A stretch of DNA of 35,408 bases, from positions 1-35,408 of the forward strand of contig CAKRRG010000030.1 in assembly GCA_934394545.1 (NCBI GenBank), written 5' to 3'. The position numbers and the translations under genes were made by a program. The stretch comes from an uncultured Blautia sp. GTDB taxonomy: Bacteria; Bacillota; Clostridia; Lachnospirales; Lachnospiraceae. A model generated the notes under the pieces. The model worked only from the letters and a program-made list of their open reading frames with translations, did not search any database and was not told the DNA's origin. Positions 1 to 35,408 of the stretch are shown piece after piece (positions within the stretch are counted from its first letter, which is position 1; every line of letters begins with the position of its first letter).

Positions 1-147
1 ATTGATGAAACCGCAGACGGAATCACATACAGGCCTGTCTGGAGCTTTCGCTGCCCTTACCAGTGGAAAGATTCCCCAGACGAACAGGAACTGTTTTACA
101 TAGACGGGGAAACTGGGGCACTGATTCGTGATGCATTTGGCTGGTAG
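1..147 (+). CDS. 3' end of an unidentified protein gene (partial)
   Basis: Frame 1 is open from the first base to a TAG at 145-147, giving 48 C-terminal residues that end FYIDGETGALIRDAFGW. The FYIDGETGALI.. ending resembles the last strands of PepSY/YcdB-type domains (a residue of a fold that often closes with a D-x-x-T-G turn), but the fragment is too short to assign. The 5' end is outside the window. The downstream 400 bases carry no intact gene, so this is the last gene of its transcription unit. The reading frame is sound; the family is a guess. Confidence 0.55.
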   Translation: MDETADGITYRPVWSFRCPYQWKDSPDEQELFYIDGETGALIRDAFGW

Positions 148-261
148 GTATGAAAAAAAGAGCCGGATCCATTCTGAATTAGAATAAGTTCAGAAACTCC
201 AGTTTATTCAGTAAGTTGTCGTAGAAACATGGAGCTTGTATAGGAGAAGAAACTATATTAA

Positions 262-441
262 TCTGTTATAAACAAACGGAAGAAAAGGAAGATACGGAAA
301 AGGAAAGATTTGTGTGAACCCTATGTTGTTTTTATTACAGAAAATGATATAATTCTTGCAGATCGGGTTCGATATTTCAAAGAAGATGAGAAAGGAGTAG
401 CGACTATGTGTAGAGCGATAGACGAAAAAGTGATTGCTTAG
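262..441 (+). pseudogene. Eroded remnant of an Rpn/PD-(D/E)XK transposase-like protein
   Basis: In one + frame the sequence reads ..LCEPYVVFITENDI joined directly to ILADRVRYFKEDEKGVATMC.. and stops at TAG 439-441. From memory of the Rpn (recombination-promoting nuclease / PD-(D/E)XK transposase) family common in Lachnospiraceae, YVIFITEND and LAERVRYFKE..EGV..MC are two conserved blocks that are normally about 45 residues apart. Here they are fused, the N-terminal nuclease core is absent and there is no start codon. I infer an internal deletion plus 5' truncation. The rest of the 148-546 gap shows no other gene. An 18-codon ATG frame at 478-534 just before azlC has no recognisable function. 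Confidence 0.5.
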
Positions 442-546
442 CATGAAAATGCTACATAACGGGGTGGCAGGTTATATATGAATACAATTAGTGTGGAAAA
501 TCAAGATTTTCAGAAAGACAATCAAGGACGTTGATAGGGAGAAAGA

Positions 547-1260
547 ATGATGACAGCAAAATATGCATTTAAGCAATCTGTCCCGATTATGGCGGGATAT
601 ATTGTGCTTGGTATGGGATTTGGTGTTCTTCTGGAATCAAAGGGATATGGTGTACTCTGGGCCATTGCCATGAGTGTGTTTATTTATGCGGGATCTATGC
701 AGTATGTTGCCATAAATCTGATCACTGGCGGAGCATCTTTGATCGCAACTGCGCTGATGACCCTGATGGTAAATGCGAGACATCTGTTTTATGGAATTTC
801 CATGCTGAATAAATATAAGAATATGGGAAAGTATAAACCATATCTGATTTTTGCATTGACCGATGAAACCTATTCTCTTGTATGCAGTGGGAAAATTCCG
901 GAGGGAGTTGACAGGAATAAATATTATTTTCTGGTGTCTTTATTTGATCAGGTTTACTGGGTGATTGGAAGTGTGATCGGTTCTGTGGTTGGAAGTGTAC
1001 TGAACTTTAACACAGCCGGAATTGATTTTTCGATGACAGCATTGTTTCTGGTGGTGTTTGTGGAACAATGGAAGAGTACGAAGAATCATGCAAGTGCGAT
1101 CACCGGGGTTGCAGCATCGGTAGTGTGTCTGTTGATTTTCGGTGCCGGGAATTTTGTTATTCCGGCGATGATCAGTATTACGGTAATATTGCTTTTGATG
1201 AAGAAATTCAGAAAAGGTTCAGAAAAAGTGGCAGAGAAGGGAGAGGTGGAACATGTTTGA
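547..1260 (+). CDS. azlC: AzlC family branched-chain amino acid exporter, large subunit
   Basis: This 237-residue integral membrane protein is the large subunit of the AzlCD exporter, which expels branched-chain amino acids and analogues such as azaleucine. The family marks are YAGSMQYVAI, NARHLFYGIS and ALTDETYSL in the first half, with several hydrophobic helices to the C-terminus. An AGGGAG ribosome binding site at 536-541 precedes two adjacent ATGs (547 and 550). Spacing slightly favours 550, but either works. The stop overlaps azlD by eight bases, so the two are translationally coupled, as is usual for this pair. No clear promoter was seen upstream. Confidence 0.9.
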   Translation: MMTAKYAFKQSVPIMAGYIVLGMGFGVLLESKGYGVLWAIAMSVFIYAGSMQYVAINLITGGASLIATALMTLMVNARHLFYGISMLNKYKNMGKYKPYLIFALTDETYSLVCSGKIPEGVDRNKYYFLVSLFDQVYWVIGSVIGSVVGSVLNFNTAGIDFSMTALFLVVFVEQWKSTKNHASAITGVAASVVCLLIFGAGNFVIPAMISITVILLLMKKFRKGSEKVAEKGEVEHV

Positions 1261-1579
1261 TATTCATGCAGCAGGTGTGATTGCTGTAGCTGCTATTGTA
1301 ACGATGCTGATCCGATTTTTTCCATTTGCAGTTTTTGGCGGAGACAAAAACAGACCAGCCGTGATTGATTATCTGGCAGATGTACTGCCTTATGCAATTA
1401 TGGGAATGCTGGTGGTTTACTGTCTGAAAAATGTGAGCCTGATTACAGCACCTCATGGACTTCCGGAGCTGACCGCGTGTGTACTGGTTGTTTTGCTGCA
1501 TTTATGGAAGAGAAATACACTGCTCAGTATCATAGCGGGAACAGCTGTCTATATGTTTCTGGTGCAGGTGGTGTTTTAA
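1253..1579 (+). CDS. azlD: AzlD family branched-chain amino acid exporter, small subunit
   Basis: This 108-residue, four-helix membrane protein fits AzlD in length. It has the motif AIVTMLIRFFPFAVFGG near the N-terminus, then a VIDYLADVLPYAIMGMLVVYCL helix region and a C-terminal helix pair. AzlD pairs with AzlC to form the exporter. It starts inside the end of azlC with GGGAGAGG upstream of ATG 1253, indicating coupled translation. Downstream, the sequence passes directly into the damaged solute-binding gene without a recognisable terminator. Confidence 0.88.
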   Translation: MFDIHAAGVIAVAAIVTMLIRFFPFAVFGGDKNRPAVIDYLADVLPYAIMGMLVVYCLKNVSLITAPHGLPELTACVLVVLLHLWKRNTLLSIIAGTAVYMFLVQVVF

Positions 1580-1611
1580 GTTTCAAGCGTTAAAGGATTA
1601 ATGTTTTTCTT

Positions 1612-2634
1612 GTGTACAGTCGAGCAGTAGAGTATAATAAAACCAGTTTTCTTTGTATAAGTTGTTTCCAGTATTTATGCAATATTGCAGATACCGGATT
1701 TTTAAGCTCGCTGGATGGAAGACAGTGGCGGAAGGATTATCTGTCAGGGAAAGCAAATGTCAGTGACACGGAAGGCATGATGGACAGCATGGAATATATC
1801 CGGAAATGGAAAGATCTCGGTATGCTTGATGGCAGCAACAGTGATCCGATCGATGATGCAGTAACAAGAGAGGATTTTATTAAGGGAAATACGCTGTTCA
1901 TGCTTGGATCACAGAATGGTATCACAGATTCAGATGCTACAACAGATGAATTTGGACTAATGCCGTATCTGTCAGAGGATGGAAGTAAGAATGTCTACAT
2001 ATTGTCAGTAGGACGTTATTATGGTGATATTGCAGACGCGATCAATGCAGGAAATACTGCACCCCTTATTTACTCCGGCTGGGAAAATACACTTGTCACT
2101 ACAGGAACAAAAATGCTGGAGTATATGCAGGATAAAGCAGCCATAGAAGATGTGGTAAAGCAGCTTGAGAATGACCAGGAAAGCGTGGTAAATAATAAGC
2201 CGGAAGTCATTACCACAACAACAGAAGTCATTTCGCAGGAAAATTGTGCAAAGCTGGTAGGCAGATGTTTTGCACAGGCAACGGACAGTGATCTGGCACT
2301 TGTTTCCTTGGGAACGTGGATCAGTGGCAATGGACTGAATCAGAACAATGACGGCGTAAGTTCAAAGATGTATGCAAAAGATATTACAGTGGATGATCTC
2401 AGTGCGATCATTTCAACAGGCTGGTCGAGGACAATCCAGACGGTCAGTTTAACAGGAAAACAGATAAGAGACCTATATAAAGAGGGATATGATGCAGTCG
2501 GTACAGGAAACAACTACCCTTATGTAATGGTAAGTCCGATGAAACTGGAAGATGATAAGACTTATCAGGTTGCGATTTCCGGAATCAGTGAAAAACTGGC
2601 ATCAGAAGCGGAAGTGACAGACAGCGGAATTTAA
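1612..2634 (+). pseudogene. Decayed extracellular solute-binding protein with 5'-nucleotidase C-terminal domain
   Basis: An open frame of 340 codons, but it appears to be the middle of a larger lipoprotein. The part from about 1660 (IADTGFLSSLDGRQW..) resembles the second lobe of a family 1 sugar-binding protein. The part from about 2230 (ENCAKLVGRCFAQATDSDLALVS.. DITVDDLSAI.. VSLTGKQIRDLY) resembles a 5'-nucleotidase C-terminal domain. No signal peptide, lipobox or first lobe is present, and the first ~18 residues look like junk readthrough. From memory of intact relatives, about 60 residues are missing at the SVGRYYG|DIADAINAG junction, and the end is cut at TDSGI. It lies directly before a sensor kinase remnant, the usual arrangement of a binding protein feeding a hybrid kinase. 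The deletions are in frame, so a short protein could still be made; function is doubtful. Confidence 0.6.
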
Positions 2635-2636
2635 TA

Positions 2637-4575
2637 TTGGGTTGCTGTATGACTGGTATAGCGATGTTTCTTTCATTCTTTTTCCTGTATCATACTTATA
2701 TCCAGGATATTATTTATGAAGAACGATTGAACCAGATGGAAGAGATTACCCGTCAGATGTTTCAAAATCTGGAGGATGTGATCGATTCCCACTGGAATCG
2801 GGTAACGGAAGAATGTAATTATCTGAGAGATGCAAACGTACAGACTACAGATGAGCTTTGCAGACATATGAAAAAGAAATATGAATTATCCGCATATGCA
2901 GATCAGAAGATCACGTTGATGGCAGTGGATTCAGAGGGCGGATATTATACAGAATCCGGAAACAGGGGACTTTTACGGGATCTGGATTATTTTGAAGAAA
3001 GCCCTGAAAAAATCAGTTTTGTTTTTGATTCCATGACAGATAACCAGTCTGAGATGGTATTTCTGAATCGTCTGCCGGAACCAATATATCTTCAGAATGG
3101 AGAAAAGAAAACTTCAATTCTATACTTTGGAATTGCCCAGGATATGGAACAGCTGAATCCTTATTTTAACTGCGATGCATATAATGGGAACAACAGTGTG
3201 TATGTACTGGATGATAATGGATCTAAACTGTTTAACAGCAATCAGGTGGAACTGATCAAGGGGCATAATGTATTTTCTGTTTTACAGAATATGAAGTACC
3301 TTCACAATTCTTCTTTTGAGAAAACAAAGGCGGAACTGGAAGAAAAAGGCTGCCTTTCTGGTTCCTGCAACGTATGTTGCTACGAATACATTAAAACTTG
3401 TCAATTTTGTCATGATATTTATCGTTATCTTTACGGTTATGGCAGCCTCCTGTGTTATGCTGGGAATTTCTTTTATTATGCACAGAAACCAACAGGAAGC
3501 AAACAGATCCAAGAGTAGTTTTCTTGCCAATATGTCTCACGATATACGTACTCCTATGAATGCGATCATTGGTATTACGTCACTGATCAGACATGATGCC
3601 GGTGATAAAGGCAAGGTAATAGAATATGCGGATAAAATTGACACTTCTTCACAGCATCTGTTAGGGATTATTAATGATGTTCTGGACATGAGTAAGATTG
3701 AAGCGGGAAAAACGGTTTTCAAGTATTCTGACTTTTCTATTCTGGATTTTATACAGGAACTCGATACCATATTTCATTCTCAGATATATGAAAAGAAGCA
3801 GACTTTTACAATTATAAAAGAAAACATCCGTCATGAGTGGGTGAATGGGGATCAGGTTCATTTGATGCAGATTTTCAGTAATCTGCTGTCGAATGCAATG
3901 AAGTATACGCAGGAAGGTGGAGAAATTCAGCTTTTGATAGAGGAATGTGAATCAAATTCATCTGTTTATGCAAAGTACCACTTTTTAGTCAGTGACAATG
4001 GTATGGGAATGTCGGCAGATTTCAAGGATATGATTTTTGATACGTTTACCCGTGAAGAAAATTCCCTGACCAATAAGATACAGGGAACCGGACTTGGAAT
4101 GGCAATTACCAAAAATCTGGTTGATTCAATGGGCGGAACCATCGATGTAGAAAGTGAACCGGGAAAGGGCAGCTGTTTCGAGATTTTTATGGATCTGAAA
4201 ATTGCAGAAGAAAGACTTGTTTCTCCGGCGTCACAGACAGAAACAGATGAGCAGGAGGGCAATATCCTGCAGGGAATGAGATTCCTGTGTGCAGAAGATA
4301 ATGAGATAAATGCAGAAATACTGATGGATGTGCAGATGCCTGTCATGAACGGCTATGAGGCAACGAAGGCAATCCGCAGAAGCTCTCATGAACTGGCAAA
4401 TACAATTCCGATCATTGCCATGACCGCCAATGCATTTTCAGAGGATATACAGCATTCTCTGGCAGCTGGTATGAATGCACATATTTCAAAACCGGTTGAT
4501 ATGAAGACGTTGGAAAAGACGGTAAGAAGCATTAAATCTGGCCGGAGGGGGGACCGAAATAAAAAATATGGATAA
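2637..4575 (+). pseudogene. Frameshifted, internally deleted hybrid sensor histidine kinase
   Basis: The pieces of one hybrid kinase lie in two frames. 2649 to about 3347 encodes TM1 and an extracytoplasmic sensor domain. From about 3349 the next frame gives FLVPATYVATNT, TM2, HisKA with SHDIRTPMNA (His codon 3538-3540), HATPase_c with N-box SNLLSNAMKYT and G-boxes DNGMG and GTGLGM, then a receiver. The frame change lies within 3345-3355. The sensor looks shortened there, suggesting a deletion rather than a single-base slip. The receiver has lost its middle: CAEDNEINAEIL runs straight into MDVQMPVMNGYEA, about 35 residues short, so the alpha1-beta3 region is gone although the phospho-acceptor Asp remains. 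The 3' end overlaps the start of the next kinase by eight bases. Confidence 0.75.
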
Positions 4576-7432
4576 AGGCAGAAAAAAATCAGCCGTATTA
4601 TTAGCAGGTATCGTTTTGGCTTTCGGAATGTGTATGATATTTCCAGTACACTGCCAGGCTGCGGAAACGAATCATGATGAAAAACAGCCACAGATCATCC
4701 GTGTTGGCTCATTTGAGGATACCTTTAATTATGTCGACAAAAACGGTGTCAGACACGGATATGGATACGAGCTCATGCAGGCCCTGGCAGGCTATACCGG
4801 ATGGAAATTTGAGTATGTGAAATGTGACTGGTCCAACTGTTTTGCTAAGCTTGAAAATGGTGAGATTGATGTCATGGGTGACATTTCTTACACCGATGAA
4901 CGTACACAAAGGATGCTTTTTTCGGATGAACCGATGGGTGAGGAAAAATATATCCTTTATGCTGATTTGTCAAAGATGGATATTGGGACATCTGATTTCA
5001 AGTCTATGGATGGGAAACGTGTAGGTGTGCTCATGGATACAGAACCTGAAATCATGCTGACAGAATGGGAAAATAAAAATGGCATACATACAGAACATGT
5101 AAATGTGAATAATGATGATGTTGAAAAGAAATTAGCAAATCATGAGATTGATTGTTTTGTATCTCTGGAGGAATCCATCTGGTCTGAACAGGGAATATCA
5201 TCCGTTACTACGATTGGCAAATCAGGCATATATTTTGCAATAAATAAAGAGCGCAGCGACATCAAAGCAGAGCTGGATCATGCCATGCGTCAGTTGGATC
5301 AGGATAGTTCTTTTTTTAAGGCAGACCTGTATAAGAAGTATTTTACACTTGATTATTGTCAAAGTCTTACTGGCGAAGAAAAGTCTTGGATGGAAGAACA
5401 TGGCGGTATTCAGATAGGATTTCTGAGCAATGATCCGGCGGTATTTTCCCTGGACGAAGAGACAGGAGAACTTACCGGTATGCTAGCAGAATATATTTCC
5501 TATGCCAAAGACTGTCTGGGAAATCAGATACTGGAATTTAATATGCAGGCATATGATGATTACGACGAAATGCTTCAGGCACTGCAGGATCGTGAGATTG
5601 ACATGATATTTTATGCCGGCAGGAATCCATATTTTGCAGAAGAAAACGGATATGCACTTACAAACACAGCCTGGACCTACAGCCTGATGGTGGTAACGGA
5701 TGAGGAATATTTTAATGAGGACGAGGTGTATACAGTAGCTGTGCAAAAGGAACAAGAAGCTTTAAAACAGCATATTGTATTCAATTATCCCCAATGGAAG
5801 CTTGTAGATTGCGATTCGCTTGAGGATGCGGCAGATAAGATCATCAATGAAAAAGCAGACTGTTTTCTGATGGGAACCAGTCAGGCATTGAAATTTGATA
5901 ACGATCGAGATTTCAAGAGTGTTCCACTTACAAAAACAATGGAGGCATGCTTTGCAGTAAGATGTGGAGAGGGAACTCTTTTGTCGATACTGAATAAAAC
6001 CTTGAAGGCCATGCCGTCTGACATGCTTACAAGTGCACTTGCTATCTATGACAGTACGGCAGATAAGGTGACTTTTTATGATTTTGTAAAAGACAACATG
6101 CTTGCTTTTTTTGTTGCTGTAGGATTTTTTGCACTTAGCATAATCAGCATTATCCTTGTACTTTTACGGAAGGCAAGAAAAGCAGAAGCTGTCGCAAAGA
6201 TTGCTGCAAATGATACACAAAAACTCAATGACAAACTGGAAATCGCTTTGAAAAAAGCAGAGGAGGCCAGTCTTGCAAAGACTCGTTTTCTTAACAATAT
6301 GTCCCATGACATCCGTACTCCTATGAATGCAATTCTGGGGTATGCACAGCTTATGGAGGATGAATTAGAAGGAAAGAATCTTCCTGAAACTTCAGAGCAT
6401 TTGGAAAAGCTGCAACAGTCCGGAAATCTTCTCCTGTCAATCATAAATAATGTACTTGACATGGCTCGGATTGAGAGCGGAAGGATGGAGCTTGATGAGA
6501 ATCATTGCCGAATTGAAGATGTTTGGAAGTCTTTGTTTGCAGTATTTGATGAGAAAGCAAGGAAAAAGAATATTACGCTTCATTACACGATGAATGTAGA
6601 GCATGAGCATGTCCTGACAGATGTTACCAAGGTAAAAGAAATATTAGTCAATATCCTGAGCAATGCCATAAAGTATACTCCGGCCGGTGGTTCGGTTATG
6701 ATAAACGTAGACGAATTAGCATGTGATGAGCCCGGGTACATGATTGTGAGAACCAGGGTAAGGGATACCGGAATCGGTATGAGCCAGGATTACCTGACAA
6801 AGATTTTTGAAGCATTCACACGTGAGCGAAACACCACAAAGAGCAAAATCACAGGAAGCGGACTTGGAATGTCAATCGTAAAGAAATATGTTGATCTGCT
6901 CGGTGGAACAATTAATGTAGAGAGTGAGCTTGGAAAGGGCAGTACTTTTACAGTTACATTAAAACACAGAATAGCGGATAAAAGCTATTATGTAAAAAAA
7001 CACGTTGAAAGTTCTGGAACAGGCAGTGAAATACTTGAAGGAAGGAATATCCTTCTGGCAGAGGACAATGATCTGAATGCAGAGATTGCAGAAGCAATCC
7101 TTGAGCGTGCCGGTCTGAAAATAGATCGTGTGGAGGATGGCATTCAGTGTGTGAACAGAATAATGGAAATGCCAGCAGGTACATATGATATGATCCTCAT
7201 GGATATCCAGATGCCCAAAATGGATGGTTATAAAGCAACACAGGCAATCAGAAACCTGCCGGATAAAGATAAGGCAGGCATACCGATTATCGCAATGACG
7301 GCAAATGCATTTGACGAAGATAAGCGAGATGCGCTTGCAGCTGGAATGAATGGTCATATCGCAAAGCCGATCCAGGTTGATAAGCTGCTGTCGCTGTTAG
7401 CAGAAATCATAAAGCAACAAGAAAATGATTAA
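4568..7432 (+). CDS. EvgS-like hybrid sensor histidine kinase with two SBP_bac_3 sensor domains
   Basis: An intact 954-residue membrane sensor. In order: signal peptide (1-31, ..FPVHCQA), two tandem SBP_bac_3-type sensor domains (about 43-260 and 270-505), a transmembrane helix (about 511-533), a coiled-coil linker, HisKA with His580 in MSHDIRTPMNA, HATPase_c (N-box VNILSNAIKYT, DTGIGM, GSGLGM) and a receiver with LAEDNDLNAE and phospho-acceptor Asp879 in LMDIQMP. This is the EvgS/BvgS layout without the C-terminal HPt domain, so phosphate must pass to an HPt protein elsewhere or stop at the receiver. The sensor probably reads a small amino-acid-like ligand. GGAGGGG at about 4545 serves ATG 4568. 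No response regulator gene lies nearby. The preceding decayed kinase is a related but distinct paralogue. Confidence 0.9.
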   Translation: MDKGRKKSAVLLAGIVLAFGMCMIFPVHCQAAETNHDEKQPQIIRVGSFEDTFNYVDKNGVRHGYGYELMQALAGYTGWKFEYVKCDWSNCFAKLENGEIDVMGDISYTDERTQRMLFSDEPMGEEKYILYADLSKMDIGTSDFKSMDGKRVGVLMDTEPEIMLTEWENKNGIHTEHVNVNNDDVEKKLANHEIDCFVSLEESIWSEQGISSVTTIGKSGIYFAINKERSDIKAELDHAMRQLDQDSSFFKADLYKKYFTLDYCQSLTGEEKSWMEEHGGIQIGFLSNDPAVFSLDEETGELTGMLAEYISYAKDCLGNQILEFNMQAYDDYDEMLQALQDREIDMIFYAGRNPYFAEENGYALTNTAWTYSLMVVTDEEYFNEDEVYTVAVQKEQEALKQHIVFNYPQWKLVDCDSLEDAADKIINEKADCFLMGTSQALKFDNDRDFKSVPLTKTMEACFAVRCGEGTLLSILNKTLKAMPSDMLTSALAIYDSTADKVTFYDFVKDNMLAFFVAVGFFALSIISIILVLLRKARKAEAVAKIAANDTQKLNDKLEIALKKAEEASLAKTRFLNNMSHDIRTPMNAILGYAQLMEDELEGKNLPETSEHLEKLQQSGNLLLSIINNVLDMARIESGRMELDENHCRIEDVWKSLFAVFDEKARKKNITLHYTMNVEHEHVLTDVTKVKEILVNILSNAIKYTPAGGSVMINVDELACDEPGYMIVRTRVRDTGIGMSQDYLTKIFEAFTRERNTTKSKITGSGLGMSIVKKYVDLLGGTINVESELGKGSTFTVTLKHRIADKSYYVKKHVESSGTGSEILEGRNILLAEDNDLNAEIAEAILERAGLKIDRVEDGIQCVNRIMEMPAGTYDMILMDIQMPKMDGYKATQAIRNLPDKDKAGIPIIAMTANAFDEDKRDALAAGMNGHIAKPIQVDKLLSLLAEIIKQQEND

Positions 7433-7487
7433 TTGTATGTTGTACGGAATGGAGTATCACTCTGGAAAATATGTTATAGATAGGAAT

Positions 7488-7528
7488 AAGGCTCTTTGAA
7501 AATGGATTGTTTTCAAGGAGCCTTTTTT
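7488..7528 (+). terminator. Intrinsic terminator after the hybrid kinase gene
   Basis: A 15-bp stem (7488-7502 with 7510-7524, one G-T pair) around loop TGGATTG, followed by a T run to 7528. It separates the kinase from the pilus operon, so the latter needs its own promoter. A TATAAT at 7672-7677 is the best -10 candidate, without a convincing -35. Confidence 0.88.
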
Positions 7529-7700
7529 GGTGGAAAAATATAGGGAGGATACCAGTGTGAAAAGGTCTTTTGACGCTGAGTCCATAGAATGCTACGGAAC
7601 ACTTCTTGCAAAAATTCGCATAGGATATTTTCAGTATTTGTACATTATATAAAAAATAAAGAAGTATATACTATAATTTAAACTTTGCTGGAGGGCTAAC

Positions 7701-9131
7701 ATGAAGAGAAAAAAGGCGTGGCTAAGATGGATAGCCTGGATGCTTCTATTGGTTTTGTGTATGAATAGTGCGGGAACAACGGCTATGGCAGATTCTGAGG
7801 AAGAAAACATATGGGAAGGTTTCATTTCAGAAGAGAAGTTTACTTCGTCACCAGAAGAAATCTCTCCATTTCCGGAAGAAACTTCGGAGACAGAGGGTTT
7901 TCAGGGAATTTCTGAAGGGGTTGATATTGATTTCTATGTTATTATCGATGGAAATAAGGTAAAGCTTCAGCATAATGACATTACCGATATTGCTACATGG
8001 AAAGCTGGAAGAACTACCTGTCATGGTGTTTCCATTGAAGATCTGCTCCTGATATATGAAGAATTTGGATTTGTGAAAAATAGTGAGGATCAGAATCCTG
8101 ATGCAACGGATAAGTTTGTATCTGCATACCGGGAGGAAAGTGAGATAGAATACGGAGAGGTTTATACTGACACAGATTCCGGAAAGACATATGTTTCTTA
8201 TAATTCTGGACAGAATAAACAAGGGGAAGCGGTAGATGTTTACTATCTTCCCAATGGAAAAGGAAGTGCATATAAATTAAAAGATTCTGTAAAAAACGCC
8301 AATTCATTCTACTCCGTGGAGGTAAAGGGAGAAGGTCAGGACCGGATTCGTTATGCATTAACAGGAACTGTGATCGAAGAAGTTGTGTCTGATTTTAATC
8401 CCGAATTGCCAGAACAAACAGATCAGATTGAATGGATCTGCATGGGAGCAGACGATAGGGTAATAGATGGCATACGAGAATCGGAGAATCAGACGAGGTT
8501 TACGATCGGAAAGATCACGCAGTCTTATGTGGTCCAGAGAGCGGGTGAGCCAGCTGCGATAAAGGAGTCAAATATCAGTTCTGATACATCTATAGATGTT
8601 GTCAATCATTCCATAGAAGGTGGCGTGACAGTCAAGATTACCATGGAAGTTACAGGTCCCTTTGGAAATCGAGAAGAGCCATTTGATATGGAAATTGTCT
8701 ATTTTGAAGACGGACAGAGTTTGAGTAAGACGATAGCCGCATCTCTGAAAGATGGAGATGTGCTTGCAATACAGCATGTGGATCAAGATTCAGACATTAA
8801 GATCACAGAGGCTGTTGATACATCAAAATACGCTGTTTCGGTTTCAACAAAAATTCTAAATGAAAGTTCTTCATCAGAAACACCAGCGCTGTTAGATAAA
8901 ATCAAAAATGAAGCCATTATGACTTGCAAAATTTCTGAAATGCAAGGAGATGTGGTAGAAATTAAAGTTACAAACAACAATTTAGAAAATGATGCACCGA
9001 ATACAGGAATTCATTTAGAAAAGAATCTGTATATAGGGATGCTGATCTTTATAAATATTGCCGTTGTCTTGTTTTTTATGAAACAAAAGAAAAACAAAAT
9101 AGAGAGAATAATGAAAAGGGAGGGAGTGTGA
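7701..9131 (+). CDS. Sortase-anchored surface protein, putative pilus tip/ancillary pilin
   Basis: A 476-residue secreted protein. It has a signal peptide (1-31), an acidic Ser/Glu/Pro-rich stretch, a mostly beta middle and a DUF7601/Cna-B-like domain at about 310-420 (VTGPFGNREEPFDMEIVYF). The C-terminal cell wall sorting signal is PNTG at 433-436, a hydrophobic helix and a KQKKNK tail. The residue before the motif is Ala, not Leu, so the signal is APNTG rather than LPXTG. The gene is first in the pilus operon, the place held by the adhesin (cpa) in streptococcal FCT loci, hence the tip/ancillary inference. I see no clear thioester-domain motif. A GGAGGG ribosome binding site precedes ATG 7701. 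Its end overlaps the next gene as TGATG. Confidence 0.75.
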   Translation: MKRKKAWLRWIAWMLLLVLCMNSAGTTAMADSEEENIWEGFISEEKFTSSPEEISPFPEETSETEGFQGISEGVDIDFYVIIDGNKVKLQHNDITDIATWKAGRTTCHGVSIEDLLLIYEEFGFVKNSEDQNPDATDKFVSAYREESEIEYGEVYTDTDSGKTYVSYNSGQNKQGEAVDVYYLPNGKGSAYKLKDSVKNANSFYSVEVKGEGQDRIRYALTGTVIEEVVSDFNPELPEQTDQIEWICMGADDRVIDGIRESENQTRFTIGKITQSYVVQRAGEPAAIKESNISSDTSIDVVNHSIEGGVTVKITMEVTGPFGNREEPFDMEIVYFEDGQSLSKTIAASLKDGDVLAIQHVDQDSDIKITEAVDTSKYAVSVSTKILNESSSSETPALLDKIKNEAIMTCKISEMQGDVVEIKVTNNNLENDAPNTGIHLEKNLYIGMLIFINIAVVLFFMKQKKNKIERIMKREGV

Positions 9132-9367
9132 TGGATTCCAGAAAAAATATAAAAAAAGAGCTGGAAAATCAACCGGAAAACAGGATTACTGAATTTCTAA
9201 AAAAAGTAAAGTTCAAAAAAAGGCTCTTTGGAGTGGATGAAGCGGATGTCTGGAAGAAAATACAGGAGTTGAACCATTTATATGAGGAAGCCCTTGTATG
9301 GGAGCGAAAAAGATATGATCTTTTGCTTGATGAACGCATCAACGTCCGTGAGGAGAATTCTGACTGA
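9131..9367 (+). CDS. Small charged coiled-coil protein of the pilus operon
   Basis: A 78-residue cytoplasmic-looking protein, rich in Lys/Glu and with no membrane segment. Its core KFKKRLFGVDEADVWKKI followed by LNHLYEEAL resembles the N-terminal F-G-V/Y-D-E-x-D-V segment of DivIVA/GpsB-like proteins, so septal or membrane-curvature targeting is possible but unproven. ATG 9131 overlaps the upstream stop (TGATG) and has AAGGGAGGGAG at 9116-9126. A GTG at 9128 is in frame but less likely. The stop overlaps the next start in the same way. Tight coupling on both sides argues for a role in pilus assembly. Confidence 0.7.
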   Translation: MDSRKNIKKELENQPENRITEFLKKVKFKKRLFGVDEADVWKKIQELNHLYEEALVWERKRYDLLLDERINVREENSD

Positions 9368-9921
9368 TGATGAAAAAAAGCCGAAGTTCTAAGCTGACAG
9401 CAGAGCAGGTCATTAAGGGGCGCAGAAATGCAATTCTTGACAGAAGAGGCTGGCTGGAGCTTGGAAAGAGGCTGGCAGGACTGGCACTTCTGTTTTATGT
9501 CCTGTTTTCAGAAGTGTTTCTTATCTGTCAGCTGGATGGGAACGCAATGTTTCCATCATTGAAGGATGGGGATCTCGTTCTTGGATATCGTTTAGAAAAG
9601 GAAATCTATAAGGACGATTTGATTCTGTATGAGATGGACGGAAAAATCTGTGCATCCCGTGTAGTAGCAAAGGGAACGGATTATGTAGATATGGATGAAG
9701 AGGGACGCTTGTATGTTAATGGTACGATGCAGTCCGGGGAGATTCTATACCCTACAGAACCTAAGACACTTCTGAAGTATCCCTTTCGGGTACCAGAAGG
9801 CTATGTCTTTGTTCTTGGTGACTACCGCACACAGTCTTCTGACAGCAGGGACTTTGGTCCACTGCCTGAAGAAGCAATTATGGGAAAAATTATTACACTT
9901 GTCCGTCGCAGAGGATTATAA
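9367..9921 (+). CDS. Signal peptidase I-like protein lacking the catalytic dyad (SipA-like pilus assembly factor)
   Basis: A 184-residue type I signal peptidase fold with one N-terminal membrane helix (about 34-53). The box that normally carries the nucleophile Ser (G-x-S-M-x-P) reads GNAMFPSL, so Ser is Ala60. The box with the general-base Lys (x-K-R) reads CASRVVAKG, so Lys is Ser97. The last box is well kept (GDYRTQSSDSRDFGPLPEEAIMGK around 155-178). Spacing is normal, so this is substitution, not truncation. Streptococcus pyogenes SipA, encoded in the FCT pilus locus, likewise lacks both catalytic residues and is needed for pilus polymerisation without being a protease. The same operon position here suggests the same scaffold or chaperone role. 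It starts at ATG 9367 (or 9370) overlapping the previous stop. Confidence 0.85.
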   Translation: MMKKSRSSKLTAEQVIKGRRNAILDRRGWLELGKRLAGLALLFYVLFSEVFLICQLDGNAMFPSLKDGDLVLGYRLEKEIYKDDLILYEMDGKICASRVVAKGTDYVDMDEEGRLYVNGTMQSGEILYPTEPKTLLKYPFRVPEGYVFVLGDYRTQSSDSRDFGPLPEEAIMGKIITLVRRRGL

Positions 9922-9965
9922 CGTAGCGGAGAAACTTGTAAATTGGTTGTGAAAGGAGCGTAACT

Positions 9966-11276
9966 ATGAAGAAAAAATTGACAACACTATTGGCTATTGT
10001 ATTAGCGATATTTATGAGCATCCCGGTATTTGCAGATCCATCCGATTATCCTACAGGAGGTACTCCTGCGAATGCACCTTCAACATTTACTATTCAGAAA
10101 AAATACGTGAAATTAGATGGGAACGATGTTGCAGCTCAATTTCCAGCTGAAACGTTAGCATTTAAGTCTGAATGTACAGCAGCACCTATGGATATAGTTG
10201 AAGTACCAAAATTAGTTATAAATCCTTTAGTTGTGAAAACAAATAATCCAGATATTGAGATAAAAGTACCAAAATACACTGTTCCAGGTAAATATAATTA
10301 TAAGATTACAGAATTGTCTCCTGATAAACAAATTTCAAAGCTTGCCGATTCCGCAGGTGTTCTATATGATACAGATCCTGTTTATATTCAGGTTGTTGTA
10401 AAGTATGTTACTGTAAAAAATAGTGATGGTAAGAATACGTCCGAATTACAGAAATTTGTAACCGTTACATCTGAAAATGCCGGAATTGGAAATGGAAATG
10501 ATAAAAATCAGAGTAATGCAGAGAAGAAAGCGGATTTTAGAAACAAATATCTATTAGATGGAGAAATTGATCCAACTGATCCAAGCCCAATTCCAATACC
10601 GAATCCAACTCCAGATCCGGAAGAACCAGATCCGATCAATCCGATTGAGCCGGTTAATGATAAGGCAAAATTTAAAGTTATGAAACAGGTGCGAGGACCT
10701 TTTGCAAGTCGAGATCAGAGGTTTGACATCACAGTAACATTAACTTCAGACAAACCGGTGCGTAGTGATATTAAATATGATAGTGATAAGAATATCATAG
10801 TAAAAGCAGAGGTTCCGGAATCTAACTGGACAAAAGATACAGAAGGAAAATATACAGCAGAGGTTCAACTTTCATTGAAAGATAATGAGACAATTACATT
10901 TACTGGTGTTCCGGCAGGAGTATCCTATAAAGTACAAGAGGATAGGAAACATATTGGAGAATTAACATCTGAGAACGTGAATAAACCAGCTGAAGGTTAT
11001 ACGGTATCTTATTACGGTGGTTCAAAAGTAAACAATCCTACAGCAGATAATACCGGGGATTATGGAGTATCACTTTATGCGTATGGCACAGTTGGAAAGA
11101 ACATAGACAATAACATTATCATTGCAAACCGTAAGGGATTGAATGATGCGGATAAAGATATTGCAAAACCGAACACAGGTATCCGTTTAGATTCTCTTCC
11201 ATATATCATGGTTCTCGCGCTCGTTATACTTGGAGCAGGTATGATGATCGTGAAAAGTCGTAGAAGAGAAGAGTAA
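9966..11276 (+). CDS. FctA/Spy0128-like major pilin with sortase sorting signal
   Basis: A 436-residue secreted pilin. Signal peptide 1-23 (..IPVFA). Domain 1 (about 38-200) has the pilin isopeptide-linkage pattern: candidate Lys45 in FTIQKKY, Glu116 in YNYKITE and Asn193 in FRNKY. A Pro-rich linker follows (about 200-228, DPTDPSPIPIPNPTPDPEEP). Domain 2 (about 233-392) is DUF7601-like with candidate Lys240, Glu325 and Asn388 at matching positions. The sorting signal is PNTG at 402-405 preceded by Lys, then a hydrophobic helix and KSRRREE. The isopeptide residues are inferred from pattern. It has a good AAAGGAG site and lies just before the sortase, as expected of a backbone pilin. Confidence 0.85.
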   Translation: MKKKLTTLLAIVLAIFMSIPVFADPSDYPTGGTPANAPSTFTIQKKYVKLDGNDVAAQFPAETLAFKSECTAAPMDIVEVPKLVINPLVVKTNNPDIEIKVPKYTVPGKYNYKITELSPDKQISKLADSAGVLYDTDPVYIQVVVKYVTVKNSDGKNTSELQKFVTVTSENAGIGNGNDKNQSNAEKKADFRNKYLLDGEIDPTDPSPIPIPNPTPDPEEPDPINPIEPVNDKAKFKVMKQVRGPFASRDQRFDITVTLTSDKPVRSDIKYDSDKNIIVKAEVPESNWTKDTEGKYTAEVQLSLKDNETITFTGVPAGVSYKVQEDRKHIGELTSENVNKPAEGYTVSYYGGSKVNNPTADNTGDYGVSLYAYGTVGKNIDNNIIIANRKGLNDADKDIAKPNTGIRLDSLPYIMVLALVILGAGMMIVKSRRREE

Positions 11277-11342
11277 AGAAAAATAGAAACTACATAACAA
11301 GTATAAAAGTAAAAGAAAGAAGCAGCATAAGGGAGCAGAACA

Positions 11343-12203
11343 ATGGGTTATAAGATTTCTGAGTATCTACAACGTTTTCTGAATTTCATAATCAGTTTTT
11401 GTCTTATTCTTATTTTCATTGTTTCTGCTTCCTATGCATTGTTTGTGTTGAATGATAATCATAGGATTTATTCTGCAGCAGAAAATGTTCAAGAGGACAT
11501 GCTGAAAATAAAGCCAGATAAAGAACATCCCGATTTTTCCAAATTACTATCAATGAATCCGGATGTTCGTGCCTGGCTTACAATGGACGGAACGCACATT
11601 GATTTTCCGGTAGTGCAGGGAGAAACGAACCATACCTATATCAATCAAGACGTTTATGGAGAATTTGCTCTTGCGGGAAGTATTTTTCTGGACAGCCAGA
11701 ATGCAAAGGATTTTTCAGATTCTTATAATCTTCTGTATGGACACCATATGGATGGTGGAAATATGTTTGGGGATTTGGATTTATATAAGAAGCAGGAGTT
11801 TTTTCAGGAGAATGATACAGGAACACTGCTTTTGCCAGATAGGGTCTACCATCTGAAGGTTGCTGCCGTATTGATTACCGGAGTTTCGGATGATTCTATT
11901 TTTCGTTTGGCAAATTGGCCCAAAACATGGGAAGAAGGGCAATTGGATTATATCCGAAGCAATGCTCTCTTTTTTAAAGAAGAGATCTTGAGTGCCGTAG
12001 AGAAGAGTGAATATCCGCAGCTTGTAGCTTTGACTACCTGTACGTCAGAATTTACAGATGCAAGAACTGTAGTCTTGGCACAGATGGTGCCAGAAGAGAA
12101 TTTGAACGCAGATAAGCATTCCCTCGCTTCAAGTGTGCGAAGCGCTAAGCGGTTGGTAAGGGGGAGGCTTATGTCCGCTTTGCCAGGGAGAAATAGCTTG
12201 TGA
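11343..12203 (+). CDS. Class B sortase (pilus polymerising or anchoring)
   Basis: A 286-residue membrane-anchored transpeptidase. It has an N-terminal helix (about 13-36) and a catalytic domain with His134 in YGHHM, Cys233 in ALTTCTSEF and Arg241 in DARTVVLAQM. The long insert between the His and Cys boxes and the early FPVVQGETNHTYINQDVYGEF segment are typical of class B. In streptococcal FCT loci the pilus sortase (SrtC2) is also class B-like, and it is the only sortase in this operon. It probably joins pilin subunits through the PNTG signals and may also attach the base. A Lys/Arg-rich C-terminal tail extends about 40 residues past the catalytic Arg. The end overlaps the minor pilin start. 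Confidence 0.9.
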   Translation: MGYKISEYLQRFLNFIISFCLILIFIVSASYALFVLNDNHRIYSAAENVQEDMLKIKPDKEHPDFSKLLSMNPDVRAWLTMDGTHIDFPVVQGETNHTYINQDVYGEFALAGSIFLDSQNAKDFSDSYNLLYGHHMDGGNMFGDLDLYKKQEFFQENDTGTLLLPDRVYHLKVAAVLITGVSDDSIFRLANWPKTWEEGQLDYIRSNALFFKEEILSAVEKSEYPQLVALTTCTSEFTDARTVVLAQMVPEENLNADKHSLASSVRSAKRLVRGRLMSALPGRNSL

Positions 12204-12838
12204 AAATGATTAAAAAGACTTTATTTTCTGTGTTGATTATAGTGTTGTTATCAGGTAAAAATCCTGCACAGGTATATGCAATGGAAATAAGTTTTCGGCT
12301 TCCTGTTGAAATCGTTTTGGAAGGTGATAAACCTGTGCAGACGGAAACATTTGAAATACAAATGAAAGCATTAACACGAAATGCGCCTATGCCGGAACAT
12401 ACAAAAGGTCAGCAAGCCATAATCGAAATTCAGGGACAAGGTAAGAAGGAATTTCCGGTTATAACATTTACACAGCCGGGAACCTATCAGTATGAAATTA
12501 TCCAGCAGAGGAGAAATACAGAAGGTTATATATATGACTCCTGCGTATATAACGTGACGGTGTATTGTACTGCAGATGTTTCCAGGGAACTGGAAATAAC
12601 AGTGGTTGTATTGGAACAAAATGAAGGGAAAGTAAAAAAAGAGGCAGTTCGTTTTCTTAATAAATATGAAGTGTCGAAAGCTCTTTCTGAACAAAACAAA
12701 CCAGCACAGTCTGAAAATATTACGCCAGTGAAAACAAGTGATAACACTCCGGTTCGTACATGGCTATGCATTTTTGTAATAAGTGGTTTTTTGAGTTTAT
12801 TTGTTACCTTCAAAAAGCATCGTGCAAAATTCGGTTAA
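12200..12838 (+). CDS. Small FctA-fold minor pilin (putative basal subunit)
   Basis: A 212-residue secreted protein with signal peptide (about 1-28, ..QVYA) and one Spy0128/FctA-like Ig domain (about 30-160). It ends with the family's FLNKY strand and a C-terminal anchor: KTSDNTPV, hydrophobic helix, KKHRAKFG. The helper positions differ from the major pilin: the first strand reads ISFRLPVEI without the expected Lys, and the YQYEIIQQ strand has Gln where Glu is usual, so no isopeptide bond is expected. The sorting motif is unlike the PNTG of the other two. Being last in the operon, like fctB, it fits a basal or terminating subunit. GTG 12200 has AGGGAG nine bases upstream; ATG 12206 is the alternative. 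Confidence 0.72.
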   Translation: MKMIKKTLFSVLIIVLLSGKNPAQVYAMEISFRLPVEIVLEGDKPVQTETFEIQMKALTRNAPMPEHTKGQQAIIEIQGQGKKEFPVITFTQPGTYQYEIIQQRRNTEGYIYDSCVYNVTVYCTADVSRELEITVVVLEQNEGKVKKEAVRFLNKYEVSKALSEQNKPAQSENITPVKTSDNTPVRTWLCIFVISGFLSLFVTFKKHRAKFG

Positions 12839-12951
12839 AATAGTCATTATATAAAATTATTCAAAATAATTAAGAAATATGGCTATTAAATATTGTATTG
12901 ATATAGTAAAATGATGATAAGCAAATTCATTAGCTAAGGAAGGTATTATAA

Positions 12952-14619
12952 ATGGGATATACAGTAAAGGACTTGCTTGAATCAAAAAAATTTTCAGAAA
13001 TGCAGCTGATAAGTGACGAAACGGGGGTTAATCGGGAAATTGTAGGTGCTCGGATTATTGAAGTGCCAGATATGGAGAATTTCCTGAAGGGTGGGGAGCT
13101 TCTTCTGACAAGTATGAAAGCTTATGACAACACAGAGGAACCTGCTTTTTTACATCATTTGGAAGAATTGGATAAAAAGCAGATCAGTGGATTTGTGGTA
13201 AAAGATCCTAAGAGAACAGAACACTCCAAAAAGTTATTTGAGGTATTATTACAGTTTTCGAAAGAACGTCATTTGCCGGTTATGGAAATTCCAGGAGACC
13301 TATCTTTCTGGGGAATTATAAAGCACATAATACTTCAGTTGTATGATATCGAAACTGCAGAGTTAATGTATTTTAAAATGACCCACGACAATTTAAGTAA
13401 TATTTTACTGAATGTAGCAGATTCGAGAGAGGCAATAGAGAGTGTGCTTTTTATGACGGACACCATGCTTGGAAATCCAGTTAGTTTATGGAATGGCGAT
13501 GGGGAGTGCCTTTTTACAAGCAATTCGGATAAACCATGGGGAAGCATATTAAATCAAAATATTTCGGAATATAAGCCTAATATTATTACAAAATATCAAT
13601 ACTGGTGTCGAAGAAGAAAAGATGTTGATTATGTTGAATACATAAAAAAACTGGATGTCTTTCAACGAAGAGAAATCTATCTGGTTATTTCTGAGAAGTA
13701 TGAGCCACTGAAAGAATTGGATTTTATTGCATTAGAGAACATCATCATTACACTGCAAAATAGTTTGATGCGTCTTATTATCGAAGAAGATCTTGAAAAA
13801 CGATACCGAAGAGATTTGGAATATCGTTTGCTGAATGGCTCGTTGTCAAATGATGAAGAAAAGGAAGTTGCAGGCATACTTCATTTTGCGGATACTGATA
13901 AATTTCAGGTTGTTACTTTCCGCATGGAGACACTAGAGAATAGCGAAGCTTTCTCTAATGCCCAAATAAAAGAAACAGAGCAGGTTGAAAAAGAACTTTT
14001 AAAGCATTTACCAAAAGAGTATATTTTTTCTCAAACCAATCAGATTGTTTATATTCATAAAGTAGCGGAACAGGAGAATGGATTAGAGTTCCGAAAAAAA
14101 CTGGAGGAACTGCAGCTTACCATACAGGAATATCTTATTCGTAAAAAGGTTGAAGTAAATTTCCTGGTTGGGATAGGGAAGATTGTCACAGGATACCATC
14201 TATTAAAAGAATCCTTTAAATCCTCTAAAATAGCACTTAACTATATTAAAATTATCAGAAGAATAGTAGGAGATGAGGATAAATCTATCATAGATAGTTC
14301 TAAGATAGGATTCTTTTACCATGTAATGGAAAAGATGAAGGATAAATCGGAATTGCGTGGGTTTATACCGGAATCCTTGAATAAGCTTTATCAGTACGAC
14401 GTACAGAAAAATGGAGAACTGATTAACACATTGGAGTGTTTTCTGAATAATAATCAAAGCTTAAAAAAGACTTCTGAAATATTATTTGTTCATTATCGGA
14501 CAGTTTCTTATCGTTTGCAAAAAATAACAGAAATAACAAATATGGATTTTAATAATGCAACGGAAATGCTGGGAATTCGAAATGGACTGATAGCAATCAG
14601 AGTGCTAGAGGTAATGTAA
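12952..14619 (+). CDS. PucR family transcriptional regulator
   Basis: A 555-residue cytoplasmic regulator. An N-terminal PucR domain (about 5-125, VKDLLESKKF.. LLLTSMKAYDN.. ISGFVVKD) is followed by a GAF-like or unassigned middle, a CdaR GGDEF-like region (about 290-430) and a C-terminal PucR-type helix-turn-helix (about 490-550, LECFLNNNQSLKKTSEILFVHYRTVSYRLQKI, shown in parts). PucR proteins control purine, amino acid or sugar-acid pathways, usually next to their targets. Here the nearest target candidates are the pilus operon just upstream and the downstream genes. The 113-base gap before it is AT-rich and has no terminator that I can see, so readthrough from the pilus operon is possible. 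Start ATG 12952 follows AAGGAAGG. Confidence 0.87.
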   Translation: MGYTVKDLLESKKFSEMQLISDETGVNREIVGARIIEVPDMENFLKGGELLLTSMKAYDNTEEPAFLHHLEELDKKQISGFVVKDPKRTEHSKKLFEVLLQFSKERHLPVMEIPGDLSFWGIIKHIILQLYDIETAELMYFKMTHDNLSNILLNVADSREAIESVLFMTDTMLGNPVSLWNGDGECLFTSNSDKPWGSILNQNISEYKPNIITKYQYWCRRRKDVDYVEYIKKLDVFQRREIYLVISEKYEPLKELDFIALENIIITLQNSLMRLIIEEDLEKRYRRDLEYRLLNGSLSNDEEKEVAGILHFADTDKFQVVTFRMETLENSEAFSNAQIKETEQVEKELLKHLPKEYIFSQTNQIVYIHKVAEQENGLEFRKKLEELQLTIQEYLIRKKVEVNFLVGIGKIVTGYHLLKESFKSSKIALNYIKIIRRIVGDEDKSIIDSSKIGFFYHVMEKMKDKSELRGFIPESLNKLYQYDVQKNGELINTLECFLNNNQSLKKTSEILFVHYRTVSYRLQKITEITNMDFNNATEMLGIRNGLIAIRVLEVM

Positions 14620-14662
14620 AATAGAGCAACGAATCATGTCATTGTTTGGAGGTCATGTTTTT

Positions 14663-15499
14663 ATGTGGAATGAAATAAGGGATTTCGCTGCACCGGAGCT
14701 GGATGTATATACCAGAGCATCTGAGGTGCAGCTTTTAAGATATTACGAGCCAGAGCCGGGAATTTTTATTGCAGAGAGCCCTAAGGTAATTGAACGGGCT
14801 TTGAATGCAGGATACAAGCCGATTTCCTTCCTGGTGGAGCACAAAGATCTGGAAGGAGAGGCAAGGGCTATTCTGGAGAGGCATCCGCAGGTGCCGGTAT
14901 ATACAGCAGAGTATGAGATTTTGGTGAAGCTTACCGGATTTGCACTTACACGGGGAATGCTCTGTGCAATGAGGAGAAATCCACTTCCTTCTGTAGAGGA
15001 AATCTGCAGAAATGCCAGCCGCATAGCGGTGCTTGAGAACGTGGTAAATCCTACCAATATTGGTGCTATTTTCCGTTCTGCGGCAGCCCTTCATATGGAT
15101 GCTGTGCTTTTGACCGGAGGCAGCAGTGATCCCCTTTATCGCCGTGCAGCCAGAGTCAGTATGGGAACTGTTTTCCAGATTCCCTGGACATATTTTGACA
15201 AGAAGGCAGTCTGGCCCCAGGAGGGAATGCAGCTTCTGCAAAGAATGGAATTTAAAACAGCAGCAATGGCATTGTGTGACGACTCCGTAGGAATCGATGA
15301 CAGCGCACTTCAGGCAGAAGAGAAGCTTGCAGTGCTTCTTGGAACAGAGGGGGACGGGCTTGCTTCACAAACGATTGCAGACTGTGATTATACGGTAAAA
15401 ATTCCTATGTCCCATGGGGTGGATTCTCTGAATGTGGCGGCGGCAAGCGCCGTAGCTTTCTGGGAACTGGGGCACAGATACAGTCGTGAAAAGTTATGA
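14663..15499 (+). CDS. TrmH/SpoU family RNA 2'-O-methyltransferase
   Basis: A SPOUT-fold methyltransferase that transfers a methyl group from S-adenosylmethionine to a ribose 2'-OH in tRNA or rRNA. It has an N-terminal substrate-binding extension (L30e-like, about 25-105) and the three SpoU motifs: ENVVNPTNIGAIFRSAAAL, LLGTEGDGL and IPMSHGVDSLNVAAASAVAF. The frame is open from ATG 14636, but GGAGG at 14648-14652 lies inside that extension and sits ten bases before ATG 14663. I therefore choose 14663 (278 residues, MWNEIRDF..). The exact target base cannot be told from sequence alone. Confidence 0.9.
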   Translation: MWNEIRDFAAPELDVYTRASEVQLLRYYEPEPGIFIAESPKVIERALNAGYKPISFLVEHKDLEGEARAILERHPQVPVYTAEYEILVKLTGFALTRGMLCAMRRNPLPSVEEICRNASRIAVLENVVNPTNIGAIFRSAAALHMDAVLLTGGSSDPLYRRAARVSMGTVFQIPWTYFDKKAVWPQEGMQLLQRMEFKTAAMALCDDSVGIDDSALQAEEKLAVLLGTEGDGLASQTIADCDYTVKIPMSHGVDSLNVAAASAVAFWELGHRYSREKL

Positions 15500-15571
15500 A
15501 ATTAGAAACATAAACATGTGATATTTGCGAAAAAACAAGCTTTCTATATAAAATTGTAGAAATAATCCCCT

Positions 15572-15586
15572 GATATCTGGTATAAT
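15572..15586 (+). promoter_or_regulatory. Extended -10 promoter for the diguanylate cyclase gene
   Basis: TGG followed directly by TATAAT (15581-15586) is an extended -10 element 25 bases before the diguanylate cyclase start. A weak TTGTAG lies upstream at non-ideal spacing. Initiation would be at about 15593, leaving a very short leader with the GGGGGGAT ribosome binding site. Confidence 0.5.
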
Positions 15587-15610
15587 AAAAGAAAACTACC
15601 GGGGGGATCT

Positions 15611-17098
15611 ATGAAGAAGACGACATTTCAACTGAAGAATTATGTGATCGCTACAGGCATCTTTATTGCATCGGTTGTGGTAGGCATCCTCATCTTTTTC
15701 ACCTGTGTACAGCAATCTGTGGAGATAAATTCAAGAAGTATTATGATGACCGATATTTCCAGGCAGAGTGAGCATTTACGAAGTATTCTGAATATTCATT
15801 ATCAGTATTTGAATGAAATAGCTTTCGTGCTGGGAGAGGCGGAAGAGCTTTTATCCCAGGAGAATCTGGACAGGTTGGTAACTGTGCATGAGAAGACAGA
15901 GCTAGAGAGAATCGCATTGATTGATGAAGAAGGGAATGCTTACTATGATAATGGCATGGTCAAAAATGTGGCACACAGGAAGTATTTTCAGGATGCATTG
16001 GAAGGAATGCAGACCATAAGTGATCCTCTGGAGAGCAGTGTTGACCAGGAAATCCGTGTGGTTCTCAGTGTACCGGTCTATAAGGGGGACGATATTATAG
16101 GAGTATTTGGGGGCTCCTTTAATGTAAGTGCCATCAGCCGGCTGCTTTTTGCCGGTTTGTTTGGCGGCGAGGGAAATTGCTGCATTGTTACCAGTGTAGG
16201 TGAGCTTATTGCTTTTGAGAGCGGGGATGCTTCTGAGGAGATGTTTGACTATAAAACGAATATGTTTGAGTTTTATGAGGAGAAGAATCTGAAAGAAGAG
16301 GATACTACGCTGAATTCTCTGAAAGAGGAATTTCAAGAAGGCAATGCCGGTATTGTGAGGCTTGATCTGAAGGAACGGAATGAATCTGACCGTTATCTGG
16401 CATATGTTCCTCTTGGATACAATGACTGGATGATCTGTTATACAGTGCCTGTGGAGACCGCGCAGGAGGATTACGAATTTATTCGGAAATATGAATTGAT
16501 TTTTATGGGCTGCTTCTGTATTCTGGTTGCCATTCTGGTGTTGTATACTGCGTTTCGTAATAAAGAAGAGAATGAGAAACTGGCCCGTTCTGCACAGATG
16601 GATGCTCTCACCGGGTTATACAATAAGGAGAATACCCAGAAGGTTATCGACCGTATGCTGAACAGGAAGAACCAGCAGAATGAGAAAGTGTTTAGTGGGT
16701 TTATGATCCTTGATATGGATCATTTTAAGGATATTAATGACACTTTCGGACATGCTGTGGGGGATAGGGTGCTTCAGGCATTTGGGGAACTTCTGCAATC
16801 TCAGTTCCGCGATGAAGATGTTGTAGGACGTATTGGCGGAGATGAGTTCGTGGTACTTCTATACGATATTGGTTCCGAAGAAAATATGAAATTAAGAGTG
16901 AAAGATTTGCAGCAGAAGATTAAGACACTGGATATCCCGGAACTTCAAGGACATAAGCTGACCAGCAGTGCAGGGATTGCCTTTGCTCCCAAGGATGGAG
17001 AATGCTTTATGGAGCTTTACCGAAGAGCGGATAATGCCTTGTATCAGATCAAGCATGGCGGAAGAGATGGCTATGCAGTTTATGAGAAACTGATGTAA
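15611..17098 (+). CDS. Membrane diguanylate cyclase with extracytoplasmic Cache-type sensor
   Basis: A 495-residue protein that makes cyclic di-GMP from two GTP. TM1 (about 12-32) is followed by an extracytoplasmic dCache-like sensor (about 40-290, with HRKYFQDALEGM and LSVPVYKGDDIIGVFGGSF), TM2 (about 296-317) and a GGDEF domain (about 330-495). The active site is intact, with GGDEF at 409-413. The inhibitory I-site RxxD is present as RDED at 400-403, five residues upstream, so product feedback is expected. The Cache sensor suggests an amino acid or small organic ligand. It is transcribed alone from its own promoter. c-di-GMP controls surface structures in many bacteria, but no riboswitch linking it to the nearby pilus operon was seen. 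Confidence 0.93.
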   Translation: MKKTTFQLKNYVIATGIFIASVVVGILIFFTCVQQSVEINSRSIMMTDISRQSEHLRSILNIHYQYLNEIAFVLGEAEELLSQENLDRLVTVHEKTELERIALIDEEGNAYYDNGMVKNVAHRKYFQDALEGMQTISDPLESSVDQEIRVVLSVPVYKGDDIIGVFGGSFNVSAISRLLFAGLFGGEGNCCIVTSVGELIAFESGDASEEMFDYKTNMFEFYEEKNLKEEDTTLNSLKEEFQEGNAGIVRLDLKERNESDRYLAYVPLGYNDWMICYTVPVETAQEDYEFIRKYELIFMGCFCILVAILVLYTAFRNKEENEKLARSAQMDALTGLYNKENTQKVIDRMLNRKNQQNEKVFSGFMILDMDHFKDINDTFGHAVGDRVLQAFGELLQSQFRDEDVVGRIGGDEFVVLLYDIGSEENMKLRVKDLQQKIKTLDIPELQGHKLTSSAGIAFAPKDGECFMELYRRADNALYQIKHGGRDGYAVYEKLM

Positions 17099-17219
17099 AT
17101 AATAAAAATTTTAACTTTACTTAACATTACCAATATCCAGAGTTTAACAAAGACGGATATAATATCTTTCAGTAAAGAAAAATAACAAAACTGATATTTT
17201 GAAGCAAGGGGGCTTCTTT

Positions 17220-17594
17220 ATGAGAAAGATATTACAGAGAAATGAGAGCGTTGAACTGAATGGGTTTGTAGATGGATTTGTAAAGGCAAGACAGGAATAT
17301 TTTACACCAGGTCAGGAATGGCTGGAGGCAGAGCTATCCGGGGAAAAAATCAGCGTATGTGTGAATAGAGCTAAGCTGGAGAGAGAACTGGATGAACTGG
17401 TTAAGAACAGCCTGGCACATGGAAGCGTAAAGAATCTGATCATGCAGATCCAGGTTAAGAAGAAAGCTGATGGAGCAGAGCTGTGCTACTCAGATAATGG
17501 AGCAGGAAGCTGGAGAGAGAGAAACATTTTTGTTTCCGGAACACCTGACAGAGGTGTGGATAAAAAGAAAAGCTGGGGCGTACAGATGGCCTGA
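17220..17594 (+). CDS. Small HATPase-like protein, probably a truncated kinase fragment
   Basis: A 124-residue product. The second half resembles the start of a GHKL ATPase domain: LERELDELVKNSLAHGS (N-box-like) and YSDNGAGS (G1-like). It stops shortly after SWGVQMA, before a complete G2 box and ATP lid. In the +2 frame the sequence continues LMVYKKTLHLQ and then stops, so a one-base slip near 17592 may have removed a few more residues. No dimerisation or sensor domain precedes it. ATG 17220 is chosen because AAGGGGG lies at 17206-17212; an in-frame TTG at 17199 is less likely. It could be a decayed kinase or a small anti-sigma-like ATPase; I favour decay. Confidence 0.5.
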   Translation: MRKILQRNESVELNGFVDGFVKARQEYFTPGQEWLEAELSGEKISVCVNRAKLERELDELVKNSLAHGSVKNLIMQIQVKKKADGAELCYSDNGAGSWRERNIFVSGTPDRGVDKKKSWGVQMA

Positions 17595-17731
17595 TGGTAT
17601 ATAAAAAAACACTGCACTTGCAATAATGTCTGGGATTTGTTATTCTATGAAATACGAAGTGACGAAAGCTGCATGATATGATGATATACAAAGCTTAAAG
17701 AACAGAGCAGCTGTGTTGGTGGGGTGTTTTT

Positions 17732-18736
17732 ATGGAAGAGGAAAAAAAGATATATACAATTGAGGATATAGCCAGAGAACTTGGAGTCAGTAAAACTACA
17801 GTTTCCAGGGCAATTTCCGGAAAAGGAAGAATCGGACAGGCTACAAGGGAAAGAGTTCTTCAATTTATTAAGGAACATGACTATCGTCCAAATGTTATGG
17901 CGAAGGGGCTTGCTCAAAGAAAAACGTATAATCTGGCCTTGCTTTTACCAAAGGATTATATCGCTACAGAGTTTCCGTTTTTTAAGGATTGTATGAATGG
18001 AATCTGTGAAGTTGCGTCTGGTTTTGATTATGATATTATTATTTCTATGATTGAAGAAAATGATCTTTCTCAGCTTAAAAGACTGGAATCCAACAAAAAA
18101 GTAGATGGGATGATCTTAAGCCGTTCGGTGGAGAACTCTCAGGTGCAGAAGTATCTGAAAAGCTGTAATGTGCCATTTGTTGTGATTGGTCCCTGCAAGG
18201 ATGCGGAAATTCCATCCGTAGACAATCAAAATCAGGAAGCCAGTCAGGAAATGACAGGTGTTCTTCTGACAAAGGGAATAAAAAAGTTAGCTCTGTTAGG
18301 CGGGAATGAGTCTTATGGTGTAACCAAAAACAGATACCAGGGATTTATTAGGGCTCATGAGCAACAGGGAATTTCCTTTGATCCGGATATGGTTTATATG
18401 AATACGGATAATCAGTTAAAGGTTACCCAAGCAGTAACAGAGGCCCTGGCACATGGAGTTGAAGGTTTTGTATGCATGGACGATGTGATATGCAATATGT
18501 GCCTTGGAAGTCTGCGAGAGAAGAAGCTTCGCATTCCAATTGATATACGGGTTGCCAGTCTTTATGATAGTATAAATCTGGAATATAACAATCCTCCGGT
18601 CACCAGCGTGCGATTTGATACAGTACGACTGGGACGAATGGCATGTGCGAAACTCTTGCAGTTGTTGGGAGAAAATCCAAGAGAAGAGTTGCTGCCTCTT
18701 AGTTATCAGATTGTTTTACGAGAATCCACACAGTAA
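17732..18736 (+). CDS. LacI family transcriptional regulator of the beta-galactoside locus
   Basis: A 334-residue repressor. The N-terminal LacI helix-turn-helix (YTIEDIARELGVSKTTVSRAISG, in parts, about 8-30) and hinge (about 45-60, YRPNVMAKGLAQ) are followed by a periplasmic-binding-protein-type effector domain (about 65-330) that would bind a sugar. It lies immediately upstream of the sugar transporter operon, whose promoter is flanked by TTGCGCAA-centred sites, so it very likely represses that operon. No such site is seen before its own gene. GGTGGGG precedes ATG 17732. Its stop codon is buried in the terminator hairpin. Confidence 0.92.
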   Translation: MEEEKKIYTIEDIARELGVSKTTVSRAISGKGRIGQATRERVLQFIKEHDYRPNVMAKGLAQRKTYNLALLLPKDYIATEFPFFKDCMNGICEVASGFDYDIIISMIEENDLSQLKRLESNKKVDGMILSRSVENSQVQKYLKSCNVPFVVIGPCKDAEIPSVDNQNQEASQEMTGVLLTKGIKKLALLGGNESYGVTKNRYQGFIRAHEQQGISFDPDMVYMNTDNQLKVTQAVTEALAHGVEGFVCMDDVICNMCLGSLREKKLRIPIDIRVASLYDSINLEYNNPPVTSVRFDTVRLGRMACAKLLQLLGENPREELLPLSYQIVLRESTQ

Positions 18737-18753
18737 AATGTGTGGATTCTTTT
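18722..18753 (+). terminator. Intrinsic terminator overlapping the end of the LacI gene
   Basis: A perfect 10-bp stem, GAATCCACAC (18722-18731) with GTGTGGATTC (18740-18749), loop of eight, then TTTT. The last codons and stop of the LacI gene form the 5' arm and loop, so termination is compact and separates the regulator from the transporter operon. Confidence 0.8.
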
Positions 18754-18761
18754 GCGTGATA

Positions 18762-18838
18762 GGAGCGTGCCCGGCAAAGCTGGGGCACACCAGTCGGTGG
18801 AAGTCCGACTATGGGAATCACCGGTGAGCCACAATGTG
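18762..18838 (+). other. Structured stretch resembling the 5' end of a group II intron
   Basis: GTGCCC pairs with GGGCAC around a short loop (18767-18788). This is followed by AGTCGG..CCGACT around TGGAAGT (18792-18810) and then a TGGGAATCACCGGTGAGCCACA segment. The order GTGCCC-stem, then a stem closing over GTGGAAGTCC, is like domain I at the 5' end of bacterial group II introns (start G-T-G-C). No intron body, reverse transcriptase or 3' end follows, so at most a fragment remains. It could also be an unrelated leader RNA or an orphan repeat. Function is unknown. Confidence 0.35.
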
Positions 18839-18839
18839 A

Positions 18840-18855
18840 ACAAACGATTGCGCAA
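18840..18855 (+). promoter_or_regulatory. Upstream LacI-type operator
   Basis: ACAAACGATTGCGCAA matches the downstream site GCAAACGGTTGCGCAA at 13 or 14 of 16 positions and contains the palindrome TTGCGCAA. It lies about 75 bases upstream of the -35 element, suited to looping with the downstream operator. Confidence 0.6.
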
Positions 18856-18877
18856 ATAAGAGAATATAGAAAAACTA

Positions 18878-18885
18878 TTGTGCAA
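18878..18885 (+). promoter_or_regulatory. Possible third, weaker operator half
   Basis: TTGTGCAA differs by one base from the TTGCGCAA core of the two better operators and lies between the upstream operator and the promoter. The ACAAACG flank is missing, so this may be chance. Confidence 0.25.
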
Positions 18886-18927
18886 TATAGCTTAAAAACA
18901 AACTATAAATTGGATAATAGTATACAA

Positions 18928-18956
18928 TTGACAATATGATAATGATGCCTTATACT
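18928..18956 (+). promoter_or_regulatory. Consensus sigma-A promoter of the beta-galactoside operon
   Basis: TTGACA (18928-18933) and TATACT (18951-18956) are separated by 17 bases. Initiation would be at about 18963, immediately before the downstream operator, giving a leader of about 40 bases with AGGAGG. Confidence 0.82.
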
Positions 18957-18966
18957 AAATACATGA

Positions 18967-18982
18967 GCAAACGGTTGCGCAA
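18967..18982 (+). promoter_or_regulatory. Downstream LacI-type operator at the transcription start
   Basis: GCAAACGGTTGCGCAA is a LacI-family operator shape (GCAA..CG..TTGC). It begins about four bases after the predicted transcription start, where a bound repressor would block RNA polymerase. Confidence 0.72.
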
Positions 18983-19005
18983 TAAAAAATCAGGAGGACG
19001 AAATC

Positions 19006-20271
19006 ATGAAAAAAGTAGTGAAGAAAGTAATCGCACCGGCATTGGCTGTTGCTATGGCAGCATCTTGTACAGTATGTGTAAGCGCTGAGGAGAATGAAAC
19101 GGTTAAATTAACAGTATGGGGTGCAGAAGAAGATCAGGACTTATTAAAAGAACTGACAGACAAATTCCAGGAAACTTATAAAGACCAGACATTTGATATC
19201 CAAATTGGAGTAGAATCTGAGTCTACCGCTAAAGATACTGTTCTTACAGACGTTGAGGCCGCTGCTGATGTATATGCATTTGCAGATGATCAGATTTCAG
19301 ATCTGGTAAAAGCAGGTGCACTTCTGAAGCTGGACGATTATGCAGATGCTCTTCAGCTTGCAGGGAAAACATTAGATGATGTGAAGGCAGCGAACGTAGA
19401 CGGCTCCATTGAAGCGGCTACCGTAGACGGAAGCCTTTACGCATTCCCAAGAGCAGCGGATAACGGATATTTTCTTTATTACGATTCATCCGTACTTACA
19501 GAAGAAGATGTAGCAAGCTGGGATAGTCTTCTTGCAGCTGCGGATAAGGCAGGAAAGAAAGTTGGCATGACACTTGCATCTGGATGGTATAATGCCTCCT
19601 TCTTCTATGGGGCTGGATTTACCACAGGCTTGAACGAGGATGGAACAACCTCTATGGACTGGAATGGAACAAGCGCAGATGGTTATACCGGCGTTGATGT
19701 TGTAAAAGGAATGCTTGATATTACTGGAAACTCTGCATTTATGGCAATTGCAGACGGTGACATCTCTAATCAGCTTGCTTCAGGAAACCTGGTAGCATGT
19801 GTATCAGGCACATGGGATGGAATCACAGCGCAGGACGTTTATGGTGATGGATATGCAGCAACCAAGCTTCCAACCTTTAAAGTTGGTGATGCGCAGGTTC
19901 AGCAGAGTTCCGTAGCAGGTTACAAATTTGTTGGTGTAAACGGATATTCAGAGAATTCCGGATGGGCCGTTCTTCTTGCAGATTATATTTCAAATGAGGA
20001 CTCTCAGCAGGCATTCTTTGATCAGAGAGAAAGTGGTCCTTCTAATAAGAATGTAGCTGCTTCTGATTCTGTTAAAGAGAATGTAGCACTTGGTGCACTT
20101 GCACAGCAGGCTGAATTTGCACAGGCTCAGAAAGTGGGCGGAAAATATTGGGATCCTTCACAGACATTTGGTGAGCTGATCGCACAGGGAACTTTGTCAG
20201 TTGATGACGATGCAGCTATTCAGGAAGCTCTTGATAATCTTGTTGCTGGTGTAACCGCTTCAATAGAGTAA
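19006..20271 (+). CDS. Sugar ABC transporter substrate-binding protein (CUT1, MalE-like)
   Basis: A 421-residue extracellular binding protein of the family 1 (MalE-like) type, which captures an oligosaccharide for the two permeases downstream. The N-terminal signal (MKKVVKKVIAPALAVAMAASC) is followed by KLTVWGAEEDQDLLKELTDKF, the usual first strand and helix, and later YAFPRAADNGYFLYYD. Cys21 in AASC could be a lipid attachment site, but the box lacks Leu at -3 and a second possible cleavage follows VSA, so lipoprotein status is uncertain. Given the co-transcribed GH42 enzyme, the ligand is likely a beta-galacto-oligosaccharide. It has an AGGAGG site and is first in the operon after the LacI-controlled promoter. 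Confidence 0.9.
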   Translation: MKKVVKKVIAPALAVAMAASCTVCVSAEENETVKLTVWGAEEDQDLLKELTDKFQETYKDQTFDIQIGVESESTAKDTVLTDVEAAADVYAFADDQISDLVKAGALLKLDDYADALQLAGKTLDDVKAANVDGSIEAATVDGSLYAFPRAADNGYFLYYDSSVLTEEDVASWDSLLAAADKAGKKVGMTLASGWYNASFFYGAGFTTGLNEDGTTSMDWNGTSADGYTGVDVVKGMLDITGNSAFMAIADGDISNQLASGNLVACVSGTWDGITAQDVYGDGYAATKLPTFKVGDAQVQQSSVAGYKFVGVNGYSENSGWAVLLADYISNEDSQQAFFDQRESGPSNKNVAASDSVKENVALGALAQQAEFAQAQKVGGKYWDPSQTFGELIAQGTLSVDDDAAIQEALDNLVAGVTASIE

Positions 20272-20296
20272 TTAACAGAGTTGAAAAAATAACAGG

Positions 20297-20329
20297 AACG
20301 GCTCATATGCAAATAGCATGTGAGCCGTT
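20297..20329 (+). other. Intra-operon hairpin after the binding protein gene
   Basis: A 14-bp stem (20297-20310 with 20316-20329, one T-G pair) with loop AAATA, but only three T after it. It is too strong to ignore and too poor in T to be a full terminator. Such hairpins after binding protein genes stabilise the upstream message and lower permease expression. Confidence 0.65.
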
Positions 20330-20356
20330 TCAAAACTAAAAATGAGGAGGAGAGAT

Positions 20357-21814
20357 ATGGCAGCACAGGAAAAGAAATCCCTAAAAGCGGTTGGTGGATT
20401 TTTTAATACGATTGGTGAATTTTTTGCTGATTTTGGTACTGCGGTAATAAAAGGAGATGCATTTGTTAAGTTGTCCCTGCTCTGGATGGGAGCTGGATAT
20501 GCAAAACGGAAGCAATATATCAAAGCAATTCTGATGACTCTTTTGGAAATTGGAATTATTTTATTCACTGTAAAATTTGCGCTGCAGTATGTACCGAAAT
20601 TCGGAAGTCTTGGCACTGTGAAAATGGAAAAGGTTTTCAATATGAAGACCATGAAAAGTGAATTCAATGATTATGATAATTCATTTACTATTTTGCTATT
20701 TTCTTTGTTTAGTTTTGTTGTCTGGTTCGCAGCAGCAATTGTCTGGTTCAAGAACGTAGTAAATGCATATGAGCTTCAGAAGCTGTCAGAAGCGGGAAAG
20801 CATATCAATACGTTTAAAGAAGATTTGCGATCTCTTACAGAGGAGAAATTTCATATAACTCTCCTTACGCTTCCGGTTCTTGGCGTTGTGATTTTTACTT
20901 TAATACCGATTCTTTTGTTGATCTTTGTTGCTTTTACCAACTATGATCAGCAGCATATGCCTCCTACGGAGTTGTTTTCCTGGGTTGGACTTAGCAACTT
21001 TGCAAGTTTATTCGGAGGCGGCGGACTGACCTCTACTTTTGGTTATGCGTTTGTCCGTGTTTTGGGCTGGACGCTTGTATGGGCCTTCTTTTCTACATTT
21101 ACTACTTACATCGGAGGTATTTTGCTGTCTATCTTACTGAATAGCAAGAAAACAAGAATGCCTAAAATGTGGCGTACACTCTTTATTGTAACCATTGCAG
21201 TTCCGCAATTTGTTTCTCTTCTTTTGATAAGAAACTTTTTTTCAAACGGAGGAATCGTAAATACTATTTGCAGCAATATTGGACTTACAGGATTTTTAAG
21301 AAGCGTAGGATTGGTTTCGACAAGCTATATTCCGTTCCTTTCAGCACCAGGCTGGGCGCATGTAATGATTATTCTTATTAATATCTGGATTGGTGTTCCT
21401 TATCAGATGTTGATTGCAACAGGTGTTCTTATGAATCTGCCTTCTGATCAGTTGGAAAGTGCAAGAGTAGACGGAGCTACAAATTTCCAGATTTTCCGAA
21501 AGATTACAATGCCGTATTTGCTGTTTGTAACAGGACCGGCGCTTGTAACTGATTTTGTAAAAAATATAAATAATTTTAATGTAATTTATCTTCTGACCCA
21601 GGATGTGTATACGACTACAAATCAGGCAATGGCCAGTTCTCAGGCAAAGGAAGTGGATCTTCTCGTAACATGGCTGTTCCGGTTAACTCAGGATTATTAT
21701 AATTATAAAATGGCATCGGCAATTGGTATTATCGTATTTATCATTTGTGCAGTGTTTACTTTGTTTGCGTTTAACAAAATGATCAAAGGAGATAAGGAGG
21801 GAACATATCAATAA
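20357..21814 (+). CDS. Sugar ABC transporter permease (MalF-like)
   Basis: A 485-residue CUT1 permease. The first ~175 residues hold two extra helices (about 54-77 and 110-137) and a charged loop, as in long MalF proteins. The core has six helices with the EAA loop SARVDGATNFQIFRKITMP that contacts the ATPase. The frame is open from ATG 20342, but AGGAGGAGAG lies between it and ATG 20357, so 20357 is chosen. The stop overlaps the next start (TAATG). No ATPase gene is present, as is common when a shared MsmK/MsmX-type ATPase is encoded elsewhere. Confidence 0.92.
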   Translation: MAAQEKKSLKAVGGFFNTIGEFFADFGTAVIKGDAFVKLSLLWMGAGYAKRKQYIKAILMTLLEIGIILFTVKFALQYVPKFGSLGTVKMEKVFNMKTMKSEFNDYDNSFTILLFSLFSFVVWFAAAIVWFKNVVNAYELQKLSEAGKHINTFKEDLRSLTEEKFHITLLTLPVLGVVIFTLIPILLLIFVAFTNYDQQHMPPTELFSWVGLSNFASLFGGGGLTSTFGYAFVRVLGWTLVWAFFSTFTTYIGGILLSILLNSKKTRMPKMWRTLFIVTIAVPQFVSLLLIRNFFSNGGIVNTICSNIGLTGFLRSVGLVSTSYIPFLSAPGWAHVMIILINIWIGVPYQMLIATGVLMNLPSDQLESARVDGATNFQIFRKITMPYLLFVTGPALVTDFVKNINNFNVIYLLTQDVYTTTNQAMASSQAKEVDLLVTWLFRLTQDYYNYKMASAIGIIVFIICAVFTLFAFNKMIKGDKEGTYQ

Positions 21815-22668
21815 TGAAAAAGATGAAAGACAGCAGAACTTCTTCTATTGTGCTGCATAATCTTTTAATTGCAGTACTGGCGTTTATCTGGTTGATACCG
21901 ATTATCTGGCTTTTATGTACTTCCTTCAGTTCTTATCCGGGAATGAATACAAGTACCTTTTTTCCAAAGGAGTGGAGTGTAACCGCATATGTAAAGCTGT
22001 TCCATCCGGATTCTGTTGCGCAGTTTCCGCAGTGGTTTTGGAATACCTTTATCATTGCTTGCTTCAGCTGTGTGATTTCTACTATGTTTGTACTTATGGT
22101 AGCATATGCAACCTCAGTTATGCGGTTTAAAATGAGAAAGCCGCTTATGAACATGGCAGTTATTCTGAACCTGTTTCCAGGTATGCTGGCTATGATAGCT
22201 GTGTATTTTACTTTGAAATCATTTAATTTAACGAATAGTTATGCTGGTCTAATTATGGTTTATTCTGCATCCTCAGGTTTGGGGTATTTAATTGCAAAGG
22301 GATTTTTCGACACTGTGCCAAGAGCACTTTGCGAAGCGGCACGTATTGATGGCTGTAGTGAGGCGAGGATTTTCTTTCAGATGGTTCTTCCCATGAGCCG
22401 GCCCATTGTTGTATATACCGTGATCAGCAGTTTTTTGGTTCCGTGGATGGATTTTGTATATGCAAAAATGATTTTAAATGCAGGTATTTCTGCGAAATAT
22501 ACAGTTGCCATTGGGCTTTATAAAATGCTGGATAAGAGTTTGATCAATAATTACTTTACACAGTTCTGTGCCGGTGGTGTTTTGGTATCTATTCCGATTT
22601 CTATTTTATTTATGATCATGCAGAAATTTTACGTGGAAGGAATTACAGGTGGTGCTGTAAAAGGTTGA
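21814..22668 (+). CDS. Sugar ABC transporter permease (MalG-like)
   Basis: A 284-residue CUT1 permease with six membrane helices and the EAA loop CEAARIDGCSEARIFFQMVLP. It forms the membrane channel with the MalF-like partner, whose stop codon it overlaps by one base. Length and the closing IMQKFYVEGITGGAVKG are typical of MalG, where GGAVKG marks the C-terminus. Six bases separate it from the TraX-family gene. Confidence 0.93.
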   Translation: MKKMKDSRTSSIVLHNLLIAVLAFIWLIPIIWLLCTSFSSYPGMNTSTFFPKEWSVTAYVKLFHPDSVAQFPQWFWNTFIIACFSCVISTMFVLMVAYATSVMRFKMRKPLMNMAVILNLFPGMLAMIAVYFTLKSFNLTNSYAGLIMVYSASSGLGYLIAKGFFDTVPRALCEAARIDGCSEARIFFQMVLPMSRPIVVYTVISSFLVPWMDFVYAKMILNAGISAKYTVAIGLYKMLDKSLINNYFTQFCAGGVLVSIPISILFMIMQKFYVEGITGGAVKG

Positions 22669-22674
22669 TGTAGT

Positions 22675-23460
22675 ATGCTGGGAAAAAGAGGCGTTGTCTG
22701 GAAAACACCGGACATTACAGCAGATGGCTTGAAAATGTTTGCATGTATTGTCATGCTTATTCGGACGATAGGTATTGTTGTAATTGAAAAAGGGATGATT
22801 CATCTGGAATCCTATACGCAGAGCAGTCTGAATGAGGCAATGGCTCAGGATCCCCATCTTATGATGCTTGCCGGCTTTGGGTCTGTTTTCCAGCTGGCAG
22901 GCGGACTGGCAATTCCGATATTTGCTTTTTTACTTGTAGAAGGTGTAAGAAATACTTCTGATTACAAAAAATATCTTCTGGCAATGCTGGGTACAGCAAT
23001 ACTTAGTGAGATTCCATATGATCTGGCTATGAGCGGCAGGCTCTTGGATTTTTCTGCACAGAACGGAATGTTCACAATGACAATTTGTCTGATTCTCTTG
23101 AAATGTCTGGAATTGACAGAAACGGTTGGAGGGGCTGCAGGTAAGCTTGTACGGCTTCTGGAGATTTTGGCTGCGGTGTTATGGACCAGCCTTTTCAAAT
23201 CAGAGTACGGTTCCTGTATGGTACTTTTAACTGCTGTATTCTATGTGTTTTATAGCAAAAATGTAATGAAAACGATTTTGGGAGGGGCAATCAGTCTGAT
23301 GTACGTTACAGGACCACTGGCCTTTTATGGTTTGTGGTGTTATAACGGGGAAAGGAAAAACCGTATCAATAAGTATATATATTATGCTGTTTATCCGGTC
23401 AGTCTTCTGGTGTTGTTTATATTGGTAAAAGGATTGAATGCTGCCGGTGTGATTGGATAA
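22675..23460 (+). CDS. TraX family membrane protein
   Basis: A 261-residue polytopic membrane protein matching the TraX family (F-pilin acetylase family). Seen are ITADGLKMFACIVMLIRTIG, GGLAIPIFAFLLVEGVRNT, AILSEIPYDLAMSG, NGMFTMTICLILL, KSEYGSCMVLL and the last helix YYAVYPVSLLVLFIL. In many TraX proteins the first motif has Asp-His after Met-Leu-hydrophobic; here it is Arg-Thr, so catalysis by the usual route is doubtful. Co-transcription with the transporter and the beta-galactosidase hints at sugar acetylation or membrane sugar chemistry, which is inference. ATG 22675 has a poor ribosome binding site and follows malG by six bases. Confidence 0.8.
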   Translation: MLGKRGVVWKTPDITADGLKMFACIVMLIRTIGIVVIEKGMIHLESYTQSSLNEAMAQDPHLMMLAGFGSVFQLAGGLAIPIFAFLLVEGVRNTSDYKKYLLAMLGTAILSEIPYDLAMSGRLLDFSAQNGMFTMTICLILLKCLELTETVGGAAGKLVRLLEILAAVLWTSLFKSEYGSCMVLLTAVFYVFYSKNVMKTILGGAISLMYVTGPLAFYGLWCYNGERKNRINKYIYYAVYPVSLLVLFILVKGLNAAGVIG

Positions 23461-23483
23461 AGAGGATTATGAGGAGACAAACT

Positions 23484-25511
23484 ATGGAATTTAAGACAGA
23501 CAAGCTGCTTCACGGCGGCGATTATAATCCTGAGCAATGGTTGAAAAGACCGGATATTTTGGAAAAAGATATAGAAATGCTTAAGGAATCAGGCTGTAAT
23601 GTGGTCAGCCTTGGGATGTTTTCCTGGTCCACATTGGAACCAGAGGAAGGCGTGTTTCAGTTAGAATGGCTTCAGAATGTAATCGACAGGTTATATCAGA
23701 ATGGGATTTCTACTATTTTATCTACGCCATCCGGTGCAAGACCCATTTGGATGGCAGAGAAGTATCCGGAGGTTTTAAGAGTTGATGAGACGAGACATAG
23801 AAATCTTTTCGGATTTCGTCATAATCATTGTTATACATCTCCGGTATATAGAGAAAAAATCCGTATCATGAACAAAAAGCTTGCCAAGGAGGTGGCGAAT
23901 CATCCGGGAGTGATTCTGTGGCATATTTCCAACGAATATGGCGGAGAGTGTCATTGCCCGCTGTGTCAAAAGGCATTTCGTAAATGGCTGAAAGAAAAAT
24001 ATGAGACCATAGAGAATCTGAATGATCGCTGGTGTACTACCTTTTGGAGTCATACGTACCAGAATTTTGATCAGATTGAGAGTCCGTCAAAGATTGGTGA
24101 GACACAGCTGCATGCCCTGAATCTGGATTGGAAACGTTTTGTCACACATCAAACTGCTGATTTTCTTCGCCATGAAATCTGCGCAGTAAGGGAGGGGGGA
24201 AGCCAGCTTCCCACAACAGCAAATCTGATGCATTATTTCGGAGGGCTGGATTACTTTAAGCTTGCGAAGGAAGTTGACGTAGTTTCCTGGGATACTTATC
24301 CTACCTGGCATAAGGAGGCGCTTATTGATACTGCTTACGATAATGGAATGTGTCATGATCTGATCCGTTCATTGAAGAGAGGCCAGCCATTTTTACAGAT
24401 GGAATCCTGTCCTTCTTCTACAAACTGGCAGGGGGTAAGTAAATTAAAAAAACCGGGAATGTTATTTGCACAGTCCATGCAGGCTATTGCCCATGGAAGT
24501 GACAGTTCTTTGTATTTCCAGATCCGTCAGAGTCGTGGTGCTTCCGAGAAATTTCATGGCTCAGTGATCGATCACTATGGCGGTAGTGATACCAGAGTGT
24601 TTAAGGAAGTATCTGAGGTTGGCGAAGCACTGAAAAAATTAAAAGAATTAACCGGAACAATCGTAAATAGTCAGGTGGCAATGATTTATGACTGGGATAG
24701 TCAGTGGGCTATGGAGGATAGCCAGGGACCGCGAAATAAAGGTCTTCATTATCTGGAAACGATGCTGAAATATTACAGAGGTTTCCGTAAACAGGGATTG
24801 AATGTAGATTTGATAGACATGACCTGTAGTCTGGATTCTTATAAGATACTGGCAATGCCAATGGTCTATATGTTTAAGGAAGGTTTTCCTGAAAAGGTAC
24901 GTCGGTTTGTAGAAGCCGGCGGTACGCTGATTACCAGCTGTTGGTCTGGAATTGCAGATGATACAGATCGTTGTTATCTTGGTGGAACTCCGTATGGTCT
25001 TATGGATGTGCTGGGAGTAAGAAGCATGGAAATTGATGGACTTTATGATTGGGAGGAAAATCAGATGATCCCGGTTTCTGACAACAGCCTTGGAATGGAA
25101 AAAACATATACCTGTCAGTATTTATGTGATCTTATAGAGCTTCGTGGAGCGGTTCCTGTGATGAGTTATGGAAGTGATTTTTATCAGGGGTATCCTTGTG
25201 TAACAGCGCACGAATATGGAAAAGGAAAAGCCTGGTATGTAGCTGCCATTGCGCAGAAGGAATTTTATACAGATTTCCTTAAAAGGGTGGTAAAAGAAAG
25301 CGGTGTATCCTGCGGAATCGAGCAAGCAATTCCGGAAGATCTGGAAGTTACGGTAAGAGAAAATGAGACTGAAAAGTATTATATTTATCAGAATTTTGGA
25401 ACAGAATCTGTGAAGGTACCTGTACCGGAGGGAAAATGCACCTGGATTTACGGAAATCCGGAAGGGCAGTTGGACGTTTACGGATTGGCAGTTGTTAAAC
25501 AGAGTAAATAG
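23484..25511 (+). CDS. GH42 beta-galactosidase (intracellular)
   Basis: A 675-residue glycoside hydrolase family 42 enzyme that cleaves terminal beta-galactose with retention. The TIM barrel holds acid/base Glu151 in WHISNEYGG and nucleophile Glu307 in FLQMESCPS. Zinc-site cysteines Cys116, 156, 158 and 161 (NHCYTS, GECHCPLC) are present. The trimerisation (about 395-600) and C-terminal beta domains follow. No signal peptide, so it works in the cytoplasm on sugars brought in by the transporter. The frame is open from ATG 23469, but AGGAG at 23472-23476 serves ATG 23484 (MEFKTDKLLHGGDYNPEQW), which matches the usual family start. It ends the operon. Confidence 0.95.
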   Translation: MEFKTDKLLHGGDYNPEQWLKRPDILEKDIEMLKESGCNVVSLGMFSWSTLEPEEGVFQLEWLQNVIDRLYQNGISTILSTPSGARPIWMAEKYPEVLRVDETRHRNLFGFRHNHCYTSPVYREKIRIMNKKLAKEVANHPGVILWHISNEYGGECHCPLCQKAFRKWLKEKYETIENLNDRWCTTFWSHTYQNFDQIESPSKIGETQLHALNLDWKRFVTHQTADFLRHEICAVREGGSQLPTTANLMHYFGGLDYFKLAKEVDVVSWDTYPTWHKEALIDTAYDNGMCHDLIRSLKRGQPFLQMESCPSSTNWQGVSKLKKPGMLFAQSMQAIAHGSDSSLYFQIRQSRGASEKFHGSVIDHYGGSDTRVFKEVSEVGEALKKLKELTGTIVNSQVAMIYDWDSQWAMEDSQGPRNKGLHYLETMLKYYRGFRKQGLNVDLIDMTCSLDSYKILAMPMVYMFKEGFPEKVRRFVEAGGTLITSCWSGIADDTDRCYLGGTPYGLMDVLGVRSMEIDGLYDWEENQMIPVSDNSLGMEKTYTCQYLCDLIELRGAVPVMSYGSDFYQGYPCVTAHEYGKGKAWYVAAIAQKEFYTDFLKRVVKESGVSCGIEQAIPEDLEVTVRENETEKYYIYQNFGTESVKVPVPEGKCTWIYGNPEGQLDVYGLAVVKQSK

Positions 25512-25552
25512 AAATATAGGAGTCTTTGCAAAATAGATGAGTAATCATTTAT

Positions 25553-25572
25553 GGAGCAGAGGCTCCGTTTTT
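25553..25572 (+). terminator. Short terminator after the GH42 gene
   Basis: GGAGC (25553-25557) pairs with GCTCC (25562-25566) around AGAG, followed by GTTTTTT. The stem is short but the T run is good, and it lies at the expected place for the end of the beta-galactoside operon. Confidence 0.6.
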
Positions 25573-25583
25573 ATGTTCTGAAA

Positions 25584-25617
25584 ATAGAAAACGAACCCCG
25601 AAGAGTCCGTTTTCTAT
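25584..25617 (-). terminator. Terminator of pgi with a UUCG tetraloop
   Basis: Read on the minus strand, ATAGAAAACGGACTC pairs with GGGTTCGTTTTCTAT over 15 bp (with G-T pairs) around TTCG, the very stable C(UUCG)G loop. Only a short T run (TTTC) follows. It lies 44 bases after the pgi stop and opposes transcription from the GH42 operon. Confidence 0.75.
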
Positions 25618-25660
25618 GTGACTAAATTTTACTATAACGGGCGGAAGCTTTGCAAGCTTA

Positions 25661-27244
25661 TCAGATGTTCAGCAGATCGCTGAATACTTTAAGTGCACCG
25701 TCTGTATTATGTGCAAGTACACGTTTCGCAAGAACTTTACCAAGCTGAACGCCTTCCTGATCGAAGCTGTTCAGGTTCCATACAAAGCCCTGGAACATGA
25801 TCTTGTTCTCGAAGTGAGCAAGTAATGCACCAAGGGAAGCAGGAGTAAGCTGCTCACCGATGATAATGCTGGATGGACGTTTACCCTTGAAGTTCTTGTT
25901 CAGATTCTCATCCTCTTTACCGCAGGCAAATGCAATGATCTGAGCTGCAACGTTGGCACAGAGCTTCTGCTGGCTGGTGCTGTTCTCAATATCCACATCT
26001 ACGCCAAGCTGGCTGTTCTTGAAGCCGATGAACTGAAGCGGGATGATATCAGAGCCCTGATGTAATAACTGATAGAAGGAATGCTGTCCGTTGGTTCCTG
26101 GTTCACCGAAGATAACCGGACCTGTTACGTAGTTAACCGGCTCGCCGAAACGGTTTACAGTCTTACCGTTTGACTCCATATCACACTGCTGAAGGTGCGC
26201 AGGGAAACGGCTTAATGCCTGTGAGTATGGGAGAACTGCAGTGGAAGGATATCCCTGTACGTTTCTCTCATAGATACCGATAAGGGCATCCAGCATATCC
26301 GGGTTCTTCATAAGGTCACGGTTAGTTGCAAGCTGATCCTCTGCTGCAGCGCCATCAAGAAGCTGTGCAAATACTTCCGGTCCGAATGCCAGGGAAAGGA
26401 TTGCTCCGCCTACACCGGAAACAGAAGAGTAACGGCCGCCTATGTAATCATCCATGAAAATGGCGGTAAGGTAGTCCTCGCTCTTTGCAAGTGGAGAAGT
26501 CTCACTTGTAACAGCAAGCATATGTCTGGATGGATTCAGGCCTGCTTTCGTCAGGGCATCCTTTACAAATGCTTCGTTGGTCAGTGTCTCAAGAGTTGTA
26601 CCGGACTTGGATACAACGATGAATAAGGAGTGTGCAAGATCTACAGAGGCAAGCACTGCAGCTGCATCATCCGGGTCAACGTTGCTGATGAATTTCGCTT
26701 CCATCTTGAAGGTGTTATTAGCCTTCGCCCAGTTCTCAAGTGCAATGTAAAGAGCACGAGGACCAAGGTCACTTCCACCGATACCAATCTGTACAACGGT
26801 AGTAAATTTCTCACCGGCTTCATTGGTGATCTCACCAGCATGAACCTTGTTAGCGAAATCTGCTGCCTTCTTCTGCTGGGCAACGTAGAATTCACGTTTG
26901 TCTACACCATCTACAACAACCGGGTTACCAAGCTGCTTACGTGCAAGGTGATGAAGAACCATACGGTTCTCACCGGTGTTGATCACTGCACCATTATATA
27001 ATTCCTGGAATTTGTCGATCAGCTGTGCCTCGTCAGCCAGCTTCGCAAGTGCGGATAAAACGGTTTCGTCTACTTCTTTGGCTGCATAGTTGTAAGAAAG
27101 ACCAGCTGCCATCGGTGTACTATAATCAGCTACACGCTTGCCACCTTCTTCACCAGACAGAGCTGCTGCAATGTCTACGTGATTCTTAAGCTCTTTCAGT
27201 TTGCCAAAAGAATCAAGTGTGTCAAGATTTTTCCATGTTGCCAT
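25661..27244 (-). CDS. pgi: Glucose-6-phosphate isomerase
   Basis: A 527-residue cytoplasmic enzyme that interconverts glucose-6-phosphate and fructose-6-phosphate in glycolysis. It has the sugar isomerase signatures VVQIGIGGSDLGPRALYIAL, VVSKSGTTLETLTNEAF and GEPGTNGQHSFYQLLHQGSD, and a GRYSSVSGVGG phosphate-binding segment. Length and the EPGTNGQHSF motif fit the long bacterial form. It is monocistronic, with an AAGGAGG site, its own promoter and its own terminator, and converges on the beta-galactoside operon. It would take glucose from beta-galactoside breakdown after phosphorylation, although it serves central metabolism generally. Confidence 0.97.
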   Translation of the reverse strand: MATWKNLDTLDSFGKLKELKNHVDIAAALSGEEGGKRVADYSTPMAAGLSYNYAAKEVDETVLSALAKLADEAQLIDKFQELYNGAVINTGENRMVLHHLARKQLGNPVVVDGVDKREFYVAQQKKAADFANKVHAGEITNEAGEKFTTVVQIGIGGSDLGPRALYIALENWAKANNTFKMEAKFISNVDPDDAAAVLASVDLAHSLFIVVSKSGTTLETLTNEAFVKDALTKAGLNPSRHMLAVTSETSPLAKSEDYLTAIFMDDYIGGRYSSVSGVGGAILSLAFGPEVFAQLLDGAAAEDQLATNRDLMKNPDMLDALIGIYERNVQGYPSTAVLPYSQALSRFPAHLQQCDMESNGKTVNRFGEPVNYVTGPVIFGEPGTNGQHSFYQLLHQGSDIIPLQFIGFKNSQLGVDVDIENSTSQQKLCANVAAQIIAFACGKEDENLNKNFKGKRPSSIIIGEQLTPASLGALLAHFENKIMFQGFVWNLNSFDQEGVQLGKVLAKRVLAHNTDGALKVFSDLLNI

Positions 27245-27317
27245 AATATAATTCCTCCTTTAGATGGTTGAGATTATGCTCTCAGGGGAGCTTTAACGTA
27301 AGCCCCACATTAATGCT

Positions 27318-27346
27318 ATTATACTGAAAAAAAACAGGAATTTCAA
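27318..27346 (-). promoter_or_regulatory. Sigma-A promoter of pgi
   Basis: On the minus strand TTGAAA (27346-27341) and TATAAT (27323-27318) are separated by exactly 17 bases. Initiation would be near 27311, giving a leader of about 65 bases before pgi with AAGGAGG. Confidence 0.8.
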
Positions 27347-27419
27347 TCTATGGATAAAGATTCGTGAAAATTTAACATTAATATAGAAAAGAAATGAAAA
27401 AATATGAAAAAAAGAGCAT

Positions 27420-27451
27420 AAAAAAGCCCATCGACATTTTTGCCGACAGGC
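27420..27451 (-). terminator. Terminator of the csoR-copA operon
   Basis: On the minus strand GCCTGTCGGC (27451-27442) pairs with GTCGATGGGC (27435-27426) over ten positions including G-T pairs, loop AAAAAT, followed by TTTTTT. It lies eight bases after the copA stop. Confidence 0.82.
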
Positions 27452-27459
27452 CTGCAGGA

Positions 27460-27678
27460 TTATTCCTGAGTGATTCCGGTTACTTCATAACCAGCGTCTT
27501 TGATCACCTGGCGGAGCTTGTCTTCGTCTATTTTCTCCGGAACTGAGAAAACGGTGGTTCCAGCCTCGTGGGAGGATACAACGTCCTGTGCTCCAAATGC
27601 TTCCTGAACTGCTTTGTTTACATGTGCTTCGCAATGCATGCACATCATTCCTGTTACATTAGCTGTTACTTTGATCAT
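27460..27678 (-). CDS. Possible free CopZ-like copper chaperone from an internal start in copA
   Basis: Inside the copA frame, ATG 27678-27676 (Met794 of CopA) is preceded at nine bases by AAAAGGAG (27695-27688). Translation from here would give a 72-residue protein, [20 protein letters not shown].., the normal length and layout of a stand-alone CopZ chaperone that delivers Cu(I) to CopA. The linker codons upstream look like a former intergenic gap. E. coli copA also makes a CopZ-like product from within its gene, by frameshifting; the mechanism here would differ. Internal initiation is inferred from the site only. Confidence 0.5.
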
Positions 27679-30057
27679 GGTATTATTCTCCTTTTGGTTA
27701 TTATTGTTATTAATATCACTGCATTCGTTAGAAGGACTGCAGCTGTTATTAATCGTCTGTTCGGCTTCTGAAACCGGATTCTTGATCTTCTTGTCTTTGC
27801 TTGCGTCATGGATCTTGAACAGGTTCAACCGCAGAGCGTTGGTGACCACACAGAAGCTGGAAAGGCTCATGGCAGCAGCACCGAACATGGGGTTCAAGGT
27901 CCAGCCGAAAATCGGGATCCATACACCGGCAGCCAGAGGAATGCCGATCACATTATAGAAGAACGCCCAGAAAAGATTTTCGTGGATATTCCGAAGGGTG
28001 GCGCGGCTCAAACGGATGGCAGTAGGGACATCAGAGAGCTGACTCTTCATCAGGACCACATCTGCGGCATCGATGGCCACATCTGTTCCGGCGCCAATTG
28101 CAATACCTATGTCTGCTCTGGTAAGTGCAGGTGCATCGTTGATTCCGTCCCCGACCATGGCAACCTTGCCTTTCTCTTTCAGGGAGCGGATGACGCTCTC
28201 TTTTCCGTCCGGAAGTACACCTGCAATAACCTGGTCAACGCCTGCCTGTGCGCCGATGGCTCTGGCTGTGCGCTCGTTATCACCGGTAAGCATGACTACG
28301 CGGATTCCCATATCCTGAAGCTCTTTTACTGCCTGGGCACTGTCTGGCTTGATTACATCGGCAACTGCGATGGTTCCAAGAAATTCTCCGTCTCTGGTAA
28401 AAAGAAGGGGTGTTTTTCCCGTTTCTGCCAGTTTCTCTGCCTGGTTCCTCTGTGCAGGTGGAATTGTCACCAATGTGCTGATATAGTTCATGCTTCCACC
28501 TATCAGTGAAGAGCCGTTCAGACTGGCAGAGAGTCCGTTGCCTGGAAGAGCCTGAAAATCAGAAACTTCAGGAGCCGTAAGGCCAAGAGCAGAGGCTTTC
28601 GCCAAAATCGCTTTTGCAAGGGGGTGTTCACTTTTTTTCTCAAGGGCATAGGCAAAGGTGAGAAGCTCATTCTCAGATACTCCATCTGCTGGGAGAAGGT
28701 CTGTGACCTCAGGCTGTCCGCTTGTAATGGTTCCTGTTTTATCCAGGGCGACGATCTGGACTTTACCTGCTTCTTCAAGGGACACTGCAGTTTTGAAAAG
28801 GATTCCGTTTCTGGCTCCGACTCCGTTTCCAACCATAATGGCAACTGGGGTAGCAAGGCCAAGGGCGCAAGGGCAGCTGATGACAAGTACGGAAATTCCT
28901 CTTGCAAGGGCATAGCCTAATTCGTGCCCGGTGAGAAGCCAGATGATAGTGGTTATGATTGCAATGGTGATAACAGCAGGTACGAAAATGCCGGAAACAC
29001 GGTCTGCGATCTTGGCAATGGGAGCCTTGGTAGCTGCCGCGTCACTGACCATTTTTATGATTTGGGAAAGGGTGGTGTCCTGTCCCACACGGGTGGCTTC
29101 ACACTTGATAAAGCCGGACTGGTTCACTGTGGCTGCGGAAACCATATCACCGGCAGCCTTGTCAACGGGGATGCTCTCTCCTGTAAGTGCAGATTCGTTA
29201 ACAGCAGTAGTGCCTTCTATAATTATGCCATCTACAGGAATATTTTCACCAGGGCGGACCAGGAAGGTATCTCCTTTTAGAACCTGGTCAATGGAAACTG
29301 TGGTTTCCTGGCCATTTTGGATGACAACGGCAGTCTTGGGAGCCAGCTTCATAAGACCTTTTAAGGCGTCAGTGGTCTTGCCCTTGGAACGGGCTTCCAG
29401 CATTTTTCCAATTGTGATCAGGGTCAGGATCATAGCTGCAGATTCGAAATAGAATTCCATCATGTAATGCATGACAAGCTCAGAATTGCCGTCCACCTGT
29501 GCTCTTGTCATGGCGAACAGGGCGTAAACACTCCATACAAAGGAAGACATGGAGCCAAGGGCTACCAGAGTATCCATATTCGGAGAGCGGTGCCACAGAC
29601 TCTTGAAGCCGCTGATAAAGAATTTCTGATTGATGACCATAATGATTCCTGCAAGAAGCATCTGGACCAGTCCCATGGCAACATGGTTTCCGTCGAACCA
29701 TGCAGGTAACGGCCATCCCCACATCATGTGTCCCATGGAGAAGTACATCAGTATCAGTAGAAAGCCTACAGAGGCAATAAGTCGTTTCTTAAGAATAGGT
29801 GTTTCGTGGTCTTCCAATGCTTTCTCTGCATCGGTAAGGGCTTCTGTCTGTCCGGAAGAGCCCTTCAGGCTGCAGCCGTATCCGGCTTCTTCAACCGCTG
29901 AGATTATGGCAGATGCTGTGGCGGTTCCCTCTACGCCCATGGAATTAGTAAGCAGGCTCACAGAACAGGATGTAACACCTGGAACCTTATTTACCGCTTT
30001 TTCCACACGGGCACTGCAGGCTGCGCAGCTCATGCCGGTGACGTTGTATTGTTCCAT
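27460..30057 (-). CDS. copA: Copper-translocating P-type ATPase with a C-terminal CopZ-like domain
   Basis: An 865-residue P1B-type pump that exports Cu(I). It has an N-terminal heavy-metal-associated domain (GMSCAAC, about 8-14), eight membrane helices, an actuator domain (TGES), the CPC metal site in [10 protein letters not shown], phosphorylation Asp in DKTGTIT, HP motif (SEHPLA) and hinge GDGINDAP. Residues about 750-793 form a Ser/Asn-rich linker (ending [11 protein letters not shown]). Residues 794-865 are a second metal-binding domain, [11 protein letters not shown], of the size and sequence type of free CopZ. Domain order with CopZ at the C-terminus is unusual. AAGGAGG precedes ATG 30057. 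csoR lies 65 bases upstream in the same operon. Confidence 0.95.
27688..27695 (-). promoter_or_regulatory. Internal Shine-Dalgarno before the CopZ-like domain of copA
   Basis: AAAAGGAG on the minus strand, nine bases before an in-frame ATG. It lies in the Asn-rich linker, where its codons read QKEN. It is a full-strength site comparable to those of the real starts in this window. Confidence 0.55.
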
Positions 30058-30122
30058 AATAAATTCCTCCTTCTAAAATGTACTCCGATAGCCGCGGACT
30101 GCTCCGTACTGGCGGAATATAT

Positions 30123-30437
30123 TTATTTCATAAGCTTCTGTAATGTTGCAACCAGCTCATCAATGGTTTCGTCTTTGCCTTCCCGGATATCTCTTGCAAC
30201 ACAGGTGCGGATATGGTTGGCAAGCAATTCCTTATTAAAGGCGTTTACAGCGGCATTTACTGCGGCTGACTGGATCAGAATGTCGTTGCAATAGGCATCA
30301 TTCTCCAGCATTCCGATAATGCCTCGTATCTGACCTTCGATACGCTTCAGGCGGTTAACCAGCTTCTTTCGTTCGGCTTCGGATCGATCTGTGTGCCTGG
30401 TACAACAGCAGGCTTCGCATTTATGTTCATCTGCCAT
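30123..30437 (-). CDS. csoR: CsoR family copper-sensing repressor
   Basis: A 104-residue helical repressor that releases DNA on binding Cu(I). The ligands Cys50, His75 and Cys79 (YCNDILIQ, NHIRTC) have the same 25 and 4 residue spacing as the Cys-His-Cys set of Mycobacterium CsoR. The N-terminal tail CEACCC adds further possible metal ligands. The frame is open from ATG 30443, but AAAGGAG would then be only two bases away; ATG 30437 has seven-base spacing and is chosen. Two CsoR boxes lie in its promoter. It is co-transcribed with copA and so controls itself and the pump. Confidence 0.93.
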   Translation of the reverse strand: MADEHKCEACCCTRHTDRSEAERKKLVNRLKRIEGQIRGIIGMLENDAYCNDILIQSAAVNAAVNAFNKELLANHIRTCVARDIREGKDETIDELVATLQKLMK

Positions 30438-30473
30438 AAGCATGCTCCTTTCTTTGTATACTTCTTTTACAAT

Positions 30474-30490
30474 ATACCCCTTAGGGGTAT
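30474..30490 (-). promoter_or_regulatory. CsoR operator 1 (downstream of the start)
   Basis: ATACCCCTTAGGGGTAT is a near-perfect inverted repeat of the known CsoR box type (ATAcCCC..GGGGTAT). On the minus strand it lies about nine bases after the predicted transcription start. Confidence 0.82.
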
Positions 30491-30505
30491 CTGGTTTATG
30501 AAAAT

Positions 30506-30534
30506 AATATATACCCTTAGGGGGTATTTGTCAA
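30506..30534 (-). promoter_or_regulatory. csoR-copA promoter
   Basis: On the minus strand TTGACA (30534-30529), 17 bases, then TATATT (30511-30506). The spacer is filled by the second CsoR box, so bound CsoR must block polymerase. Confidence 0.82.
30511..30527 (-). promoter_or_regulatory. CsoR operator 2 (in the promoter spacer)
   Basis: ATACCCTTAGGGGGTAT, a 17-base inverted repeat with one asymmetry, lies between the -35 and -10 elements of the csoR promoter. Its centre is about 37 bases from operator 1. Confidence 0.8.
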
Positions 30535-30653
30535 TATACTTTCTTGCTTTTGAAAAAATTATTTTTTGGGAATTATTGGAGATATGTGGCAAAAACAATT
30601 GATTCTTGTAAAGTATTATAGTCCTGTCTTTGACAGTTTAGAACGAACAAAAA

Positions 30654-30692
30654 CGCTGAGAAACCTGTAAATATAAGTGTTTCAGCGATTTT
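30654..30692. other. Orphan terminator-like hairpin in the copper/surface-protein gap
   Basis: CGCTGA (30654-30659) pairs with TCAGCG (30682-30687) over a 22-base loop, flanked by A runs on one side and T runs on the other, so it could act on either strand. No gene ends here on either strand. It sits in the 534-base gap 30438-30971, which otherwise holds the csoR promoter region and the leader of the large surface-protein gene. Confidence 0.4.
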
Positions 30693-30781
30693 TGGTAATG
30701 AATTTATAATCCGTATCAAAACCACAAATTATATGATGTGATAAATGTAAAGAAAGAGAGTGAGTTATTTTAAATAAAAAA

Positions 30782-30838
30782 TAAGAAGTGAGCACCCCGC
30801 TTTAGCGCAGTACATTTACGGTATAAACCAACTTCTTA
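30782..30838. other. Inverted repeat with a 41-base interior
   Basis: TAAGAAGT (30782-30789) and ACTTCTTA (30831-30838) form a perfect 8-bp stem. The interior has a small GC-rich segment (ACCCCGCTTTAGCGC). It may be a structured leader, a protein site or a mobile-element scar; no function can be assigned. Confidence 0.35.
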
Positions 30839-30879
30839 AGAGAAAAGTATAAATGGTATGTCAAGGAAAATAAATTGAC

Positions 30880-30940
30880 TTGAAAATCTTAACTTTTAGA
30901 GTATACAAGTCTGTTATTTTATAAAATTAAGAGGTATAAT
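30880..30940 (+). promoter_or_regulatory. Candidate promoters of the large surface-protein gene
   Basis: TTGAAA (30880-30885), 16 bases, TATACA (30902-30907) is one candidate. A better -10, TATAAT at 30935-30940, has only TGTTAT at 17-base spacing. Either would give a short leader with AAGGAGG at 30956-30962. Confidence 0.45.
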
Positions 30941-30971
30941 AAAGAAAATTTTATGAAGGAGGAAGTTAGTG

Positions 30972-33900
30972 ATGAAAAGAAAAATTGCCTGGATTATGGC
31001 AGCACTTCTGACAGTTTCTTCTGTGGAGCCTGTGGCTGTGCTTAGCGTCAGTGCACAGGAAATGACGGAAGCAGATGGCTGGACAGATACTGAAAGTCTG
31101 GTAGGAATGGATGAAAATGAATCTGTTGAGAGTTTTGCATCCGCAGAAGCTGTAACAGAAGGTGCAGAAGGTATTATGGCAGAGGATGAATTTACATCTG
31201 AGACAGATGGCTTCGTAAGTTATGACAATGAATGGGAGGGGGTAAACAGCAATAGCATACTTCCGGCACAAGATGCCATTACCTCCATGGAACTGGAAAA
31301 ATTCTACAACGCTCAGGTCCATGAGGGAGAATCTGTATGGTTCTTTTTTGAGCCATCAGCAGACGGAAAGTATAGTTTCTCATCGCAGGGAGAAAGTGAC
31401 ACATTTGGTGCTCTGTACAATGCCGGGGAAAAACAGCTTGCCATGAACGACGATGGCCAGCTGGACAAAAATTTTGAAATTTCTTATGACCTTGAAGCTG
31501 GAAAGCGCTACTACCTGGAGACAAGCCTTACCGATGTACAGGAAGGTACATACACAGTAAGTGTGGCTCAGATGGAAGAAGGCAGCACGGATGAAGTGGA
31601 GTTATCAGACTATGATGGTTCTTATGATTATAAAACTGTTTCCAGCGTGTCGATTATTCATCGCTCCAAATATTACACAAGAATAGACAGGGTTTCTCCA
31701 GATGATATTCTTTTAGATATTACATATACAGATGGAAGCACAGAAGAATTTTACGCTTCAGATCAATCTGATGAAAATGGAAACTTTTTTAAACTAAAGA
31801 TAAAACTGGCAGATAAGAACGTAATTCTCACCGGAAGCGGTATTGGACTGGATGAGGATGGTGTTCTGGAAGAGCCAGGTGTTCTGTTCGGAATCGCAGG
31901 AACTTATAAGCTCCAGCTGTACCTGAATCAAGATGCACAGCCAATTGCCGAAAGTGATATTATTGTAGAGGATTTTCCAGAAGAGAGTGATCTTCCCTTA
32001 ATAGAAGAAGGAAAAGAATTTACAGTTTCCGGTGGTGTAGAACATTTTCGCTTTATACCTGAGAAAAACGGATATTATTATTTCTCTAAGGCACCGAAGC
32101 ATGATGTAGTGGAACTTGTTGATGAAGATTTCCATCAAAACCTGGAAAGAACGTATCTTACTGCCGGAGAAGAATATATAATTAGATATGAAGGCGAGGC
32201 AGGAATTGCAATGATAGAAGAGATACCGAGGCTTACAGGTATTTCCTTCAAAAGCGAACCTCATTTCCTTGAACATTTTTCTAATGCATATTCTGCAGTG
32301 AATTCAGTCCTTATAGGACATTATTCAAACCAGAAAGATTATGAAATACAGTATGGACGTGACCATTGGGGAAGATATTTAAATTATGATCTTGTAAAAG
32401 ATTCAGATGGAACATACCTGGATCCAGAGTCCATGCTGTCAGCTGGCAATTATACATTGAAGATGTATACAGAAGGATACGATGAAACAGAGGAAATTGC
32501 GGAACTTAAATTTTATGTCCACTCCTTTAAGGAGATAGCAACACAGAGCATTTCCACCGGAAAACGTCAGGTTCTGAAGCACAATGAGGGATTCTTTGGA
32601 TATGTTATGTTTTCTTATACCCCGGAGGAAGATGGTGAGTACCGGTTTGAATCCTATTCTAGAACCTATGATATGCTCTGTGTTGATGAAAATGATAAGG
32701 CTATAAATGTAGAGCGCCAGGATAGCTATTACGATGATTATGGAACGGTAGCAAATAGCAATTATTACTTCACTACGTTATCTAAGGGGCATACTTATTA
32801 TTTCGCAGTAGAGCATCTTGAGAAATATATTGCTTGGAAAGTGGAAAAAGTGGGAAAATCAATCCAGTCATTTGTTTTGCATAATGACAATATCTATTAT
32901 GAAGGTATAGATAAAATTTATATAAATGATTTTTATCTGGATCTTGTTTATGAGGACGGAACAACTGGAAGAGTAAGAGGTGGAAAAAAAGGCCTAAATG
33001 GAGAATGTTTCCGCCTGGAAATTGAACAAGCAGGGAATATTTCAGTTGTAACGGGTGGAAGCATCAAACTGACAGGTGGAGAATATGTGGTGAAAGCATA
33101 TTTAGGTGAATCATCCACACCTGCTGCTCAGATGACCTTACAGGTGAAATCTGTAAATGCTAAGCAACTTGAGATTGTGAAAGAGGGCGAACCCTTCCAT
33201 GTAAATGGTGGAAAAGCAGCAGAGCTATTCTATTTTAGCCCGGCAGAAGCCGCATCTTATTATATTGAAGGTATTCCAGAAGATTGTGATGCGGACTTTT
33301 ACAGCTATACAAAAGGTAAGTATCAACTGGTAAGTAACCCTAATAAATATCTGCTAAAAGGAGAGACTTGCCTGGTAAAATATACTGGCGAACAATCAGC
33401 AGATCTGCTTGTAGGAAAACACGCAAAGGAAAGCAGCGAACCCTTTGAGCTTGAGTTGAATAAAAAATATGAAAATCTGGCAGTGGGAAGAATTGGGCAT
33501 AAGTATATTGAACTTATCTATATACCAGAGGAAAACGGAGTTTATCAGTTAGATCTGACAACATCAGCTGGGACTGAATTGAGTGTTTCTATTAATAATG
33601 CAGATCAGAATGGCAAAAAATATAATGAAAAGGATAAGATGCAATTTGTTCTGAAAAAGGGTGAGAAATATAGCTTCTTTATTTTGTGCAGCGGTGAATT
33701 TAAACGTGGTTCCTATATCTTTTCAGCAATGCTTACCAAAATGGAGAACAGTTCTGCTGCACCAGTAGATATATCAATCTTGCCAAAGGCCGATACTTTC
33801 TCCGTATGCGGAATTGAAGGTATAGATTCTCTGGACAGTATTTTGAAAAAAATATATATACGTTTTGATTATAATGAGACATTCTATGATTGCTGGAATG

Positions 33901-35408
33901 AAGCAGAGGTGAAGTTCGGTGAAAACACAGACCGGTATGGAAATACGTATACGGTTTCAGTGGAGGATGTTTCAAAAAATCCAGATATCCAAAAAGAATA
34001 TAAGCTGAAAGTAATTTGTGGAGATATAGTTGCGGAAGAAAAGCTTGTTCTATACAATCCTGAAAAGCTAGAAGAAATTACAGAAGGACAGAAAATAAAT
34101 CTCAGCTACAGTGAGGAGAGCGGCTATTTTTATCAAGAAAACGTAAAGTGTTATCGTTTCCTTGTAGGGGAAGATAATTATTATACTCTCTATCTTGACC
34201 CTGCAGAGAAGGGGTATGGTGATATTCAAGAGACGGTTTACGATGAAAATGGAAAGATAGTTGATTACAGAATCAAGTACGACGGCTACCAGCTGAAGGC
34301 AGGGAAAACCTATTACGTTAAGCTTGTATGTACCGCTAAGCGATCAGAAAATACATCTGTCAGCATTGGTAGAGTGAAAGATATTGTGGATATTGAAGTG
34401 ATTCAGGAACCAGACGAGGTTTATGGAAGTTATAGTTTGCTTGATCCATCGTTTACAGGTGTAAGATTCCGGATTACGTATTCAGATGGAACTCAGTCAG
34501 AAGCTGGTCTTTATGAAGCTTTCCGCATTGGTTTAAGAATTACCTCAGCTGTATACTGGTCAAGTGATAAGAAAACATTTGATGTTCAGTATGGTATTAC
34601 AAATATGTATATCCGTTCAAATACGCATAAAACAGAAAAGAAAACCTATGCTGCGATATCAACAGAGGAGATAGAAGAACTTACAGTTGGTAAAAAACAG
34701 TCCATAGATTTCGGAAATGGACAGCACCGAAGATTGTTTAAGGTACAGGTTGATAAAGATGGTAACTATGACATTAAATCCACAAATGAGGAAAATGTAG
34801 GGGGCTATTTTATTTCAGCGGACGGCTATCCAATGTATTACGATAGGAAAAATGGTACTCCGTTGAAAAAAGGGGAACAGTACTATGCCGTTGTCCAGGG
34901 TTCCGGAAGTGCAGTTATTACACTGGTGGATACTATGTGCGCTCATACTTACACTTGGGTAATTGATAAGGAAGCAACCTGCGTAGCAGCAGGAAGCAAA
35001 CATGAAGAGTGCACCAAGTGTGGAATAACTAAGGCTCCGGTAGAAATCCCAGCAACAGGAGTTCACCAGTATCAGGCTATTGTTGATAAAATCGCAACCT
35101 GTGGCGAGGCGGGAAGCCAGCATGAGGAGTGTACGGTGTGCCATGTCAAGAAAGCTCCGGTAGAAATCCCAGCAACAGGAACTCACCAGTATCAGGCTAT
35201 TGTTGATAAAGCCGCAACCTGTGGCGAGACGGGAAGCCAGCATGAGGAGTGTACGGTGTGCCATGTCAAGAAAACTCTGGTAGAAATTCCGGCAACAGGA
35301 ACTCACCAGTATCAGGCTATTGTTGATAAAACCGCAACCTGTGGCGAGACGGGAAGCCAGCATGAGGAGTGTACGGTGTGCCATGTCAAGAAGGCTCCGG
35401 TAGAAATC
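30972..35408 (+). CDS. Very large secreted protein with alternating beta domains and Cys-rich repeats (partial)
   Basis: The frame is open from ATG 30972 to the last base (1479 codons, no stop). Signal peptide about 1-31 (..VLSVSA), then an acidic spacer. PPC-like beta domains with the pattern G..v....F.F.P..dG.Y.F begin near 112, 346, 529, 737, 830, 1037 and 1238. Ig-like segments with V.I....Y..DG(T/S).. lie near 222, 421, 628, 928 and 1138. From about 1320 come 40-residue Cys repeats (ATC, HEECTVC, IPATG). No enzyme motif was recognised. Such Cys-repeat proteins are surface proteins of gut clostridia, perhaps metal-binding or adhesive. The anchor, if any, is beyond the window. AAGGAGG lies nine bases before the start. 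Confidence 0.85.
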   Translation, partial: MKRKIAWIMAALLTVSSVEPVAVLSVSAQEMTEADGWTDTESLVGMDENESVESFASAEAVTEGAEGIMAEDEFTSETDGFVSYDNEWEGVNSNSILPAQDAITSMELEKFYNAQVHEGESVWFFFEPSADGKYSFSSQGESDTFGALYNAGEKQLAMNDDGQLDKNFEISYDLEAGKRYYLETSLTDVQEGTYTVSVAQMEEGSTDEVELSDYDGSYDYKTVSSVSIIHRSKYYTRIDRVSPDDILLDITYTDGSTEEFYASDQSDENGNFFKLKIKLADKNVILTGSGIGLDEDGVLEEPGVLFGIAGTYKLQLYLNQDAQPIAESDIIVEDFPEESDLPLIEEGKEFTVSGGVEHFRFIPEKNGYYYFSKAPKHDVVELVDEDFHQNLERTYLTAGEEYIIRYEGEAGIAMIEEIPRLTGISFKSEPHFLEHFSNAYSAVNSVLIGHYSNQKDYEIQYGRDHWGRYLNYDLVKDSDGTYLDPESMLSAGNYTLKMYTEGYDETEEIAELKFYVHSFKEIATQSISTGKRQVLKHNEGFFGYVMFSYTPEEDGEYRFESYSRTYDMLCVDENDKAINVERQDSYYDDYGTVANSNYYFTTLSKGHTYYFAVEHLEKYIAWKVEKVGKSIQSFVLHNDNIYYEGIDKIYINDFYLDLVYEDGTTGRVRGGKKGLNGECFRLEIEQAGNISVVTGGSIKLTGGEYVVKAYLGESSTPAAQMTLQVKSVNAKQLEIVKEGEPFHVNGGKAAELFYFSPAEAASYYIEGIPEDCDADFYSYTKGKYQLVSNPNKYLLKGETCLVKYTGEQSADLLVGKHAKESSEPFELELNKKYENLAVGRIGHKYIELIYIPEENGVYQLDLTTSAGTELSVSINNADQNGKKYNEKDKMQFVLKKGEKYSFFILCSGEFKRGSYIFSAMLTKMENSSAAPVDISILPKADTFSVCGIEGIDSLDSILKKIYIRFDYNETFYDCWNEAEVKFGENTDRYGNTYTVSVEDVSKNPDIQKEYKLKVICGDIVAEEKLVLYNPEKLEEITEGQKINLSYSEESGYFYQENVKCYRFLVGEDNYYTLYLDPAEKGYGDIQETVYDENGKIVDYRIKYDGYQLKAGKTYYVKLVCTAKRSENTSVSIGRVKDIVDIEVIQEPDEVYGSYSLLDPSFTGVRFRITYSDGTQSEAGLYEAFRIGLRITSAVYWSSDKKTFDVQYGITNMYIRSNTHKTEKKTYAAISTEEIEELTVGKKQSIDFGNGQHRRLFKVQVDKDGNYDIKSTNEENVGGYFISADGYPMYYDRKNGTPLKKGEQYYAVVQGSGSAVITLVDTMCAHTYTWVIDKEATCVAAGSKHEECTKCGITKAPVEIPATGVHQYQAIVDKIATCGEAGSQHEECTVCHVKKAPVEIPATGTHQYQAIVDKAATCGETGSQHEECTVCHVKKTLVEIPATGTHQYQAIVDKTATCGETGSQHEECTVCHVKKAPVEI
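34944..35408 (+). repeat. Tandem 120-bp repeats encoding 40-residue Cys-rich units
   Basis: Units at 34944-35063 (diverged), 35064-35183, 35184-35303 and 35304-35408 (cut by the window end). The last three differ at only a few bases, so they duplicated recently; the first shares only the plan. Each codes for H-x-Y, ATC, HEEC-x2-C and EIPATG. The array probably continues beyond the window and is prone to copy number change and assembly collapse. Confidence 0.95.

Follow-up and report, generated by a model that had tools for sequence, protein, structure and literature searches.

In Streptococcus pyogenes, the pilus operons of types FCT-2, FCT-3 and FCT-4 have the order Cpa, SipA, FctA, SrtC and FctB (PMC4049620). 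SipA is needed for pilus polymerization and has no peptidase activity, and polymerization is retained by the variants D61A, D61S and D61A/K98A (Young et al. 2014, PMC4049620). In earlier pull-downs, no contact between SipA and the sortase was found, for which the authors name the octameric, membrane-free state of the recombinant SipA as a possible reason; the passages of the paper considered here also mention homologs of S. suis and S. agalactiae whose dyad seems intact (PMC4049620). A class B pilus locus containing a 'signal peptidase' is also known from C. perfringens VR-10B (PMC8088525). According to a 2021 review, it is still unclear how SipA interacts with pilus factors (PMC7900414), which leaves the need of class B pili for a dead signal peptidase unexplained. 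In penicillin-binding proteins, the cytosolic mini-domains carry arginine motifs to which GpsB binds (PMC6335420).

The window analyzed here, a stretch of 35,408 nucleotides from an uncultured Blautia sp., contains a pilus operon with a class B sortase in the order ancillary pilin, sipA, fctA, srtB and fctB (Table 1). If the 78-aa ORF is left aside, this order matches that of S. pyogenes FCT-2/3/4, with the ancillary pilin being called by position and by eye only; its ORF gave no Pfam or NCBIfam match at E <= 0.01. The best solved match of the sortase is 3psq, which is S. pyogenes Spy0129. Directly 3' of the operon, a PucR-type regulator is encoded on the same strand (12952-14619, Pfam), and two adjacent ORFs upstream of the operon (3316-7432) show sensor-kinase and receiver-type features when read by eye.

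Table 1. Features of the pilus operon in the window
Feature	Position	Strand	Basis or remark
Ancillary pilin candidate, 476 aa	7701..9131	+	Signal-peptide-like start, C-terminal PNTG and membrane anchor by eye; Cpa position
78-aa cytosolic DivIVA/GpsB-like candidate adaptor	9131..9367	+	Conserved upstream of sipA; profile match to DivIVA
sipA, 184 aa	9367..9921	+	Cytosolic tail, one transmembrane segment and extracellular S26 domain; signal peptidase homolog without the dyad
SipA cytosolic tail motif VIKGRRNAI, residues 15-23, class h-I-x-x-R-R	9409..9435	+	Co-occurs with the 78-aa gene family
Ala60 codon, position of the signal peptidase Ser nucleophile	9544..9546	+	phmmer alignment, homolog rows
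Ser97 codon, position of the signal peptidase Lys base	9655..9657	+	phmmer alignment, homolog rows
Backbone pilin candidate, FctA/Spy0128-like isopeptide domain, KPNTG near C-terminus	9966..11276	+	PF12892 27 bits, PF24547 47 bits
Class B sortase	11343..12203	+	TIGR03064 174 bits, cut-off 153.75
FctB-like basal pilin candidate, FctA domain, TPVKTSD near C-terminus	12200..12838	+	PF12892 49 bits, TIGR03786 50 bits

The sipA product matches both Peptidase_S26 of Pfam (PF10502, 69 bits, cut-off 22.9) and signal peptidase I of NCBIfam (TIGR02227, 96 bits, cut-off 47). Its nucleophile box reads GNAMFP and its base box CASRVV; the boxes are otherwise intact, and the last of them, GDYRTQSSDSRDFG, is retained. 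In phmmer alignments, Ala60 and Ser97 fall on the nucleophile and the base of the solved signal peptidase 4nv4 and on the same positions of S. pyogenes SipA, and no shifted Ser/Lys pair was seen elsewhere in the protein in these alignments. The first-pass annotation, which had described a signal peptidase homolog with Ala and Ser in place of the catalytic Ser and Lys and a SipA-like pattern beside a class B sortase, is borne out by these results and by the neighboring sortase. The closest solved structure is S. pyogenes SipA (4n31, 91 bits, E 6.9e-25), whereas the best true signal peptidase structure reaches only 37 bits (E 2.9e-8). By homology the window protein is thus closest to SipA; both Ser and Lys are absent, and with them the dyad that marks an active type I signal peptidase. 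We infer from its sequence that it has no peptidase activity. Among the matches listed, the nearest named relative is from Dorea phocaeensis (79% identity). The combination of Ala and Ser is also found in 16 of the 120 homologs listed (best 120 of 1,093), which rules out a sequencing accident.

A survey of the two dyad positions showed that the Lys has disappeared from the base position throughout the sequences compared. In 121 rows, comprising the window protein and the best 120 of 1,093 homologs, the states are D/G (31), A/G (30), G/G (24), A/S (17), E/G (8), S/G (5), T/G (3) and one each of S/S, N/S and gap/S, with Lys in none. The 81 loci, i.e., the window and 80 genome loci (best 80 of 140 confirmed), likewise have no Lys at this position; here, D/G (23), G/G (17), E/G (14), S/G (9), A/G (6), N/G (3), A/S (2) and G/S (2) are accompanied by one each of D/A, T/G, D/S, R/G and Q/G. 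In a tree made by a quick search from 143-146 columns, without bootstrap and with long branches, one of which carries the partial sequence of S. pyogenes SipA, a single branch with an SH-aLRT of 96 separates 94 SipA-type rows, S. pyogenes SipA and the window protein among them, from 42 Lys-bearing rows; the split holds when the dyad residues are masked. A larger tree of the same kind, with the dyad unmasked, gives the split of 137 versus 44 rows a support of 90. The groups were named by their dyad and the test was the agreement of the rest of the protein with them; it does agree, and no Ser-Lys row lies on the SipA side of the trees.

An independent loss of the dyad in the window lineage, which had been proposed at first pass for a distant phylum member, was rejected on the basis of the trees and the spread of replacement states: the window protein falls into one SipA clade with the S. 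pyogenes protein, the Lys is absent from all rows and loci surveyed, and the named loci are filed as Bacillota, with the exception of L068. The observation that SipA uses different replacements is correct insofar as the window has A/S and S. pyogenes D/G; however, judging from the sequences compared, both states are drift within one family. It is in principle conceivable that an ordinary signal peptidase beside a class B sortase lost its Ser and Lys convergently with SipA, as the different states in window and S. pyogenes might suggest, but this is extremely improbable given that the trees unite the window protein with S. pyogenes SipA and set both apart from the Lys-bearing peptidases, that D/G, A/G and G/G are the commonest states in the listed homologs and D/G and G/G in the loci, and that the operon order is common to both. 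L160, with Asp and Arg at the dyad positions, groups with ordinary signal peptidases on a long branch outside the SipA clade and could be a separate dyad loss, distinct from the window gene. Its genome (G714) also carries two SipA hits, and genome G940 has at least 10 matches to the SipA profile, mostly open frames of 261-265 aa (10 of 64 first-look candidates scored).

Some family members have Ser at the nucleophile position, the SipA-type protein L197 has Met and Lys and no Ser, and L098 has Gly and Lys. The first two cases could be taken to mean that SipA keeps a cryptic peptidase or other catalytic activity via other residues. With no Ser-Lys row inside the SipA side of the trees, and with an inactive S. 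pyogenes SipA that works as the D61A/K98A variant (PMC4049620), we regard such an activity as very improbable. The conclusion drawn at first pass, that the fold and not the chemistry is what matters, fits the S. pyogenes mutants, but it was already argued experimentally in that paper (PMC4049620) and is not new.

In 72 of the 81 loci, sipA is followed by a class B sortase gene in the same orientation. In eight of the other nine, the contig ends at most 2.6 kb after sipA, and the ninth, L065 (sipA at 9001-9540), has neither a sortase nor a pilin match on its 18.5 kb. sipA and the sortase gene are separated by a pilin-like ORF in 71 of the 81 loci. In locus L140 (586-1980), a class B sortase (TIGR03064, 167 bits) and a SipA domain are encoded together by a single ORF of 464 aa. 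The L140 genome belongs to the class of G007, which we take to be the erysipelotrich class; of 395 genomes searched with a fragment of S. pyogenes SipA, 12 matched, G007 among them. A protein search with L140, in which scoring was limited to the 7,999 candidates with the most shared words, brought the number of SrtB-SipA fusions to at least 58, namely the query and 57 proteins (P0122-P0178) among 120 listed of 219 hits. The sortase residues Cys207, His113 and Arg215 are invariant across these 58 proteins. The base position of their SipA domain is occupied by Arg (57) or Ser (1) and never by Lys, and the nucleophile position by Ser (37), Thr (13), Ala (6) or Met (2). An apparently intact sortase is therefore covalently tied to a Lys-less signal peptidase in these natural fusions, which are a new observation. 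A model of the fusion matches the class B sortase SrtB of S. pneumoniae PI-2 (4y4q, TMt 0.88) and SipA (4n31, TMt 0.76), the two domains being separated by two predicted helices, each long enough to span a membrane; at a pTM of 0.58, the relative placing of the domains is not fixed by the model.

The fusions also bear on the question of whether SipA could act on pilins without any contact to the sortase, its dead cleft being a chaperone or decoy for signal peptides or sorting signals and the fusions merely a means of co-expression. The peptide-binding cleft is conserved and was filled by a peptide of a neighbor in the crystal, as this idea would suggest; however, the substitution V99R, which was designed to block the cleft, left polymerization running (PMC4049620). 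Furthermore, the 58 fusions hold one sortase and one SipA per chain. Action on pilins alone is therefore unlikely in our view, and SipA is most likely a membrane partner of the class B sortase that, as the sequence comparisons described below suggest, would in many species be held by a GpsB-like adaptor.

The candidate for this adaptor is the product of the 78-aa ORF, whose TGA stop overlaps the ATG of sipA by one base (TGATG). Members of its family were found by phmmer directly upstream of sipA in 65 of the 81 loci, and in 66 when L001 is included, whose adaptor gene (approximately 8750-9010) seemingly starts with ATA or lacks a standard start; this conserved gene without a Pfam or NCBIfam family is new. 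All 65 called pairs are on the same strand. Counted from first possible starts of sipA, which are not proven ones, the gene overlaps the start in 53 cases and is within 40 bases of it in 41. A profile search yielded 1,059 homologs, and none of the best 120 listed has a precomputed Pfam domain. Only four of 391 genomes from the class of G001 (G001 included) matched, one of them weakly inside a 712-aa frame, and the 78-aa gene is thus not a general gene.

In the AlphaFold2 prediction for the 78-aa protein (pLDDT 91), a short helix is connected by a hairpin loop to a long helix, and Foldseek found no match to this model at E <= 0.001. Pfam, NCBIfam and PDB sequence searches with the family gave nothing convincing: the window protein does not match DivIVA of Pfam or DivI1A of NCBIfam, DivIVA is absent among the 25 listed of 30 Pfam families matched by 52 family members at E <= 0.1, and one of the 52 matches TIGR03544 at E 0.08. 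A first hhalign comparison with seven DivIVA sequences was not significant (E 0.13). With 34 DivIVA/GpsB-type sequences and the excised domain, the scores were 25.1/28.1, compared to maxima of 14.0/15.3 in 100 column shuffles, and 22.0/24.5 when the adaptors of Ser-Lys signal peptidases were removed; the match lies in the register of the DivIVA loop motif. The outcome hence depends on the depth of the profile. The published motif RGYDxxEVD (PMC9858780) is replaced by FGVDEADVW in the window and by F-G-G-V-x-E-x-D-V-W in the family consensus, while the relative at L187 carries FGYDKEDVY. We therefore term the protein DivIVA/GpsB-like, a likeness that appears distant in sequence, and do not file it as a member of the family.

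SipA proteins encoded together with the 78-aa gene have a cytosolic tail motif, h-I-x-x-R-R, located roughly twelve residues N-terminal of the membrane helix. In five SipAs with a called ORF that is too short, the motif is in frame upstream of the called start. Overall, it is present in 74 of 80 SipAs with the gene and in 0 of 56 without it, and this co-occurrence has, to judge from the literature cited below, no described precedent and is reported as new. The motif was first spotted by eye, and the first nine-residue matrix was trained on tails picked by pattern from that view; applied to held-out halves in a two-fold scheme, it found 65 of 69 tails with the gene and 0 of 24 without. The unchanged matrix found 9 of 11 and 0 of 32, respectively, in a second set of new loci. 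In the latter, L193 owes its adaptor-positive status to a targeted read-through look done on 8 of 53 new loci, and without counting it as positive the numbers, taken by hand, are 8 of 10 and 1 of 33; a read-through look at the gene-less genome-contig loci of the first set gave no adaptor match. The loci tested were those returned by the searches, with many lower-scoring matches outside the set. Dropped from the test were the contig-cut L011, L022, L031 and L198, the partial L156, three cut Lys rows (L109 and the second ORFs of L084 and L094), L160, which was tested apart, and seven new loci with a repeated domain (L161, L162, L163, L165, L167, L168 and L191); the Ser-Lys signal peptidases L187 and L188 are excluded from the 11 gene-positive new loci. 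The six misses with the gene (L021, L034, L057, L068, L175 and L186) have weaker forms of the tail by eye.

On the best tree, many branches of which are unsupported, 16 path-disjoint pairs differ in the 78-aa gene; over 300 random pairings, the tail is concordant in 13-15 of them and opposite in none, and in 16 of 16 if the six weak tails are counted by eye. When only supported branches are used, five pairs are left, of which 4.8 are concordant on average (median p 0.0625). This small number of independent pairs, together with the putative nature of the adaptor function and the basic character of many SipA tails without an adaptor, would be compatible with a 78-aa gene that is a mere passenger of the operon, e.g., with a regulatory role or as a factor for some other protein, and with an arginine-rich tail that is a positive-inside topology signal. 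However, it is h-I-x-x-R-R, beyond mere basic charge, that tracks the gene, and in L172 (minus strand), the adaptor domain is fused to the N-terminus of SipA in a single ORF of 235 aa. Moreover, three Ser-Lys signal peptidases (L106/L127, L187 and L188) also sit behind a related DivIVA-like coiled-coil gene, one with FGYDKEDV; the tail matrix gives low scores for L187 and L188. A passenger gene is thus rather unlikely. In another group of Ser-Lys signal peptidases, L254 has a different 92-aa coiled-coil ORF upstream (compare the N-termini of L102, L107, L108 and L146).

Taken together, we consider it probable that a non-cutting SipA-family protein is the partner of the class B sortase and that its tail is bound by an adaptor, which clusters or places the SipA-sortase unit. 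The sequence basis for this proposal is the grouping with S. pyogenes SipA, the familywide loss of the dyad, the operon, the conservation of the adaptor, its co-occurrence with the tail and the fusions; from these we infer the physical contacts, the cellular place and the ligand of the S26 cleft. According to this model, SipA proteins would be pseudo-signal-peptidases that no longer cut. Their extracellular S26 domain would accompany the pilus sortase at the membrane as a partner without proteolytic function and would present pilin precursors, or position them, for transpeptidation. The product of the overlapping upstream gene, a small protein, by analogy most likely binds the short cytosolic tail of SipA and gathers the SipA-sortase unit, which it would cluster or place at the inner membrane face, as GpsB does for penicillin-binding proteins. 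Tail binding, if real, would differ in detail from that of GpsB, since, judged from the motif, Asp31 and Asp35 of GpsB have no acidic counterparts in the small protein. It is tempting to go further and to speculate, as a tentative but serious possibility, about a three-layer membrane machine in which a cytosolic scaffold of DivIVA/GpsB type recognizes the arginine tail of a dead peptidase, the outer domain of this peptidase is an obligate partner of the class B sortase, and the scaffold sites assembly at the septum or the poles. In such a machine, the pairing of scaffold and peptidase would predate the loss of catalysis, because some Ser-Lys signal peptidases carry it; depending on the root of the tree, the pairing may be the older of the two. 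If true, pilus assembly would be linked to the DivIVA/GpsB scaffold family in gut-type Bacillota. The sortase-SipA fusions provide single-chain constructs to express and solve both domains together, and the pairing of adaptor and tail offers a cytosolic partner that is amenable to peptide testing.

No sortase-SipA fusion, small gene or tail is described in the titles and abstract openings of the open literature or in the passages of PMC7900414, PMC8088525, PMC11987632, PMC12984324, PMC11898559 and PMC12272431 that were covered, subscription papers and preprints being outside this scope. The closest described protein is SipA/LepA of S. pyogenes (4n31, 4k8w; PMC4049620), with which the window protein shares S26 homology, the missing dyad, the class B sortase order, the side of the tree and a similar C-terminal ending (RRRGL in the window, RVRGI in S. 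pyogenes). Unlike S. pyogenes SipA, which has D48/G85, it has A60/S97 and a cytosolic tail with a conserved motif, and an extra small gene is found upstream of it, whereas the S. pyogenes gene list in the passages of PMC4049620 names none there and skips Spy0126. With type I signal peptidases (TIGR02227), it has the family and the boxes in common, without the Ser-Lys dyad. The 78-aa protein resembles GpsB and DivIVA in its predicted short helix, its loop with a conserved Gly and its long helix, as well as in a profile similarity above that of shuffles, and differs from them in its loop motif (PMC9858780) and the lack of a family match; in a motif-based alignment, Asp31 and Asp35 of GpsB would correspond to Trp41 and Gln45. 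Finally, the arginine motif in the SipA tail is comparable with the arginine motifs near the membrane that are bound by GpsB (PMC6335420).
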